A stretch of DNA of 64,000 nt from Lachnospiraceae bacterium 3-1 (GTDB lineage Bacteria; Bacillota; Clostridia; Lachnospirales; Lachnospiraceae): positions 33,526 through 97,525 of the forward strand of contig KE159573.1 of the NCBI GenBank assembly GCA_000403255.2, written 5' to 3'. Numbering within the stretch: position 1 is the stretch's first letter; every line of letters begins with the position of its first letter. A program made the translations under genes and the position numbers. This document shows positions 1-64,000 of the stretch, one piece after another. Below the pieces are notes generated by a model. The model had not been told where the DNA came from, did no database searches, and saw nothing but the letters and a program-made list of their open reading frames with translations.

Positions 1-211
1 ACTGTGCGATGAAGCTGCTGCCATACCAGGATGAGGCGTTTTTTAAATATCAGACAGAAAGCGTGCAGAGTTTCGGTTTGCTCTAAGCGAACAGATTCGC
101 CAGCAGGTATTTTATGCCATTTTCGTAGAAAAAGTCGAAACCAGCATAAAATCAAATGTCTTAATAAATGCCTTAAAACAGCTAGTTAAGAAACAGGGGC
201 ATCATTTATAA
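1..211 (+). pseudogene. Decayed 3' end of an unrecognised gene
   Basis: One frame is open from the left edge to a TAA at 84-86, and reads like a protein tail (MKLLPYQDEAFFKYQ...). A second frame, in a different phase, is open from about 47 to a TAA at 209-211 and also looks like a charged C-terminus (EQIRQQVFYAIFVEKVE...). The two would join by a single frameshift near 80-88. No start is visible because the window begins inside. I do not recognise the family; a recombinase or other mobile-element protein is possible from the context only. Confidence 0.3.
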
Positions 212-280
212 AGTTGTAAAGTAGTGTAATATAATGCCAGTAGGCAAATAAAAGCAGTGAATAGTCCATATAGGACAACG

Positions 281-312
281 AAAAGCCCTAGTGTGTCAGC
301 ACCAGGGCTTTT
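281..312. terminator. Hairpin AAAAGCCCT...AGGGCTTTT
   Basis: A 9-bp perfect stem (281-289 with 304-312) extended by GTG/CAC inside. The ends are A-rich and T-rich, so it looks like a bidirectional intrinsic terminator. It follows the decayed gene at 1-211 on the plus strand. Confidence 0.6.
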
Positions 313-364
313 CTATTCCCAATTTTTGCAATGGCAGGGCTTAGAGCCATAGGCTAGTTACCGA

Positions 365-469
365 CTATTTGTCGTCACTGTCTAACCATTTGATGATGAT
401 ATTCAGTGGCTTGTCGATAACAAACTTAATAAGGTCTATTAAATCATTATAGTTGTAATCATCAACCAT
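365..469 (-). CDS. Possible 34-aa small ORF or gene remnant
   Basis: The frame gives a 34-residue peptide beginning MVDDYNYNDLIDL and ending WLDSDDK. It is acidic at both ends with an aliphatic middle. The reading frame continues seven codons upstream of the ATG (KVQNGQW) before an in-frame stop, and no good ribosome binding site precedes the ATG. It may therefore be the tail of a truncated larger gene rather than an independent gene. It lies in the decayed stretch left of the insertion sequence. Family not recognised. Confidence 0.22.
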   Translation of the reverse strand: MVDDYNYNDLIDLIKFVIDKPLNIIIKWLDSDDK

Positions 470-640
470 CCACTGCCCATTTTGAACCTTTTAGGGAGCC
501 CCAGCGCATATTACTTTTTATTCTATCGGAAGACACTTTCACGCGTTAGCGTGACAAGGCCTTTCCTAACCTGGCATCAAAACCAAGCCGGAGCGCACCC
601 TGAATTTGAATCCAGCATGTATGATAATCTCAAATTAATT
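470..640. other. Non-coding stretch left of the IS
   Basis: No supportable gene. It contains a short hairpin, TCACGC-GTTA-GCGTGA, at 539-554. Before the IS inserted, this DNA would have lain directly behind the ABC permease gene that now ends at 2439. Confidence 0.4.
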
Positions 641-2432
641 AGGGCTTGCTGAACAATCAAAGCCTTCGCTCTATGCAGGAAGTATAAGCAAGCCTATTCC
701 CTTTCTCCTATCAGTTAAAGGTGCAGTTCCTAATATTTCTAAAATTGCGCAGCATAAAACATTACATGTCCTCATGTAATGTTCCATGTTCAGGACAAAT
801 ATGTCCATTGATATCATATTCTCCGTTGTCTCTTTCAGTTTAGCCATGATAAGACCCAGACCAAGTTTTCTTTTTGCATTGCCGAATTTCCCCTCTACGG
901 CATTTCTTTCCCCGCTCTCTTTTAACTCCTGCCGCATTTCTTCCATATGGTTTTTGCCGGGTTTGCCCAATTTCGGACCTGACAGCCTGATGCTGTGTTT
1001 TTTGCACAGTCCCCTGTTTTTCCTGCTTCTGTATATCTTATCTGCTAGTATCCGTTCGGGATAGTAGCAGAACCTCTCATGGTATTTTTCCACCACTGCC
1101 TCGAATTCATCATGGTCGCCTTCATTATAAGCATCAAAACTGATCCTGTCCAAAAATGTATATCCCTCCACCACGGATATGGATATCTTTGCGCCAAATT
1201 CTGTCGGGGCTTTCGATTTCCCTCTCACGATAGGACGCACCCACGGCTGGGACAGGCTCACGATCCTGTCATCCACACTGTGGACCTTATTCTCAAGCAT
1301 GTATCTTTGCTGCCTCTCGAATCTTTGTATTGTCAGCAGCCGTTCTGCTTCTATCCCGTGCAGCATGCCGGCTCCGTAGAGTTCCACATATTTCCCGATA
1401 TATCCAAGGTTGCGGCGGATGCAGTTCAGCTGGCACCTCAATTCTGCCCGTATCTTTTTTGCGGACTTTCTTCTCCGTTTGTTTAAGTTCAGGAATCTCC
1501 GCCTTGCCGTTTTCCGATATGTGCGCGGCTTGTTCCCGTTCCCATCGGCCGCCCCGCATTCCTCCCAATAATGATCCAGTATGGTCTCCGTCCATTTCCT
1601 TGCCTTGTCGCACAATTCCAAATCCGTGGGATACGCAATATCTGCCGGGGCACAGCTTGCATCTATGATTAGGGTGCCTTTGTTTGAGGTCTCGCTGCCA
1701 TCAGGATTCCCTCCATCTGACGGCATGCCTGCACCGCCGCCCGGCGGCGTTCTGTCATCGTCATCATCCGAAGGCTCTTCCTCCACCAGAAACATTTTTT
1801 CAGATATCTCGTCCATCATTTCTTTCGTGAACCTTTTCCTAAAAGTTACCAGGAGGCTGGGGTCAAACGGTTTTTCTGTTGTGAATTCTTTGAAGCCGAT
1901 GAAATACTGCATATATGGGTTCTCGCTGATCTGTTCCACCAGCTCCCTGTCCGTCAGGGAGAGTTTTCTCTGGATGTACAGCGATCCAAAGGCAAGATCG
2001 GAAGGCAGCGCCTCGTTCCCTGTCTCCTGGTTGTCAAAATTCTTTTCATAGACCTCGTCGATGACCTTCCAGTCGATGGAATTTCTCAAAATTACCCAGC
2101 GGTTATTTTTATCTAAATGCCCTCCAAACGGGAGGATGAAGTCATAAATGTCTAACTGGCTATAATCCGGCTTCCGATACATAAAACTTCCTCCAAAATG
2201 CAAAGTTTTTGAATTGATCTTGTATAAAACCCTGCATTTATTGTACCATGTTTTAAAACTTTTTTGCAGCTAAAAAGATATATTTTACGCTCTGATTCCT
2301 CAATTATTTTTCATTATAAAGGCTGTGCAAACCCAATATTTATAGGATATAAGAAGCATCTAAATGCCTATAAAAATAATCGGGACAAAGCACTAAAATT
2401 TTATAAAAATTAGCAATTGTTCAGCATGTCCT
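641..2432 (-). mobile_element. Complete insertion sequence with IS5/IS1182-type transposase
   Basis: The ends are imperfect inverted repeats: TTAGGGCTTGCTGAACAAT at 639-657 against the reverse complement TTAGGACATGCTGAACAAT at 2416-2434 (two mismatches). AATT occurs at 637-640 and again at 2433-2436, consistent with a 4-bp target duplication. Because TAATTA surrounds both junctions, the exact boundary is ambiguous by a few bases. The element holds one transposase gene and about 250 bp of non-coding DNA (2183-2432) upstream of it. The right end lies only a few bases beyond the permease stop codon, so that gene is not disrupted. All parts look intact, suggesting a recent insertion. Confidence 0.88.
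671..2182 (-). CDS. DDE transposase, IS5/IS1182 type
   Basis: Catalyses cut-and-paste movement of the surrounding element. The N-terminal third matches the DUF772 type (LAFGSLYIQRKLSLTDRELV..., PFDPSLLVTFRKRF). A central acidic, glycine-rich linker (DDDDD, PPGGG) leads into a DDE core with IDASCAPADI, LADKIYRSRKNR and a late EGKFGNAKRKLGLG segment. The last provides the usual glutamate and basic helix. The start is set at an ATG with GGAGGAAG eight bases upstream; a longer version from 2203 would put that binding site inside the gene. At about 503 aa it is full length for IS1182-like transposases. Family placement is from memory of motif layout; the broader IS5 label is an alternative. Confidence 0.88.
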   Translation of the reverse strand: MYRKPDYSQLDIYDFILPFGGHLDKNNRWVILRNSIDWKVIDEVYEKNFDNQETGNEALPSDLAFGSLYIQRKLSLTDRELVEQISENPYMQYFIGFKEFTTEKPFDPSLLVTFRKRFTKEMMDEISEKMFLVEEEPSDDDDDRTPPGGGAGMPSDGGNPDGSETSNKGTLIIDASCAPADIAYPTDLELCDKARKWTETILDHYWEECGAADGNGNKPRTYRKTARRRFLNLNKRRRKSAKKIRAELRCQLNCIRRNLGYIGKYVELYGAGMLHGIEAERLLTIQRFERQQRYMLENKVHSVDDRIVSLSQPWVRPIVRGKSKAPTEFGAKISISVVEGYTFLDRISFDAYNEGDHDEFEAVVEKYHERFCYYPERILADKIYRSRKNRGLCKKHSIRLSGPKLGKPGKNHMEEMRQELKESGERNAVEGKFGNAKRKLGLGLIMAKLKETTENMISMDIFVLNMEHYMRTCNVLCCAILEILGTAPLTDRRKGIGLLILPA

Positions 2433-2438
2433 AATTAC

Positions 2439-4919
2439 TTATTCATATTCCCTTAATCGTTCAACGATAGAACGGTTTTTTACTATCTTCTTATGCGTAA
2501 TAATTGGCGTGAAAATACATAATATCATTATAAGCAGAATTGCATATATTAGCGTTAATACAGGAATAGCAAATGGTATTTTCATATAATTCATGGATTG
2601 AAAAACAAAATAGGTAATCCCCATCCCGATTGTCAGTGTAAGAAAAACAGATCCGCCAGCATATAAAATCCCCTCATAAATCAATAATTTTCTTATTTGT
2701 CTCCGAGACATACCGACACTTTCCATAATTGAAAAATTTAATTTTCTGTTCTGTATACTACTTACCATTGTATTGAAATAATTTAACATACCAACGAATA
2801 ATAAAAGAAGTGAGATTACTGTACCTATTTCAAACATACCACTTTGTGAATCTTGAATTGTTTTCATATCATCATATTTTGAAATATAAAGTAAATTGCT
2901 GCTATATAAACTTGTTTTAACAATATTTTTTATTTCTTTTTCCGTTTCTGCTTCGTAAGACTGTTCATATCTGACATTCACACTTAAAGTAAACGGTTTT
3001 TCAGTTAAAGTTTCTACATAGTTCTCACTAACAATCAAATTTGCTCCACAATTTACTGTTGCTCCATAATAATCTCCATAGTTAATTGCTCCGATTGTAA
3101 TTTCCTGTTTTTGATTTTCCATGGAAAATGAAACTATACTTCCTATCCATTCTTTGGGTATTTCAAATCCAGCATACTGTAAAATTGCTGTTTCTCCCTT
3201 CAAAAATTCCTGTTTATCTATTACATTGCCAAGGGTTTCATTTAGATAATCAAATTCTGATTCATCAATCCCTTTTATCATACCATAGTATTTTTCAGGA
3301 CTTTGTTGATATTCTGAAACAGTTTCAGCATATGATAAATATGGTTTTAATTCTGTATATCCTTTGATCCAAAAATCCGAGAATCCATTTTCATCATATG
3401 GAAAAATAACAGGAACACCTTTTACAACATGCACCTTTGATACTCCCTGTGTTTTTTGTATATCTGATACGAAAGTATCATTGATTGCCGGCTGCAAAGA
3501 AGCTATATCTTCTGTTATCTGTGTATCATTATAAATAATAAAATCAGCGTCCCAATAATTAGGGTATATCGTTCGTTTGCCTTGACTGTCTATAAGCGTA
3601 GTCAAACAGAAAAATACACTTAAACTTGTTGCAAGGGATAGAAAAACAACGGCTGTTCTTTTTTTGTTTTTCCTAAGCTGCTCTTTTGCCATACGCCAAT
3701 ATATATTCCCTTTTCCTTTTTTCTTTGCATGGGAGATTTCAATATTTTCTCTGTATTTTGCGGCTTCAACAGGCGTTACATCTGTTGCTATATGAATAGG
3801 TGTCCTAACACCACATAAGATTGCAATTGCCGTAACTAAAACACTTAATACGAATACCTCTGGATAAAAATATAATCCTGCATTTCCGAAAGAAATTTCT
3901 AAAATTTCCATAACATAGGGAATCAAAATCAAGGAAACAAACACACTTAAAATAATCCCAGTGATAATTCCTATTCCACCTACTGCTAATATTTGTTGTT
4001 TGAGCAACTGAACTAACTGTTTTTTTGTCATTCCTAATGTTTGTAATAATCCATAATATCTAATTTTTCCAGAAACCGACAGATAAAGGATATTATATAT
4101 CAGTAAATAGGCGCTAAAACATATGATAAAACATAACCCCAATACTGCAAGTAATATTGCCAATGATGTTTCAATATAATCGGAAGCTTGGAAAACCTGT
4201 GCTGACGATAATTCAAGGCTTTTTTTCAATTTTTCAATGGTTTTTCCTGGGATATAGTTACTTTTAAACTTCGCTTGTAAAATCCCGTCAGATTCTAATT
4301 GATAGCCTGATTGATTATAAAATTCTTCTGAAACATAGAAGTTTTCTTTATCCCCGCCGTATCCTTTCCAAATCCCACTGATCCTAAAATCTCTTGTGTG
4401 AATACCCGTATTATCTTCATAAGTGATAGAAAGATGATCGCCAACCGTCAATGAGCCTTTTCCACATTCTTCAAGAACTTCTTTGGTGGCTAATAACTCA
4501 TTTTGTTTCTGTGGGTAATGCCCATTCAGAGCTGTTCTCGCTGGAGCCTTCTGATTTTTCCAATATATGTTATCTCCCCATAATAAGCCAGCATTAACGG
4601 TACTGTCGGTATCACTACTCTTTACATTTCCACAATATGCCAACACACCAACAGTTTCGATATTAGAATTATTGGCAAGAATCTCTCTTTGCTTTTCCGT
4701 GAATCCATTCATAATCCCAATATCATGTTCCGAACCATATAAGCGGGTATTTTGCAATCTGCTTAAATCCAAATAAGTCAAACCTATTGTAAAAATAGAA
4801 AAAAGCATAAATGCTGACAACATAATCGTAACAAACAAAATTAAAAATTGACGCTTATTTGTTCGTATCGTATTTTTAGCTAATTTATTTATCACTGGTC
4901 GATTATTATTTGCCAACAT
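2439..4919 (-). CDS. FtsX-like ABC transporter permease, large (826 aa)
   Basis: Membrane subunit of an ABC exporter of the lipoprotein-release, MacB or antimicrobial-peptide type. An N-terminal membrane segment (residues about 26-50) is followed by a large extracytoplasmic region. Then come three membrane segments with the FtsX core (YNILYLSVSGKIRYYGLLQTLG...), a second extracytoplasmic domain and a final set of three segments with the matching motif (RKLNFSIMESVGMSRRQIRK). The duplicated FtsX layout is clear. ATG at 4919 is chosen because AGGAAG lies about eight bases upstream; a GTG at 4928 would sit directly on it. The gene overlaps the ATPase gene by 14 bp, so the two are translationally coupled. 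Likely role: peptide antibiotic resistance or export, inferred from the adjacent two-component system. Confidence 0.88.
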   Translation of the reverse strand: MLANNNRPVINKLAKNTIRTNKRQFLILFVTIMLSAFMLFSIFTIGLTYLDLSRLQNTRLYGSEHDIGIMNGFTEKQREILANNSNIETVGVLAYCGNVKSSDTDSTVNAGLLWGDNIYWKNQKAPARTALNGHYPQKQNELLATKEVLEECGKGSLTVGDHLSITYEDNTGIHTRDFRISGIWKGYGGDKENFYVSEEFYNQSGYQLESDGILQAKFKSNYIPGKTIEKLKKSLELSSAQVFQASDYIETSLAILLAVLGLCFIICFSAYLLIYNILYLSVSGKIRYYGLLQTLGMTKKQLVQLLKQQILAVGGIGIITGIILSVFVSLILIPYVMEILEISFGNAGLYFYPEVFVLSVLVTAIAILCGVRTPIHIATDVTPVEAAKYRENIEISHAKKKGKGNIYWRMAKEQLRKNKKRTAVVFLSLATSLSVFFCLTTLIDSQGKRTIYPNYWDADFIIYNDTQITEDIASLQPAINDTFVSDIQKTQGVSKVHVVKGVPVIFPYDENGFSDFWIKGYTELKPYLSYAETVSEYQQSPEKYYGMIKGIDESEFDYLNETLGNVIDKQEFLKGETAILQYAGFEIPKEWIGSIVSFSMENQKQEITIGAINYGDYYGATVNCGANLIVSENYVETLTEKPFTLSVNVRYEQSYEAETEKEIKNIVKTSLYSSNLLYISKYDDMKTIQDSQSGMFEIGTVISLLLLFVGMLNYFNTMVSSIQNRKLNFSIMESVGMSRRQIRKLLIYEGILYAGGSVFLTLTIGMGITYFVFQSMNYMKIPFAIPVLTLIYAILLIMILCIFTPIITHKKIVKNRSIVERLREYE

Positions 4920-5601
4920 ATGAATCACTTCCTCTCAAAATTTTTCCGTCCTGTAATCGAACGATCCTGTCTGCCATTTGTGCAATATCCAAATCATGGG
5001 TGATTACCACCAGCGTTTGCTGATACCTTCTTGCAATAACTTTTAAAAGTCCTATAACATCATGGCTAGAAGAAGTATCCAGATTCCCTGTTGGTTCGTC
5101 GGCAAGGATAATTGCAGGTTTTGTTGCTAATGCCCTGGCAATAGCAACTCGCTGTTGTTCTCCACCAGAAAGCATAGAGGGAAACACTTCTATTTTATCT
5201 GCAATATGAAGGGTTTTTAGCAACTCCCCTATAAACTCTTTGTCTACCCTAGCTCCGTCAAGCTCCAATGGGAAAGTGATATTATCATAGACATTTAAAT
5301 CTGGAATTAAATTATACTGTTGAAAAATAAATCCTACTTTTCTTCTTCGAAAAAGAGCAAGCTGTTCCTGGCTCATTTCCGAAAGATTCATACCGTCTAC
5401 AATGACTGTTCCAGAAGTAGGGGAATCCAGACCACCTATCATATGAAGAAGCGTACTTTTTCCACAGCCAGATTTTCCTATAATGGAAACAAATTCTCGC
5501 TCCTTTACTTCAAAATCCAGACCATTTAGAGCAATCACAGTGTGAGAACCCGTTTCATAATGTTTTGTTAAGGCATTTGTTTTTACAATAATATTTCTCA
5601 T
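4906..5601 (-). CDS. ABC transporter ATP-binding protein (MacB/LolD type)
   Basis: Drives the neighbouring permease by ATP hydrolysis at the cytoplasmic face. Visible motifs are Walker [10 protein letters not shown] (residues about 42-50), Q-loop [10 protein letters not shown], signature [16 protein letters not shown], Walker [13 protein letters not shown] and the switch histidine in VVITHD. The [10 protein letters not shown] wording is typical of the LolD/MacB/BceA group. Length about 231 aa is normal. The second ATG (5601) is preferred because GGAGGG lies seven bases upstream; the ATG at 5607 directly abuts that site. It is separated from the upstream kinase gene by a terminator-like hairpin and carries its own candidate promoter, so it may be induced independently by the response regulator. 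Confidence 0.93.
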
Positions 5602-5630
5602 ATTCATCCCTCCGTTTCTATTCTAATCAT

Positions 5631-5660
5631 AGAATAGAAAAATCACAAACTGTTCACAAA
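5631..5660 (-). promoter_or_regulatory. Candidate promoter with 11-bp-spaced direct repeats
   Basis: On the minus strand TTTGTGA occurs twice (5660-5654 and 5649-5643), starting exactly 11 bp apart. This is one helical turn, as expected for a dimeric OmpR-type response regulator. TTGTGA at 5659-5654 can serve as -35 with TATTCT (5636-5631) as -10, spacing 17. This precedes the ABC genes; the site is inferred, not proven. Confidence 0.45.
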
Positions 5661-5663
5661 AAG

Positions 5664-5689
5664 AAAAAATCACAAAACTGTGATTTTTT
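5664..5689 (-). terminator. Hairpin between kinase and ABC genes
   Basis: AAAAAATCACA and TGTGATTTTTT form an 11-bp perfect stem around a 4-base loop. The T-run lets it act as an intrinsic terminator in either direction. On the minus strand it lies just behind the kinase stop codon, and would separate regulator-kinase mRNA from ABC mRNA. Confidence 0.7.
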
Positions 5690-5699
5690 CATTAATGGT

Positions 5700-6620
5700 T
5701 TAATTGGGCAGATAAATATGAAACGTACTTCCTTTTCCTATTTCTGATTCAACTTTAATATATCCGTTTTGCATGGATATAATTTCCCGTGTAAGATACA
5801 GTCCAATACCAACGCCTTCTGTATGATGCACCTCTGGTTCTCGATAAAATCGGCTAAATATCGTTCCCTGTCTTTCGAAAGGAATACCTTTTCCTGTATC
5901 TGTGATACTGATTTTCGTAAAAATTTCTTCACGACTTACCATGATATAAATATTACCGTTTGCTTTCGTATATTTAACCCCATTATCGAGAATATTAAAA
6001 ATTGCTTCCGCCGTCCACTTTTTGTCATGTTCAAGTTGAAGTGTTTCATCATAGGAAACATGAATCTGAATATTTTTCTTGTCTGCTTTTGGAACAACTG
6101 CTTCAATGGCTAATGCAAGTGTTTCTGCAATAAACTGTTCCGATTTCTGTATCTTGATTGTCCCGGTTTCTAATCTTGACATTTTTACCATACTTTGAAG
6201 AAGAAAATCCAATTTGTCCACTTGCTTGTTCATTTTTATGAAATGCTCTGAACATCCCGACATATCTACTTCATCAAAAAGCATTTCTTGATATAATTTA
6301 ATATTCGCAAGAGGCGTCTTTGTTTGATGTGATATATCAGATACTAACTCCTTTAAATTTTCTTTTTCTTCATATAGTTCTTGATTCTTATGATTATACA
6401 TATCAGAGATACGATATAATTTTTCGTAGACCATGCTCCATAAATCGTCTTGTTCATAGACTAGCTTTTCTAACCTTTTATCATTTAATAAAGAGTCTAA
6501 ACTAACTTCTAATTTTTTTGTAAAATCATAAATGTCTCCTTTCAAACAATGATTTTTCCACAAAAGATAGAAGACTGTCCCTATTAACAACAAAATAATT
6601 AAAATATAAATTATTTCCAT
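5700..6620 (-). CDS. Sensor histidine kinase
   Basis: Membrane sensor that autophosphorylates and passes phosphate to the adjacent regulator. There is one N-terminal hydrophobic segment (residues about 3-21), then a coiled charged stretch. The H-box is SDISHQTKTPLANIK with the phospho-acceptor near His98, followed by N-box NILDNGVKYT, G1 DTGKGIP, F-box IFSRFYREP and G2 GVGIGLYLTREI. With 306 aa and almost no extracytoplasmic loop it probably senses through a partner, as kinases beside peptide ABC transporters do. It lacks the clear two-helix input of BceS. It overlaps the regulator gene by 10 bp and is followed by a hairpin. Confidence 0.92.
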   Translation of the reverse strand: MEIIYILIILLLIGTVFYLLWKNHCLKGDIYDFTKKLEVSLDSLLNDKRLEKLVYEQDDLWSMVYEKLYRISDMYNHKNQELYEEKENLKELVSDISHQTKTPLANIKLYQEMLFDEVDMSGCSEHFIKMNKQVDKLDFLLQSMVKMSRLETGTIKIQKSEQFIAETLALAIEAVVPKADKKNIQIHVSYDETLQLEHDKKWTAEAIFNILDNGVKYTKANGNIYIMVSREEIFTKISITDTGKGIPFERQGTIFSRFYREPEVHHTEGVGIGLYLTREIISMQNGYIKVESEIGKGSTFHIYLPN

Positions 6621-7273
6621 ACATACCCCATTCCATATATGTTTGAAATATAATTATGCTCTTCTGTTTCTATTTTTTTACGCAAACGGTTCATATGGAC
6701 AGCGAGAACATGTTTATCTAAAAGTTCTACGCCTTCTTCCCACAGAGAATCCAATAGAACGGAATATGTTAGTAATTGCCCTTTATGCTCAATCAACTTT
6801 TTTAGAATACGGTATTCTGTAGGTGTAATAGGACAATTTTTTTCTTTAATTTGTATCACCCCCAGTTCAAAATCAATTTTTAAAAAGCCGTCATCATATA
6901 TATTCGATTTTTTTGCTTCCCGTGACAAAATAATCGGAATTTTCTTTAACAAAATTTTCATAGAGAATGGTTTTGTCACATAATCATCCGCCCCCATTTC
7001 ATAACCAGTTAAAACATCTTCTTCTAAGTCCCTTGCAGAGAGAAACAACACTGAACTATCACTTCGTGCCTTTATCCATTTACAAAATTGAAATCCATCG
7101 CCATCGGGCAAATTTATATCCAATATTGCCATATGAAATGTGTGATTTGTTGCAATGGATTGTGCGTCTTTATAAGTATGTGCACTGTAAACACGATAAT
7201 TTTCTTTTTGTAACCCTTTGCAAATCGTATGATTTAATTCTAAATCATCTTCAAGTACAAGAATAGTATAAAT
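6611..7273 (-). CDS. OmpR-family response regulator with apparent ATT start
   Basis: DNA-binding partner of the adjacent kinase. The receiver domain begins IYTILVLEDD, with acidic residues at 8-10, the phospho-acceptor Asp52 (MAILDINLPDGDGF) and the conserved Lys in VTKPFS. The C-terminal winged helix includes LTPTEYRILKKLIEH and VHMNRLRKKIE. The first ATG, at 7132, would remove 47 residues and most of the receiver fold. The frame is open upstream to an in-frame TGA at 7279-7277, with no ATG, GTG or TTG. An ATT at 7273-7271 sits eight bases behind GGAGG (7286-7282) and gives 220 aa, normal for the family. Either ATT is the start or the native ATG has mutated. It lies 20 bp behind the sulfatase gene on the same strand. 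Confidence 0.85.
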   Translation of the reverse strand: MYTILVLEDDLELNHTICKGLQKENYRVYSAHTYKDAQSIATNHTFHMAILDINLPDGDGFQFCKWIKARSDSSVLFLSARDLEEDVLTGYEMGADDYVTKPFSMKILLKKIPIILSREAKKSNIYDDGFLKIDFELGVIQIKEKNCPITPTEYRILKKLIEHKGQLLTYSVLLDSLWEEGVELLDKHVLAVHMNRLRKKIETEEHNYISNIYGMGYVWK

Positions 7274-7292
7274 AAGTCATTCCTCCTCTGTA

Positions 7293-8651
7293 TCATGAAA
7301 AAATGACGGGCCTTACTCCTTCCGCCTTCTCGATCTCGTCCAAAAGCTGCTTGGATAGCTCCTTCTTTATTTCGTTATATTCTGAATCGCCCACCAAATT
7401 TTTTAATTGATATGGGTCCTTTTTCAAATCGTATAAGAAATCCTCAGCGTAGTAATCACTACTTCCCTCCTGCCATCCATCTGAGTCCGGGGCATATACG
7501 CTGTAAAGATAATCTTCTGTTCGAATACATCTTCCAGTACGGCTTTCACTGATCTGGGCAAAAACTCTGTTTTCCCTATGAGCATTTTTTCCATCCGCTA
7601 CGTCTTTTAGATTTTCTCCTATCATCAAATTTCCAATATCTATGTCTCCCATAGCAAGGAATGTTTTTGGAAGACTGGCTGTACTTACCAAATCCTTGAC
7701 CCTCTTCCCCCCTCTGAATCCAGGTCCTGAAATCACAAGGGGCACCTTCAAAGCAGAATCATGACAGGAGCGTTTATAGTCATCCGCCCCCGTAAGATGT
7801 TCATCCTTATTGCGGGTTTTAAAATGGCAGCCATGATCTGAAGCATAAATAATCACTGTATGATCATAAAGACCTTTTTCCTTAAGCTTCTCTATGATAC
7901 GCCCTAAGTTATCGTCTAAGCTCTTACAACAGCCTAAATAATCAGGATACATCTCAGGGGCGTCTCCGCCAAGGGCTTTTAGATCCTCAGGAAGCTCATA
8001 GCCTGCAAACCGCTCTTTTGAACCATTGGGCCCTTCATAACAGCCCCTGTCATTTTGATGATGAGGCTCAATGTGGGATATGGTTAAAAAAAATGGTTTT
8101 TCGCCGTTATATTGCTCCAAATATTCCATGGCAAAATCTGTGACGCAATCTACACGGTATCCTCTAAATTCCCTTTTTTGCATTTCCTCATCAAAAACAT
8201 ACCCGTCATATCCATGGGAAGTGGCTTCCAACACATCAGAAACCCTCCAGAACCCATGATAGCCGCCCCGTCGTTCCAGAGGAATAGGAGCCGTCTCATA
8301 ATCAATGCTGGGAGGAGCCGAATAACTATTTCGCTCACTTGCCAGATGCCATTTTCCTACATAAGCATTGTCATATCCCGCTTCATCCATATAATTTGCC
8401 ACCGTTTTCACGTTGGCAGGGAGAGGCTGTCCATTTCGATAGCAATTGATTTCTGTAGGATAACGCCCTGTCTGAAACAACGCTCTACAAGGGCCGCATA
8501 CAGGCTGGGCCGTAAAAGCATTTTCAAATACCACTCCTTCTGCTGCCAGTCTGTCCAAATTCGGACTAATATCCAGCTTTTGCCCATAACACCCTAATGT
8601 GTCTGGGCGTTGTTGATCCGAAAAATAAAACAAAATATTAGGTTTATTCAT
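7293..8651 (-). CDS. Sulfatase (type I, formylglycine), cytoplasmic
   Basis: Hydrolyses a sulfate ester on an unidentified substrate, probably a sulfated sugar or small molecule. The start NILFYFSDQQRPDTLGCYG carries the metal-binding acidic residue near 12. The C-x-P-x-R signature is CGPCR at residues 52-56, so Cys52 would be converted to formylglycine by a maturase; a candidate maturase lies at 10957. The second family motif YVGKWHL and a metal-binding DHG in the middle are also present. Length 452 aa is typical. No signal peptide is visible, so it should act inside the cell. It overlaps the LysR gene by 8 bp and is probably cotranscribed with it. Confidence 0.92.
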   Translation of the reverse strand: MNKPNILFYFSDQQRPDTLGCYGQKLDISPNLDRLAAEGVVFENAFTAQPVCGPCRALFQTGRYPTEINCYRNGQPLPANVKTVANYMDEAGYDNAYVGKWHLASERNSYSAPPSIDYETAPIPLERRGGYHGFWRVSDVLEATSHGYDGYVFDEEMQKREFRGYRVDCVTDFAMEYLEQYNGEKPFFLTISHIEPHHQNDRGCYEGPNGSKERFAGYELPEDLKALGGDAPEMYPDYLGCCKSLDDNLGRIIEKLKEKGLYDHTVIIYASDHGCHFKTRNKDEHLTGADDYKRSCHDSALKVPLVISGPGFRGGKRVKDLVSTASLPKTFLAMGDIDIGNLMIGENLKDVADGKNAHRENRVFAQISESRTGRCIRTEDYLYSVYAPDSDGWQEGSSDYYAEDFLYDLKKDPYQLKNLVGDSEYNEIKKELSKQLLDEIEKAEGVRPVIFS

Positions 8652-9537
8652 TTAAGTATCCCTGTCCTTTCTCTTTGATTACGTCAATAAGCTTCTTCAT
8701 TGTTTTCGTTAAAAATTTGTTTTCATGCCATACTACATAATTCTCTCTCACAAAACTCTCTTCCGGCATCTCACGCAATACAATTCTCCCTTCCTTTGCC
8801 AACTCTCTTACCCACCGCTCCGGTAAAAATGAAATGCCAAGCCCACATTGGACCGCTTGGATAAGGGCCTGTGGATTACAGCTTTCGAACACAGGAACTG
8901 TCTCTATGTGGTGCAGAAAGAAAAAATGTTCTAACAGGGAATGGGTTGTACTCCCTTTTTCCCTAAGAAGCAGTGGATATTTCTCTACATCGGAAGGAAA
9001 AATCTTTTCTTTCTCCGCAAGCTCATGTCCAGGCGGAAGAACAAGCAGCAGCTTGTCTGCAGCAAAGGGCTCCGCATGCAGCCCTGGCATACTGACAGTT
9101 CCTTCGACCAACGCCAGATCATACTGATTGTTCAAAAGGCCGCTTTGAAGCCCGTCCGCATTGGTGACTGTAGAAATAATCTCCAATTTGGGGTATTGTT
9201 TCTGAAATTGAAGCAACAGATCTGGCAAAAAAAAGCAGCCCAGTGTATTAGTGGCCCCAAGCCGGATTTTTCCAATCTCATCCCAATCCCGCAATTCCTT
9301 TTCCATTCTGTCAAATGCTTCCACAATATGCAAAGCATGCGCATAAAACTCTTGTCCAACAGCCGTACGGCTTAAGCGATGGCCAATCCGCTCAAACAGG
9401 CAAACGCCATAGTAGCGCTCCATTTCCTGGATGGCGCGGGTCACGGCTGGCTGGGTCATATTTAAAATTTCTGCAGCCTTTGTAATGCTTTCCAAAGAAT
9501 AGACCTGAAGGAAGATCTTCATATGTCGAATCGTCAT
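8644..9537 (-). CDS. LysR-family transcriptional regulator
   Basis: Probable regulator of the sulfatase and of the divergent ChrA/maturase genes. The N-terminal winged helix-turn-helix reads LESITKAAEILNMTQPAVTRAIQEME (about residues 14-39). The rest is a periplasmic-binding-protein-like effector domain (RLGATNTLGCFFLPDLL...). Length 297 aa is typical. ATG at 9537 has GGAG upstream. The position between divergent units is the classic LysR arrangement; the ligand is unknown, with sulfate, sulfate ester or a sugar as guesses. Confidence 0.92.
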   Translation of the reverse strand: MTIRHMKIFLQVYSLESITKAAEILNMTQPAVTRAIQEMERYYGVCLFERIGHRLSRTAVGQEFYAHALHIVEAFDRMEKELRDWDEIGKIRLGATNTLGCFFLPDLLLQFQKQYPKLEIISTVTNADGLQSGLLNNQYDLALVEGTVSMPGLHAEPFAADKLLLVLPPGHELAEKEKIFPSDVEKYPLLLREKGSTTHSLLEHFFFLHHIETVPVFESCNPQALIQAVQCGLGISFLPERWVRELAKEGRIVLREMPEESFVRENYVVWHENKFLTKTMKKLIDVIKEKGQGYLNE

Positions 9538-9597
9538 ATCTCAACTCCATTTACTATTTATGCCAAAATTGATATGATTACTATAAAATAATAACAT

Positions 9598-9626
9598 TTT
9601 ACATATATCATTGCAAGACTTATAAT
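9598..9626 (+). promoter_or_regulatory. Sigma-A-type promoter for the chrA genes
   Basis: TTTACA at 9598-9603 and a perfect TATAAT at 9621-9626, spaced 17 bp and 35 bp before the first ChrA start. The surrounding AT-rich intergenic DNA, with partly symmetrical GATATG/CATATATC halves, could hold the LysR operator. Confidence 0.65.
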
Positions 9627-9660
9627 AAAAATATATTTCAAATTTTAGGAGGCAGATAAT

Positions 9661-10221
9661 ATGTCAGGGAAAAAATTAATGCAGCTCTTTTTCAGCATGC
9701 TTTATATCAGCGCTTTTACCTTTGGCGGCGGTTTCGTGATTATCACACTGATGAAACAGAAATTTGTAGATGAACTGGGCTGGATCGATGAACAGGAAAT
9801 GCTGGATCTTGCCGCGCTGTCCCAGGCTTCTCCAGGAGCAATTGCAGTAAATGCTGCAATCCTTGTGGGCTGGCGCACTGCTGGAGCCGCCGGAATTACA
9901 GCCGCCGTTGCTGGGACTATACTTCCGCCCCTGGTCATCCTTTCTGTTATCTCCTTCTTTTATAGCTCCTTTCTTTCAAATCCATATGCTGCCCTGACAT
10001 TAAAGGGTATGCAAGCCGGAGTTGCCGCTGTAATCTTCGACGTGGTATGGAACCTGGGAGAAAATATATGGAAGGAAAAGTCAATCGCTAATATCCTCTT
10101 GATGGCCATTGCTTTTATCGCTGCCTTTTTCTGCAATATCAACATCATTTCTATCATTTTGGCAACAGCTTCCTTTGGGATCATCCGGGAAATTTTTCGC
10201 CGAAGGAAAGGAGAATCATGA
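9661..10221 (+). CDS. ChrA-family transporter, N-terminal-half subunit
   Basis: Half-size member of the chromate ion transporter (CHR) family, which in many Gram-positive bacteria is encoded as two genes. The motif FTFGGGFVIITLMKQKFVDE, near residue 20, and the later SQASPGAIAVNAA segment are characteristic. About five to six hydrophobic segments occur in 186 aa. AGGAGG precedes the ATG. It overlaps the next gene by 4 bp, so the two subunits are coupled. The family is named for chromate, but chromate is a sulfate analogue. Beside a sulfatase and its maturase a sulfate-export role is plausible; that is inference. Confidence 0.88.
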   Translation: MSGKKLMQLFFSMLYISAFTFGGGFVIITLMKQKFVDELGWIDEQEMLDLAALSQASPGAIAVNAAILVGWRTAGAAGITAAVAGTILPPLVILSVISFFYSSFLSNPYAALTLKGMQAGVAAVIFDVVWNLGENIWKEKSIANILLMAIAFIAAFFCNINIISIILATASFGIIREIFRRRKGES

Positions 10222-10790
10222 TTTACTTTCAATTATTTATTAGTTTTTTCCAGGTAGGACTATTCAGTATCGGAGGCGGGTATGCTGCCCTGCCTCTAAT
10301 CCAAAACCAGATCGTAGAACTGCACTCCTTTATGACCATGGGGGAATTTACGGATCTGATTACGATTGCTGAAATGACCCCAGGACCCATTGCAGTCAAT
10401 TCCGCCACCTTTGTTGGAATCCGCATTGCCGGAATCAGAGGCGCTCTCGCGGCAACCTTTGGATGCATTTTTCCCTCTTTAATCATTGTGTCTTTTCTTG
10501 CATTTCTTTACTACCATTATAAGGGGGCATCCTTGATCCAAAGTATACTTTCCAGCCTGCGTCCAGCCGTGGTCGCGCTGATTTTCTCAGCAGGGCTCTC
10601 CATCGCCCAAAGCGCCTTGTTCGCAGAAAGGGATTTGAAACTGCAAAATATAGACTGGGCAGGCGCAATTATTTTTCTTGCAGCATTTGTAATCCTGCGG
10701 AAACGAAAATGCAATCCCATCCTTATTATGGCGCTATGCGGGGTATCTTATCTGGGAATTAATATGTTATACTATTACTCCGGCGGTTAA
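10218..10790 (+). CDS. ChrA-family transporter, C-terminal-half subunit
   Basis: Second half of the split CHR transporter. It has the same signature as its partner (FSIGGGYAALPLIQNQIVE and AEMTPGPIAVNSATFVG), with about five membrane segments in 190 aa. The final codons (YYSGG and the TAA stop) lie inside the left arm of the inverted-repeat element at 10773-10934. The element therefore provides the C-terminus, which suggests the original tail was replaced or trimmed when the element arrived. Complete otherwise. Confidence 0.88.
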   Translation: MIYFQLFISFFQVGLFSIGGGYAALPLIQNQIVELHSFMTMGEFTDLITIAEMTPGPIAVNSATFVGIRIAGIRGALAATFGCIFPSLIIVSFLAFLYYHYKGASLIQSILSSLRPAVVALIFSAGLSIAQSALFAERDLKLQNIDWAGAIIFLAAFVILRKRKCNPILIMALCGVSYLGINMLYYYSGG

Positions 10791-10934
10791 ATATCACAGT
10801 ATCTTACTTGCTCAAATCTCCATCTGCTGCGTTGTCATCAATCGCTGTAGCCCTCGCTACAACTCAATCTTCCGCCTTGCATATGAAGATTTGCTCTGCG
10901 TAATTTACTACGATATTTAACCGCCGGAATAATA
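10773..10934. repeat. 162-bp imperfect palindromic (MITE-like) element
   Basis: The outer 23 bp at 10773-10795 and 10912-10934 are inverted repeats with one mismatch (core TTAACCGCCGGA). Pairing continues inward imperfectly (CAAATCT/AGATTTG, TGTAGC/GCTACA) to a short apex near 10855, so most of the element can fold into one long hairpin. A single arm (positions 21793-21815) recurs about 11 kb away, supporting a dispersed family. No ORF is inside. It separates the ChrA pair from the maturase gene and could influence transcription between them. Confidence 0.8.
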
Positions 10935-10956
10935 GAAAGAAAAGCGAGGACCCATT

Positions 10957-12123
10957 ATGCCACCGATTAGCGTATTAATCAAACCCTCTTCTGGTATGTG
11001 TAACATGACATGCGATTATTGTTTTTACTGTGACGAGACCCAAAAGCGGGCTCAGGAATCCTACGGGTTCATGAGTGAGACAACTTTAAAAAATGTAATT
11101 CGAAAAACCATGCTGCGGGCTGAGGGTACGGCCAGCTACACCTTCCAGGGAGGGGAACCAACCCTGCGGGGACTAGATTTTTTTGAAAAAGTCTTATCCT
11201 ACCAAAAACAATATAATAAAAACAAAATCCAGGTGTATAATTCCCTTCAAACCAACGGACTTTTGATCGACGAAGCCTGGTGCCGTTTTCTTAGAGAAAA
11301 CCACTTTCTGACAGGAATTTCGTTGGATGGAATTCAAAAAACTCACGACGCCTGCCGCCATAGCAGAAAAGACAATACCCCCACTTTTGACCGAATATGC
11401 AGATCCATTGCATTGCTGGAAACGCACCATGTGGATTTCAACATTCTCACCGTAGTCAATCAAACAGTAGCCCAAAATATCCAGGAAATCTATGCCTTTT
11501 ATAGACAGAAAAAATGGAATTATCAGCAGTATATTGCCTGTCTGGACCCTTTCCATGAACCTCATGGGCAAAACAGTTATTCCATACACCCAGAAAATTA
11601 TGGACAGTTCCTTACAGAACTGTTCCACTTGTGGTATAAGGACTGGAAAAAGAACCGACAGCCTTACATCCGCCAATTTGAAAATTATATAGGCATTTTG
11701 TTGGGACATTTCCCGGAATCCTGCGACCAGCGCGGCACATGCAGTATCCAATATGTAGTGGAAGCAGATGGCAGCGTATATCCCTGCGACTTTTATATGA
11801 TGGATGAATACTGCCTGGGAAACTTTAATGAAAACCGATTGGAGGAAATCGACGCAAAAAGAAGAGAAATCGCCTTTTTGAAGCGTTCCCTTCTTCTGGA
11901 TCCAAGCTGTAAGCTCTGTACTTACTATCCTCTATGTAAGGGGGGATGCCAGCGTAACCGGGACTGGAATCCGGAAATAGAAGCATACCAAAATTACTTC
12001 TGCCAAAGCTACCGCATGTTTTTTGATGCCTGTCTTGATGGGCTTATGGAAGTTGCCAACTCTCTTTCGCATGCTCCACATAAATTCTGCGAATTCCAGA
12101 ATATTCCCCAAGACCTTTTATGA
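10957..12123 (+). CDS. Anaerobic sulfatase-maturating enzyme (radical SAM, SPASM)
   Basis: Converts the active-site Cys (or Ser) of sulfatases to formylglycine without oxygen. The radical-SAM cluster motif is CNMTCDYC (Cys15, 19, 22), followed by the SAM-binding FQGGEPTL segment. The C-terminal part has the cysteine-rich SPASM region (CDQRGTCSIQYV, YPCDFYMM, CKLCTYYPLCKGGCQ) binding two extra clusters. Length 388 aa is normal. GAGGA lies six bases before the ATG. Its partner is presumably the Cys-type sulfatase at 7293-8651. The last 80 bp overlap the convergent cbiK gene on the opposite strand. Confidence 0.93.
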   Translation: MPPISVLIKPSSGMCNMTCDYCFYCDETQKRAQESYGFMSETTLKNVIRKTMLRAEGTASYTFQGGEPTLRGLDFFEKVLSYQKQYNKNKIQVYNSLQTNGLLIDEAWCRFLRENHFLTGISLDGIQKTHDACRHSRKDNTPTFDRICRSIALLETHHVDFNILTVVNQTVAQNIQEIYAFYRQKKWNYQQYIACLDPFHEPHGQNSYSIHPENYGQFLTELFHLWYKDWKKNRQPYIRQFENYIGILLGHFPESCDQRGTCSIQYVVEADGSVYPCDFYMMDEYCLGNFNENRLEEIDAKRREIAFLKRSLLLDPSCKLCTYYPLCKGGCQRNRDWNPEIEAYQNYFCQSYRMFFDACLDGLMEVANSLSHAPHKFCEFQNIPQDLL

Positions 12124-12838
12124 TACATTCCACCACATAGCCTGCGGTCTCAAAACGTCTCTGCCAGGAATCCTCATTTTCTCCTGACATATCGTAAATG
12201 GCATGATCTCCTGCCACCAACATAAATGGTGTTAAAAAAATCTTCTTTGGGTGAAATTCTCCCACCTGCTTTAGCAAAGTATCCAAGGTGGGATATTCCT
12301 CTACTGTTCCAAGAAATACGTTGGAATAACCCAAATCCTTCAGCATGTAATTCAAAGCTGCATAAACGGCATTGGCATAATGAGGCGTACCATGCCCCAT
12401 AAGAACCAGTCCTTCCTCCTTCGTTAAACCGGAAAATTCCTCCATCACCACCCGCAAAACCTGCCTTTGATCCTGTGTTGTCGTTAAAAGCGGATTCCCA
12501 AAAGAGATTGTATCAAATGCTTTCCCATAGGTATATACATCCTCCTTCATCCGCTCATTCTCAATCCCATTTATCAGATGAGTGGGCTGTACAATCACCT
12601 GTGTCACGCCATCTTCAAGCATTTGTGCAATGGCTTCCTCTACAGTTGGAATCCGAGTTCCATCTCGTTTCAGGAGCCTTGCGATAATCATTTTGCTTGT
12701 CCAGGCCCGGTAAAACCCATAGTCTGGAAAAGCAGCTTGGATATCCTCCTCAATGCGGTCTATCGTCTTTTTTCTGGTTTCCAGGAAACTTGTGCCAAAG
12801 CTCACCACCAAAATCCCTTTTTCTCCTGCTTTTTCCAT
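12044..12838 (-). CDS. cbiK: Sirohydrochlorin cobaltochelatase CbiK
   Basis: Inserts cobalt into sirohydrochlorin in anaerobic cobalamin synthesis, or into a related tetrapyrrole. The metal and catalytic residues known for CbiK are visible: His149 (MGHGTPHYAN), Glu180 (GTVEEYPTL) and His212 (VAGDHAIYDM). The early GILVVSFGTSF and the VQPTHLINGIENERM segments are also family hallmarks. Length 264 aa is usual. No other cobalamin gene is nearby, so it is either an isolated pathway member or serves another chelation step. The gene end overlaps the maturase gene by 80 bp in a tail-to-tail arrangement. The C-terminal GLGEYSGIRRIYVEH looks like genuine family sequence. Confidence 0.92.
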   Translation of the reverse strand: MEKAGEKGILVVSFGTSFLETRKKTIDRIEEDIQAAFPDYGFYRAWTSKMIIARLLKRDGTRIPTVEEAIAQMLEDGVTQVIVQPTHLINGIENERMKEDVYTYGKAFDTISFGNPLLTTTQDQRQVLRVVMEEFSGLTKEEGLVLMGHGTPHYANAVYAALNYMLKDLGYSNVFLGTVEEYPTLDTLLKQVGEFHPKKIFLTPFMLVAGDHAIYDMSGENEDSWQRRFETAGYVVECIIKGLGEYSGIRRIYVEHAKESWQLP

Positions 12839-12940
12839 TATTTTTCCATCCTTCCTTTTCTTTTGACGATACTATAGATTACCATAATTATAATCCCTCC
12901 TATCAAAATATTCCATATCCTTTTGGCGCAACACCCTCAA

Positions 12941-12965
12941 AAAGAAAAGCAACAGAGCTTTTTTC
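12941..12965 (-). terminator. Terminator behind yolD-like gene
   Basis: On the minus strand AAAAGC-TCTGTT-GCTTTT is followed by CTTTTT, directly behind the YolD-like stop codon. The stem is short (6 bp). Confidence 0.5.
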
Positions 12966-12977
12966 CTTGCTGCTATG

Positions 12978-13340
12978 TCACCTATGGGTAAATGATTTTA
13001 TTGTAAATACGTCTCCTTGCAAATCAAAAATATCATCGAAAGGCACTTTCGTATTTCCAATCTCTAATGCCTTTCTAACTTTGTCGATTCCAGACACCAC
13101 ACCTGTAATCTGTACATATTCCCCATCACAAAAATACTCTGCTGTAACAATATCCATCCTTTGAAGCTGATACAGCTTTTCATTCAACTCTGACTTACGT
13201 TCCTCTGACAGCTCTTTTTTCGGGACGATCATCCGCTCCTTTTCTGCCAACGCTTCCCGAAATCCTTTTAGGGCGTCAAAGGGCATAAACTGCTTGGCAC
13301 GGTTACTTCGTTCCATTTTAGCATGTACCTTACTCTCCAC
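12978..13340 (-). CDS. YolD-like family protein
   Basis: Small (120 aa) protein of the YolD-like family, often encoded with Y-family polymerases and thought to take part in SOS mutagenesis or its control. Typical features are the RSNRAKQFMPFDALKGFREAL segment near the start and the small beta-rich C-terminal part (ITGVVSGIDKVRKALEIG, VPFDDIFDLQG). The start is a GTG with GGAGG eight bases upstream. It overlaps the end of the polymerase gene by 11 bp, so the two are co-translated. No LexA-type operator was recognised upstream of the pair. Confidence 0.85.
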   Translation of the reverse strand: MESKVHAKMERSNRAKQFMPFDALKGFREALAEKERMIVPKKELSEERKSELNEKLYQLQRMDIVTAEYFCDGEYVQITGVVSGIDKVRKALEIGNTKVPFDDIFDLQGDVFTIKSFTHR

Positions 13341-14592
13341 TTTTATGCCCTCCGATCTGTCTGTTCCGTTGCATTGTAGTTGCCGCCTCTAGTAAATCCA
13401 TTCCTCTGACAAGGGCATTTTTTCCAAATCGCCGCTTAATTTCCAAAACTGCCAACTGTAGCTTTCTGTCCCGTTCCATGGCTTCATAGTCCGTAAACAG
13501 ATGATACTGCTCATAGACTTCACCCATAACGCCTTTACAGCTCAAAGTTACCTTGCGAATCGCCTGATCCTTTTCTACAATACTCTCATACACCTCCATA
13601 ACATATGGTATGATTGCCTGATAAGAATTGGCAGACGTAGGCAATGAAGCCGTTCCCACTGAAGGTTTTCTTTCCAGATGATAAGAATAGCCAATCCACA
13701 AAGAAACTGACCTTGTAGCCATCCCTCGCTCCATTAAGTCAAGGCATAGAGCATCTACCATTTCTCTTACAATAAGTTTGCATTCCTCAAAAGTGTAATC
13801 TCTCATAAGTATCTGACTGCTTGATAAAGAATTGTCTTTGGGCTTATATTCCTTAATATCCTTCATTTTAGCGCTTTCTCTTCCCCAGGCATGATCAATC
13901 AAAAGCTCTGCGTCCACACCAAACATGCGGTACAGCATATCCTCATCTGCATGGGCAATTTCCTTCATTGTCGTAATGCCCATTCCAGCAAGACGCTTGG
14001 CTGTTCCGGCTCCCACTCTCCAAAAATCCGTAAGGGGTTTATGGCGCCATAAATTTTTTTGATACATTTCCTCATTGAGATAACCGATATTGTCCTTCAC
14101 ATGCTTAGCAGTTATATCCAATGCCACCTTTGCCAAGTACAGATTGGTTCCGATTCCTGCGGTTGCTGTAATTCCAACTGTTTCCTTTACGTCAGCCATA
14201 ATTTTTACCGCCAGTTCTTTGGCTGTAAGCTGATAGAAAGACAGATATTCCGTAACATCTAAGAAAGCCTCATCAATAGAATACATATGAATATCTTCTT
14301 TTGCAAGGTACTTCAAATACACCTCATAAATGTCAGCAGAATAATCTATATACAGCCTCATTCGTGGAGATGCCATAATGTACTCCACATGCTTGGGAAT
14401 CTGGTACACTCTGCATCTGTTCTTTATCCCAAGCGCTTTCATCCCAGGGGAAATCGCAAGACATAGCGTTCCCTCCCCTCTCTCTGGATCAGCTACCACA
14501 AGATTCGTTGTCATGGGATCTAGTCCACGCTCCACACATTCTACGGAGGCATAAAAGGATTTTAAATCTATGCATAAATACATTTCCTCCAA
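13330..14592 (-). CDS. Y-family DNA polymerase (UmuC/UvrX-like)
   Basis: Translesion polymerase that copies damaged DNA at low fidelity. The catalytic acidic residues are in CIDLKSFYASVE (Asp9) and YSIDEAFLDV (Asp107, Glu108). The finger and little-finger regions follow (TATAGIGTNLYLAKVALD, GAGTAKRLAGMGI). At 420 aa it is the short UmuC/UvrX class, without a recognisable beta-clamp-binding tail. Two starts are possible: TTG at 14592 with GGAGGG six bases upstream, or ATG at 14583, where GGAGG is only two bases away. TTG fits spacing better. Coupled to the YolD-like gene. Confidence 0.9.
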   Translation of the reverse strand: MEEMYLCIDLKSFYASVECVERGLDPMTTNLVVADPERGEGTLCLAISPGMKALGIKNRCRVYQIPKHVEYIMASPRMRLYIDYSADIYEVYLKYLAKEDIHMYSIDEAFLDVTEYLSFYQLTAKELAVKIMADVKETVGITATAGIGTNLYLAKVALDITAKHVKDNIGYLNEEMYQKNLWRHKPLTDFWRVGAGTAKRLAGMGITTMKEIAHADEDMLYRMFGVDAELLIDHAWGRESAKMKDIKEYKPKDNSLSSSQILMRDYTFEECKLIVREMVDALCLDLMERGMATRSVSLWIGYSYHLERKPSVGTASLPTSANSYQAIIPYVMEVYESIVEKDQAIRKVTLSCKGVMGEVYEQYHLFTDYEAMERDRKLQLAVLEIKRRFGKNALVRGMDLLEAATTMQRNRQIGGHKSGE

Positions 14593-14634
14593 TCATTTCC
14601 CTCCAATCCTGCTGTTTTTCTTAGTATCTACTCT

Positions 14635-14666
14635 TTACAGGAATATTATTACATGGAACCTGTAAA
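14635..14666. promoter_or_regulatory. Inverted repeat upstream of the Y-family polymerase
   Basis: TTTACAGG (14635-14642) and CCTGTAAA (14659-14666) are perfect 8-bp inverted halves separated by 16 bp, 43 bp before the start. It could be an operator for stress control, but it does not match the usual GAAC-N4-GTTC LexA box of Firmicutes. Assignment is speculative. Confidence 0.3.
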
Positions 14667-14718
14667 TGTTGATTTCAGCAGAATATACATTAATCAAATA
14701 GTTTCATGTGTCAGCACA

Positions 14719-15126
14719 CTAGCTTGCCATTCCCCCAATCATCCCTGATGCCGTGCACAGAACCAATGTGGTAAAAAACCGTGACAGTTCCATATTAATT
14801 CCCTGTTGAAACACAATGGAACCAAGGGCCAAAATCAGAAAATAACACGCGCCCATAGCCATTCCCCACAAAAACCGCTTACTTTTCATGATTTTTCCAC
14901 CCAAAAATCCACCCAAAAATCCTGATAGTACATAAATCAACACAATTCCAATGGAGACAACGCTTTCACTCAGTTGCATTTTATAGAGCATCGCAGACAA
15001 AATCAGCAGCAACACCCCTGTCACCATATACATAGCCAACAGTATTTTCAAAATAGACAATACTGAGATATTTGGTTTCCCCTCTCCTGGCCCTCTAGCT
15101 GGCGTCCTCTGTAATTTCTTTTCCAT
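14719..15126 (-). CDS. TIGR04086-family membrane protein
   Basis: Integral membrane protein of unknown role, 135 aa, found widely in Clostridia and Bacilli (YrzE-like). After a basic N-terminus rich in Lys, Arg and Gly (residues 1-20) there are four hydrophobic helices. The second ends in the glycine motif LSGFLGGFLGGKIMKSKR and the last in ASGMIGGMAS. AGGA-rich sequence precedes the ATG. It stands alone between the polymerase operon and the divergently transcribed CorC-like gene. Function cannot be inferred from context. Confidence 0.78.
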   Translation of the reverse strand: MEKKLQRTPARGPGEGKPNISVLSILKILLAMYMVTGVLLLILSAMLYKMQLSESVVSIGIVLIYVLSGFLGGFLGGKIMKSKRFLWGMAMGACYFLILALGSIVFQQGINMELSRFFTTLVLCTASGMIGGMAS

Positions 15127-15301
15127 CCTTTTTCCTCCCTCCTGTGGATGTCCCTTTCCTTAAAGTCTATTCAGAAATAACTTATATGCCATTCTATTCT
15201 GCCTATCCCAAATTTATTCCTTTCCAACTGCTTATATGAAAATTCCTTGGCTCCTATTCTTTCCTCTATTTCTAAAATTTCCCTAAATTTGTGGGAATTC
15301 C

Positions 15302-15330
15302 TTGCAAATTCCCCCTGCTTCCGTTATATT
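15302..15330 (+). promoter_or_regulatory. Promoter for the CorC-like gene
   Basis: TTGCAA at 15302-15307 and TATATT at 15325-15330, spacing 17, ending 77 bp before the chosen TTG start. Confidence 0.55.
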
Positions 15331-15407
15331 AATTGGAAACGAGACTCAAAAATCCTGGAAGTCTCTGCCTGCCTATTGTATTTAAAGTATTGAAAGGAGA
15401 GATATAC

Positions 15408-16679
15408 TTGGACTCAAGTGACGTCATACAATTAATTATCATTATTATCTTATTAATGTTATCTGCTTTTTTTTCCTCTGCAGAAACTGCTTTGACCACT
15501 TCAAATAAAATCCGTCTCAGAAGTATGGCGGAGGAAGGTAACAAACGGGCAAAAAAGGTTTTAGAGATTACAGATGATTCTGGCAAAATGCTCAGCGCCA
15601 TTTTAATTGGAAATAATATCGTAAATCTTTCCTCTGCCTCACTTGCCACTACCCTGGCCACAAAGATTTTCGGGAATGCTGGAGCCGGAATTGCAACCGG
15701 AATTTTAACTATATTGGTTCTTATCTTCGGCGAAATTTCACCTAAGACCTTTGCTACCATTCATGCAGACAATATTTCCCTGGCCTACGCAGGAATTATT
15801 AGCGGAATTATGAAACTGCTAACCCCTGTCATTATTATAATCAATCAACTAGCCTTGGGATTCTTAAAGCTGCTGCGTGTAGACGCCTCTAGCGCCCAGA
15901 ACGCTATCACAGAAGATGAGCTCCGCACCATTGTGGATGTCAGCCATGAAGAGGGAGTGATTGAAACCGAAGAGCGTGAAATGATTAACAACGTGTTCGA
16001 CTTCGGAGATGCCCAGGCCAAAGAAGTGATGGTACCTAGAATTGATATGACTTTTGCTGATGTAAACAGCAGTTACTATGAATTGTTAGAAATTTTCCGG
16101 GAGGATAAATTTACCCGTCTTCCTGTATATGAGGATTCTACCGATAATGTCATCGGAATTATCAATATGAAAGATTTACTTCTCTATGAAGATAAAGAAC
16201 ATTTTTCTATCCGTAACATTATGCGCAAGCCTTACTACACTTATGAGCACAAAAATACAGCGGATCTTCTTCTGGAAATGCGTAAATCCTCAATTAATAT
16301 TGCAATTGTACTAGATGAGTATGGTGCAACCGCAGGCTTGATTACACTGGAGGATTTGCTAGAAGAAATTGTGGGAGAAATCCGTGATGAATATGATATA
16401 GACGAAGAAGACCCCATCCAGCAAGTCAACGACTTGGAATATATGGTGCAAGGTTCTCTGAGCCTTAACGATTTACGTGATATGCTGGATTTGGATTTAA
16501 TTTCAGAAGATTACGATTCCATTGGAGGCTATCTGATTGGACTTTTAGATCATCTTCCCGAAGTTGGAGAATCTATTACCACACCAGAAAAGATATATTT
16601 CCGTGTAGAAGATATGGAAAAAAACCGTATCCACAAGATTTTTATGCGGCTTCCAAAGCCTGCAACAGAAGAGGAATAA
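15408..16679 (+). CDS. CNNM/CorC-type membrane protein (HlyC/CorC family)
   Basis: Divalent-cation (magnesium or cobalt) transport or efflux protein of the CNNM type. The DUF21 membrane domain comes first (hydrophobic IIIIILLMLSAFFSSAETAL, then NIVNLSSASLATTLA). Two CBS domains follow (VMVPRIDMTFADVNSS..., VIGIINMKDLLLY, VLDEYGATAGLITLEDLLEEIVG), then the C-terminal CorC_HlyC domain. The start is set at a TTG six bases behind AAAGGAGAG, giving 423 aa and placing the first helix right at the N-terminus. An in-frame ATG at 15333 would add 25 residues without a binding site. Followed by a strong terminator. Confidence 0.9.
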   Translation: MDSSDVIQLIIIIILLMLSAFFSSAETALTTSNKIRLRSMAEEGNKRAKKVLEITDDSGKMLSAILIGNNIVNLSSASLATTLATKIFGNAGAGIATGILTILVLIFGEISPKTFATIHADNISLAYAGIISGIMKLLTPVIIIINQLALGFLKLLRVDASSAQNAITEDELRTIVDVSHEEGVIETEEREMINNVFDFGDAQAKEVMVPRIDMTFADVNSSYYELLEIFREDKFTRLPVYEDSTDNVIGIINMKDLLLYEDKEHFSIRNIMRKPYYTYEHKNTADLLLEMRKSSINIAIVLDEYGATAGLITLEDLLEEIVGEIRDEYDIDEEDPIQQVNDLEYMVQGSLSLNDLRDMLDLDLISEDYDSIGGYLIGLLDHLPEVGESITTPEKIYFRVEDMEKNRIHKIFMRLPKPATEEE

Positions 16680-16688
16680 TTTAAGGAG

Positions 16689-16723
16689 ACAGAAAGAATC
16701 CTGCTTTGCAGGATTCTTTCTGT
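16689..16723. terminator. Strong bidirectional terminator
   Basis: A 16-bp perfect stem (16689-16704 with 16708-16723) around TTT, lying between the convergent CorC-like and sfsA genes. Confidence 0.85.
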
Positions 16724-16738
16724 TTCACTATGGATTTC

Positions 16739-17464
16739 TTACAATTTTATCTCCACAGGCATATCCAGAATAATTTCTTCTGCTGTCACCTTACAATCGT
16801 AAGCCAGAACACCCACGCCTGCCTTCTGCACCTGCCGCAATGTTTCTCCAAACTCAGGATGGGTCACATCATTGGGTTCAAACCAGCGAATACCCTTCAT
16901 CTGAATCACAAAAAGAATCCATGCTTCATACCCTGCCTGAACTGCTTTTTCCAGCTCTAGCATGTGTTTGATCCCCCGCTGGGTTGGGGCGTCTGGAAAC
17001 CTTGCAATCCCATTCTCTTCTAAGGTAACGCCTTTCACTTCAATAAAAATCTTTTGGGGCTGATCCTTTCCTGCTTCCACATAAAAATCAATTCTGGAAC
17101 CGCCATATTTGCATTCCGGTTTGATCTTGGTAATATCCAAAAAGGGGCTTCGATTTCGTTCCAGCCATTCCCGCACCACCTTATTGGGGGCCTGAGAATC
17201 CATATTAATCAAAGCGAAAGAAGAGCTGTGGGCAACACCATCCTCAGAATATTCTTTGCTGACGGCAATTAAATCGTAGGCCGTTTTCCGGTCAGGATTC
17301 GTACTTTTCTCCACCCAGACGATAGCCCCTGGAATCAAAAGCTCACTGCATCTTCCTGTATTTTTTACATGACATTTTTCTACTTGACCGTTTATCTCCA
17401 CCAGGGCAATAAAACGGTTGGGACGTTCCAAGAAACGTCCCTGTATCATCCGTGTATATTTCAT
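16739..17464 (-). CDS. sfsA: SfsA-like protein, sugar fermentation stimulation family
   Basis: Member of the SfsA family, originally linked to maltose metabolism in E. coli and structurally related to nuclease folds; its biochemical role is unsettled. Family motifs are [11 protein letters not shown] near the start, [14 protein letters not shown], the acidic pocket [10 protein letters not shown] and [10 protein letters not shown], and [16 protein letters not shown]. Length 241 aa is standard. ATG overlaps the phosphorylase stop codon (ATGA), so the two genes are translationally coupled. This fits a carbohydrate-metabolism link. Confidence 0.92.
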
Positions 17465-19731
17465 TCTTTTCCACTTAAGTTCCAGATATCTTTATCGTAC
17501 TCTGCAATCGTCCGGTCAGAGGAGAAAAATCCTGCTTTTGCCGTATTAACCAGCATCTTTTTCGCCCATGCAGTCCTGTTTTCGTAATCCTTGTAGATTT
17601 CCTCTTTCTTTGCTGCATAGTCCTTATAATCCAAAAGAGTCATAAACCAATCTTTATTCAGCAATTCGTTGTAAAGACGCTCCAAATGTTCTCTGTGTCC
17701 AATCTTCATCAACGCTTCGCTTACAATAAAATCTACAGCCTCCTTGATGTCTTCATCCTCTTCATAGAACTTTCTGGAAACGTAATCTGCTTTTTCATAG
17801 CGCTCGATTACAGTGTCAGAGCTTTCCCCAAAAATATAAATATTTTCTTTGCCTACCAAATCTGCAATTTCTACATTTGCTCCATCCATTGTCCCTAAGG
17901 TTACCGCGCCATTTAACATAAACTTCATATTACCAGTTCCAGATGCTTCTTTGGAAGCCAGAGAAATCTGCTCCGAAATATCACAGGCTGGAATTAACTT
18001 TTCTGCATTGGTTACGTTATAATTTTCCACCATTACCACCTTAAGGTAAGGACTTACTTCTGGATCATTGTTTACAAGCTCCTGTAAACATAAAATCAAA
18101 TGAATAATATCCTTTGCAATGGTATAGGCAGGAGCCGCCTTTGCACCAAAAATAACGGTAATTGGAGTAGAAGGTTTGGTTCCTTTCTTAATTTCCAGAT
18201 ATTTATGAATCACATGCAATGCGTTCATCTGCTGGCGTTTGTACTCATGAAGCCGTTTAATCTGAATATCAAAAATAGAGTTTTCATCCAGCTCTACCCC
18301 TTGTTGTTCCTTTAGGTAGGCTACCAGATTCTTCTTATTTGCATGCTTGATTTCCAATAATTGATGCAATACCTTTTCATCATTGGCAAAAGCAAGCAGC
18401 TTCTCTAGTTCATCGGCATTCTTATGCCAGTCCGTTCCAATCACTTCATCCAGATAATGACTCAAACCTTTGTTGCAATGCATTAGCCAGCGGCGGAATG
18501 TAATTCCGTTGGTTTTATTGTTGAACTTTTCAGGATAAATTTTATAGAAATTATTCAACTCATTTTTCTTTAAAATCTCTGTATGCAGGTATGCCACACC
18601 ATTGACGCTGTAACCATAGTGAATGTCCATATTTGCCATATGCACCAGGTTATTCTCATCAATGATAGCTACCGATTTGTCCTCAAATTTCTCTTTTACC
18701 ATGGTATCCAATTCACGGATAATAGGCATTAACTGGGGTACTACTTTGTTCAGGTAGTCCATGGGCCACTTTTCCAACGCTTCTGCCAAAATCGTATGGT
18801 TGGTATATGCGCATGTTTTCGATACAATGTCAATGGCGTCCTTCATGCGGATACCCCGTTCCATCAGCAAACGAATCAGTTCTGGAATCACCATACTTGG
18901 ATGGGTATCATTAATCTGAATTGAGGCATAATCTGGCAAATCATAAAGCTTGCAGCCCTTGGCTTCACATTCTGCCAAAATCAAGCGCGCTCCATTGCTT
19001 ACCATAAAATACTGCTGATAAACACGCAAAAGTCTTCCAGCATCATCCGAATCATCTGGGTACAGGAACAAGGTCAAGTTTTTCATGATATCACTTTTGT
19101 TAAAATTGATTCCGTCTCCTACCAAACCCTCGTCCACTGTTTCAATATCAAATAAATGAAGCTTATTGGTTCTATTTTCAAATCCTGTTACATCCAGGTC
19201 ATACATTCTGGACTGTACGGTAAATCCGCCAAATTGTATCGGATAACTTACATCCGTTCTGGTGAGCCAGCTTTCTGCTTCCATCCATGGATTTTTATTT
19301 TCCTTTTGCAGGCGGTTTTCAAAGGTCTGCAAAAACAATCCGAAATGGTAATTCAAACCAATTCCATCTCCGTTCATTCCCAAGGTTGCCATAGAATCCA
19401 GAAAACATGCTGCCAGACGTCCCAATCCTCCATTTCCAAGGGATGGCTCCGGCTCTACCTGCTCAATGAGATTAATATCCTTTCCATATTGGGCAAGCAT
19501 TTCAGCTACCTCATCATAAATTCCCAGATTAATCAGATTATTGGATAATAATTTTCCAATCAAAAATTCTGCGGAAATATAATAGATTTTCTTCTTACCC
19601 TCCTGACTCTCTTTTTCTTTCGCCAGATCTTTTACAATCCCAAGCAGTCCATAGTATAGCTGCTCATTGGTACAGGCTGCAATATTATTGCAGCATTTTT
19701 GCTCCAACAATTCCCTTACATTAACGCTCAT
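17461..19731 (-). CDS. glgP: Glycogen/maltodextrin phosphorylase (GT35)
   Basis: Releases glucose-1-phosphate from alpha-1,4-glucans in the cytoplasm. The pyridoxal-phosphate region [28 protein letters not shown] is intact, as are the N-terminal [19 protein letters not shown] and the [19 protein letters not shown] motif. Length 756 aa matches the shorter clostridial enzymes. AGGAGG precedes the ATG. It is the first gene of a two-gene unit with sfsA and diverges from an AraC-type regulator, which may control it. The GH13 enzyme at 25295 could supply or process the same substrates. Confidence 0.95.
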
Positions 19732-19827
19732 ACTTTTTCCTCCTGAAATTCATTTCTATGTTGTAAATTTCTTTGGTGTTCTATTTCTTTCATCCATCCG
19801 AGTATAACTCCATTTCGCATATTTTTC

Positions 19828-19857
19828 TTGTAATATGATGGCAAAATATAGTACAAT
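19828..19857 (+). promoter_or_regulatory. Promoter for the AraC-type gene
   Basis: TTGTAA (19828-19833) and TACAAT (19852-19857), spacing 18, 29 bp before the start codon. Confidence 0.55.
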
Positions 19858-19886
19858 ACTATCAAATTTAGAAAAGGATGGGCCTT

Positions 19887-20768
19887 ATGAATACTTTAGA
19901 ATATGAAAATACCCAAGAAACCAAATCCCACGGACAGGGTAACTTTCCATTTAATATCTACCTTTGCAGTATCCCTTTGGACTTTACCACTGTGCCTCTC
20001 CACTGGCACAATGATATGGAAATCATCTACATCAAAAAAGGTCAAGGGAACGTCACCGTAAACCTTGCACCCATTTCTGTGAAAGAAGGAGATATTGTGG
20101 TGGTTCCCCCAGGACAGCTTCACTCCATAGAACAGGCAGAGAATTTTTCCATGGAATACGAGAATATTATTTTTAATCTTAATATGCTCATGACCCCTCT
20201 GGGAGATTCCTGCACAGAAAAGTTTTTTCAGCCCCTTGTACAAGGGCAGATTCTTTTCCCGAATTATTTTCCCACTGATTCCTGCCTGCATCCTGCTCTC
20301 TCCCTCTGCCTGGATACCATGGATGAAATCTGCAAAACTTTCCCAAAAGGTTATCAGCTGGCCATCAAAGGACAATTATTTTCCTTTTTCTATGGATTGG
20401 CTTTAGCATCTCCTGCTCCCTTGCCTCTTCAAAAACATAAATCCCTGGATCATCTAAAGGATATCCTAAAATACGTGGAAACTAATTATAGAGAAAAAAT
20501 CACGATTACAGATGCGGCTGGCATCTGCGGCTTTAGCAACTCCCATTTTATGAAATTTTTTAAATCCAGTATGTCCGTTTCCTTTATGGATTACCTAAAC
20601 GATTACCGGCTGACTATGGCGGCAAGGCTGCTGTTGTCCTCCTCCGACTCCATTGCAACTATTGCAACAGAAACAGGATTTGAAAATCTTTCTTATTTTA
20701 ACCGGGTTTTTAAGCGAAAATACAAGTGTACGCCTAGTTTTTTTCGCGCCCAAAGTTCAGAACCATAG
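19887..20768 (+). CDS. AraC-family regulator with cupin sensor domain
   Basis: Transcription factor, likely sugar responsive. The N-terminal cupin (about residues 25-95) includes VPLHWHNDMEIIYIKKGQG and VKEGDIVVVPPGQLHSI. The C-terminal part has two helix-turn-helix motifs (ITDAAGICGFSNSHFMKFFKS and IATIATETGFENLSYFNRVFKRKY) ending in the usual CTPSFFR. ATG at 19887 is used because AAAGGA is eight bases upstream; an ATG at 19878 overlaps that site. Divergent from glgP-sfsA, which it might regulate. Confidence 0.9.
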   Translation: MNTLEYENTQETKSHGQGNFPFNIYLCSIPLDFTTVPLHWHNDMEIIYIKKGQGNVTVNLAPISVKEGDIVVVPPGQLHSIEQAENFSMEYENIIFNLNMLMTPLGDSCTEKFFQPLVQGQILFPNYFPTDSCLHPALSLCLDTMDEICKTFPKGYQLAIKGQLFSFFYGLALASPAPLPLQKHKSLDHLKDILKYVETNYREKITITDAAGICGFSNSHFMKFFKSSMSVSFMDYLNDYRLTMAARLLLSSSDSIATIATETGFENLSYFNRVFKRKYKCTPSFFRAQSSEP

Positions 20769-20826
20769 AGAAATCAGAAAGTCAGGATAGACCAATGTTT
20801 TTTCTACAGTTCCTTCGCATTCCTTA

Positions 20827-20855
20827 TTGACAATTTTTTGTCAAAGTTATATATT
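20827..20855 (+). promoter_or_regulatory. Promoter of crotonase gene with a palindromic operator
   Basis: TTGACA (20827-20832) and TATATT (20850-20855), spacing 17. The -35 lies in the perfect palindrome TTGACAA-TTTT-TTGTCAA (20827-20844), a likely repressor site. It is similar in shape to, but not the same as, a Rex box. Confidence 0.65.
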
Positions 20856-20905
20856 TAATGTATCAGGAAACATCAATATTACATATTTCTAGGAGGTTTT
20901 TACCC

Positions 20906-21700
20906 ATGAACAATTTAAAATTAGAAGTAGCAGACCAAATTGCCGTTTTAACCATCAGCAGACCGGGCGCATTAAATGCATTAAACAGTGAGACTTTGGA
21001 TGAACTGAACAGCGTATTAACTGAAATCGAAGGAAGAGATGATGTAAAAGTTGTAATCCTTACTGGCGGTCCAGATAAAAAGGACAACCCATACAAATCC
21101 TTCGTAGCTGGCGCTGACATTGCTGAAATGGTGAACTTTTCCGCTGCTGAAGCACGGACATTCGGTATGAAAGCTGCAGAGCCTTTCTTCAAGCTGATGA
21201 ATATGCGTCAGGTTACCATCGCTGCTATCAATGGATTTGCACTTGGCGGTGGATGTGAGATCGCTATGGCATGTGATATCCGTATCGCTGCTGAAAATGC
21301 TACCTTTGCTCAGCCTGAGACAGGACTTGGTATCATCCCTGGATTCGGCGGAACCCAGAGACTGGCTCGTCTGGTTGGCATGGGACGTGCAAAAGAGCTG
21401 ATCTTCACCTGTGACAATATTGATGCAGCAGAAGCATATAGAATCGGACTTGTAAACAAAGTTGTTGCAAAAGAAGAATTAATGGATACTGCTAAGAAGA
21501 TGGCTTCTAAGATTATTTCTAAGGGAAGCTACGCTGTTTCTATTGCAAAAGCAGCTATCAACAACGGTTATGACATGGATATCAAGAATGCAGTTGAAAT
21601 GGAAGCAAACTTATTCGGTATTACCTGCTCAACTCATGACAAAACAGAAGGCATGACTGCTTTCCTTGAGAGAAGAGCTGCTGAGTTAACCGATTTCTAA
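20906..21700 (+). CDS. Enoyl-CoA hydratase / crotonase family protein
   Basis: Probably hydrates a short-chain enoyl-CoA such as crotonyl-CoA; the family also includes other CoA chemistries. The oxyanion-hole and catalytic regions are intact: AGADIAEM, then INGFALGGGCEIAMACD (Glu118) and FAQPETGLGIIPGFGGTQRL (Glu138). Length 264 aa is typical of Crt. The start is the ATG 9 bases after AGGAGG; an upstream in-frame ATG at 20858 is rejected because it would bury that site. It stands alone, without the thiolase, hydroxybutyryl-CoA dehydrogenase or butyryl-CoA dehydrogenase genes that accompany crt in butyrate operons, so the pathway is uncertain. Confidence 0.88.
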   Translation: MNNLKLEVADQIAVLTISRPGALNALNSETLDELNSVLTEIEGRDDVKVVILTGGPDKKDNPYKSFVAGADIAEMVNFSAAEARTFGMKAAEPFFKLMNMRQVTIAAINGFALGGGCEIAMACDIRIAAENATFAQPETGLGIIPGFGGTQRLARLVGMGRAKELIFTCDNIDAAEAYRIGLVNKVVAKEELMDTAKKMASKIISKGSYAVSIAKAAINNGYDMDIKNAVEMEANLFGITCSTHDKTEGMTAFLERRAAELTDF

Positions 21701-21710
21701 ATCAATATAA

Positions 21711-21750
21711 AGGAGCTGTTACGCAAAAAGTTGTGTACAGCTCTTTTTTT
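21711..21750 (+). terminator. Intrinsic terminator of the crotonase gene
   Basis: GGAGCTGT and ACAGCTC pair and are followed by a run of eight or more T residues. Confidence 0.88.
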
Positions 21751-21792
21751 TGATACCAAACAATTATGGAAATTTAAGCAAGTAAAAACGTC

Positions 21793-21815
21793 GATATTTA
21801 ACCGCCGGAGTAATA
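21793..21815. repeat. Single arm of the 10.77-kb palindromic element
   Basis: The 23 bases match the right arm at 10912-10934 except for one base, and are the exact reverse complement of the left arm at 10773-10795. No matching opposite arm was found within the next 200 bp, so it is either a remnant or a solo end. Confidence 0.75.
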
Positions 21816-21903
21816 TAAATATTTATATTCTGGAAATTTGCTTATTTCAATATACACAAATATCCGCGCGAGCGCGACTGCTTGGCTCATTGCTCACAGG
21901 AAT

Positions 21904-21970
21904 AAAACTGCAAATTATGGGGATATTTGAAAATGATATATCATACACCCCCACATTTGCAGTTTTTATT
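21904..21970. terminator. Large hairpin between crotonase and aldolase genes
   Basis: AAAACTGCAAAT and ATTTGCAGTTTT arms, extended by ATGGGG/CCCCCA, around an AT-rich loop of about 25 bases. It lies just behind the aldolase-like gene on the minus strand and probably ends its transcript. Confidence 0.5.
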
Positions 21971-21973
21971 TCC

Positions 21974-23071
21974 TTAACAACAGATTTCCAAAGCTTCCTC
22001 TAACTGCTCCAAATCTTCTTTCCTGGTAGACCAGCTTGTGACAAGCCGCACCACCGTATGGGTATCGTCTGCCTTTTCCCAAAAACTGACCGCTACGTGC
22101 TCCCTAAGCTTCTTAAGCTGCCCGTCCTCTAAAATAATAAACTGTTGATTTGTGGAGGATTCCAGATAAAAGGTACATCCCTTTTCTCTCAATATTTTCT
22201 TTAACTGCTCTGCCATTTCAATGGCATGACGGCTGATATCCAGATAAAGATTTTCCGTAAACAGAGTATCAAACTGTATCCCCAGCAAGCGTCCTTTTGC
22301 CAGCATTGCGCCATGCTGCTTAATTGCTGTGAGAAAATGTTTCGGCGCGTTTCCTCTTGGAAATACAACCGCCTCCCCACATAATGCACCAACCTTTGTG
22401 CCCCCTATATAAAACACATCACATAGCTTAGCAATATCCTGCATTGTCATATCACTTTCCAAACTCATCAATCCATATCCCAGACGCGCCCCATCCAAAA
22501 ACAGCGGCATCTCATACTCCCGGCAGACCAAAGCTATGGCTTCCAACTCCTTTTTGGAATACAGCGTTCCATACTCGGTAGGATATGAGAGGTAAACCAT
22601 TCCCGGAAAAACCATATGGTCCCGGCTATCATCCTGGTAAAACTTCTGCAAAAACTCCTTTAAATTATCTGCATCCATTTTACCTGAATCCTTTGGCGAT
22701 GAGGTAAGTCTGCGAACCTTCGACACCTCCCCATTCCTTTCAGGCAAATGACATGGCAGCGCAAGCACCTTATGACCTGTATACTCAATAGCCCCAGCTT
22801 CATGCACATTAATATGGCCTGTGGAAACTGCCACAACACCTTCATAACGGCGGAGCATGGAAGAAATCACAACTGCATTTGTCTGAGTGCCGCCCACCAA
22901 AAAATATACCTGGGCCTCTTTGCAGCCGCAAGCATCCCGAATCTTTTCCCTGGCGCTTTCACAATAAAAGTCCGTTCCATATCCAGTTACTGCTTCCAGA
23001 TTCGTTTCTGCCAACCGTTCCAAAATTCTGGGATGAGCCCCAGTGGTATAATCACTTTCAAAAGAAATCAT
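21974..23071 (-). CDS. Threonine aldolase-like PLP lyase (beta-eliminating lyase family)
   Basis: Predicted PLP enzyme that cleaves L-threonine or L-allo-threonine to glycine and acetaldehyde, or a close relative. Family segments are FESDYTTGAHPRILERL at the start, the HINVHEAGAIE histidine region, FLDGARLGYGL (PLP-binding Asp/Arg) and the Schiff-base lysine in YIGGTKVGALCGE (Lys226). ATG at 23071 follows AAGGAGG; a longer frame from 23143 has no such support. Length 365 aa is slightly above the usual 340-350. Single gene, convergent with the crotonase gene. The exact substrate is not certain. Confidence 0.85.
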   Translation of the reverse strand: MISFESDYTTGAHPRILERLAETNLEAVTGYGTDFYCESAREKIRDACGCKEAQVYFLVGGTQTNAVVISSMLRRYEGVVAVSTGHINVHEAGAIEYTGHKVLALPCHLPERNGEVSKVRRLTSSPKDSGKMDADNLKEFLQKFYQDDSRDHMVFPGMVYLSYPTEYGTLYSKKELEAIALVCREYEMPLFLDGARLGYGLMSLESDMTMQDIAKLCDVFYIGGTKVGALCGEAVVFPRGNAPKHFLTAIKQHGAMLAKGRLLGIQFDTLFTENLYLDISRHAIEMAEQLKKILREKGCTFYLESSTNQQFIILEDGQLKKLREHVAVSFWEKADDTHTVVRLVTSWSTRKEDLEQLEEALEICC

Positions 23072-23211
23072 TTCTTTTTCCTCCTTGCATAATCTCTCTT
23101 TCACTGTTATCATAAATATCGGATAAAATACGATTAGTTGCACATAAAACTGACATCATGTTAAAGTTTGACAATTGTTTTCATGAAAAAAGCACAGGGA
23201 GGGATTGACAT

Positions 23212-24012
23212 ATGAATAAAACAATCGGATTTATTGGAGGCGGAAATATGGCAAGCGCTATCATCGGAGGAATCCTCCATTCTGGCCTTGCGGCCAAAGA
23301 ACAAATCATTGCCACCGCCAAAACAGACCAAACCTTACGTTCCTTACAGGAGCGTTTTGGCATTCGCACCACCCTTAAGAACCAGAAGGTTGCTCAGGAA
23401 GCTGACATATTATTCCTTGCAGTGAAACCATACCTTTTCCCGGAAATCATTCCAGAAATAAAACATGATATCCACGCAAACACCCTTTTGATATCCATTG
23501 CAGCCGGACAGTCTATTTCCGCCATTGAAACAATGTTTGACAAAAAAATCCCTCTGATACGTGCCATGCCTAACACGCCTGCACTGGTAGGGGAAGCTAT
23601 GAGCGCTCTTTGCCCCAACCAGCATGTATCCCAAGAGGAGCTTAAGGAAGCCACTGCAATTTTCAACAGCTTTGGCGCCTGCGAAATTATTTCCGAATCC
23701 ATGATGGACACTGTCATCGGCGTATCCGGCTCCTCGCCTGCCTATGTTTACCTGTTTATCGAAGCCATGGCAGATGCTGCCGTGGCAGATGGAATGCCCC
23801 GAACTATGGCATATAAATTCGCTGCCCAATCTGTACTGGGAGCTGCCAAAATGGTTCTGGAAACCGGCGCCCACCCTGGTGCACTAAAAGACGCTGTCTG
23901 CTCTCCTGGCGGAACTACCATCGAAGCGGTAGCCGTTCTGGAGGAACAGGGAATGCGCAATGCAGTAATCAAGGCACAGCGGGCCTGTGTACAAAAATCC
24001 AGGGATATGTAG
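23212..24012 (+). CDS. proC: Pyrroline-5-carboxylate reductase
   Basis: Last step of proline synthesis: reduces pyrroline-5-carboxylate with NAD(P)H. The N-terminal Rossmann motif IGFIGGGNMASAIIGG is present. So are the AVKPYLFPEII segment, the RAMPNTPALVGEAMSAL loop and the C-terminal signature GAHPGALKDAVCSPGGTTIEAV. Length 266 aa is standard. GGAGGG precedes the ATG. No proA or proB neighbour is present, so it is a stand-alone gene. Confidence 0.96.
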   Translation: MNKTIGFIGGGNMASAIIGGILHSGLAAKEQIIATAKTDQTLRSLQERFGIRTTLKNQKVAQEADILFLAVKPYLFPEIIPEIKHDIHANTLLISIAAGQSISAIETMFDKKIPLIRAMPNTPALVGEAMSALCPNQHVSQEELKEATAIFNSFGACEIISESMMDTVIGVSGSSPAYVYLFIEAMADAAVADGMPRTMAYKFAAQSVLGAAKMVLETGAHPGALKDAVCSPGGTTIEAVAVLEEQGMRNAVIKAQRACVQKSRDM

Positions 24013-24132
24013 CTGCCTTCTTCTCCTGCACAAATGCACATAGCAGTTTCCGTCCAATTTGCTGAGAATTTAGCTGTTTTCCCTCTCCTGCACAAATGCA
24101 CACAACAGTTCCAGCTCAATTTTCTGGATATC
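24009..24132. repeat. Imperfect 62-bp tandem duplication
   Basis: Sequence from about 24009-24070 is repeated at 24071-24132 with scattered changes (shared core CTCCTGCACAAATGCACA). The right copy is the 3' end of the gene at 24070-25098; the left copy fills the gap up to the proC stop. The duplication thus adds a decayed second copy of that gene's tail. Confidence 0.7.
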
Positions 24133-25098
24133 AGGCTGTATTGGATATTGGATCATGCATGTTCTTATGGGCTTTCCATGCATCCCTTCCTTTTTCTTCG
24201 TTCGTCCTGCCAGAAAAAAGGAAACTGCTGCCCCAGTGTTTATCTGCACTTTTTCTTTTAACTGCTCCTTGGCATAGAATTCCAGCGAAGCTTCCTCACA
24301 TTCATATTCTACCATTAGATTCCGCATGCCCAAAGGACAGATCTCCTTTAAATGATTAAAGAATATTTGATAGTCTTCCTCTGAAAAATGTCCCTCATCT
24401 TTCATTTCCCGATATTTTTTGTCGTAGTCAGTAAAGGTATCGATAAGGGAAATCTCATTCACCCAATAAGAAATTTCCCGCTGCAGTGGCTGACAGAAGA
24501 ATTTTCGCTCTCTTTGTACCTGTTTCCCTATGGACACTTTCATTTTCTGTTCTACCAGAATATGATAATGACGCGGCTGAAGCAAAAATTCCATTGTATC
24601 CAAATCTCCCCTGGAAAATGGAATTTTTTCATACTCTCCTTCTAGCTCCAACATGGCATACTGCATACGAGAAAAGTTCTGTTCCTCCAAAAAACCAAAA
24701 GAAACCTGGTGAAATAAAAGCTGGTACAGCAAAACTCTCCCTTCCAGATTATATTCCTCCAATGCGCTTCCGCTTGCTGACCGGAGCTCATAAGATTTCC
24801 CAGCAACCCTGATTCCTCTTATCAAATCCAACAGGCAGCTACCTTCCGTTTCTGTGCCCGTCAACATTTCTTCTCTTTTGGTAAGAGTGCCGTTGCGCCG
24901 CTTTTTTTCCATTTTCATACATTTTTCCTGTAACGCCCTGATATCCTCTCCTTCAGCAAAGAGATAAACCGTTACATTTTTTTCTTCTCTTGCAACTGCA
25001 GCCACCAAGACTAATGTTCCCATAGCTTCCAATTCTTTGGCAAGAAAAATAACTTCATCAAAATGATGCATACAGGAACGAATCATCTGTATATTCAT
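24070..25098 (-). CDS. DUF3878-like protein of unknown function
   Basis: A 342-aa soluble protein with no membrane segments, rich in Glu, Lys and aromatic residues. It resembles the uncharacterised DUF3878 group of Clostridia in size and general composition (for example the LLQPRHYHILVEQKMK and REISYWVNEISLIDTFTDYDKKYR stretches), but I cannot confirm this without a search. AAGGAG precedes the ATG. The 3' end has been duplicated (see 24009-24132). No catalytic motif is evident. It stands alone between proC and the GH13 gene, so context gives no functional clue. Confidence 0.65.
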   Translation of the reverse strand: MNIQMIRSCMHHFDEVIFLAKELEAMGTLVLVAAVAREEKNVTVYLFAEGEDIRALQEKCMKMEKKRRNGTLTKREEMLTGTETEGSCLLDLIRGIRVAGKSYELRSASGSALEEYNLEGRVLLYQLLFHQVSFGFLEEQNFSRMQYAMLELEGEYEKIPFSRGDLDTMEFLLQPRHYHILVEQKMKVSIGKQVQRERKFFCQPLQREISYWVNEISLIDTFTDYDKKYREMKDEGHFSEEDYQIFFNHLKEICPLGMRNLMVEYECEEASLEFYAKEQLKEKVQINTGAAVSFFLAGRTKKKEGMHGKPIRTCMIQYPIQPDIQKIELELLCAFVQERENS

Positions 25099-25294
25099 TT
25101 TTTCTCCTTTCTCCTGTTCATTTACTTATGTTTTATTATACAATACTCTCCGAAAATTTTGTATCTTTTTCCCTTGCCAGACAAGGGATTTCTTTTTATA
25201 ATAAGAATATCTTGTTTCAGCTTGGATCATTCTTGATGGTTACGAGATATGATGCATGATGATTTTTTAGGATAAAAGAAAGGAGCTTATCATT

Positions 25295-26605
25295 ATGTGG
25301 GCTTACGAAAGCGTTTTTTATCAGATTTACCCTTTGGGATTTTGCGGTGCACCTTTTGAAAATGACGGTATTGCAGCCAACCGCATCCTGAAAGTAAAGG
25401 AATGGATTCCTCATCTGGAGAAGCTAGGGGTAAATGCTATTTATTTTTCCCCTCTTTTTGAATCTGATACCCATGGGTACAATGCCCGGGATTACCAGAA
25501 GATAGATGTGCGTCTGGGCACAAATGACGACTTCAAGGAAGTCTGTGACGCCCTCCATGAGGCTGGCATCCGTGTGGTATTAGATGGTGTGTTCAACCAT
25601 GCAGGCCGAGGATTTTTTGCTTTCCAGGATGTATTAAAGAATCGGGAAAACTCCCGTTACAAGGATTGGTTCCATATCAACTTTGGTGGAAATTCCAACT
25701 ACAATGACGGCTTATGGTATGAAGGATGGGAAGGTAATTATGACCTGGTAAAGCTGAACCTGCGGAACGAAGAAGTCATCCAATACCTTTTGGAAAGCGT
25801 CAGCCTTTGGGTAAAAGAATGGGATATTGATGGACTTCGCCTGGACGTGGCATACTGTCTGGACCATGATTTTGTCCGCAGACTGCGGGGACACTGTGAC
25901 AGCTTAAAAGAAGACTTTTTTCTGGTCGGAGAAATGCTCCATGGAGATTACAACCAGTTAGTCAATGATGCTATGCTGCACTCCTCCACCAACTACGAAT
26001 GTTACAAAGGTCTCCACTCCAGTTTTAACTCCATGAACATGTTTGAAATCATCCATTCCCTCCTCCGACAGTTTGGACCGGAAAATTGGACTCTTTACCG
26101 GGGAAAGCACCTTCTAAGCTTTGTGGACAACCATGATGTTTCCAGAATTGCCACTATACTTGGAAATAAATCTCACCTGCCGCTGATTTATGCGCTGTGC
26201 TTTGGTATGCCAGGAATTCCCTGTGTCTACTATGGCAGTGAATGGGGGGCAGAAGGAGATAAGAAGAATGGTGATCCAAGTCTCCGCCCCAGCTTCGAGG
26301 CGCCAGAGTGGAATGCGCTGACCGACTGGATTACGAAGCTTGCAAATGCAAAGAAAAATTCGGACGCTTTAAATTATGGCGATTTCCGCTCTGTGGTTTT
26401 AACCAACAAGCAATGTATCTTTGAGCGGAAAACAGAAAAAGAACGGGTACTAGTTGCCATCAACGCAGACAGTGAATCCTACACCGCACACTTTGATGCT
26501 GGATGTGGAATGGCAGAAGATTTGATTACAGGAGAAGCCCATGATTTTGGCGGTGGAAGCGAGCTTCCTCCTTACAGCGCTTATTTCTGGAAGTGTGAAA
26601 AATAA
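25295..26605 (+). CDS. GH13 alpha-amylase-family glycosidase, intracellular
   Basis: Cytoplasmic alpha-glucan hydrolase, perhaps a maltodextrin glucosidase or cyclomaltodextrinase. The four GH13 regions are DGVFNH (about 97-102), GLRLDVAYCL with nucleophile Asp184, VGEMLHGD with acid/base Glu213, and FVDNHD with Asp281. No signal peptide and no extra N-terminal domain are present; 436 aa is short, close to a bare catalytic core plus a small C-terminal beta domain. AAAGGAG precedes the ATG. It could act with the glycogen phosphorylase on imported maltodextrins. Confidence 0.92.
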   Translation: MWAYESVFYQIYPLGFCGAPFENDGIAANRILKVKEWIPHLEKLGVNAIYFSPLFESDTHGYNARDYQKIDVRLGTNDDFKEVCDALHEAGIRVVLDGVFNHAGRGFFAFQDVLKNRENSRYKDWFHINFGGNSNYNDGLWYEGWEGNYDLVKLNLRNEEVIQYLLESVSLWVKEWDIDGLRLDVAYCLDHDFVRRLRGHCDSLKEDFFLVGEMLHGDYNQLVNDAMLHSSTNYECYKGLHSSFNSMNMFEIIHSLLRQFGPENWTLYRGKHLLSFVDNHDVSRIATILGNKSHLPLIYALCFGMPGIPCVYYGSEWGAEGDKKNGDPSLRPSFEAPEWNALTDWITKLANAKKNSDALNYGDFRSVVLTNKQCIFERKTEKERVLVAINADSESYTAHFDAGCGMAEDLITGEAHDFGGGSELPPYSAYFWKCEK

Positions 26606-26634
26606 AAGGGGGTTTTATGGAGGGAGCAAGGAAT

Positions 26635-26911
26635 ATGAATGGGAATCTTGCTTATCAAGAAGAAGCGAAAGAAGAGCTGTTAAACGGCAAAATTGTTATG
26701 ATGTCAGATCCGTCCGTGAACCATAGCACTATTGCCTCAAACATTTATTATGCCTTTCAGACTTTATAACTTGGATGAATTCTATGGTATATTTCCAGAT
26801 GTCCCTGATATCACAGAAAAAGAAAGATTGGAAAGCAAAAAAGAGATAACGGTATCGCTCTATGACGATTTCATCATCTCTTTGGAAGAAATATTTTATA
26901 ACCTGCTTTAA
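26635..26911 (+). pseudogene. Uma2-family nuclease-like gene, internally deleted
   Basis: The first frame (26635-26769) encodes MNGNLAYQEEAKEELLNGK then IVMMSDPSVNHSTIASNIYY, the typical start of Uma2 (DUF820) proteins. It ends at TAA. A second frame, shifted by one base and open to a TAA at 26909-26911, encodes the matching C-terminus (YNLDEFYGIFPD, VSLYDDFIISLEEIFYNLL). The middle of the family, holding the PD-(D/E)xK-like core, is missing, so the gene is a deletion and frameshift remnant. A ribosome binding site (GGAGGGAGCAAGG) remains in front. Confidence 0.75.
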
Positions 26912-26918
26912 GGATAAA

Positions 26919-26946
26919 CCTCCCCCACTGCTTGCAGCGGGGGAGG
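26919..26946. terminator. GC-rich hairpin behind the Uma2 remnant
   Basis: CCTCCCCC (26919-26926) pairs with GGGGGAGG (26939-26946), and CTGC/GCAG extends the stem inward. No T-run follows, so termination is uncertain. The rest of 26947-27126 shows nothing recognisable. Confidence 0.45.
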
Positions 26947-27126
26947 AAATTTAAAATTCCCCTGCTGGCCCAACTCTTTTCATATTTTTTCCAAATTATG
27001 CGATTTTAAAATACTTTTTTCCTTTCATCGGTGCCTTCTAATATGTTTTTAGGATATAATTGATAATGCTTTTTGTATCCTCTCCTATAATCCTTTTTAT
27101 CTGCAATTAGCATCTCCAGCCCCCTC

Positions 27127-27573
27127 TCAACGATTCCTGTTCCAAATCCTTCCCAATTGATTAAACCAGCTTTGAGGCAGCATCAATCCAAAGATTATTC
27201 CCAATACAATGGCCCCTGCAATCTTGAAGGTTTCAATCCCCTTGGCCGCGCACTGCTCCAAATCATTCATAACGAAATAGTAGGAGGTATAATATATCCC
27301 AGTTCCTGGCACCAGCGTAAAAATTCCCGTAATTAAGAACACGGTACTGGGCATTTTGCGAACCGCAGATAAAATTCTTGCAATCAAAGTAAGGGCCACG
27401 GTTGCCCATATAGAAGCTACCGTTCCCCCTGTTCCTCTGGAGGTACAAAAAAGATACACCATCCACCCAATGGCCCCATTGATTCCACACAGCAAATACT
27501 CTGATTGCGGCACATGAAACAATACTGCAAATGCAATTGTCGCTGCCATAGACACAAAAATCTGATCGATCAT
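27127..27573 (-). CDS. Threonine/serine exporter family, small subunit (DUF3815-like)
   Basis: Membrane protein of 148 aa with four to five helices, corresponding to the C-terminal half of ThrE-type amino-acid exporters. Family features are FLITGIFTLVPGTGIYYTSYYFVMND and the preceding LCGINGAIGWMVYLF. It follows and overlaps by 4 bp the gene for the larger half, so the two make one split transporter. Substrate in corynebacterial ThrE is threonine and serine; here the assignment is by family only. Confidence 0.88.
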   Translation of the reverse strand: MIDQIFVSMAATIAFAVLFHVPQSEYLLCGINGAIGWMVYLFCTSRGTGGTVASIWATVALTLIARILSAVRKMPSTVFLITGIFTLVPGTGIYYTSYYFVMNDLEQCAAKGIETFKIAGAIVLGIIFGLMLPQSWFNQLGRIWNRNR

Positions 27574-28349
27574 AACAGCAGTGCGCCTCCTCCCAATAGC
27601 TGAAATAACTTAATCATTGCGCCTACTCCAATGGCAATGCACATTCCCGTAAGCAACGCGTCCATCAGCCGGATGCCTCCTGACAGATAATCGCCGCTGA
27701 ACAAATCCCGGATTCCAGTAGTCAAGGCCACTCCTGGCACTAATGGAATAATTCCGCCAATAATGACCTTATCCGATAAAATTCCTGCTCCTGCTACATA
27801 AAGAATCAAACTCCCAGCCGTAACCAATGCGCTTCCCAAAATATTCATAAGAAACCTGGAAGCGTAATGCTTTCCAGCAAGAAACAGAAACATTTGCAGC
27901 AGGACACCTAGAAAAAAGGATACCATGCTATCATAGAGACGTCCCCCCAGCAAATAGCAGAACCCGGCGCTGCCCACACCGCAAGCAAACACCAGCGCAA
28001 GATTCCCTGCGCTGGCAGAATTCCGGCACTGTTCTAATTTTTCGTAAGCTTCCATAATACTACATTTTTTCTCACAAATTTCCCTGGACAATTGGTTGAC
28101 TTCCGCTACCCTTTTCAAATTTACCTCACCAATGGGCACATAACGTACCATACTTCCTGCGTCTTCCCTCTGCTCATTGACAGTGGCAAAAATTCCATTG
28201 GTAATCACAAACACATGATAATCCCATATCCCATACGCTTCCAAAATACGGGTTACCGTTTCCTGCACACGATAAATCTCACCGCCGCTTTTTAATAAAA
28301 CCTCCCCTACCGATATGGCAAGGTTTAATATTTCTTTGCTCTCTGACAT
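27570..28349 (-). CDS. Threonine/serine exporter family, large subunit (ThrE/DUF1212)
   Basis: 259 aa with a soluble N-terminal part (LNLAISVGEVLLKSGGEIYRVQETVTRIL) that is the family hallmark, then about five membrane segments with GGIIPLVPGVALTTGIRDLFSGDYLSGGIRL. It pairs with the small subunit directly downstream. AAGGA lies nine bases before the ATG. A short gap separates it from the O-antigen-ligase-like gene upstream, so cotranscription with that block is possible. Confidence 0.9.
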   Translation of the reverse strand: MSESKEILNLAISVGEVLLKSGGEIYRVQETVTRILEAYGIWDYHVFVITNGIFATVNEQREDAGSMVRYVPIGEVNLKRVAEVNQLSREICEKKCSIMEAYEKLEQCRNSASAGNLALVFACGVGSAGFCYLLGGRLYDSMVSFFLGVLLQMFLFLAGKHYASRFLMNILGSALVTAGSLILYVAGAGILSDKVIIGGIIPLVPGVALTTGIRDLFSGDYLSGGIRLMDALLTGMCIAIGVGAMIKLFQLLGGGALLL

Positions 28350-28376
28350 GTTTTTGCATCCTTCATAACATTTTTC

Positions 28377-30002
28377 TCAGATTTCTTTTTCCTTATAATG
28401 CCGCTTTAGGCTCTTCAAGATACCTAGATAAAGGAAAAGCGTGGGAGTAAGGAATGCGGTAGGGTTATTTACCATGCTCTGCGCCAGATAACTGCAGATT
28501 GCAACTGTCCCTATCATCATGATTGGATATTGGCGTGACATTCTCCCTGCTGACACTGCATTACTGATCAAAAAGCCGAAATAGCAGACCGCCCCAAAAA
28601 TTCCGGAAATAGACAAAAACAACAATACTTCATTATGAGGGTCGATAATCCGTCCTGCGTATCCACTCAATTCCGCTCCTTGATACTGGTACAGAAATTG
28701 ATAAAAACAATTCAGTCCATATCCAAAGAACTTTCTACCCACAGGCAGCTTTTTCCAGGCATTCCAAGTCTGTTTCCATATCACTCCCCGACTGCTTCCA
28801 AAATCGTCCTGCAGCGCCAAGCGATTCATCCATTGGAATGTACCCTCCCACTGCTTATTGGTGGACAAATTGGCAATTAGTACAAGCAACGCCACAATCC
28901 CAATCACCAGAACCACAAGGAATACAAAAATTCTTCTAATTTTTTGATATGGAATCTCCAGCTTTTTCATTTCCGCTTTCTTCATCAGGAATATTCCCAA
29001 AAACAGCACAATTCCTTCTGCCAAAAGCACAAACTTATTGATCATAAAGTTCTGCATCGGCAATGCGCGGAAAGTTTGAAGCATAACTGCCTCTACATTC
29101 CCTGCACCTGCCAGCAAAGTAATCTTCAAAAGCAAACTAGACGCCCAAAATGCCATACAAGTTTCAAAAAAGCGTTTCAAACTGTCATGGCTTCGAAAAG
29201 AAAAACACAATAGCACTAAAAAAGCAGTACCTACCCCCAGAATCCAGCTATCAGAAGTTGTTGCATAGGCGCCATAAAATCCCAATACCAGAACCAAACC
29301 GTAAAGAACCCTTGAAAGGAGCGCGTCTGACAGATAAAAAAGAACCATTCCCACAGGAAGGACAATACAGAAATACGTACAACAGGCATTCACATTCCCT
29401 ATGGTACTTGCAAACATCCCAATATCAGCGCTTACCATATTATCCCACATATGGAAAACATTTATGCCCCAAAACTGAAGAATCATCAAAAGACTCACCA
29501 GTCCATTGGAAATCAAAAAAATCCATGCAATCCAAATGCCCGGCTGTAGATATTTCCCAAGAATGAGATACACTGCCATACAAAGCAAAAATACAATCGC
29601 CCCCAAACGCCTTCCATCGGTTCCATAAAAGGATTCGGAAGGATAGGCAGAACAAACAGTAGAAATTAACACTGTCAGCAGAAGTCCGCCTGTAAACCAA
29701 GAAACTACTGGTATATCCTTAATAATTTCTTTGTAATCCCGTTTTGCTCCTCCTGTATCTTTCCTCCCAATTTTGTTATCTTTCCTTACCTGCAAATAAC
29801 CCGCTCCTGCAAGTATTATGGTTAGAACTACCAAACCAGCTCCACAAAAATAAAAAAACAGCAATTTCGCATCTGTGATATTAAAATAACCATCCTGGAA
29901 AAACAAAGGAAAAAATCCCACCATCAGGATTACAAAAAGACCTGTGACTGCCCCTTCCAGTTCATACATAACATTCCTGTTCTGTTTCGTTTTCTGTTTC
30001 AT
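28377..30002 (-). CDS. O-antigen ligase / Wzy-like membrane protein
   Basis: Polytopic membrane protein, 541 aa with about twelve helices. The Wzy_C-type region is in the second half, with a large outside loop (WKQTWNAWKKLPVGRKFFGYG...) and the signature IDPHNEVLLFLSISGIFGAV. Such proteins polymerise or transfer lipid-linked glycans at the outer face of the membrane. In a Gram-positive host it could polymerise a surface glycan or glycosylate a surface protein. It lies behind a Big_2 repeat protein and near GT2, GtrA and DUF2298 genes, which supports a surface-glycan role. Confidence 0.82.
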   Translation of the reverse strand: MKQKTKQNRNVMYELEGAVTGLFVILMVGFFPLFFQDGYFNITDAKLLFFYFCGAGLVVLTIILAGAGYLQVRKDNKIGRKDTGGAKRDYKEIIKDIPVVSWFTGGLLLTVLISTVCSAYPSESFYGTDGRRLGAIVFLLCMAVYLILGKYLQPGIWIAWIFLISNGLVSLLMILQFWGINVFHMWDNMVSADIGMFASTIGNVNACCTYFCIVLPVGMVLFYLSDALLSRVLYGLVLVLGFYGAYATTSDSWILGVGTAFLVLLCFSFRSHDSLKRFFETCMAFWASSLLLKITLLAGAGNVEAVMLQTFRALPMQNFMINKFVLLAEGIVLFLGIFLMKKAEMKKLEIPYQKIRRIFVFLVVLVIGIVALLVLIANLSTNKQWEGTFQWMNRLALQDDFGSSRGVIWKQTWNAWKKLPVGRKFFGYGLNCFYQFLYQYQGAELSGYAGRIIDPHNEVLLFLSISGIFGAVCYFGFLISNAVSAGRMSRQYPIMMIGTVAICSYLAQSMVNNPTAFLTPTLFLYLGILKSLKRHYKEKEI

Positions 30003-30022
30003 CTTTCTCTCCCGAATGATAT

Positions 30023-30058
30023 AATGGCACCTAGACAGTTCCCTGCCCAGATGCCATT
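30023..30058. terminator. Hairpin behind the Big_2 protein gene
   Basis: AATGGCAC...CAG and the matching right arm form a stem of about 14 bp with mismatches around a 4-base loop. There is no T-run on the minus strand, so it may be an attenuator or mRNA stabiliser rather than a terminator. Confidence 0.4.
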
Positions 30059-30098
30059 TTAAATTTATACTTCTTGAGCTTCTATACTCATGGGTATC

Positions 30099-31796
30099 TT
30101 ATTTCTTTACAGTTACCTTAAAGGTTGCAACTCCACCCTTCTTAGTGATTACGGTAATGGTAGCTGTTCCTTTTTTCTTACCTGTGATCTTACCCTTCTT
30201 TGTTACAGTTGCAACCTTCTTATTAGAAGTCTTGCAATCTACGATAGAATCGCCTTTTCCTTTTAATTTAATCTGATATGTTTTCTTAACTTTAACAGTT
30301 GCTTTTGTCTTCTGAAGTGTTGCTTTTACACCCTTCTTTGTTACAGTAACTACACATTTTGCAGATTTCTTGCCTGCTTTTACAGTAATGGTAGCTACTC
30401 CGGCTTTCTTACCTGTAACAACACCATCTTTTACAGTTGCAACCTTTGTATCAGAACTGCTCCATTTCAATGTCTTGGAATCAACGGTAGCTTTTGCAGG
30501 CTTAAGTGTTGCCTTCAATGCTACAGTGCCCTTTACATCTACTTTTGCAGTCTTTGGCAATGTAACTTTTGTAATCTTTGTAGCTCTCTTTACAACATAT
30601 ACTTTTACTGATGCAGACTTCTTGCTGCCGTCTTTTGCAGTTGCTGTAATCGTTGTATTCTTACCTGCTGCATTCTTCTTTGCTGTAATTTTACCTTTAC
30701 TATTTACAGTTGCAACCTTTGTACTTTTAGATTTCCATGTTACTGCCTTGTTCTTAGCATTAGAAGGCTCAATACCTACGCCAACTGTTACGCTCTTATT
30801 AGCTACGATATACAATTTGCTTGCAGAAAGAGTTACTTTCTTAACTTTCACTGGAGCTGCCTTTACAGTTACAGCACATGTAGCTGTCTTATTTCCATCT
30901 GCCGTAGTTACTGTAATAGTTGCACTTCCTGCTTTTACCGCTGTTACTTTGCCATTATTAACTGTCGCAACACCTGCATTGCTAGACTTCCAGGTCACTG
31001 CCTTATTAGAAGCATTTGCTGGCACTACTGTTGCTGTAAGAGTACTGCTCTTTCCTACCTCTAAGGAAAGTGTCTTTGCTGACAATGTTACTCCCGTTAC
31101 TGAATATACAGTTGGTGCCGCTGGCTTTACAGTTACAGCACATGTAGCTGTCTTACTTCCATCTACCGTAGTTACTGTAATAGTTGCACTTCCTGCTTTT
31201 ACTGCTGTTACTTTGCCATTATTAACTGTCGCAACACCTGTGTTATTAGACTTCCAGGTCACTGCCTTATTAGAAGCATTTGCTGGCGCTACTGTTGCTG
31301 TAAGAGTACTACTCTTTCCTATCTCTAAGGAAAGTGTCGGCGCTGACAATGTTACTCCTGTTACTGGAATTACTTCAGGCTTTTCTGTTACTGTTCCAAA
31401 CTGCACTGTAACTGTGTCTTTAGCAACCTTTTCCCCAACTTTAATTGTTCCTGTTATCTCAACTTTAAAATCTTTTGCATCACCAGGAGAAACAACACCA
31501 TCATTAATGGCTATCTTTGCAGTTGCATCACTTGTTGTCCAATCAATTGTTGCATTATCAGGAGTAGTTACAACTCCGCCTGCCTTTACTAAATCAACTG
31601 TTGTTCCATTTTCTGCTTTAATTTCCTTGTTCTTAATTGCTATTTCTGGAGTAACGTCCTGCTGATTTCCAGATTCTTCTGCTGATACAAACATCCCATT
31701 CATCTGGATTGTTGTCATGCAAACGCATACAGCCAGAAACATTGCGAAAAACTTTTTCAAGCTTCCCTTTTTGGTTTTCACCTGTAATTCTGTCAT
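30099..31796 (-). CDS. Secreted bacterial Ig-like (Big_2) repeat protein
   Basis: Cell-surface or secreted protein, 565 aa. The signal peptide has basic residues then FFAMFLAVCVCMTTIQM, with probable cleavage after VSA near residue 39. One atypical Ig-like domain (about 45-135) is followed by five Big_2 domains with the repeated phrases VTLSA, NASNKAVTWKS, VATVNNGKVTAVKAGSATITV. Domains one and two (coding about 31365-31125 and 31101-30861) are nearly identical in DNA at a 264-bp period. The later domains are more diverged and lysine-rich. There is no LPxTG anchor or membrane tail, so attachment may be ionic or glycan mediated. It has its own promoter. Possible roles: adhesion or wall binding. 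Confidence 0.88.
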   Translation of the reverse strand: MTELQVKTKKGSLKKFFAMFLAVCVCMTTIQMNGMFVSAEESGNQQDVTPEIAIKNKEIKAENGTTVDLVKAGGVVTTPDNATIDWTTSDATAKIAINDGVVSPGDAKDFKVEITGTIKVGEKVAKDTVTVQFGTVTEKPEVIPVTGVTLSAPTLSLEIGKSSTLTATVAPANASNKAVTWKSNNTGVATVNNGKVTAVKAGSATITVTTVDGSKTATCAVTVKPAAPTVYSVTGVTLSAKTLSLEVGKSSTLTATVVPANASNKAVTWKSSNAGVATVNNGKVTAVKAGSATITVTTADGNKTATCAVTVKAAPVKVKKVTLSASKLYIVANKSVTVGVGIEPSNAKNKAVTWKSKSTKVATVNSKGKITAKKNAAGKNTTITATAKDGSKKSASVKVYVVKRATKITKVTLPKTAKVDVKGTVALKATLKPAKATVDSKTLKWSSSDTKVATVKDGVVTGKKAGVATITVKAGKKSAKCVVTVTKKGVKATLQKTKATVKVKKTYQIKLKGKGDSIVDCKTSNKKVATVTKKGKITGKKKGTATITVITKKGGVATFKVTVKK

Positions 31797-31856
31797 TACA
31801 AATCCTCCTTTAAATTATTCTTTCTCAGACATCCTTCGTTTTCTGTCTTGTCTACT

Positions 31857-31885
31857 AACATACCACTTTTTCTCTCTTTTGTCAA
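31857..31885 (-). promoter_or_regulatory. Promoter of the Big_2 protein gene
   Basis: Minus-strand TTGACA (31885-31880) and TATGTT (31862-31857), spacing 17. This leaves an untranslated leader of about 50 bases ending in AAAGGAGG before the ATG. Confidence 0.7.
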
Positions 31886-31994
31886 TTCTATGGAATAATT
31901 AATATTATCCTTATTTTTTCCATGGATATTTTTCCCTTTTTCTGTATTAATAATGAAAAAAGTAATGTGGAACGCTAATGTAAACTTCTTCCCC

Positions 31995-34241
31995 TTAATT
32001 CACCTGAACCACTATGGCCCCATCCTCAAACACAACTTTCCCAAGACTTCTAAGTAACGTCTCATTTAAGTTAGGATAGCTTTCCCTCTCCATCTGCCCA
32101 ATGAAAATATAAGATACCTGATACCTGTCTAAAAGATTGCGCACCTGTCCTTCCTCTACAGAAGTATAAATCGTCTCAATCTGAGCTTTTTCCTCATTCA
32201 GTCGATCAGGCTCTCCTCTCCAAAGCCATTCATGAACATACCACCCCTGAACCGTTGGCAGCCCTGTCATGGCAGACACACGGCAGTAACTACTGTAGCT
32301 GTCTCCAGGCGCCTCCAACACCACTGGCGTTCCAGATACCTTGGACTGCAGCCATCGAATTGCAGAAGCATCTCCTGGGAACTCTGTTTCCAGGAAAGCA
32401 GTGGCATCTAACCCCTGATACCCTTCCCGATTCCAAACCTCACCATTCCACTGGGATATTGCAGTTCCTGTATAGCAAAAGGTCAGCAGAAGACAAACCG
32501 TTCCCAGAATCCCACATCCACGCGCCCACAAACATTTCTGGGATAGAAACCTTATCAAAATAAATCCCATACCAATCCCAAATAAAATAAACGCCTGGTA
32601 AGTCAGCTTAAACATCGTATTGGAACGAGCAGCAGTTTCCTCATATATATCCTTCAAATAGACAATTTCTGGCATTACAACCAAGCCTAGGGCACACAGA
32701 CATAATACAATAACAAAAAGATCTGCTGTCAGCGTACGCTCCAGCCACTGTAATGGGGTGCATTTTCCATTCTCTAAAAAAATTTTTAGCAGATAAAATA
32801 TAACAATGGAAACTGGAAGACCCCAGAGGATACAAAGCTGGTAAAAAGCAGAATGGTTCTCGGCCAAACATATCCCCTGTGCCATCCCGCTGTCAAATTT
32901 CAGCGTAAAAGGCAAAGCCACAAGTAAGCTAAGCAGCAACAATTCTATCCATTGAACCACACTGCTCCAAATACCTTCTTTCCAATCCTGAAACCGGGCC
33001 AAATTACGAAAAAAGCACACACCGCAAATTACTACATAATATATGGCAAAGTCCCATGCATTGCTCCATTGGAAAATTCCCAGGAAAACCCCGCACATCA
33101 GCAATGGCATTTGAAAAAGCGTCTCTCTTCTTCTGTGTTTTCCACATTTCATCCATGTATACAAAAGACCTACTACCGTTAGCACAAAAAAAATATTTAC
33201 CACATGAGCATGTAAATCTCCCTGAATAAAAGAATAGGCGGGAAACTCATGGATCGTCTGATCAGAAGTTACTGGATTATGTCCAATATAACGTGTAGAA
33301 TCTGGAAACCAGTAATCCTTTTCTGAAGTCTTAACCGACGGAAGAATCATACGATATATCACATAATGCATGTTTCCAGCCAACGAAACCGCTGCCCCGG
33401 CCAATAATCCTGAACAGAGAGACCATCTCTTCCACAATTTTTCCTGCAGCAAAGGTTTTTTCTTTATATGGTCTCTACGGGAAAATTTTTCCTTAAAGTA
33501 ATCTTCCGTAACCTGACGTACCAGGGAAAAAGGCAGAGCAAATGCCATACCAGCAATCAAAGTACGCATCAAATGATAGGTAGAGGCAATCTGAGTTCCG
33601 GTCACTTTTGTCAAAAAAACAGCATAGTACTGCCCTCCATAATAATAGTTTATGTGGGACTGACTGTACCAAATATCTGTGGCAGGAAGTTCTGTGCTGC
33701 GCATCATGGCTGCCATAAACCCAAAATCCATAAATTTTTCTTCTCCAAACGCCTGCGGACGAAAACCCGCCACATACGTCCACAAAAGAAAAACCACAAA
33801 CAGCAACGCCTCTTCCCAAAAAACCAGATTCCCTTCATTTACAGGAAAAACATTGCACTTCTTCTGTCGCTGCCAATAGACCAACAAAAAATTTACCCCC
33901 ATGCACAAAAGAGTGACCATAAGGCAGGTTCCTGCCGTAAATTTTAAAACTCCCACTGCAACTAGCAGCCATGTCACATAGCCTGAGACAGCTATCCCAA
34001 TAACCTTTGAAAACAGCCATCCCCTGTCCCGAAATCCAGAAAACAACAGACCTGTAAAGGGCATAAAACAGCATCCAATCACTCCTATGAACAGCCACCA
34101 GGCCAGAAAAGACTGACTATCTTCCCCCAACAGCCAAACGGTCAAACATACCAAGAAGAGAATGATTGCCATTTTATCCTTCTGTTTCAAAATTACATCC
34201 TTGTAAAAATTTTGTTCTATTTTTTCAACCTGTTGTTCCAT
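31995..34241 (-). CDS. DUF2298-domain polytopic membrane protein
   Basis: 748 aa with about 15 hydrophobic helices. The DUF2298 hallmark is the tyrosine cluster HINYYYGGQYYAVFL after EKFMDFGFMAAMMRS, with a later conserved HEFPAYSFIQGDLHAHVVNI. This fold resembles GT-C glycosyltransferases such as PMT and OST. A transfer of sugar from a lipid carrier is therefore likely, but no DUF2298 activity is established to my knowledge. The C-terminal soluble part (about 620-748) is outside. It lies directly downstream of GT2 and GtrA genes, which typically make and flip a polyprenyl-phosphate sugar; together they suggest a three-step surface glycosylation module. Confidence 0.85.
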   Translation of the reverse strand: MEQQVEKIEQNFYKDVILKQKDKMAIILFLVCLTVWLLGEDSQSFLAWWLFIGVIGCCFMPFTGLLFSGFRDRGWLFSKVIGIAVSGYVTWLLVAVGVLKFTAGTCLMVTLLCMGVNFLLVYWQRQKKCNVFPVNEGNLVFWEEALLFVVFLLWTYVAGFRPQAFGEEKFMDFGFMAAMMRSTELPATDIWYSQSHINYYYGGQYYAVFLTKVTGTQIASTYHLMRTLIAGMAFALPFSLVRQVTEDYFKEKFSRRDHIKKKPLLQEKLWKRWSLCSGLLAGAAVSLAGNMHYVIYRMILPSVKTSEKDYWFPDSTRYIGHNPVTSDQTIHEFPAYSFIQGDLHAHVVNIFFVLTVVGLLYTWMKCGKHRRRETLFQMPLLMCGVFLGIFQWSNAWDFAIYYVVICGVCFFRNLARFQDWKEGIWSSVVQWIELLLLSLLVALPFTLKFDSGMAQGICLAENHSAFYQLCILWGLPVSIVIFYLLKIFLENGKCTPLQWLERTLTADLFVIVLCLCALGLVVMPEIVYLKDIYEETAARSNTMFKLTYQAFILFGIGMGFILIRFLSQKCLWARGCGILGTVCLLLTFCYTGTAISQWNGEVWNREGYQGLDATAFLETEFPGDASAIRWLQSKVSGTPVVLEAPGDSYSSYCRVSAMTGLPTVQGWYVHEWLWRGEPDRLNEEKAQIETIYTSVEEGQVRNLLDRYQVSYIFIGQMERESYPNLNETLLRSLGKVVFEDGAIVVQVN

Positions 34242-34256
34242 TGTACTGCATCCTTT

Positions 34257-34967
34257 CTATTCCTCTACCTTCCTTCGAAGCGCCAGAAACTGGCGGAATG
34301 ATTTCTTTCCAATCCCAAAAATCTTTTTTAGATTAATAGAATTCTCCCCACCTTGGCGTGGCAGAAAGGTAATGGGATAATAATAAACCCCCAAATTTTT
34401 CTTCGTATAAATTACGGTAATCAATACGTTTGAAAGGAAAAAATCTTTTGGCACTTTTTTGAGAACCTCCCGAAGCTGACTGCAGCGCATCAACCGGTAA
34501 GGAGTATTCCCATCTTTTACCCATACCCGAAATACTACTAGAAGCAGCAAACGAAGCGTCCTTGCAATAAACAGCCGCAGCACACCATCCCCCCGATGCA
34601 TACGCTGCCCAATCAACAGGCCGCATTTCTGGCGGTTCTCCCAAAATACGGAAAACTCTGACGGCAGCGTCTGCCCATCAGAGTCTGTTTGAAAGACATA
34701 GTCAGCGCCTTTGCAGATTGCATATTTGTAACCATAGAGTACCGTTGCCCCATGTCCCTGATTTGCTTTGGTAAGCACAATCAACTGAGGATATTGCTTT
34801 TTCAGCTCCAACGCTGCCTGATAAGTATGATCCTGGCTCCCATCGTCTATAATTACAAGCCGACTGTCAGGCCCTGCCTTCTCTGCTACTGGATGCCACT
34901 GGGTGATCACAGACCTGATATTTTCTTCTTCATTGTAGGCTGGGACTATGATATAAATCTTATCCAT
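34257..34967 (-). CDS. GT2 glycosyltransferase (polyprenyl-phosphate sugar synthase-like)
   Basis: Likely transfers a sugar from a nucleotide donor to undecaprenyl phosphate at the inner face of the membrane. The GT-A fold is visible: YIIVPAYNEEENIRSVI at the start, VIIDDGSQDHTYQ, ANQGHGATVLYGYKYA, and the metal-binding QTDSDGQ (DxD). There is one hydrophobic segment near residues 135-150 and no C-terminal pair of membrane helices, unlike GtrB. AAAGGAGG lies before the ATG. The order GtrA-GT2-DUF2298 on one transcript suggests sugar-lipid synthesis, translocation and transfer. Confidence 0.9.
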   Translation of the reverse strand: MDKIYIIVPAYNEEENIRSVITQWHPVAEKAGPDSRLVIIDDGSQDHTYQAALELKKQYPQLIVLTKANQGHGATVLYGYKYAICKGADYVFQTDSDGQTLPSEFSVFWENRQKCGLLIGQRMHRGDGVLRLFIARTLRLLLLVVFRVWVKDGNTPYRLMRCSQLREVLKKVPKDFFLSNVLITVIYTKKNLGVYYYPITFLPRQGGENSINLKKIFGIGKKSFRQFLALRRKVEE

Positions 34968-34984
34968 AAATTCCTCCTTTATAT

Positions 34985-35422
34985 TTATTCTCCCATCACC
35001 TCTTTTGTTTTTCCCTTTGATTGGAAAATCACTAATTTACTTGCAACATAATTCAGCACAATTACGATTATATTCGCCGCACATTTCACCAGCATATCAT
35101 TCATTCCCATAATATCTACAAACAGCAGCATACAACCCCAGTCTACGCCTCCAGTGGCAAGCCTGCATGCAAAAAAAGATGTCAGCTCTGCAAAAATCTC
35201 TTTTCCTCCCGACGCACTACTGTGAAATACCCACTTTCGATTGGTAATATATGCAAATGTCACCGCCACTACCCAGGCAATAATGGCGCTTGGCATTGTT
35301 CCTAAGTTGAACGGATGAGCAGCCAGCCAATATGTAATAACATTTGCCACAGTTGTACAAACACCAAAAAAGAGATACAGAACCACATCTTTATATTTTT
35401 CATATAACCTTTTCCAATTCAT
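34985..35422 (-). CDS. GtrA-family membrane protein
   Basis: 145 aa, four membrane helices, family of flippase-like proteins for polyprenyl-linked sugars. Typical features: FGVCTTVANVITYWLAA near the start, VVAVTFAYITNRKWVF, and KCAANIIVIVLNYVASKLVIF at the end. It is the first gene of the GtrA-GT2-DUF2298 unit and has a promoter upstream. AAGGAA precedes the ATG. Confidence 0.9.
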   Translation of the reverse strand: MNWKRLYEKYKDVVLYLFFGVCTTVANVITYWLAAHPFNLGTMPSAIIAWVVAVTFAYITNRKWVFHSSASGGKEIFAELTSFFACRLATGGVDWGCMLLFVDIMGMNDMLVKCAANIIVIVLNYVASKLVIFQSKGKTKEVMGE

Positions 35423-35476
35423 ACCATTCCTTCCACTCCTTTGCTGCTATCTTTTTCTAAAATGACCAATATCGCT

Positions 35477-35505
35477 AATATACAACAAATTATACATTTT
35501 TTCAA
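35477..35505 (-). promoter_or_regulatory. Promoter of the GtrA-GT2-DUF2298 unit
   Basis: Minus-strand TTGAAA (35505-35500) and TATATT (35482-35477), spacing 17, 55 bp before the GtrA start. Confidence 0.62.
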
Positions 35506-35568
35506 GCTATATCACCACCCTTCCAGCTTTAATGCTTAAATTTATACTTCTTATTATAACAAGAAGGA

Positions 35569-35754
35569 GCTGTCGCACTAACATAAATTACAATATATAA
35601 ATTTGTTCAAAAGGTTTACATTGCAAAGCAATGCAAACAAAATGCACAAAAAATATCTCGGGAAGCTAGCTTCCCGAGATATTTTTTGTGCATTCTGTCT
35701 TTGCCGCATAAGCGGCAAGACCTTTTGAACAAGTAACTATATTAGTGCGACAGC
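35569..35754. repeat. Nested palindromic element, copy 1 (three stem-loops inside two outer stems)
   Basis: Outer stem: 35569-35581 with 35742-35754, 13 bp perfect. Inner closing stem: 35603-35615 with 35720-35732, 13 bp perfect (core CAAAAGGT). Inside are hairpin 1 (CATTGC-AAA-GCAATG, 35619-35633), a perfect 52-base palindrome centred on GCTAGC (35642-35693), and hairpin 3 (TTGCCGC-ATAA-GCGGCAA, 35701-35718). The three hairpins and the closing stem would form a four-way junction. No ORF is inside. The same architecture with different stem sequences occurs at 54910-55107. Being symmetric, it does not reveal its coding strand, if any. Confidence 0.85.
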
Positions 35755-35766
35755 CCCATAAAAAAA

Positions 35767-35799
35767 CAGCTTTGTATAAAACCCTTCCATACAAAGCTG
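35767..35799 (-). terminator. Intrinsic terminator of the uxu operon
   Basis: CAGCTTTGTAT and ATACAAAGCTG form an 11-bp perfect stem, followed on the minus strand by seven T residues. It sits 22 bp behind the SDR stop codon. Confidence 0.88.
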
Positions 35800-35821
35800 C
35801 TTTCACCTATCAAATTATTGG

Positions 35822-36667
35822 TTATACGCCAGAATATGCTGCAAATCCTGCATCAATCGGAAGTACCACACCTGTTATGGCGCTGGCTGCCTGGTCGTCG
35901 CACAAAAAGAATACGCCTCCTAACAGCTCTTCTCCTTCTACAAATCTCTTCATTGGCGTGCCTGACAAAATTTTATTGGAACGAGCAGTAGGGGTACCAT
36001 CCTCCTGAAACAGCAGGGAACGATTCTGATTTGACACCAGAAATCCCGGAGCAATGGCATTACAGCGGATTCCTGTTCCTGCAAAATGAGTGGCAAGCCA
36101 CTGGGTAAAATTGGATACTGCCGCTTTTGCACCAGAATAAGCTGGAATTTTCGTTAATGGAATATATGCGTTCATAGAAGAAACATTCAGGATACACCCT
36201 GATTTACGCTCTACCATATCCTTTGCAAATGCCTGTGTAGGCAGCAAAGTTCCCTGAAAATTCAACTTAAATACAAAATCCACTCCACTAGGCTCCAAAT
36301 CGAAAAAGCCCTTCTGCCCTTCCGTTTTCTCATGGTGATATTCATTGTCTGTGGTGGCCCGGGGATTATTGCCGCCTGCCCCATTAACTAAAATATCACA
36401 GGGACCCAGATCTGATAAAATCTGCTGGTGAACTGCTTCCAGCTCCTCTGCATCTAACACATTGGCTTTGTAGCCTTGGCAGATATACCCTTCCTCTCTT
36501 ACTTCTGCTGCCAGCTTTTCCACACTTTCCTGGTTTAAATCCAAGGCGGCAACCTTTGCGCCTGCCTGTGCAAAAGCCTTTGCCATAGTACCACAGAGCA
36601 CGCCGCCAGCTCCGGTTACTACAACTACTTTACCTGTAAAATCTATCTTCAATGGTAATTCCAACAT
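35822..36667 (-). CDS. uxuB: D-mannonate oxidoreductase, SDR type (fructuronate reductase)
   Basis: Interconverts D-fructuronate and D-mannonate with NAD(H). SDR features: cofactor loop VTGAGGVLCGTMA (about 17-29), NGAGGNNP, and the catalytic Ser, Tyr, Lys in NVSSMNAYIPLTKIPAYSGAKAAV. This is the short-chain type of UxuB known from Bacillus and Clostridia, not the long-chain E. coli type; that view comes mainly from position directly behind uxaC and uxuA. ATG at 36667 with AAAGGA upstream is preferred over a longer start at 36691. Last gene of the operon before a strong terminator. Confidence 0.87.
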   Translation of the reverse strand: MLELPLKIDFTGKVVVVTGAGGVLCGTMAKAFAQAGAKVAALDLNQESVEKLAAEVREEGYICQGYKANVLDAEELEAVHQQILSDLGPCDILVNGAGGNNPRATTDNEYHHEKTEGQKGFFDLEPSGVDFVFKLNFQGTLLPTQAFAKDMVERKSGCILNVSSMNAYIPLTKIPAYSGAKAAVSNFTQWLATHFAGTGIRCNAIAPGFLVSNQNRSLLFQEDGTPTARSNKILSGTPMKRFVEGEELLGGVFFLCDDQAASAITGVVLPIDAGFAAYSGV

Positions 36668-36704
36668 AATTTGACTATCCTTTCTATACAATATTATTCA
36701 TACA

Positions 36705-38105
36705 TCACACATCAAATCCAAAAAAGTTACGTGTATTCCAATAACTTAAGTCACTGATTAATGTCTGTAATGTTCCTTCATCTGCAGGGTATTGACCGCT
36801 TTCCACCCATTCTCCTACCAATTCACAAAGCACCCGTCGAAAATATTCATGACGCGTATAACTCAAAAAAGAACGGGAATCTGTCAGCATTCCCACAAAG
36901 CATCCCAGTACGCCATTCGCCGCCAATTCTGTCAATTGACTGCGCATTCCAAAACGATGATCGTTAAACCACCAGGCGCTTCCCTGTTGGATTTTGCCAG
37001 AAATTCCACCCCCCTGAAAGCATGCCATAATGGTAGCAAGAGCGGTATTATCTGTAGGATTTAGGGAATACAGAATAATCTTGGGCAGACCGTCATTTTC
37101 TGCAAATGCGTTTAAAAGAGGAGCCACATGTTCTACTCCTGACTGGCTGTTGACTGCATCATACCCAGTATCCGGGCCAAGACGAGCAAATTGGATTTTG
37201 TTGGTATTTCGAAGGCATCCAAAATGAATCTGCATCACCCAGTTTTTCTCGGCATATTTTTTTGCACAGGCAATAGTCACTAATGTCTTGTAGGCATCCC
37301 CAATGGTCCTGTCTGGGCGCTTTCCTTCCATAGCCATGGAAAACGCTCGGTTTGCAGCCATTTTATCTGGCTTTTCATACATACAGTAATCCAGTCCGTG
37401 ATCTGCGCACAGACAGCCATGATTGGCAAAATAATCAATGCGCTCACACAAAGCATCCGCCACATCCTCTGCCGTAGCAAGTTTTCGGTTTACGACTTCT
37501 GACAATGACGCGATGTATTCGGCAAAGCCTGGCTTGTCGATATTTATGGCTTTATCTGGCCGGAATGCCGGAAGCGCCTTGATATCCATATCCGGATCTG
37601 CCTGAATCTGATCATGATACTTTAGTTCGTCGACGGGATCATCGGTGGTGCAAATTGCACGCACATCAAATTTCCGCATCAGGGAACAAGCCGAATATCC
37701 TTTTAAAATCTCATTGCAGCGGTCATAAACGTCATCTGCATTTTGGAGTGTCAATGGCTCCGTAATTCCAAATCCTCTTTGAAGCTCCAGATGGCTCCAG
37801 TGATAAATGGGGTTTCCAATTAATTTTGGCATCACACTAGCAAAAGCCCGAAATTTTTCACGGTCTGATGCATCTCCCGTAATTTTATCCTCTGTAATAC
37901 CGCCAGCCCGCATCAGACGCCATTTATAATGATCTCCACCCAGCCAAATCTGGGAGATATTTTCGAATTTCCGGTCCTCAGCAATTTCCTTGGGATTGAT
38001 ATGGCAATGATAATCAATGATTGGGAGTTTTTCTGCCGTCCCATGATAAAGTTTTTCCGCTGTGGGCGTAGACAGCAGGAAATTTTCATCCATAAATCTT
38101 CTCAT
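36705..38105 (-). CDS. uxaC: Glucuronate isomerase
   Basis: Isomerises D-glucuronate to D-fructuronate (and galacturonate to tagaturonate). Amidohydrolase-fold enzyme of 466 aa, the standard length. Hallmarks are the N-terminal IIDYHCHINPKEIAED, AICTTDDPVDELKYH, CLCADHGLDYCMYE, and MQIHFGCLRNTN. AAAGGGG precedes the ATG. It lies 12 bp behind uxuA and feeds the SDR enzyme downstream. Confidence 0.96.
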   Translation of the reverse strand: MRRFMDENFLLSTPTAEKLYHGTAEKLPIIDYHCHINPKEIAEDRKFENISQIWLGGDHYKWRLMRAGGITEDKITGDASDREKFRAFASVMPKLIGNPIYHWSHLELQRGFGITEPLTLQNADDVYDRCNEILKGYSACSLMRKFDVRAICTTDDPVDELKYHDQIQADPDMDIKALPAFRPDKAINIDKPGFAEYIASLSEVVNRKLATAEDVADALCERIDYFANHGCLCADHGLDYCMYEKPDKMAANRAFSMAMEGKRPDRTIGDAYKTLVTIACAKKYAEKNWVMQIHFGCLRNTNKIQFARLGPDTGYDAVNSQSGVEHVAPLLNAFAENDGLPKIILYSLNPTDNTALATIMACFQGGGISGKIQQGSAWWFNDHRFGMRSQLTELAANGVLGCFVGMLTDSRSFLSYTRHEYFRRVLCELVGEWVESGQYPADEGTLQTLISDLSYWNTRNFFGFDV

Positions 38106-38117
38106 AACTGCCCCTTT

Positions 38118-39188
38118 CTAAATATTCCCAGCTTCTCGTTCCAGCATATCCCAGCAGCCCCATAGATACATAATTCCAAGAGCTCTGTCATACAGTCCAT
38201 ATCCTGGACGGCACTTCTCATTCCAAATATGACGACCATGGTCTGGGCGGATATACCCTTCGTAGCCACAATCATGATACGCACGCATAATTTCCAGAAT
38301 TCCAACATCTCCATCACAATCCCGGTGGGAAGCCTCCGTAAAATCTCCATTGGGGAAATGTTTCACATTGCGGATATGGGCAAACGCAATCCGGTCACAA
38401 TAGGTACGGACAATATCCGGCACATTATTCTTAGGATTTGCGCCGAGAGAGCCAGAACACAGACACAGACAGTTATGCTCATCATCCACCATAGACAGAA
38501 AACGCCCAATGGATTCCTTGTCCACCAAAAGGCGGGGGAGTCCAAAAATATCCCAGGGGGGATCATCCTGGTGAATGGCCATTTTGATTCCTGTTTGATG
38601 GCAGGTAGGCATAATGGCTTCCAAAAAATATTTCAGGTTTTCCCAAAGCTTTTCTTTAGTTACCGGACGATATGCTTCAAAAAGCTCATCCAGCTTCGCC
38701 ATACGCTCCGGCTCCCAGCCAGGAAATGTCATACCGTGAAGATTTTTCAGTATATAATCAGCCATCTCTTTATAATCTTCCTGAATTTTTGCTTTCTCAT
38801 AAAACAATGCAGTGGAACCATCCTCCATTGGATGGAACAAGTCTGTTCTGGTCCAGTCAAAAATCGGCATAAAGTTGTATGTCACTACCTTTACTCCAAA
38901 TTTGGAAAGATTACGTAAGGTTTGCTTGTAATTTTCAATATATTTATCACGGGATGGCAGACCGATTTTGATATCATCATGTACATTCACACTTTCTACC
39001 ACATCCATATTGAATCCATGACCTTCAATCTGCTGCCTCATTTTTTCTATTTCATCTACTTCCCAGACCTCGCCTGCCGCTTTGTCATGCAACGCCCAGA
39101 CAAGGCCCGTCACACCTGGAATCTGTTTGATCTCATCCTGAGTGATACTGTCGTTTCCTTCGCCATACCAGCGAAATGTCATCTGCAT
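38118..39188 (-). CDS. uxuA: Mannonate dehydratase
   Basis: Dehydrates D-mannonate to 2-keto-3-deoxygluconate. The 356-aa TIM-barrel family sequence is recognisable by MTFRWYGEGNDSITQDEIKQIPG at the start, MAIHQDDPPWDIFGLPR, CLCSGSLGANPKNN and YIRPDHGRHIW; the His, Cys and Asp residues in these bind the metal. AGGAGG precedes the ATG. The next enzymes, KDG kinase and KDPG aldolase, are not in this cluster and must be encoded elsewhere. Confidence 0.96.
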   Translation of the reverse strand: MQMTFRWYGEGNDSITQDEIKQIPGVTGLVWALHDKAAGEVWEVDEIEKMRQQIEGHGFNMDVVESVNVHDDIKIGLPSRDKYIENYKQTLRNLSKFGVKVVTYNFMPIFDWTRTDLFHPMEDGSTALFYEKAKIQEDYKEMADYILKNLHGMTFPGWEPERMAKLDELFEAYRPVTKEKLWENLKYFLEAIMPTCHQTGIKMAIHQDDPPWDIFGLPRLLVDKESIGRFLSMVDDEHNCLCLCSGSLGANPKNNVPDIVRTYCDRIAFAHIRNVKHFPNGDFTEASHRDCDGDVGILEIMRAYHDCGYEGYIRPDHGRHIWNEKCRPGYGLYDRALGIMYLWGCWDMLEREAGNI

Positions 39189-39230
39189 AAAAACACCTCC
39201 TGTATTAATTAAAATGTAACGTCTTTTCCC

Positions 39231-41003
39231 TTATATTCTCGTGTCAAAAATGCCACAGAAAGAATCCACTGGGTCTTTTCCCTTAAATGCTTCCTCTCCT
39301 GTCATCAATTTTTCAATCAGTGCATCCAGAGTAACGTCCTTACTGTCATAAGCATTAATATAGGTTCGTGCCTGAGGAATATCTGCCAATACAAATGGAT
39401 GCTGCACACCTATTACTACAACTGGAAGCTCAAATACATACCAGGGAATTTCTCCTCCTCCTTTTGTCATACCAAAGGATGGACGTGCCACAGGCTGGAA
39501 GCCTCCTGCAATATCTACCAGGGTAATAATCAAATCCTGATTTTCCCGAAAATCGCGAATTGGAGTCTTCCCTGCAAAGTACATGTTAAGGTCTGGCTTT
39601 TCTCCTGCTTCGATCTGTTTCTGCATTTTCTCAATAGGACTTTCATAAATAAACGCATCAAATCCCTGTGCACACAGCTTATCCTTTAACGTTTCTGCCG
39701 CCGATTTCTTTGCTGCAAAAATCGCTCCAAGCCCCGGCGCAGACAGGCCCTTCACATACACAATCATAATCCGTTTGTAACGCTTTGGCGTAATCGGAAG
39801 CACATCTTTATCCTTATATTTCACCAATGTAATTGCCTGATCCGAAATTTCCTTCTGCATCTCCTTATGGGCCTTACACCCAATAATTTCATGCACCTGC
39901 TCTTTGGGCGGCATCAACTCTGTTTTTGCTTTTTTGTGCAGTCCCATATGAGCCTTCAATGCCAGAATTCTGTGAAGCGCATCGTCCAGTCGTTCCTCTG
40001 TAATGCGTCCATCCAGATATCCTTGTTTCATACTGGAAAAATCTTCTTCCATCTCGTTAAAGAATAAAAACATGTCAACTCCTGCTGCAATGGCAGCTGG
40101 AAGCACATCACTCCGCTTCATGCGACAGGTAAGTCCTACCATATGGGAGGCGTCTGTCAGCACCATACCATTAAATCCAAGCTTCTCCCGAAGCAATCCT
40201 TGTATCAGCTCTGGGGACAAGGTTGCTGGCATCATATCTTCATCCTTAAGTTCTGGATTAAAATGACGTGCATACGCTGGCTGCATAATGTGCCCTGCCA
40301 TAATAGCCTCTAATCCATTGTCGATTAAGGTCTGATAAACCATGCCAAAGGTTTCGTCCCATTCCTCACAGCTCATGGTATTCACACTGTTTGCCACATG
40401 CTGATCACGGAAATCCAGACCATCTCCTGGAAAATGCTTTGCAGCACAGCAGAAGCCAGGATTGGCATGAGCCCCTTCCAAATAAGCCTTGGTCATTTCC
40501 GCTACCCGCTTTGGATCATTTCCATAGGTACGCAGACCGATCACCGGATTTTCCCAGTTATAGATAATATCGCTGACGGGTGCAAAGGACAGATTACATC
40601 CAATCGCCGCTGCCTCTTTGTTAGACATATAGCCAAGCTGATATGCATAATCTACATTCCTGGTGGCAGCGATCTTGGTCTGACTTCCGATGGTAGTGCC
40701 ATCGGTACATGCCCCATCCCCACCATTTTCTGTATTACAGGCAATAATCAATGGAACCTTGCTGTTTTCCTGCAAAATCCGGTTCTGTTCATAAATCTCA
40801 TCTGCAGTTCCTGGATTGTAACGAATACCTCCGATATGATAATCATTTACTGTCATTTTCAGATAGTCTTCAGTACGACTGGAACCCATATTAAAAAATA
40901 ACTGGCCGATTTTTTCATCCACTGTCATATCTGCAATGGTATCTTCCACCCATTTACAATCTTCTTCTGACAGATAAAACGGCTTCCCTTTCATATCTAC
41001 CAT
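39231..41003 (-). CDS. GH3 glycoside hydrolase, NagZ-like
   Basis: Cytoplasmic GH3 enzyme of 590 aa without a signal peptide. The (beta/alpha)8 domain carries the NagZ-type loop CCAAKHFPGDGLDFRDQH, whose Asp/His pair acts as acid/base in beta-N-acetylglucosaminidases. The nucleophile Asp is in GMVLTDASHMVG. A second alpha/beta domain (about 390-590) follows, so this is the two-domain form. The loop suggests a beta-N-acetylhexosaminidase or related phosphorylase rather than a beta-glucosidase. It lies between the HAD and uxuA genes, implying that it removes a hexosamine or other sugar attached to glucuronate-containing oligosaccharides. Confidence 0.85.
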   Translation of the reverse strand: MVDMKGKPFYLSEEDCKWVEDTIADMTVDEKIGQLFFNMGSSRTEDYLKMTVNDYHIGGIRYNPGTADEIYEQNRILQENSKVPLIIACNTENGGDGACTDGTTIGSQTKIAATRNVDYAYQLGYMSNKEAAAIGCNLSFAPVSDIIYNWENPVIGLRTYGNDPKRVAEMTKAYLEGAHANPGFCCAAKHFPGDGLDFRDQHVANSVNTMSCEEWDETFGMVYQTLIDNGLEAIMAGHIMQPAYARHFNPELKDEDMMPATLSPELIQGLLREKLGFNGMVLTDASHMVGLTCRMKRSDVLPAAIAAGVDMFLFFNEMEEDFSSMKQGYLDGRITEERLDDALHRILALKAHMGLHKKAKTELMPPKEQVHEIIGCKAHKEMQKEISDQAITLVKYKDKDVLPITPKRYKRIMIVYVKGLSAPGLGAIFAAKKSAAETLKDKLCAQGFDAFIYESPIEKMQKQIEAGEKPDLNMYFAGKTPIRDFRENQDLIITLVDIAGGFQPVARPSFGMTKGGGEIPWYVFELPVVVIGVQHPFVLADIPQARTYINAYDSKDVTLDALIEKLMTGEEAFKGKDPVDSFCGIFDTRI

Positions 41004-41006
41004 AAC

Positions 41007-41858
41007 TTACCTTCCTCCTCTAAGATTATCTAAAAATTGCCTGTTTTTTTTCTCCTGATATGATCCGCCATAGGTATTTTCCAGAAAATGCTTTAATCCC
41101 GCCTCCTGGAATTCCTCCCAGCTCTCTGCTTCTTTACGCACCAAAATCGGATAAAAATATACCCCGTTCTTCTCCGCAGCCTCTTTATCTCCTGGCGCAT
41201 CACCACACATAAGCACATGATCTTTTGCATAGCCTCGCTTCATAAGCTCACTGATACAAAAAGCTTTGCTGCCAGCATCCTGAGCCAACACTACATCCGT
41301 ATATTCCAACAACCCATGGATATCCCACTCTTCCAACACTGCTCCCGGATTGGCGCTGGATACTATGGCAATATCCGCATCCCGATGGGCCTTCCTTAAA
41401 GCCTCTTCTACGCCCCCAAAAGGACGTTTGTCTTCCTGAGCAAGCCGATCTATCGACTGATTCACTGCCACGCTCCAGGAAAGAGCTTTACGGAGACAGA
41501 TATTGTCTGTCTCCATAATTGCACGCTCCAAGGCATCATTGGACCATTCCGGCGTTTCCTTCACCCATTGCTCCAGCCTTTCCAAATCCTCGATTTCGCA
41601 GTATTTTTCCCGTATCTCACCCAGGGCTATGACAAGACCCTTGAAACGGTTGATTCCCCTGGTCATGGTATAAAGATTGATTTCATTCCAACGGTCTAAA
41701 ATTTCTTCCCGCCATTCTTCCAATCCCCACTCAGCTACCATACATGGGCCAAAGCATTGGAAATGCTTAATGTCCATGGTATCCATAGCGCAGCCGTCAC
41801 TATCTACGCAGATCAGGAAATCATTTCGTTTTGTATACGCTAAAAATTTATCTGCCAT
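41007..41858 (-). CDS. HAD-superfamily hydrolase
   Basis: Predicted phosphatase, 283 aa. The HAD motif I is CVDSDGCAMDTMD near residue 17, motif II IVSSANPG, motif III the lysine in the AQDAGSKAFCI area, and motif IV LMCGDAPGDKEAA. A helical cap lies between motifs I and II. ATG at 41858 with GGAGAA upstream is preferred to the TTG one codon earlier. It is coupled to the GH3 gene (3-bp gap). A sugar phosphate or phosphorylated intermediate of the imported glycan is a plausible substrate; this is context only. Confidence 0.85.
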   Translation of the reverse strand: MADKFLAYTKRNDFLICVDSDGCAMDTMDIKHFQCFGPCMVAEWGLEEWREEILDRWNEINLYTMTRGINRFKGLVIALGEIREKYCEIEDLERLEQWVKETPEWSNDALERAIMETDNICLRKALSWSVAVNQSIDRLAQEDKRPFGGVEEALRKAHRDADIAIVSSANPGAVLEEWDIHGLLEYTDVVLAQDAGSKAFCISELMKRGYAKDHVLMCGDAPGDKEAAEKNGVYFYPILVRKEAESWEEFQEAGLKHFLENTYGGSYQEKKNRQFLDNLRGGR

Positions 41859-41873
41859 CAAATTCTCCTTCTC

Positions 41874-43265
41874 TTAAGCTCCATGTTTCTGTGCCAGTTT
41901 TGCCACATTTTCTTCTACACGTCTCTTATTCAACGGATAGATAAACCACAGACAAAGAGCAACCAGAACAAATCCAATTGCAGGCGCGATACAAGACATC
42001 TTAAAAATTCCCTCCGTTACATCCGGGTCAAATGCCGTTGCCTGACTATAACCAATCAGAGAAAGCAGCACACCCGTCAAACCGGAAGACAATGCCTGTC
42101 CCACTTTCCTTGCAAAAGAATAAACTGCATAAATTGTACCATCCTCCCGGACGCCATTTTTTACTTCTGCATCATCAATCACGTCGGTAATCATTGCCCA
42201 GATAATCGTATTAAAAAATCCCATTCCAATATATGCTGCCGTGAAGAATCCTACATATACAAAAGGATTTGCAGGATGTACAATGAAACAAACTAAAAAT
42301 ACTACTGCGGAAACCAGACAAGACACGATAGACAGTTCCTTTTTTCCAAACTGTGTGGATATTTTTACCGCCAGAGGCGCGCAAATCACAAGCACTGCAA
42401 TGGATCCTGCCAGTGTGGACGTAGACTGCGCTTCTGGACTTCCATAGAAGTTAGGAAATACAAACCCTGCCATTCCCGACATGGTAAGCTGAGCCAAAAG
42501 CAACGAAATTGCTGCTGCAATAATGCCCAATAGAGAACGGTTGGTTACAAGGCTCTTGAACAATTTTCCAATTTCTAATTTTTGGTTATTGGCTGGAACC
42601 TCCACACGTTCCCGTACCAAATTAAAGCAAAGCAGATAACAGATAATTGCCAGAATACCAAAGACGCCTGCGATTATCGTCATACGAGGACCAGAAAGTA
42701 CCGTATTTCCGTTAACCGTTTCAAATGCAAACAACGGAGTTCCCACGCCAATTACAAGACCTGCCAGCGTAGCGCCAATGGTTCTCCAGGTAGACAGCTC
42801 TGCCCTGTCCTTGGGATCTGCGGAAACAGCAGAAGCCATAGAACCATAAGGAATATTGATGGATGTATAAAAAATAGAGCCCCACAATATGTAGGTAACC
42901 ACCATCCAAAATACCCGAAACCCATATGGCATATTTGCAAAGCCTGACTGATAAATTAAAAACGAAGCAATGGCTACCGGACCGCACATCCGCTTAATCC
43001 AGGGTCGGAATTTCCCATCTTTTGTTGGTTTTGAACGGTCTACAATCTGTCCCATGGTCACATCTGTGAAAGCATCAATAAACCGGGCCGCCATCATCAA
43101 AGTACCAACAAGGCCGGCGCTGATTCCCATAACGTCTGTATAAAATTTTAACATAAAGCTAGAAGATAAAATAAATGTGAAATCATTTCCAAAATCACCA
43201 AACATATATCCGAGCTTATCCTTCATACCAAACGGCTGAACTGAAGATTTAGAACCTACTCCCAT
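41874..43265 (-). CDS. GPH-family sugar-cation symporter (glucuronide transporter-like)
   Basis: Major-facilitator-type transporter of the glycoside-pentoside-hexuronide:cation family, which includes UidB/GusB and MelB. 463 aa with about twelve helices. Family features are the early GDFGNDFTFILSSSFMLKFYTDVMGI, the loop ARFIDAFTDVTMGQIVDRSKPTKDGKFRPWI, and TIIWAMITDVIDDAEVKNGVREDGTIYAVYSFARK. It heads the operon part ending with uxuB and most likely imports a beta-glucuronide or a small uronic-acid oligosaccharide for the GH2 and GH3 enzymes. Confidence 0.93.
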   Translation of the reverse strand: MGVGSKSSVQPFGMKDKLGYMFGDFGNDFTFILSSSFMLKFYTDVMGISAGLVGTLMMAARFIDAFTDVTMGQIVDRSKPTKDGKFRPWIKRMCGPVAIASFLIYQSGFANMPYGFRVFWMVVTYILWGSIFYTSINIPYGSMASAVSADPKDRAELSTWRTIGATLAGLVIGVGTPLFAFETVNGNTVLSGPRMTIIAGVFGILAIICYLLCFNLVRERVEVPANNQKLEIGKLFKSLVTNRSLLGIIAAAISLLLAQLTMSGMAGFVFPNFYGSPEAQSTSTLAGSIAVLVICAPLAVKISTQFGKKELSIVSCLVSAVVFLVCFIVHPANPFVYVGFFTAAYIGMGFFNTIIWAMITDVIDDAEVKNGVREDGTIYAVYSFARKVGQALSSGLTGVLLSLIGYSQATAFDPDVTEGIFKMSCIAPAIGFVLVALCLWFIYPLNKRRVEENVAKLAQKHGA

Positions 43266-43292
43266 AGCATTTCCTCTCTTTTCTATTTTTTA

Positions 43293-43325
43293 GGTAATTA
43301 CAAAACTTCTATGTTGCATTCACTC
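43293..43325. repeat. Short dispersed repeat, copy A
   Basis: GGTAATTACAAAACTTCTATG and the following bases match 55977-56009 (GGTAATTGCAAAACCTCTACG...) at most positions. It lies between the GPH gene and the GH2 stop, upstream of the GPH start. Function unknown. The rest of 43266-43444 shows no gene. Confidence 0.4.
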
Positions 43326-43444
43326 CATGTAGAAAACATGAACTTCACAATTGCCCGCTTTTTCATAATGTGAAAACAGTATTTGTAATTTTTCTGTAAA
43401 TTATGCTTCTTCAAATCCTTATCCCTTAACACTCGAAGGAAACA

Positions 43445-45715
43445 TTAATTCTCTTTATCAATCAAAATCAACTGGGCATTCAGACTTTCTACAAATCCTT
43501 CTGGCATCATGGAGCCTGCCATCTTTGTCATATCCTCTGGACACATCTTTTTCATCATATCCCACATTCCTACATCTGGAGCCAAATCGAAGTTGGTAGC
43601 CAGCTTAACTGCCTTTGCGGTAACCTCCATTGCTTTTTGGGACTTGGAAATCTCCTCCATGGTACAACGCACATTATATTTGCCCTCTGGGAACTCCATA
43701 GGAGCCTTCAGGTCCAAATCACCCACCAGCTTAAACCAGTTTGCCACACCCTCTGCCCGTTCATTCACTTCAGGCAATACATAGATGTCTGGCTCTTTTT
43801 CCACTTTTTCAATGGTCATGCTGTCTTTGCATTGTCCCGCTACTGCAAGGATGTTGTTAAAGCCATTTTTTAGCGCAACTGTAAATACAAACACCTTTTC
43901 TGCACTTTTTACACTTTCCAGCTCTCCATTCACAAACAAAGAAACAATTGGCTGATTGGAATATACACGGATTTCTGTAGTTTCTCCTGCTCGTTGTGCA
44001 TACCGTCTGCCACAGAGATGAACCATAGGCTCTTTGTTCCAATATGCCTTATAAATATAATAACTGTCCTTCTTTGTTTTCCGGTCCATGGTAACCAATC
44101 CCTTATTATTTCTTCCAGCTACACCGCCCTCATTTCTGGCAGCGCATCCGAAATCAAACATATTCCACACATGACTGGACCAAAGCCATGGCCGTTCTTC
44201 CAGAACCTTTGCCATGTGCTCATGGTAAAGAGCCTGATACTCTTCGCTGTAGTCTTTGCATGCTGGGTTCGGTCCATGGTAAGTAATGATTCCCTCGCAT
44301 CCATACTCAGAAACGCCAATTGAAATCTCTGGATGCTCTTTATGGAACTGGTCAAACCAGGGGCCATTGTCCTCCATTTTTCCGCCGTACCATCCAAAAT
44401 AGTGGTTATAGCTTTCCACATCTGTAATTCCATGCACTGGACTATCCATAGGGGTCATGCTCACGTGTGCAATTGTAGTCAAACGAGTGGGATCTAATTT
44501 TTTGCACAATGCATTTAGTTCCTTATGATTTTCTACCAGCTGTTCCGAAATACCACCGATTAAAATCTCATTGGAAATTCCCCAGAAGCAAATACTTGGA
44601 TGGTTATAATTCTGAAGCACCAGCTCTTTTAACTGGGTGATACAATTCTGATGAGCCGCCGGATCTTCATTCATTACACTGATAAACGGAATCTCCGCCC
44701 ATACTACAAATCCAAGCTCATCACAAGCATCATAAAAATCCTGGGAATGCTGATAATGTGCCAGTCGGATGGTATTTGCACCCAGCTCTTTGATGATTCT
44801 TGCATCCTCATAATGCTCTTCCTTCGTCAATGCATTTCCTTTATAAAGCAAGTCTTGATGTCGGCTAACGCCTCTTAACGGGGTAGGAACTCCATTTAAG
44901 ATAAATCCTTTTTCTGGATCACAGGAAAAGCTGCGAACACCTGCCCGTGTAGAAACCTCATCATATGCCTCGTTGCGTCTCTGTAAGGTTGCTGTTACCG
45001 TATAAAGGTATGGGTTATCACAATCCCATAACACTGCATCGGGAACATATACTCTAACTGCTGTACTGTCTGCTGGACGCACTGCATTTGCAACCTCTTT
45101 TCCAGATGCATCCTTGATGCTGTATAAAACAGTAAAATTCTCATCTGCATTTACTGGCCAGGATTCCAACTCAAATTCTGCTCCGCCGCAACCATCTGGC
45201 TTTGCAGTAACCATAAATCCAATGCTTCCCCAATGCTCCAAATCAAAATGTGCATCTGGGACACTGATTAAATTTACTCCTCGGTAAAGTCCGCCATAAA
45301 ATGTAAAATCTGCAGACTGAGGATAAACGCTGCTCTTATCTTCATTGCTGCAAGCAATGGTCAAAAGATTTTCTCCCTCTTCTTTACAAGCATCTGTAAT
45401 ATCAGCCCGGAATGTAGAATATCCCCCCTCATGGTAATACTCTCCCTTTCCATTCACATATACCGTTGCCTGCTGCCCAGCCGCTAAAATTTCAAGAAAT
45501 ACACGGCCTCCCTTTAAAGGCTGCTTTGGTGTCTCAAAAGTTTTGGCATACCAATAACATCCCCTGTCATATTTTCCATTTCCATCATGGCCGTCCACTG
45601 CATTCCAGGTATGGGGCAGATTGATCTCCTCCCATCCATTTGGCATTTGTTCTGGAAGTGTTTCATTTTCCTTGGAAAATTTCCACTCCTTGTTGAGATT
45701 GATGATATTTCTCAT
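43445..45715 (-). CDS. GH2 glycoside hydrolase (beta-glucuronidase or beta-galactosidase type)
   Basis: Cytoplasmic retaining beta-glycosidase of 756 aa. Domain order: sugar-binding jelly roll (1-160), Ig-like domain (about 160-265), TIM barrel (265-560) and a C-terminal beta region. The acid/base is Glu383 (GISNEI) and the nucleophile Glu470 (SEYGCEG). The N-x-K motif that binds the carboxylate in beta-glucuronidases is present as Asn536-Asn537-Lys538. However, the surrounding sequence (NKGLVTMDRKTKKDSYYIYKA) resembles GH2 beta-galactosidases, where the same segment can occur. Operon context with uxaC, uxuA and a GPH transporter favours glucuronidase. Start at the ATG behind AAGGAGG. The AraC gene is divergent. 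Confidence 0.88.
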   Translation of the reverse strand: MRNIINLNKEWKFSKENETLPEQMPNGWEEINLPHTWNAVDGHDGNGKYDRGCYWYAKTFETPKQPLKGGRVFLEILAAGQQATVYVNGKGEYYHEGGYSTFRADITDACKEEGENLLTIACSNEDKSSVYPQSADFTFYGGLYRGVNLISVPDAHFDLEHWGSIGFMVTAKPDGCGGAEFELESWPVNADENFTVLYSIKDASGKEVANAVRPADSTAVRVYVPDAVLWDCDNPYLYTVTATLQRRNEAYDEVSTRAGVRSFSCDPEKGFILNGVPTPLRGVSRHQDLLYKGNALTKEEHYEDARIIKELGANTIRLAHYQHSQDFYDACDELGFVVWAEIPFISVMNEDPAAHQNCITQLKELVLQNYNHPSICFWGISNEILIGGISEQLVENHKELNALCKKLDPTRLTTIAHVSMTPMDSPVHGITDVESYNHYFGWYGGKMEDNGPWFDQFHKEHPEISIGVSEYGCEGIITYHGPNPACKDYSEEYQALYHEHMAKVLEERPWLWSSHVWNMFDFGCAARNEGGVAGRNNKGLVTMDRKTKKDSYYIYKAYWNKEPMVHLCGRRYAQRAGETTEIRVYSNQPIVSLFVNGELESVKSAEKVFVFTVALKNGFNNILAVAGQCKDSMTIEKVEKEPDIYVLPEVNERAEGVANWFKLVGDLDLKAPMEFPEGKYNVRCTMEEISKSQKAMEVTAKAVKLATNFDLAPDVGMWDMMKKMCPEDMTKMAGSMMPEGFVESLNAQLILIDKEN

Positions 45716-45968
45716 AAATTTCCTCCTTTCTATTTTACACAACACATTTTCAAATGAAATGTTTATTATACGTCATATCATACAATTTATACCTGATTTT
45801 TTTGTCGTTCTTTGTCGGTTGTGTACAAGGTTTATCCTACTTATATTTCCTTTTTTTGACGAGATACGATTTTTAGTACTTTTTGTATTATTTTTATTTT
45901 GCGTTGATTTCACCTGAAAAATGTGCAAAAATAAATAAAAATTTTCGTATTTATTTTTTAGAAAGAAG

Positions 45969-47198
45969 TTGAGGACAATAAAAAAACTATTACTATCCTT
46001 TGTGCAGGATTTACTGAAAAATAACAACATTCCAGTCCATCTCGTTACGCCGCCCTGTAGGGATTACTCCTGGCTGGACTTTGGTCTGCGCTCCACCATC
46101 TTGGAAGACCACGATTACAAATTTATTCAAGACTATCTGGATAAAGCAGAACCAAACATCATCTATCACTTAAAGGATGCCCTTCACTGTACTTATACGA
46201 TTCTTCGGGTTCCAGACAGCCAGGAGCTTATGATCTGCGGCCCTGTAATATTTACGGAAATTTCTCCTTCGCTGTTTCAGGATGTGATAGAAAAAATAAA
46301 AATTCCTGAAAAACAGCAGCCTGTTTTACAGGGCTTTTACCTGAGCCTTACAAATTTTCATTCTTTGCCAACCTACAACAATATTTTTCTTACTCTTGGA
46401 AACTATATTTTTGGTGAAAACCAATATGACATCATTTTCAATGATTTTAATGATATGGACAGCTGGTATGAAACCTATGTCCATTATAGTAATGTGGAAA
46501 ATTCGCAGATGACCATCCAAATGATTGAAGAACGATATGAAATTGAATCCCGGATACTGGATGCTGTAGCTAGCGGCAATGAAACCAAAGCCATGAACAT
46601 TATCTGCAAGGCAGCGTCACCAAACCTGCCTTACCGACTAAACAATAATCTGCGCAATCTAAAAGATTATGCCATTGCCTTTAATACTCTACTCCGAAAA
46701 ACAGTGGAACAGGCTGGCGTCCATCCCATCCACATTGACGCCCATTCCAATCAGAATGTAAAGTTAATTGAACGAGCCTCCAGCCCAGAACAGTGCCGCG
46801 CCGTCCAATTACAGATTGTACGCAATTACTGTCGTATGGTAAGAGAGCACACACTAAAAGACTATTCCTTGCTTACCCAAAAAATTATGACATACATCAG
46901 CACTGACCTAACGGCTGATCTAAGCCTAAACGCCATGGCAGAGCTATTAAATGTAAATGCCAGCTATCTTTCCACCCTTTTCAAAAAGGAGCTGGGTATT
47001 CCATTGACGGATTATGTGAACCGCCAGCGCATTGAACAAGCCAAAAAGCTTCTGGTAATCACAGATTTTCCCATAAAAATGATTGCGGAAAAATGCGGCA
47101 TTCCAGATATATATTATTTTAGCCGAATGTTCAAGAAACGGACAGGATCTACACCGAAAGTTTATCGGGAAAATGCCGCCAGGGAACATAAGCTTTAA
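45969..47198 (+). CDS. AraC-family regulator of the glucuronoside operon
   Basis: 409 aa. The long N-terminal region (about 1-300) has no clear cupin motif; it resembles the sensor part of two-domain AraC proteins with a helical linker. The C-terminal pair of helix-turn-helix motifs is clear (LSLNAMAELLNVNASYLSTLFKKELG and IKMIAEKCGIPDIYYFSRMFKKR). The only usable start is a TTG at 45969 with weak GAAAG in front; no in-frame ATG occurs nearby. Divergent from GH2, so it probably controls the operon at 35822-45715. Confidence 0.85.
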   Translation: MRTIKKLLLSFVQDLLKNNNIPVHLVTPPCRDYSWLDFGLRSTILEDHDYKFIQDYLDKAEPNIIYHLKDALHCTYTILRVPDSQELMICGPVIFTEISPSLFQDVIEKIKIPEKQQPVLQGFYLSLTNFHSLPTYNNIFLTLGNYIFGENQYDIIFNDFNDMDSWYETYVHYSNVENSQMTIQMIEERYEIESRILDAVASGNETKAMNIICKAASPNLPYRLNNNLRNLKDYAIAFNTLLRKTVEQAGVHPIHIDAHSNQNVKLIERASSPEQCRAVQLQIVRNYCRMVREHTLKDYSLLTQKIMTYISTDLTADLSLNAMAELLNVNASYLSTLFKKELGIPLTDYVNRQRIEQAKKLLVITDFPIKMIAEKCGIPDIYYFSRMFKKRTGSTPKVYRENAAREHKL

Positions 47199-47204
47199 AT
47201 CATC

Positions 47205-47240
47205 CGTTCTTACATACTTTATGATAGGTATGTAAGAACG
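47205..47240. terminator. Perfect 13-bp inverted repeat between convergent genes
   Basis: CGTTCTTACATAC (47205-47217) pairs with GTATGTAAGAACG (47228-47240). It lies between the AraC gene and psd. There is no T-run, so it may end transcripts weakly or stabilise them. Confidence 0.55.
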
Positions 47241-47252
47241 AATGTAAAATAC

Positions 47253-48116
47253 TTACCTGCGCTGGTGGCTGACCCCTACAACTTCACCCAGGCAGATTCT
47301 CGTCTCCAACCCTTTTTCGCTGTTTTCCAGTATCTCTTCCTCCACTTCTAGTCTGTCCTTTTCCAACAATAAAAGAATGGTAGAGCCTCCGAATTCAAAA
47401 TACCCTTTTTCCTCTCCCTGGAATACTTTCCCGTCTCGTGGATAATTATGAATCTTTCCTACCAGCATGGCTCCAATTTCCATCTGGATGATGGTTCCAA
47501 ATTTCTGGGTATGAATTTCTGTGTATTCCCTACTGTTTTCAGCAAAAACAGGAAATGTTTCACAGGCAATGGGACGCACGCAATGAAGCCTTCCTGGAAT
47601 CACCCGGGTCCTTGCCACGATACCATCGCTGACATAGCAATAGCGGTGATAGTCCTGGGGCGTCAGCCGGAATACCAGACAGATTCCCCCAGAAAATTGT
47701 TTTGCCAGCTTCCTGCTTTTCAATAATTCCTCCAGGCGATATTCCACATGCTTAATCTGATAAATTTGCTCCTCACTGACTGGATATACGCTCAGATAAC
47801 CATCACAGGGACTGATTAAATGTTCCGGCGTAATGTCAATTTCTTCCATGCACCGCCTTCTGGTGAAAAAATCATTAAAACAGCGATACTTTTTCTCATA
47901 CCTCTTCATATCTATGTTGTGCTTTTTTATAAACAGAGGCACCAGCCACCGCGACATTCTGGAATTCAAAAGCCTTCTTGCTGCCCTGGATAGAAAGGGC
48001 CTGGTCAATACCTTCAAAATAATCCGTCCTGGAAATGTTTGATACAAAAATCTCACTGTCAATGTTTCTTTTTTTGTGACCTTGTCTTCAACAATCTTAT
48101 TTTTTCGTCTACTCAT
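47253..48116 (-). CDS. psd: Phosphatidylserine decarboxylase proenzyme
   Basis: Membrane-bound enzyme that makes phosphatidylethanolamine from phosphatidylserine. The autocleavage site that generates the pyruvoyl group is in EFGGSTILLLLEKD, near the C-terminus (GST). Other family motifs are SPCDGYLSVYPV, LTPQDYHRYCYV and the nearby His/Asp residues. The N-terminal region is basic. ATG at 48116 with AAAGGA upstream is chosen; a start at 48143 lacks a site. It follows mnmA by about 50 bp and may share the isc transcript. No phosphatidylserine synthase gene is adjacent. Confidence 0.92.
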   Translation of the reverse strand: MSRRKNKIVEDKVTKKETLTVRFLYQTFPGRIILKVLTRPFLSRAARRLLNSRMSRWLVPLFIKKHNIDMKRYEKKYRCFNDFFTRRRCMEEIDITPEHLISPCDGYLSVYPVSEEQIYQIKHVEYRLEELLKSRKLAKQFSGGICLVFRLTPQDYHRYCYVSDGIVARTRVIPGRLHCVRPIACETFPVFAENSREYTEIHTQKFGTIIQMEIGAMLVGKIHNYPRDGKVFQGEEKGYFEFGGSTILLLLEKDRLEVEEEILENSEKGLETRICLGEVVGVSHQRR

Positions 48117-48166
48117 ATTGATCCTTTCTTTTGTATCACTCATTTTTTATATAACAAACAGCAGAA

Positions 48167-49246
48167 CTATAAAATAGTCCCGCCGCCTACAACAATATTT
48201 TCATCATAAAATACCACTGCCTGTCCAGGAGTAATGGCCCGCACTGGTTCATGGAACTGGCAGAAAACCTTATCATCCCCTACTTTTTCAATGGTACAGG
48301 GCGCCCCGTTATGATTATAACGAATTTTGGCTGTTACCTCCATCTTCCCTTCCAAATCTGCAATGGACATAAAGTTCACCCTGTCTGCTAAAAGGGTAGT
48401 CCCAAATACCTCTTCATTGCTGCCCAACACAACTTCATTGGTCTCTGGCCGAAGCTTGGTTACAAATACAGGCGCTCCCAGCGCAATTCCAAGACCTTTG
48501 CGCTGACCAACGGTATAATGAGTGATTCCCTTATGCTGCCCCAGTATTTTTCCTTCCTTTGTAACAAAATTTCCTGGCGGCGGCACGTCTCCTACTCTTT
48601 CCCGTTCAATAAATCCTGCATAATCATGGTCTGGAATAAAACAAATTTCCTGACTGTCTGGCTTGTCCGCAGTGCGAAGCCCGATGTGCTTTGCCATCCC
48701 ACGAATCTCTTCTTTGGTATAATCACCTACCGGCATCAAGGTATGGGAAAGCTGATACTGGGTCAGATTATAAAGTGCATAGGTTTGATCCTTGGCTTCT
48801 GTTGCCGATTTCTGTAAGGCAAACCTGCCATCCTCCCGCCTGCAAATTCTGGCATAATGTCCAGTAGCGATATAATCTGCTCCAATGTCCATACTACGCT
48901 TTAGTAAGGATTCCCACTTTACATAACGGTTGCAGGCAATACAAGGATTGGGGGTACGCCCACTCAGATATTCCGCCACAAAATAGTCTATGACATTTTT
49001 CTTAAATTCAGATTTAAAATTCATGACATAATAAGGAATATCAAGCATTGCTGCTACACGCCTGGCATCGTTCACTGCCGACACACTACAGCATCCTCCC
49101 TGCTCCTCTAAGGTTTGTTCTGCCTCATCTTGCCAAATCTGCATGGTAACTCCAATGACCTCATACCCCTGCTCTTTCAAAAGCCAGGCGGCTACCGAAG
49201 AGTCCACACCACCAGACATTCCTACTACTACCTTCTTTTTTTCCAT
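48167..49246 (-). CDS. mnmA: tRNA 2-thiouridine(34) synthase MnmA
   Basis: Adds sulfur to wobble uridine of tRNA for Lys, Glu and Gln. The PP-loop [15 protein letters not shown] is near the start, and the two catalytic cysteines are in [12 protein letters not shown] and [12 protein letters not shown]. Length 359 aa is standard. It sits 6 bp behind iscU, consistent with sulfur supplied by the IscS encoded two genes upstream. Confidence 0.96.
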
Positions 49247-49251
49247 AAATT

Positions 49252-49689
49252 CTAGTAGTCCTCTTCCTCTTCTTCCTCACTGATATCATTTTTGGGCTTC
49301 TCCAGCCCTTCAATGCTTATTCCGTTTTTCTCGGCATAGTCCCAAAGGGCTGCGTGGATGGCCTCTTCTGCCAACAAAGAACAGTGGACTTTTACCGGAG
49401 GAAGTCCATCCAGAGCTTCCATAACTGCCTTGTTTGTCACCTGCAAGGCTTCCTGAATTGTCTTGCCTTTTACCAATTCAGTTGCCATGGAGCTGGTTGC
49501 CACAGCCGCACCACAGCCAAAGGTTTTAAATTTTACATCCTGAATGATTCCGTTCTCATCAATATCCAAAAAAATACGCATAATATCGCCGCACTTAGCG
49601 TTTCCTACGGTTCCTACACCACTGGCGTTTTCTATTTCTCCTACATTTCTTGGATTCTTAAAATGGTCCATTACTTTTTCACTATACAT
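49252..49689 (-). CDS. iscU: Iron-sulfur cluster scaffold IscU/NifU-like
   Basis: Assembles Fe-S clusters from sulfur delivered by IscS. Cluster ligands are Cys33 and Asp35 (NAKCGD), Cys59 (FGCGAAVA) and Cys103 ([11 protein letters not shown]). The tail is strongly acidic (EEEEEED). The start is the ATG behind GAGG; a start six codons earlier would overlap it. Twenty bp separate it from iscS. Confidence 0.95.
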
Positions 49690-49709
49690 TGTTTTTCCTC
49701 TTTTCATTG

Positions 49710-50888
49710 TTATGCTTTTTTCTTATAATCCTCATACAATGGGGACATTTCGCGAAGCTGCCCTACAATTTCCTTAATTGCCTCCACCGTATCATCAATA
49801 TCTTCTTTTGTAGTATCCTCACCTAAGGTCAGCCGAAGAGAACCATGGGCAATCTCATGGGGCAGGCCAATAGCCAGCAATACATGAGACGGGTCCAAAG
49901 AGCCAGAGGTACATGCGGAACCAGAAGAACCGCAAATCCCTTTCATATCCAGCATAATCAGCAAGGATTCTCCCTCCACAAACTGAAAACAGAAATTTAC
50001 ATTATTAGGCAGACGGCTACTTCTATCTCCATTTACTCTGGTATAAGGAACCTCCTTTAATACCCTGTCCATGAGATAATCCCGAAGCTGCCGTTCTTTG
50101 TCTGTACGTTCCTTCATATTAGCAACAGCCAATTCCACTGCCTTACCAAATCCTACAATTCCCGGCACATTTTCCGTTCCTGCCCGTCGTTTCCGTTCCT
50201 GAGCGCCACCATGCACAAAAGAACGAATTTTAATGCCTTTGCGGATATAAAGAAATCCAATACCCTTTGGCCCATTGAGCTTATGACCGCTGCTGCTTAG
50301 CATATCAATATTTAATGCATCCACATCAATGGGAACCTGACCAAATGCCTGCACTGCATCCGTATGGAACAACACCCCATGCTCCCTTGCAATTTTTCCA
50401 ATCTCTGCCACAGGCTCTATGGTGCCGATTTCATTATTTGCAAACATAATAGAAATCAAAATAGTGTCAGGCCGAATCGCCTTTTTCAATTCCTCTAGCT
50501 TCACCACACCGAATTCATCCACATCCAGGTAAGTAACTTCAAAACCATTCTGCTCCAGCCACTGACAAGTATGCAGCACTGCATGATGTTCAATCTTACT
50601 GGTGATAATATGCTTTCCTTTGCCCTGATAAGCTTCCGCAGTTGCTTTGATGGCCCAGTTGTCAGCCTCACTTCCTCCAGCCGTAAAATAAATCTCGTTG
50701 TCTTTTGCACCGATAGCATTTGCAATGGTCTCCCTGGCACAGGATACTGCTTCCTTGCTCTTTCCTCCAAACTCATAAACCGTTGATGCATTTCCATAAA
50801 ATTCTGAAAAATATGGAAGCATTGCCTCCACCACCTCTGGCGCTGTCCTTGTAGTTGCCGCATTATCCAAATATATCATCTTTCCCAT
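49710..50888 (-). CDS. iscS: Cysteine desulfurase IscS/NifS-like
   Basis: PLP enzyme that strips sulfur from cysteine for Fe-S clusters and tRNA thiolation. Features: IYLDNAATT at the start, the PLP lysine in SSSGHKLNGPKG (about residue 203) and the active-site cysteine in GSACTSGSLDPSHVL (about 326). The ATG at 50888 has GAGGTG six bases upstream. It overlaps iscR by 13 bp, so the regulator and enzyme are coupled. Length 392 aa is typical. Confidence 0.96.
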   Translation of the reverse strand: MGKMIYLDNAATTRTAPEVVEAMLPYFSEFYGNASTVYEFGGKSKEAVSCARETIANAIGAKDNEIYFTAGGSEADNWAIKATAEAYQGKGKHIITSKIEHHAVLHTCQWLEQNGFEVTYLDVDEFGVVKLEELKKAIRPDTILISIMFANNEIGTIEPVAEIGKIAREHGVLFHTDAVQAFGQVPIDVDALNIDMLSSSGHKLNGPKGIGFLYIRKGIKIRSFVHGGAQERKRRAGTENVPGIVGFGKAVELAVANMKERTDKERQLRDYLMDRVLKEVPYTRVNGDRSSRLPNNVNFCFQFVEGESLLIMLDMKGICGSSGSACTSGSLDPSHVLLAIGLPHEIAHGSLRLTLGEDTTKEDIDDTVEAIKEIVGQLREMSPLYEDYKKKA

Positions 50889-51316
50889 GTTTCACACCTC
50901 ATTTCATGACTGCTTCTTACTAATTCTCCGATATAAATATTATCCACAGTATCATTGATACTGTCATTGATCTTTTTCCAGACAATCTTGCTGACGCACT
51001 GGGAAGAGCCGCTGCACTGCTGATTGCTGTCTATCCCGGCACACTCTACTGGAATCAAATCTCCCTCCAAGGCCCGCAACACCTCTCCCACAGAAATTTC
51101 ATCTACCGGCTTCGCAACGGTATAACCGCCGTTAACGCCTCGGACACTTTTAACAAGCCCCGCTTTCTTAAGCTTCGCCATAAGCTGTTCCAAATAACTA
51201 ATTGAAATTTCCTGACGTTCTGCAATGGTATTTAAGGAGACCGGCCGTTCCTCTCCACAAACAGCCAAATCAATAAAAGCCCTAAGGCCATATTTTCCTT
51301 TTGTTGATAATTTCAA
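50876..51316 (-). CDS. iscR: Rrf2-family regulator, IscR-like
   Basis: Fe-S cluster-sensing repressor of the operon. The winged helix domain begins MKLSTKGKYGLRAFIDLAV. Three cluster cysteines are in the linker (VECAGIDSNQQCSGSSQC), as in IscR and unlike cluster-free CymR. The start is a TTG with AGGTGAG in front. Operator-like partly symmetric sequences with CGGAT/ATCCG halves lie between its promoter and start. Confidence 0.93.
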   Translation of the reverse strand: MKLSTKGKYGLRAFIDLAVCGEERPVSLNTIAERQEISISYLEQLMAKLKKAGLVKSVRGVNGGYTVAKPVDEISVGEVLRALEGDLIPVECAGIDSNQQCSGSSQCVSKIVWKKINDSINDTVDNIYIGELVRSSHEMRCETWER

Positions 51317-51374
51317 CTTCTCACCTCGCTTCGGATAAATCCCGAGTATTTTAGTCGGATTTTATCACATCCGA

Positions 51375-51403
51375 ATAGTATCATGATTTTATTCTGCTGT
51401 CAA
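51375..51403 (-). promoter_or_regulatory. iscR: Promoter of the isc operon
   Basis: Minus-strand consensus TTGACA (51403-51398) and TACTAT (51380-51375), spacing 17. Downstream CGGAT-N8-ATCCG (about 51373-51356) is a candidate IscR-like operator. Confidence 0.78.
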
Positions 51404-51520
51404 GTCTATTTTTTTATGTATTTTCCCGGGTGATTTCCCTTTGATCTTTCAGGAAATATGCATTTCCGATTCCTTTTTTTCATACATTAAAATAATCTTG
51501 TATTGAATCTTGGAGACCTT

Positions 51521-52858
51521 ATGAACTTAAAATCCCTGCGCAATCACCCACTAATTACTGGAACATTGCTTCTCACATTGTCGGGACTCCTTTCCCGGCT
51601 CATTGGCTTTTTCTATAGAATATTCCTTTCTCAAAGAATTGGTGCAGAAGGAATGGGAATTTATCAACTTACCTTTCCCATCCATATACTCACAATTTCT
51701 TTGACTTCTTCGGCCATACAGACTGCTATTTCCCGGTTTGTGGCCCAAGCTGCCAGCTCAAACTGCAATGGAGCAGGCTCTGCCTCCCCCTTCTGCCGGA
51801 AATCCTTTGTAAATGAAAAATGCTATCTCACTGCAGGGCTGATGCTGTCATTATTTCTGTCATTTTGCTGTACCATTTTTTTGTATCGCTTTTCCGATTG
51901 GGTTGCAGTATATTTTCTGGAGGAGCCCCGATGCGCCCCTCTGCTTCAGATTCTCGCTCTCACTATCCCTTTTGCATCCATCCACTCCTGCATCAACGGT
52001 TACTTCTATGGCTTGAAAAAAACATTTGTTCCTGCTTCTTCACAATTAATCGAACAAATTGTTCGTGTTGTCAGCGTATGGCTATTCTTTGAGATTTCCA
52101 TGGAAAAATACCATGTCATTTCTTTAAATTTGGTCATCTGGGGGATGGTGATGGGAGAAATTTCTGCCACCTTATTTTCCATCAGTTTTCTGCGTTTGAA
52201 GAAAAACCGGGGAAGCAGGCTTTTGGCTATGAAACAAATTTTTGGCATGTCACTGCCTTTAAGCGCCAATCGGGTTCTAGTCAATTTATTACAGAGTATG
52301 GAAGCTGTGATGATTCCAGGACAATTACGACAATATGGATATTCCAGCTCGGAATCCTTAAGTGTTTACGGAATCCTCACAGGAATGGCATTGCCTATGG
52401 CGCTGTTTCCATCTGTGCTGACTAATTCCGTATCTGTGATGCTGCTTCCTGCCATTGCGGAAGCTCAGGAGAAAAAAGAACACAATTACATACTGACATT
52501 GATTAAAAGAACCTGCCTTTACAGCCTGCTTTTGGGCTTTGGATGTACCATGCTGTTTTTGCTTTTGGGCAGATGGATGGGCGTCTTCCTGTTTGGAAAT
52601 GAGCTTGCTGGAACCTTTATTGTGATTCTTGGATGGATTTGCCCCTTTTTATATCTTTCCACCACCCTGCACAGTATTTTAAATGGCCTTGGGAAAACCA
52701 CCACCACATTTTTTTTAAATGTCATCGGCCTTGGTATCCGCATCGGATTTGTACTGTTTATCATCCCTGCCGCCGGAATCAAGGGCTACCTGTGGGGGCT
52801 TCTGGTCAGTCAGGCAATCATGGCAGCAGGGGCATTGTTCTTGCTAATCAAAAAATAG
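51521..52858 (+). CDS. SpoVB/MurJ-like oligosaccharide flippase
   Basis: Multidrug/oligosaccharidyl-lipid/polysaccharide (MOP) superfamily exporter, 445 aa with about 12 to 14 helices. Similar to SpoVB and YtgP in the first 70 residues (LLLTLSGLLSRLIGFFYRIFLSQRIGAEGMGIYQL) and in the later GMALPMALFPSVLTNSVSVMLLPAIAEA. Such proteins flip lipid-linked wall or polysaccharide precursors. ATG at 51521 with GGAG five bases upstream is preferred over the TTG at 51503. Transcribed alone, followed by a strong terminator. A sporulation role is possible but not shown by the context. Confidence 0.88.
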   Translation: MNLKSLRNHPLITGTLLLTLSGLLSRLIGFFYRIFLSQRIGAEGMGIYQLTFPIHILTISLTSSAIQTAISRFVAQAASSNCNGAGSASPFCRKSFVNEKCYLTAGLMLSLFLSFCCTIFLYRFSDWVAVYFLEEPRCAPLLQILALTIPFASIHSCINGYFYGLKKTFVPASSQLIEQIVRVVSVWLFFEISMEKYHVISLNLVIWGMVMGEISATLFSISFLRLKKNRGSRLLAMKQIFGMSLPLSANRVLVNLLQSMEAVMIPGQLRQYGYSSSESLSVYGILTGMALPMALFPSVLTNSVSVMLLPAIAEAQEKKEHNYILTLIKRTCLYSLLLGFGCTMLFLLLGRWMGVFLFGNELAGTFIVILGWICPFLYLSTTLHSILNGLGKTTTTFFLNVIGLGIRIGFVLFIIPAAGIKGYLWGLLVSQAIMAAGALFLLIKK

Positions 52859-52870
52859 AATAGTTAAAAG

Positions 52871-52905
52871 AAAAGGCGGCCTTATGAATGAACAGCCGCC
52901 TTTTT
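52871..52905. terminator. Bidirectional terminator
   Basis: AAAGGCGGC (52872-52880) pairs with GCCGCCTTT (52895-52903), followed by a T-run on the plus strand and A-rich on the other side. It lies between convergent genes. Confidence 0.85.
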
Positions 52906-52920
52906 ATCATCTATTCTCTT

Positions 52921-54042
52921 TTAAAATTTCCGAAATTCATTGATATCATTCACCAATTCCCGAACACATCGAATCTGATTGTCAAACACACCTGCCTGGT
53001 ACAGATTGATTAAAATCATCCCAACTGGCACCGCAATAATCATACCCACAATACTGCTGATTTTGTAACCAATGTACATAAAAAACAGTGTGGCTAACGG
53101 ATTCATGCCAATGGTATCTCCTACAATTTTCGGCTGAATCACCTGACGCACCACCTGGGTTACGGCATAAAGTATAAGCAAACCAACTGCCATCCGGTAG
53201 TCCCCCGACAAAATCTTTATCACCGCCCAGGGACCTAACACCGTTCCTGTTCCAAAGAAAGGAAGCATATCAAGAAATGCAATCAAAAAAGCCACCAGAA
53301 GCACATAATCTACCTTCAAAATAAAAAGCCCAAGCACCAGCAGCACATAAACAACTGCCATAATTTTAAACTGGGCTTTAAAATAGCCTCCAACGACCCG
53401 TTTTAAATCATGAATAACCCCAGTTACCCGGTTCCAAATGCCAGTAGGCGCAATTTTCTTTAATTCTATCAAAATAGCGTCCCGCTCTGCGGTAAAAAAG
53501 TAAGCGGAAAGAAGGCTCATAATAATGGCAATTAGAGTTCCTGGCACATTTTTGGCAAAATTGCCTGCCGCTGCAAAAGTTGGCTCACCCACCTTTTGAA
53601 TCAGATCGCTGATATATCCTGTGAAATCCGCTGATACTTCCCGAATATTTTCTTGGGTATCCTTGGGTAAACGTTCATAAAACACCTGGAGATTCTCTCC
53701 AATCTCTTCAAAATCTGCCTGGAGATTGGCATACATCTGAGGAAGATTAGTAATCAGATTCCCAGCTTCCACAACCAGCCGGGAAACCGCTAGATATCCA
53801 AGCCCTATGACCGCTGCCAGCACTCCGATAATAATCATCATGGAGCTATGCTTTCTTATAATTTTCAGTTTTCTTTCCAACAAGCGTACCAATGGATTGG
53901 CAACCATCGAAATCAACCATCCAATGACAAAGGGCATAAAAAATACCACCAATTTTGGAAAAATAAAACAAAGGCATACAACGGTAACCAATGCCACCAG
54001 CAAATTTACTAAGATTTTTAAATATTTTGTAGACTGCTTCAT
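52921..54042 (-). CDS. AI-2E-type (YtvI/PerM-like) membrane protein
   Basis: 373 aa, about eight helices, of the AI-2 exporter superfamily, which covers autoinducer, sodium or unknown transport; specificity cannot be read here. Typical parts are VVFFMPFVIGWLISMVANPLVRLLERKL, then a long soluble helix region (about 90-140), and FLIAFLDMLPFFGTGTVLGPW. ATG at 54042 behind AGGAG is preferred; a GTG at 54066 would overlap the upstream gene. It follows the parvulin gene closely. Confidence 0.85.
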   Translation of the reverse strand: MKQSTKYLKILVNLLVALVTVVCLCFIFPKLVVFFMPFVIGWLISMVANPLVRLLERKLKIIRKHSSMMIIIGVLAAVIGLGYLAVSRLVVEAGNLITNLPQMYANLQADFEEIGENLQVFYERLPKDTQENIREVSADFTGYISDLIQKVGEPTFAAAGNFAKNVPGTLIAIIMSLLSAYFFTAERDAILIELKKIAPTGIWNRVTGVIHDLKRVVGGYFKAQFKIMAVVYVLLVLGLFILKVDYVLLVAFLIAFLDMLPFFGTGTVLGPWAVIKILSGDYRMAVGLLILYAVTQVVRQVIQPKIVGDTIGMNPLATLFFMYIGYKISSIVGMIIAVPVGMILINLYQAGVFDNQIRCVRELVNDINEFRKF

Positions 54043-54059
54043 GTTACTGCTCCTGGTTC

Positions 54060-54809
54060 TTACCACTCCTTACGCTCTACTCCATAAGCCGCCTCCAGTT
54101 CTTTTACCTTCGCATCATAAGCTTTCTGCTGCTGGCCCTGGATTAACTGTTGATGGATCTGCGCCTGCACCTGTTCAAAGGAACGTGTAGCCCCTTCCTT
54201 CTTATCTTCCACTAAGATCAAGTGGAATCCAAACTGGGTCTTTACTGGACCGATTACCTTGCCAATTTCCCCGTCAAAAGCTGCTTTTTCAAATTCCGGC
54301 ACCATTTGACCCCTGGTAAAATAGCCCAAATCTCCGCCTCTTTCCTTGGAAGGACAGGTAGAATATTTCCCGGCTGCTTCTGCAAAGCTAAGCCCCTGCT
54401 CTACTTCCTCTGCGATCTGTGTTGCCAATTCCTCTGTTTCCACCAGAATATGCTTTGCACTCACCTGAGCTTTCTCTGCAAACTTCTCCTGATTTTCCTC
54501 ATAAAATTGTCTTTCTGCTTCTTCAGTTATCTTGATTCCTTCCACTACGCTGGTGGCCGCCATGTGACTTGCCAGCTCTACTTTCACCTTCTCCACCATC
54601 TCTTTATATTCCTGAGATTTGGTAATCCCCTCTTCCACTGCCATCTTGTAAAACAAATGAAAGGCAATGAGCTGATCTAACACCTGCTGCTTTGCCCCAG
54701 GGCTTGACATATAAATCTGCTGTTCTGGCGGATAATTGCTAATTAATTGATTCAATTCCTGCTCCGTAATCTCGTGTCCTGCTGCTACTGCCAAAATTTT
54801 TTCACTCAT
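54060..54809 (-). CDS. Parvulin-type peptidylprolyl isomerase, cytoplasmic
   Basis: 249 aa. The N-terminal helical chaperone-like part (SurA/PrsA N-like, about 10-110) is followed by a rotamase domain: VSAKHILVETEE, FAEAAGKYSTCPSKERGGDLGYFTRGQMVPEFEKAAF and QFGFHLILVEDK. No signal peptide or lipobox is present, unlike PrsA, so it should work in the cytoplasm, perhaps as a folding helper. Clear ribosome binding site is less obvious (GGAAGCC about 20 bases upstream). Forms a small unit with the AI-2E-type gene. Confidence 0.88.
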   Translation of the reverse strand: MSEKILAVAAGHEITEQELNQLISNYPPEQQIYMSSPGAKQQVLDQLIAFHLFYKMAVEEGITKSQEYKEMVEKVKVELASHMAATSVVEGIKITEEAERQFYEENQEKFAEKAQVSAKHILVETEELATQIAEEVEQGLSFAEAAGKYSTCPSKERGGDLGYFTRGQMVPEFEKAAFDGEIGKVIGPVKTQFGFHLILVEDKKEGATRSFEQVQAQIHQQLIQGQQQKAYDAKVKELEAAYGVERKEW

Positions 54810-54909
54810 GTCCTCTGCGCCTATCGGCTTCCTTTCTATATAATTTCATACTGCTTGATTGTTTTCTGATATTCTACCATAAAGTAACTTTCTCGTAAAG
54901 GCATACACA

Positions 54910-55107
54910 TTTTGAGTTTCCCCATTTTACAATTCATAGTACCAAAAGGTTTCCATCACGAAGTGATGGAAACACTTTGCACAGAAAAGCACTCTGGAAA
55001 GCTAGCTTTTCAGAGTGCTTTTTGTGCAAGATGTCTATGCTGCCAAAGGCAGCAAGACCTTTTGGTTCTATAATATCGGCTATTATAAAAAATGGGGAAA
55101 CTCAAAA
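54910..55107. repeat. Nested palindromic element, copy 2
   Basis: Outer stem: 54910-54928 with 55089-55107, 19 bp perfect. Inner closing stem ACCAAAAGGT (54941-54950) with ACCTTTTGGT (55057-55066). Inside: hairpin 1 (TTCCATCAC-GAA-GTGATGGAA, 54951-54971), a central long hairpin 54979-55027 around GCTAGC, and hairpin 3 (TGCTGCC-AAA-GGCAGCA, 55038-55054). Order, loop sizes and the bases AAAGGTTT, GCACA, AAGCTAGCTT, TGTGC, GATGTCT/CTGTCT and GCAAGACC are shared with 35569-35754, while most paired stem bases differ but still pair. It fills most of the 314-bp gap 54810-55123; nothing else is seen there. Confidence 0.85.
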
Positions 55108-55123
55108 TACACATCAGCCCCAT

Positions 55124-55939
55124 TTAAAACAGGTTATATTTTCTTCCCCACCCATAAGTCACAAAATAAATCACAGAAGCAAGAATCACGATAGCAGGCC
55201 CCGTAGCCACATTCACATAATAGGAAATCACCAGTCCAAGCACACCGGAAAACATAGAAAATAAAATAGAAAAGAAATGATATTCCCGCATATTTTCAGA
55301 AATATTCCGGGAAGAAGCCGCAGGAAGAATCAGCAGCGCATTGATAATTAAAATTCCCACCCATTTAATCGATACCATAACAATCAATGCAGTCAGCACC
55401 GCAAACAAATTCTCCATCCATACAACAGAAATATGACGGCTTCCCGCCAAGGTTCGGTTCAGACTCACTGCCAAAAGCTTATTAAATCCAAGCATCCAAA
55501 ATACAAGCGTTATCCCGAAAATAAAAATGAGATACCATATTTCCTGGGGCGTAATACTTAAAATATCTCCCACTAGTATACTGGAATACCTGCTAAAATT
55601 TCCTCCCTTTGACAAAATCGCCAGTCCCAAGGCAATGCTGCAGGAAGAAAATACGGAAATGACCGTATCTGTCGATGCTGCCACACGACTACTAATTTGG
55701 TTCAAAAGCAGCGCAAACACAATGGCAAATACTGCCATAGAAGCATTTGTGTTTTCCACTCCAAACACCACTCCAACCGCAATTCCCGTTAATGCCGAAT
55801 GGCCTAAGGCATCGGAAAAAAAAGCCATCTTCCGATTGACAATCATCGTGCCCATCAATCCAAACAAAGGCGTAATAATCAAAACTGCTAGAAATGCATA
55901 CTTCATGAAGTCATACTGTAACCAGGAGAATATTCCCAT
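55124..55939 (-). CDS. Zinc/manganese ABC transporter permease (ZnuB-like)
   Basis: Membrane channel of a metal ABC importer, ABC-3 family, 271 aa and about eight helices. Typical features are FGLMGTMIVNRKMAFFSDALGHSALTGIAVG near the start and MVSIKWVGILIINALLILPAASSRNI later. ATG at 55939 behind GGAG (spacing about 11) is chosen. It is the last gene of the SBP-ATPase-permease unit. The His-rich binding protein suggests zinc. Confidence 0.92.
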   Translation of the reverse strand: MGIFSWLQYDFMKYAFLAVLIITPLFGLMGTMIVNRKMAFFSDALGHSALTGIAVGVVFGVENTNASMAVFAIVFALLLNQISSRVAASTDTVISVFSSCSIALGLAILSKGGNFSRYSSILVGDILSITPQEIWYLIFIFGITLVFWMLGFNKLLAVSLNRTLAGSRHISVVWMENLFAVLTALIVMVSIKWVGILIINALLILPAASSRNISENMREYHFFSILFSMFSGVLGLVISYYVNVATGPAIVILASVIYFVTYGWGRKYNLF

Positions 55940-55976
55940 TTCTTTTCTCACTCCTTCCCTCTGTCAGTACCCGTTG

Positions 55977-56009
55977 GGTAATTGCAAAACCTCTACGTTA
56001 TGTTACTCT
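55977..56009. repeat. Short dispersed repeat, copy B
   Basis: GGTAATTGCAAAACCTCTACG and following bases resemble 43293-43325. It occupies the gap between the znuC-like stop and the permease start. Function unknown. Confidence 0.4.
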
Positions 56010-56758
56010 CATTTGAACTCCTTGGAATTAATCTGAAACACATCAGAAAACTCCTGACTTTGGAATACCTCTTTCACACTTCCCTGCCGCAAAATGGTCT
56101 GATCCAGAAGAATTACCTTATCTGCATACCGCCTCACATAATCCAAATCATGGGAAATCAAAATAATTGCCAAATCATAATGCTCCTTCAGTTGATAAAT
56201 GGTTTGATAGAACAGTTCCATCCCATTCTGGTCAATCCCAGACACTGGCTCATCCAACAAGAGGAGATTGGGAGAATCCATAATCGCCATAGAAAGCAGC
56301 ACCCTTTGCAGCTCTCCACCAGATAAGTTACACACCTGTTGATTGATCAGGTAATCCGCTTCAAAAATTTTCAAACACTCTAGAATCCGTTCCTTCATCT
56401 TCCTGGTTTTCACCAAAAATACTGGAATATTGCTGTGGTAAGAAGCAATCATATCATAGACGCTGACAGGGGTTTGCTTTTCAATATTCAAGTTCTGGGG
56501 TACATACCCAATTTTCAGCTTCTGAATCCGGCCATTTTCCCTATCTTTAAATTCAATGATCCCTGTATGATCCATTTCCCCTAAAATCGCACGAATAAAT
56601 GTAGATTTACCAGCTCCGTTTCGCCCAATCACCACATTCAGACTTCCACAGTGAATGTGAAGATTGATATCCTGCAAAATTACCTGTTCCCCTAATGTCA
56701 CACCTAGATGTTTGACCTTAATGCAGTGGAGCCCACAAGGTTTCATTATTTTTTGCAT
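56009..56758 (-). CDS. Zinc ABC transporter ATP-binding protein (ZnuC-like)
   Basis: 249 aa. Walker A VIGRNGAGKSTFIRAIL, Q-loop VPQNLNIEKQTPVSVYDMI (typical of metal importers), signature NLSGGELQRVLLSMAI, Walker B LLLLDEPVSGID and switch ISHDLDYVRRYAD. GGAGG lies seven bases before the ATG. It powers the permease encoded next. The VPQN and DEPVSGID wording is characteristic of the ZnuC/AdcC group. Confidence 0.93.
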   Translation of the reverse strand: MQKIMKPCGLHCIKVKHLGVTLGEQVILQDINLHIHCGSLNVVIGRNGAGKSTFIRAILGEMDHTGIIEFKDRENGRIQKLKIGYVPQNLNIEKQTPVSVYDMIASYHSNIPVFLVKTRKMKERILECLKIFEADYLINQQVCNLSGGELQRVLLSMAIMDSPNLLLLDEPVSGIDQNGMELFYQTIYQLKEHYDLAIILISHDLDYVRRYADKVILLDQTILRQGSVKEVFQSQEFSDVFQINSKEFK

Positions 56759-56806
56759 TTTCCTGCCTCCATCTTAAATTTCCAGCTTTTTCATTTTAAA
56801 AAGATT

Positions 56807-57817
56807 CTACTTTTCCAAAGCCTGCTTCATGCAATCTATATTTCTCTGCATCCCTTTCAAATAGCTGTCCTTCTCATAGGTTCCCCGCACCAGCGTATCC
56901 AAATAATATACCTTACACGCTGTTTCCTTTTCCACAGTCTCACCCATATCCTTCCCATACAACTCTTCCGCAAGAATTACAGACACATCATTCCCTGCAA
57001 TTTCTCCCAGCACATCCGCAACCTCCCCAGCGCTCACCTGGCGTTCCTCATCTAAATTCAGACAGTAAACTTGGGAAAGCCCATATTGCTCTGCTACATA
57101 TTCATACGCTTCATGGAAAATCACCACATTTTCCTCCTTAGAAAACGTGTCTCTGATTGTCTCTATTTGATTGGAAAGGTTCTCTATTTTTTCACAGTAA
57201 GCCTCTCTATTCTCCTGATAAATCTCAGCATTCTCCTGATCAACCTGGCTGATAAAATCTGCAATATTCTCCACCATCCCTGCATACACTCGGGTATCCA
57301 TCCATCCATGAGCATTCTCTTCTCCATGAATATCCTCTCCATGGTTATGTTCTTCCTGAACATCCTCATCAGGATGAGAATCTTCTTCAACTGGAGCAAC
57401 ATCTTCTTCTAATAGTTTAAGTCCTTCAGTGGCTGTCTGAATGATAAGATTTGGATATGATTCTCCCACATCCGACAAAAAATTCTCAATTCCGCCTCCG
57501 TTTACCAAAAATAAATCTGCCTTTGATAAAAGTATCATATCTTGAGGCGTTAACTGATAATCATGCATACATCCAGTCTGAGGTTCGCTGAGATTCTCCA
57601 AAATCACCCCGTCACTGCCATCCACAATATTTTTTGCAGCGATATAAATGGGATAAAAGGAGGTCACAATCCGTATTTTTTCCGTATCCTCTCCATTTTT
57701 TTCTATATTCACATAAATTTTCGTAAAAATACCGCCTGCCAAAGTTATGACAAGCAGCATACAACACACAAACAAATATTTATTTTTTCCCACGCTTTTT
57801 TTCACGTTTCTTCCCAT
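56807..57817 (-). CDS. Zinc-binding protein of the ABC importer (ZnuA/AdcA-like)
   Basis: Extracytoplasmic metal-binding subunit, 336 aa. An N-terminal hydrophobic anchor (about 13-35) is present but no clear lipobox. Metal ligands are suggested by CMHDYQLTPQD (His), the NAHGWMD histidine, VIFHEAYEY and the final acidic LAEELYGKD. An acidic and histidine-rich loop (EEDSHPDEDVQEEHNHGEDIHGEE split over about 150-175) is the usual zinc-specific insert. The start overlaps the end of engB by 38 bp, so coupling with that housekeeping gene is likely. Confidence 0.92.
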   Translation of the reverse strand: MGRNVKKSVGKNKYLFVCCMLLVITLAGGIFTKIYVNIEKNGEDTEKIRIVTSFYPIYIAAKNIVDGSDGVILENLSEPQTGCMHDYQLTPQDMILLSKADLFLVNGGGIENFLSDVGESYPNLIIQTATEGLKLLEEDVAPVEEDSHPDEDVQEEHNHGEDIHGEENAHGWMDTRVYAGMVENIADFISQVDQENAEIYQENREAYCEKIENLSNQIETIRDTFSKEENVVIFHEAYEYVAEQYGLSQVYCLNLDEERQVSAGEVADVLGEIAGNDVSVILAEELYGKDMGETVEKETACKVYYLDTLVRGTYEKDSYLKGMQRNIDCMKQALEK

Positions 57818-58547
57818 TCTTCTTTTCCTGATTCTTTACATGCTTTTTACGCACCTTTACCTTTGCAGGATTTTCTTCACAATTTGAAATTTCTGAAGGA
57901 TTCTCTTCCCCTTTGATGGAATCCATGACGTTTTTTGTCGCTTCCTTCTGGGGTTCCTCCACAAAACCAAGCATTTCGTCCATAAAGTCCCAAATCTCAT
58001 CTCTGCCCTGCTTTGTCAACGCAGAATAAGGAAAAACTGGAGTACCTGGCTTCACCTTTAACCCGTCCCGCAACATTTTGATCTGCTTTTGCACCTGACT
58101 GCGATTAATCTTATCCAGCTTGGTTGCAATAATCACTGGATCAAATCCTTGGTACACAATCCACTCATACATCTGCCTGTCATTAGCAGAGGGTTCATGA
58201 CGAATATCTATCAATAGAAAAACTGCCTGAAGCTGCTTGGAAACATGTAGATAATTTTCAATCATCTTTCCCCATTTTTCCTTTTCCTTTTGGGGAACCT
58301 TAGCATATCCATACCCTGGCAAATCCACAAAATACATTTTTTGGTTAATATTATAATAATTAATCGTCTGTGTCTTCCCTGGCTGGGCTGAAGTCCGCGC
58401 CAGGGATTTTCGATTCATCAGCCCGTTGATCAAGGAAGATTTCCCTACATTAGATTTTCCTGCAAAAGCTACTTCCGGTTTATCGGTATCCGGCAGCTTA
58501 CTTGTAATTCCACATACTGTTTCCAGTTCTACGGATTTAATGAGCAT
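57780..58547 (-). CDS. engB: Ribosome-assembly GTPase EngB/YsxC with basic tail
   Basis: Essential GTPase for 50S subunit assembly. G1 AGKSNVGKSSLINGL, G2 region TSAQPGKTQTINYY, G3 DLPGYGYAKVP, G4 ATKLDKI, G5 YSALTKQG. The core ends near residue 195; then comes an unusual extension of about 60 residues, very rich in Lys and Glu and ending KKREKKRGKK. The extra tail overlaps the start of the zinc-binding protein gene. It sits directly behind lon, a conserved order in clostridia. Confidence 0.94.
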   Translation of the reverse strand: MLIKSVELETVCGITSKLPDTDKPEVAFAGKSNVGKSSLINGLMNRKSLARTSAQPGKTQTINYYNINQKMYFVDLPGYGYAKVPQKEKEKWGKMIENYLHVSKQLQAVFLLIDIRHEPSANDRQMYEWIVYQGFDPVIIATKLDKINRSQVQKQIKMLRDGLKVKPGTPVFPYSALTKQGRDEIWDFMDEMLGFVEEPQKEATKNVMDSIKGEENPSEISNCEENPAKVKVRKKHVKNQEKKNGKKREKKRGKK

Positions 58548-58568
58548 TGAACACTCTCCCTTCTTACG

Positions 58569-60884
58569 CTACTCCTGCACCAATGCCACACGCAGCACCT
58601 GTTCCATACTCTCCACAAAAACAATTTCCAGCCCTTTTTTGATTTCCTGGGCAATTTCTGCCACATCAGGCTCATTTTTCTTTGGTACACATATGGTCTT
58701 AATTCCAGCATTTTTAGCTGCAAGAATTTTTTCTTTCAATCCGCCAATGGGAAGAACTCTTCCCCGAAGAGTAATTTCTCCCGTCATAGCCACATCCTTA
58801 CGCACCTTCCGCTTTGTAATGGCGGAAAGCATTGCTGTTGCCATGGTGATTCCTGCAGAAGGCCCGTCTTTTGGCACTGCACCTTCTGGAATATGAATAT
58901 GAATATCCCATTCCTTGAAAAATTCTTTTTCAATCTTGTACACTTCGCTCACAGAACGAATATAACTAATACCGGTTTGGGCAGATTCTTTCATCACATC
59001 CCCAAGCTGTCCCGTAAGCTGAAACTCTCCCTTTCCAGGCATAATATTCACTTCAATTTGAAGGGTATCGCCGCCCACGCTTGTCCAGGCCAATCCACGC
59101 ACAATCCCAATCTCATCCGCTTCATTTATCAAATCATAATTGTACTTTTCTTTTCCTAACAGCTTTTCCAGGCTATTTTCTGTTACTTTTACGTTCTTTT
59201 TGTTTTCTTTGTAAATTACACGAGCAGCTTTTCTACAGATTTCTCCAATCTTACGCTCCAGATTACGTACGCCCGCTTCTCTAGTATAACCACGAATTAA
59301 TTTTTCTAAGGCCCGATTGCTGATGGAAAGCTGTCCTTCCTTCAAACCATTCTTCTCCATCTGTTTGGCAATGAGATGTTCCCTGGCAATATGAGCTTTT
59401 TCATTTTCCGTATAGCTGCTGACCTCTATAACCTCCATACGATCTAGCAATGGTTTGGGTATGGTCTGCAAAGAATTTGCCGTAGCAATAAATAATACCT
59501 CTGACAAATCCAGTGGAAGCTCCACATAATGATCCCGAAATTTGCTATTCTGTTCACTGTCTAAGACTTCCAGCAAAGCGGACGCAGTGTCCCCTTTATA
59601 ATCACTGCTGATTTTATCAATCTCATCCAACAACATTAGAGGATTGCGAACCCCAGCATTTTTTAGTCCATTGGCAATCCGCCCTGGCATGGCTCCTACA
59701 TAAGTCTTCCTATGTCCGCGAATCTCTGCTTCATCCCGGACACCGCCCAGACTGATCCGCACATATTTTTTATCCAAAGCTCTTGCCACCGACTTGGCAA
59801 TACTGGTCTTTCCAGTACCAGGAGGTCCCACCAGACAAATAATCGGACTATCCCCTTTCTTTGTCAGGTTCCGTACCGCCAGAAATTCCAGCATACGTTC
59901 CTTGACCTTTTCCATCCCATAATGATCTTCATTCAGGATGCGCTCTGCATTTTCCAAATTTTTATTATCTTTCGAGGCTTTATTCCAGGGAAGCTCCAAA
60001 AGCGTCTCAATATAACCTCGAATTACCGCGCTTTCCGAAGAGTTCAAAGAAACATTTTTAAACCTCTCAATTTCTTTCTTCAGCTTTTCCTTAACCTCTT
60101 TATCTGCTTTTAGTTTTTTACACTCTTCCTGATAATGCTCCCCTTCGGATACGGTATTATCCTCGCCTAATTCTTCCCGAATTAGCTTTAACTGCTCCCG
60201 CAGAATGTATTCTTTCTGATTCTTATCTACCTTTTCCTTTACTTTTGTCTGAAACTCTGTTTTAATTTGAATAATATTAATCTCATTCAGCAAAATAATC
60301 ATCAAGGTCTCGTATCGTTCCTGCAAAGTATCTGCTTCTAAAATCTTCTGCTTCTGCTCATACCCAACTGGAAGATTATTGCCGATATGATCTAATAGCT
60401 TCTCCAAATCAGAAATCTCTGTCATCTGCTTTAACAATTCTTTTCCCGGTTTGGGATTCAACAGGCAATAACGGCTAAAGGTCTCACGAATCCCTCGGAT
60501 CATAGCCTCCTGAATTTCCACTGGAAGCAGTTCTTCTTCCTTTTTCAAAGGTTCTACCCCTGCCAAAAGATACTCTTCTAATTCCAGCATATGCAAATGA
60601 GCACGTGTTTCTCCTTCTACCAACACACGTACTACGTTATTCTGCAACTTAATTACCTGCTTAATCACTGCAATAATTCCAACCGGATATAAATCTTCCA
60701 GCTCCGGCTCGTCTTTTTCAATATTTTTCTGGGTCACCAAAAACACCATCTGATCATCCATCATGGCTGCCTCCAGCGCCCGCACAGACCTGCTTCTACT
60801 TACGTCAAAATGTGCCACCATACCGGGGAGTATGGTCATTCCCCGTAGTGCCACTGTCGGAATTTTTCTATAATCTTCCTTCAT
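58569..60884 (-). CDS. lon: ATP-dependent protease Lon
   Basis: Degrades damaged and regulatory proteins in the cytoplasm, 771 aa. N-terminal LON substrate domain (1-200), coiled region, AAA+ module with Walker A VGPPGTGKTSIAKS and Walker B LMLLDEIDKIS, and a C-terminal protease domain with catalytic Ser in PKDGPSAGITMA and Lys in GGLKEKILAAKNAG. Standard length. It follows clpX by 12 bp and precedes engB. Confidence 0.97.
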   Translation of the reverse strand: MKEDYRKIPTVALRGMTILPGMVAHFDVSRSRSVRALEAAMMDDQMVFLVTQKNIEKDEPELEDLYPVGIIAVIKQVIKLQNNVVRVLVEGETRAHLHMLELEEYLLAGVEPLKKEEELLPVEIQEAMIRGIRETFSRYCLLNPKPGKELLKQMTEISDLEKLLDHIGNNLPVGYEQKQKILEADTLQERYETLMIILLNEINIIQIKTEFQTKVKEKVDKNQKEYILREQLKLIREELGEDNTVSEGEHYQEECKKLKADKEVKEKLKKEIERFKNVSLNSSESAVIRGYIETLLELPWNKASKDNKNLENAERILNEDHYGMEKVKERMLEFLAVRNLTKKGDSPIICLVGPPGTGKTSIAKSVARALDKKYVRISLGGVRDEAEIRGHRKTYVGAMPGRIANGLKNAGVRNPLMLLDEIDKISSDYKGDTASALLEVLDSEQNSKFRDHYVELPLDLSEVLFIATANSLQTIPKPLLDRMEVIEVSSYTENEKAHIAREHLIAKQMEKNGLKEGQLSISNRALEKLIRGYTREAGVRNLERKIGEICRKAARVIYKENKKNVKVTENSLEKLLGKEKYNYDLINEADEIGIVRGLAWTSVGGDTLQIEVNIMPGKGEFQLTGQLGDVMKESAQTGISYIRSVSEVYKIEKEFFKEWDIHIHIPEGAVPKDGPSAGITMATAMLSAITKRKVRKDVAMTGEITLRGRVLPIGGLKEKILAAKNAGIKTICVPKKNEPDVAEIAQEIKKGLEIVFVESMEQVLRVALVQE

Positions 60885-60895
60885 ACTCTCTCTCC

Positions 60896-62152
60896 TCAGG
60901 CAGACTTTGATTTGCTCACACTGCCAAATGCAATCTCCACTTCCTGATCATCTTCCACGGCTGCTCTTGTAATATTGCAATGAGTAATGGATTCGTCTGA
61001 CGGTACGCGATACATCAAATCCATCAATACTTTTTCCACAATTGCCCGAAGCCCTCTGGCTCCTGTTTTTCTCTTTAAAGATTTTTCCGCAATCGCTTCA
61101 ATTGCATCTTCCTCAAAGGTTAGGGAAACTCCATCCAATTCAAACAATGCCTCATACTGCCGAATCAGAGAATTTCTAGGCTCTTTTAAAATACGTACCA
61201 AAGCATCTTTATCCAATGCTTCCAATGATACCGTTACCGGAACACGCCCAACAAATTCTGGAATTAGACCAAATTTCACAAAATCCTGAGGCAATGCCTG
61301 TTTTAAGATAAGTCCTAGGTTTTTCTCACGCTTATCAGCAATCTCTGCATTAAATCCCATAGACTTCTGATCCATTCTATTTTCTACAATTTTATCTAAA
61401 CCTTCGAATGCGCCACCGCAAATAAACAAAATATTGGTGGTATCAATCTGAATCAATTCCTGCTGAGGATGCTTTCTTCCTCCCTGAGGGGGAACGCTGG
61501 CTACGGTTCCTTCCAAAATCTTCAAAAGAGCCTGCTGCACACCTTCTCCAGACACATCCCGGGTAATAGAAGGATTCTCTGATTTTCTGGTAATCTTATC
61601 AATCTCATCAATATAGATAATGCCTCTTTGCGCACGTTCAATATCATATTCTGCTGCCTGTATAATCTTAAGAAGAATATTTTCTACATCTTCACCAACA
61701 TAACCAGCTTCTGTCAATGCTGTAGCGTCCGCAATGGCAAAAGGCACATTCAAAATCCGCGCCAATGTCTGAGCTAAAAGAGTTTTCCCACATCCTGTAG
61801 GCCCAAGCATCAGAATATTACTTTTCTGCAATTCCACACCAAGATTCACTGGCGCAAGAATCCGTTTATAATGATTATACACTGCAACAGAAAGAACCTT
61901 CTTCGCTTCCTCCTGTCCAATTACATATTCATCCAAAAAGGATTTTAACTCCACCGGCTTTAAAAGATTAATTTCTTCTACCTCCGGCTCCATCATTTCT
62001 TCCTCTTCTAATTCCTCTTCTATAATTTCTGCACAGATATCCACACATTCATCACAGATATATGCGCCATTTGGCCCTGCAATCAATTTACGCACCTGCC
62101 CATCTGTCTTTCCACAAAAAGAGCAGCGAATTCTATCATCCATCCTTCCGGC
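60896..62152 (-). CDS. clpX: ATP-dependent Clp protease ATPase subunit ClpX
   Basis: Unfoldase of the ClpXP protease. N-terminal zinc finger with Cys11, Cys14, Cys34 and Cys37 (CSFC...CDEC); Walker [17 protein letters not shown]; Walker [12 protein letters not shown]; the [11 protein letters not shown] loop needed for ClpP docking/specificity; and a C-terminal arginine-sensor region. ATG at 62152 with GGTGA upstream is chosen over 62176. Length 418 aa is normal. Confidence 0.97.
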
Positions 62153-62231
62153 CATTTCTTCACCCCATTCTTCCATTTTTCTATTTCAGATTTGAAAATC
62201 TCCCGAAACAACTTATTCCATCTATATTCCT

Positions 62232-62263
62232 AAGGGACAGTGGCAATTTGCGCGCTGTCCCCT
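62232..62263. terminator. Hairpin between clpP and clpX
   Basis: AGGGACAG (62233-62240) pairs with CTGTCCCCT (62255-62263). On the minus strand no T-run follows, so it more likely acts as an mRNA-processing or attenuating structure than a full terminator. Confidence 0.5.
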
Positions 62264-62271
62264 TTTTGTTC

Positions 62272-62856
62272 TTACTTTCTATTTGTAATTACACCATCAA
62301 TTAAACCATACTCTTTGGCTTCCTCTGCAGACATATAATTATCACGCTCTGTATCTGCTGCAATCACGTCATATGGTTTTCCAGTATTCTCAGACAAGAT
62401 TGTATTCAATCGTTTCTTCGTCTTTAAAATATTATCTGCAACTATCTGAATGTCGGTTGCCTGACCCTTCGCTCCACCTGAAGGCTGATGGATCATAATC
62501 TCTGCATTTGGAAGGGCAAAACGCTTCCCTTTGGTTCCTCCTGCCAGGAGAAAAGCTCCCATGCTTGCCGCTAATCCGATACAAATCGTCTCTACATCAC
62601 ATTTAATATAGTTCATGGTATCGTAAATTGCAAGCCCTGCGGTTACTACGCCGCCTGGAGAATTAATGTATAAATGAATATCCTTTCCCGGGTCTTCTGA
62701 TTCCAAAAACAAGAGCTGGGCAACCACAAGCCCGGCAGTCGTCTCATTGACCTCTTCTCCCAGAAAAATAATCCTATCTTTCAATAACCTTGAATAAATA
62801 TCATAGGATCTTTCTCCTCTGCTGGTTTGTTCAACGACATAAGGTACTAAACTCAT
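62272..62856 (-). CDS. clpP: ATP-dependent Clp protease proteolytic subunit ClpP
   Basis: Serine protease barrel that pairs with ClpX. The catalytic Ser is in [14 protein letters not shown], the His in [18 protein letters not shown], and the Asp in [10 protein letters not shown]. Length 194 aa is the usual size from the ATG at 62856, which has GGAGG eight bases upstream; a start at 62895 would bury this site. Confidence 0.97.
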
Positions 62857-62905
62857 TCCATATTCCTCCTCATTTCCAAATTCTGGCATGAGCACTAAGG
62901 AAGGC

Positions 62906-64000
62906 TTATTCTTCCTGCTCTTCTGCCTTCTCTACAATCAAGTCAACTGCTTTTTGGATTGCCAGATCCTTCTTCATATTTTCCCGTTCACTCTCTGGGA
63001 AGAGCTCTTTGAGCTTGTCAACCTCCATGCCATACATTTCAGCCATTTTTCCAATCTCAGCTTCCACATCTTCTTCAGACACTTCAATCTTCTCAGCTTC
63101 TGCGATCGCCTCTAAAATCAGACCAGACTGGATTCGCTTCAATGCATCGGGTTTCATCTGCTCCATTAGCTTCTCTTTTGTCATGCCTGTAAACTGCATA
63201 TACTGTTCCATAGACATCCCCTGCTGTGCAAGCCTATTTGCAAAGTCATCCATCATATTTTCTGTCTGTGTCTCTACCATGGCATCTGGAATTTCCATCT
63301 GGGAATCTTCAATGATCTTCTCAATAATCTCATTTTCTCTTTCCCGTTTTACTTCGGCTTCCTTACGCTCAACAAGCTTCTTCTCAACACTTTCCTTGTA
63401 TTCTGCAAGAGTATCAAACTCTGAAACATCCTGTGCGAATTCATCATCCAGTTCCGGAAGCTCTTTTGCCTTGATCTCATTAATTTTAACCTGGAACATT
63501 GCTGGTTTTCCTGCCAGCTCTGGCGCATGATAATCCTCTGGGAATGTAACATTCACTGTTACCTGATCTCCCGTATTCTTACCGATTAACTGTTCCTCAA
63601 ATGTATCAATAAAGGAATGGGAACCAATAACCAGAGAATGATTCTCACCCTTGCCACCTTCGAATGCTTCCCCATCGGTAAAACCTTCATAATCAATCAC
63701 TGCTGTATCGCCGTCTTCTATTGCCCGGTCTTCCACAGTAACCATTCTTGCATTGCTTTCTCTTTCTTTCTCTATCTCAGCCGTAACCTCTTCTTCTGAC
63801 ACGGCAACCTCTGCTTTCTTCACAGAAACTCCCAGATATTTTCCAAGGGTAACTCCCGGCTTCACTGCAACTTCAGCAGTAAAAATAAAACTTTTTCCTT
63901 TTTCTAATTGTTCCACGTCAATGGTTGGACGAGAAACAATTTCCAATTCTGATTCTTCAGCCGCCTTCGGGTATTCTTTGGAAAGAATAATATTTACTGC
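62906..64000 (-). CDS. tig: Trigger factor, N-terminus beyond the window
   Basis: Ribosome-bound chaperone with prolyl isomerase activity. The visible part runs off the right edge without a start: the frame continues through [23 protein letters not shown] to base 64000. It covers the end of the ribosome-binding domain, the FKBP-type domain ([23 protein letters not shown]...[18 protein letters not shown]) and the helical C-terminal arm, which ends in an acidic tail (EEQEE). It is the first gene of the tig-clpP-clpX-lon order. Confidence 0.95.

Follow-up and report, generated by a model that had tools for sequence, protein, structure and literature searches.

The window, that is the whole stretch of 64,000 nucleotides which was analysed, holds two nested palindromic loci, one type A element and one type B element, the parts of which are collected in Table 1. 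Both had been described in the original prediction as built on one layout, and this layout is real: the sequences and the minimum-energy folds of both loci display an outer stem, a closing stem and three hairpins. Compared with 200 shuffles, the stability of the fold reaches z = -16.2 at the type A locus and z = -14.3 at the type B locus. The scan of the window with R2, a covariance model of the core (see below), returned two strong matches, each on both strands, plus two matches at chance level. At gathering thresholds Rfam gave no match in the window, and neither a tRNA nor a tmRNA was found there. The predicted promoter of the PPIC-type gene lies 11 bp from the end of the type B element. 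Directly adjoining the type A element, a further inverted repeat of 15 bp (35763-35803) is terminator-like for the minus-strand dehydrogenase gene.

Table 1. Parts of the two elements and the neighboring promoter, in positions of the window.
Feature	Position	Strand	Basis
Type A element, 192 bp, putatively non-autonomous, IS1182-type ends	35566..35757		terminal repeat matches, copies, partner IS
Type A left terminal inverted repeat GGAGCTGTCGCACTAA	35566..35581	+	1 mismatch to GGGGCTGTCGCACTAA
Type A right terminal inverted repeat	35742..35757	-	exact match
Type A four-way core: closing stem CAAAAGGT/ACCTTTTG and three hairpins	35608..35727		R2, 133.6 bits
Type A core hairpin 1	35616..35636		sequence and fold
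Type A core hairpin 2, apex GGGAAGCTAGCTTCCC at 35660-35675	35643..35692		inverted-repeat listing and fold
Type A core hairpin 3, TTGCCGC/GCGGCAA	35701..35718		sequence and fold
Type B element, 196 bp, putatively non-autonomous, ends of an IS4-like IS	54911..55106		terminal repeat matches, partner IS
Type B left terminal inverted repeat	54911..54928	+	exact match
Type B right terminal inverted repeat	55089..55106	-	exact match
Type B target-site duplication, left copy ATACACAT	54903..54910	+	flank comparison
Type B target-site duplication, right copy ATACACAT	55107..55114	+	flank comparison
Type B four-way core, common to type A	54943..55064		R2, 131.7 bits
Type B core hairpin 1 (slot taken by type A in nested copies of other genomes)	54951..54971		sequence and fold
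Type B core hairpin 2, apex centred on GCTAGC	54977..55029		sequence and fold
Type B core hairpin 3, TGCTGCC/GGCAGCA	55038..55054		sequence and fold
Predicted promoter TTTACG-17-TAGAAT of the PPIC-type gene 54060-54809	54871..54899	-	by eye

The genome to which the window belongs (5.08 Mb, 27 contigs) contains 14 copies with a complete core, seven of type A and seven of type B, plus partial or shorter ones. The ends of type A, like those of the first locus, are GGGGCTGTCGCACTAA, while those of type B, like those of the second, are TTTGAGTTTCCCCATTTT. Because these are two different terminal inverted repeats, the outer stems of the two loci are unrelated: they had been taken for diverged versions of each other, and are instead the terminal repeats of two IS families. 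Both kinds of ends are also found, by eye, on shorter relatives with no core or with one hairpin, and the existence of such forms means that movement does not require the core.

It had also been proposed that related genomes should be searched for further copies and that the changes in their stems should pair. Both were found: the changes pair, and model R1 matches 17 of 116 related genomes, namely 17 of the 29 in the genus of the window and 0 of the 87 outside it (at most 30 matches were scored per genome and both strands were counted; copy numbers per genome are not exact). A pattern scan of genome contigs yielded 95 stretches, nearly all titled Lachnospiraceae and 3 from unrelated phyla; several bear names of MGBC, a mouse-gut catalogue. 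The wider model R2 matches 13 of 299 genomes of the family at E <= 0.001: two in the own genus, two strongly in further genera (G128 and G311) and nine weakly. Among the four weakly matching genomes which were inspected, G359 has the layout and the other three have no clear one. The core is thus also found with ends other than these two and in further genera of the Lachnospiraceae; the plasmids and viral contigs searched gave no core match. In a roe-deer Lachnospiraceae metagenome-assembled genome (L158, JAFUTQ010000018.1), three cores with other outer stems lie within 8 kb. Cores with further outer stems are also seen in other genera (L371-L376, L378-L381, L384-L386), and some of the G311 copies have, by eye, apparent duplications of 7-8 bp.

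Of the 120 loci L095-L214, 100 entered the comparison of flanks, ends and cores. One strand was kept per place, and places already present under another locus identifier, one partial match and one exact duplicate were removed; the resulting set has 114 elements, of which 14 belong to the own genome. At the loci from L095 onwards, 6 of 113 type B ends and 1 of 53 type A ends have neither a partner end nor a core. At 192 and 196 bp neither type has room for a transposase gene; both come in many dispersed copies and have terminal inverted repeats in common with a complete IS, as is the case of MITEs. These sequence comparisons give good support to the view that the two loci are small mobile elements, putatively non-autonomous, of one genus of the Lachnospiraceae.

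Of the 56 elements with both B ends, 43 are flanked at these ends by a direct repeat 6 bp long or longer; the mean repeat is 7.0 bp long, against 0.90 bp when flanks are shuffled between elements, and 8 of the 56 copies have no detectable flanking repeat. The copy in the window has ATACACAT on both sides. Empty sites were searched with the joined flanks of type B copies, one copy of the repeat being removed. As read from the alignment table, 14 of 20 such queries align through the junction in a relative with a length difference of at most 3 bp; for the window's own type B site, the relatives searched gave no empty-site ortholog. At one of the 14 sites (L172) the flanks match several places per genome, and this copy perhaps sits in another repeat.

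A pair of -35/-10-like boxes starts 10-13 bp from the B end in 41 of 112 flanks, where shuffling gives 7.2 on average and 14 at most in 300 shuffles; such a pair is present on at least one side of 38 of the 56 elements. Such -35-like boxes are found outside the element on both sides, 10 on the right and 19 on the left. Taken together, these positions show an insertion of type B about 11 bp upstream of predicted promoter -35 boxes.

A complete IS of 1423 bp (L432, in genome G028) has perfect type B ends, with 18 of 18 letters shared at both ends, and is flanked by direct repeats of 10 bp. It encodes a protein of 428 amino acids with a DDE_Tnp_1 domain (Pfam, 34.5 bits, over the cut-off of 23). 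This protein scores below every curated IS4 cut-off, the best being NF033591 with 56.4 bits against 152, and we call the putative transposase IS4-like only. No core match was found in G028. Before considering this IS as the partner, one may think of the Mutator-type elements TnGBS, ISLre2 and ISKra4, for which the cited account gives duplications of 8-9 bp and insertion just upstream of sigma-A promoters (PMC3942029). Type B is similar in both respects, but its distance to the promoter is about 11 bp as compared to the 13-17 bp given there (PMC3942029), its ends are without the terminal C and the IS with B ends encodes an IS4-like DDE_Tnp_1 protein. A Mutator/TnGBS partner was set aside because an IS4-like IS with perfect B ends was found. 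In a PF06782 search of the own genome no control matched, and an open reading frame beside L090, considered as a possible IS, has no Pfam match.

The behaviour of type A is of another kind. No direct repeat of 4 bp or longer flanks any of the 29 type A elements. Nor are these associated with promoters: a -35/-10-like pair at the given distance occurs in 3 of 58 flanks, against 3.2 expected by shuffling. We searched the joined flanks of 14 non-nested type A sites against the 29 genomes of the genus. At all 7 informative sites, a relative has a different hairpin; the other 7 sites, the window's included, have no informative ortholog. At three sites the replacement is exact on both sides, the hairpins of the relatives being GCGGCTCCCAgaaTGGGAGCCG, CGGCAGATGAtaacacTCATCTGCCG and CCCAGgGCATATGTATGCgCTGGG at the junction. 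At four further sites the hairpin is present in the relative, the replacement not being exact on both sides because one flank has diverged. Three of these four have clear hairpins, some of them resembling terminators, with T-runs, in several relatives; at the L137 site the hairpin is AT-rich and weak, and 5 of 200 shuffles reach it. Over the sites, the stems measure 9-17 bp and are reached by 0-5 of 200 shuffles, the segments having been chosen by eye and the shuffles preserving base composition alone. Two more relatives at the L016 site (L255, L263), in which the right flank is poorly aligned, have no hairpin. In the left flank of the L186 site, a stretch at query positions 545-630 recurs at many places in several genomes of the genus and is probably another dispersed repeat; in the left flank of the L205 site, a GC-rich palindromic stretch (query 36-93) recurs in several of these genomes.

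A general turnover of hairpins would be a trivial cause of this result. We aligned two genomes, G027 and G004, over 309,820 columns including gaps (264,862 bases in long matches), and found 73 divergent patches. By script, 2 of them exchange a hairpin for a hairpin, both being type A; 5 oppose a hairpin to nothing, 4 a hairpin to unlike sequence, and 62 are without hairpins. One of the hairpin-versus-unlike patches is by eye a third exchange, by an element with GGGGCTGTTGCA ends. Since the exchanges are either type A or GGGGCTGTTGCA-ended, in this pair exchange goes with such ends, and general turnover was rejected. Near position 212959 of contig C1 of G027 (L311), a core-less element with ends GGGGCTGTTGCAAAAT stands where G004 has another hairpin; it is perhaps another hairpin-replacing type.

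Complete elements of 1.9 kb of the IS1182 family, with GGGGCTGTCGC ends, are present in two members of the genus, G024 and G003. The type A end shares 16 of 16 letters with one end of the G024 element and 14 of 16 with its other end, the counts that hold for the ISs at L394 and L408. The partner transposase belongs to the IS1182 family (NF033551, 311.7 bits for a cut-off of 270). The ends of these complete elements can themselves pair as hairpins, and such self-pairing ends are a likely source of the short forms. The relatives in which the complete partner ISs of both types were found (G003, G024, G028) hold few core copies or none. In the own genome, no complete partner IS was seen among the matches to type A and type B ends and the 3 of 8 IS1182 matches which were inspected.

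The cited accounts of IS1272, a member of the IS1182 family, describe a transposition which replaces inverted repeats, with ends of about 16 bp and no duplication (PMC5678879, PMC4923244). Type A resembles IS1272 and TnSha1, as these accounts present them, by terminal repeats of about 16 bp, by the lack of a target duplication and by target hairpins, often terminators, that are replaced by the element (PMC5678879, PMC4923244). Compared with what is described there, type A differs in being gene-less, in its length of 192 bp, in its three-hairpin core and in its occurrence in Lachnospiraceae, and the ends of its partner IS are GGGGCTGTCGCACTAA and GGGGCTGTCGCTTTAA.

Type A also takes the place of hairpin 1 within type B, as seen in nested copies with the arrangement CCAAAAG[A]ACTTTGCAC (L149 and L179 among others). 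In L194 type A is nested at the apex of hairpin 2 of type B, and in L178 the hairpin-1 slot of type B is filled by an A-like hairpin. Among 85 elements with two ends of one kind, 54 are B/B, 29 are A/A and 2 have a B carrier with an A core. In these last two (L184 and L156) one A end is gone, at the CAAAAGG or CCTTTTG stem, and the other is kept. A third copy, L206, has A-like surroundings in which only the left end is recognised, and its core is nearer to B (85%) than to A (74%). These three recombinant copies support a core changing carriers, and the comparison suggests that cores may pass from one carrier to the other.

We consider it very probable that two DDE transposases would move non-autonomous elements carrying one shared structured core. 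For type A, an IS1182-family transposase would recognise the 16-bp ends, and the element would replace an existing target hairpin without duplication, as the copies, the orthologous sites and the partner IS indicate for a transposition which we infer. For type B, an IS4-like transposase, proposed from the identical ends, would recognise the 18-bp ends and would produce duplications of about 8 bp at sites that precede -35 boxes by about 11 bp, as judged from the copies and the empty sites. The exchange of cores would begin with a type A element landing in a type B hairpin; a deletion at the repeated CAAAAGG/CCTTTTG closing stem would then leave a carrier with the core of the other. We infer the order of these steps from three copies. 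The core itself would most likely act as DNA, either bringing the two ends together or offering its conserved hairpin-2 apex to a protein.

Three options had been offered in the original prediction, and among them the transposable element is borne out by the copies, the terminal repeats, the duplications of type B, the hairpin replacement of type A and the complete ISs. The option of a nucleoid or replication site, for which selection would act at given positions of the chromosome, has fared badly. The elements are indeed palindromes at the DNA level and are present in many copies, but insertion marks account for their positions and relatives have clean empty sites, so that we regard such a site as extremely improbable.

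The question of what the core does is of another order. We aligned 22 diverse cores (5 modules being dropped before representatives were chosen), and this alignment is the basis of R2. Over 47 pairs, 92.2% of the alignment cells are standard pairs, against 79.6% after shuffling and 41-51% with slid partners; changes on both sides occur at 34 of the 47 pairs, against 18.7 in shuffles which ignore relatedness. Compensatory change had been claimed from the two loci of the window. The changes do pair, but the stronger covariation is seen only with more distant copies: over the 14 copies of the own genome, 8 pairs have changed on both sides, of which 6 reflect a single A-versus-B split and 2 are confined to one copy. 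Nor does the contrast drawn with a recent copy hold entirely, as some B copies of the own genome are 99% identical to that of the window. In G311 and G359 the four-part layout is kept with largely unrelated letters. Alignment A5 (20 sequences) has 8 invariant columns, every one of them within the apex of hairpin 2.

An RNA working from a fixed strand should tolerate G-U more than A-C. At the paired positions of 98 cores (6 modules dropped) we counted 99 G-U and 103 A-C, and in the 22 diverse cores (A4) 35 G-U and 26 A-C. The control, 14 tRNA acceptor stems, gave 9 G-U and 0 A-C; it is small and leans towards G-U, since tRNAs with fewer than 5 acceptor pairs were dropped and G-U was counted as a pair. 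As G-U is about as frequent as A-C, the counts lend no support to the structured RNA that had been envisaged, and an RNA acting from a fixed strand appears unlikely. At a permissive threshold, Rfam searches of 10 and of 5 loci gave only sub-threshold matches at the core; mir-559 (37.2 bits against 95) and His_leader (33.2 against 49) were dismissed as lying below their gathering scores. The statement that the layout belongs to no named family holds in so far as the core gives no Rfam match above a gathering score, but the carriers are tied to IS families.

Equal counts are compatible with a structured RNA or mRNA-end element which works from either strand, since palindromes fold from both. A role of this kind has been hypothesised for REP repeats in the cited account (PMC3733652). 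The great stability of the folds and the terminator-like hairpins of the relatives at several type A sites would fit it, while the absence of a G-U excess, when set against the 9:0 of the small tRNA control, the lack of an Rfam match above gathering score and the -35-like boxes beyond either end of type B all speak against it; we consider it unlikely. The equal counts would suit as well a core without function, a passenger that would owe its pairing to recent copying and to hairpin-templated correction when the DNA is replicated. Core-less forms exist, collapsed hairpins occur, and the copies of the own genome are similar within each family, all of which this account would explain. It does not by itself predict a four-part layout maintained with largely unrelated letters in other genera, nor the gathering of all invariant columns in one apex, and we find it possible but rather doubtful. 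Most likely, as we see it, the core acts as DNA, in the form of a cruciform or a single-strand hairpin, and we hold this less firmly than the mobility of the elements. One could go further and see in the core a selfish DNA module, a hyper-parasite of transposons which would swap carriers through the replacement of hairpins together with recombination at its CAAAAGG closing stem, and whose invariant hairpin-2 apex would be recognised by a protein. This proposal is tentative and we would not bet on it; if it were true, the layout would have persisted while nearly all of its letters changed from one Lachnospiraceae genus to another.

Bacterial MITEs such as ERIC, BOX, RUP and bcr1 are short, intergenic, palindromic, structured and dispersed, with terminal repeats. 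Both elements match them in all these respects, and differ in that one core is here mounted on carriers with unrelated ends and different insertion modes, with recombinant intermediates. MITEs, hairpin replacement by IS1182 elements and insertion close to promoters are known parts; their combination with a traded core was not found in the open-access literature searched, nor was an earlier description of a core traded between carriers, which does not prove that none exists. The type A sites bring sequence evidence for hairpin-swapping transposition, terminator-like hairpins included, beyond the published staphylococcal case. With carriers of unrelated ends trading one core, it becomes testable whether a DNA shape can be a transmissible and selected part of mini-transposons. 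A word of caution also follows for other repeats: covariation among their copies need not imply an RNA.

Finally we must mention the Clostridiales-1 RNA (RF01699), the Rfam consensus of which, as given in the cited source, consists like our core of a closing stem and three hairpins (PMC2864571). The copies of the window are not among the RF01699 matches and the conserved internal sequence differs; the core copy at L379 overlaps only a sub-threshold Clostridiales-1 match (29.6 bits for a gathering score of 48). The identity of the core with this RNA was rejected on account of that sub-threshold overlap and of the differing internal sequence. About 50 bp from the L379 core copy lies a Clostridiales-1 RNA (L379:475-635, minus strand, RF01699, 69 bits), one hairpin apex of which is by eye similar to that of the core (ACAAGCGAGCTTGT).
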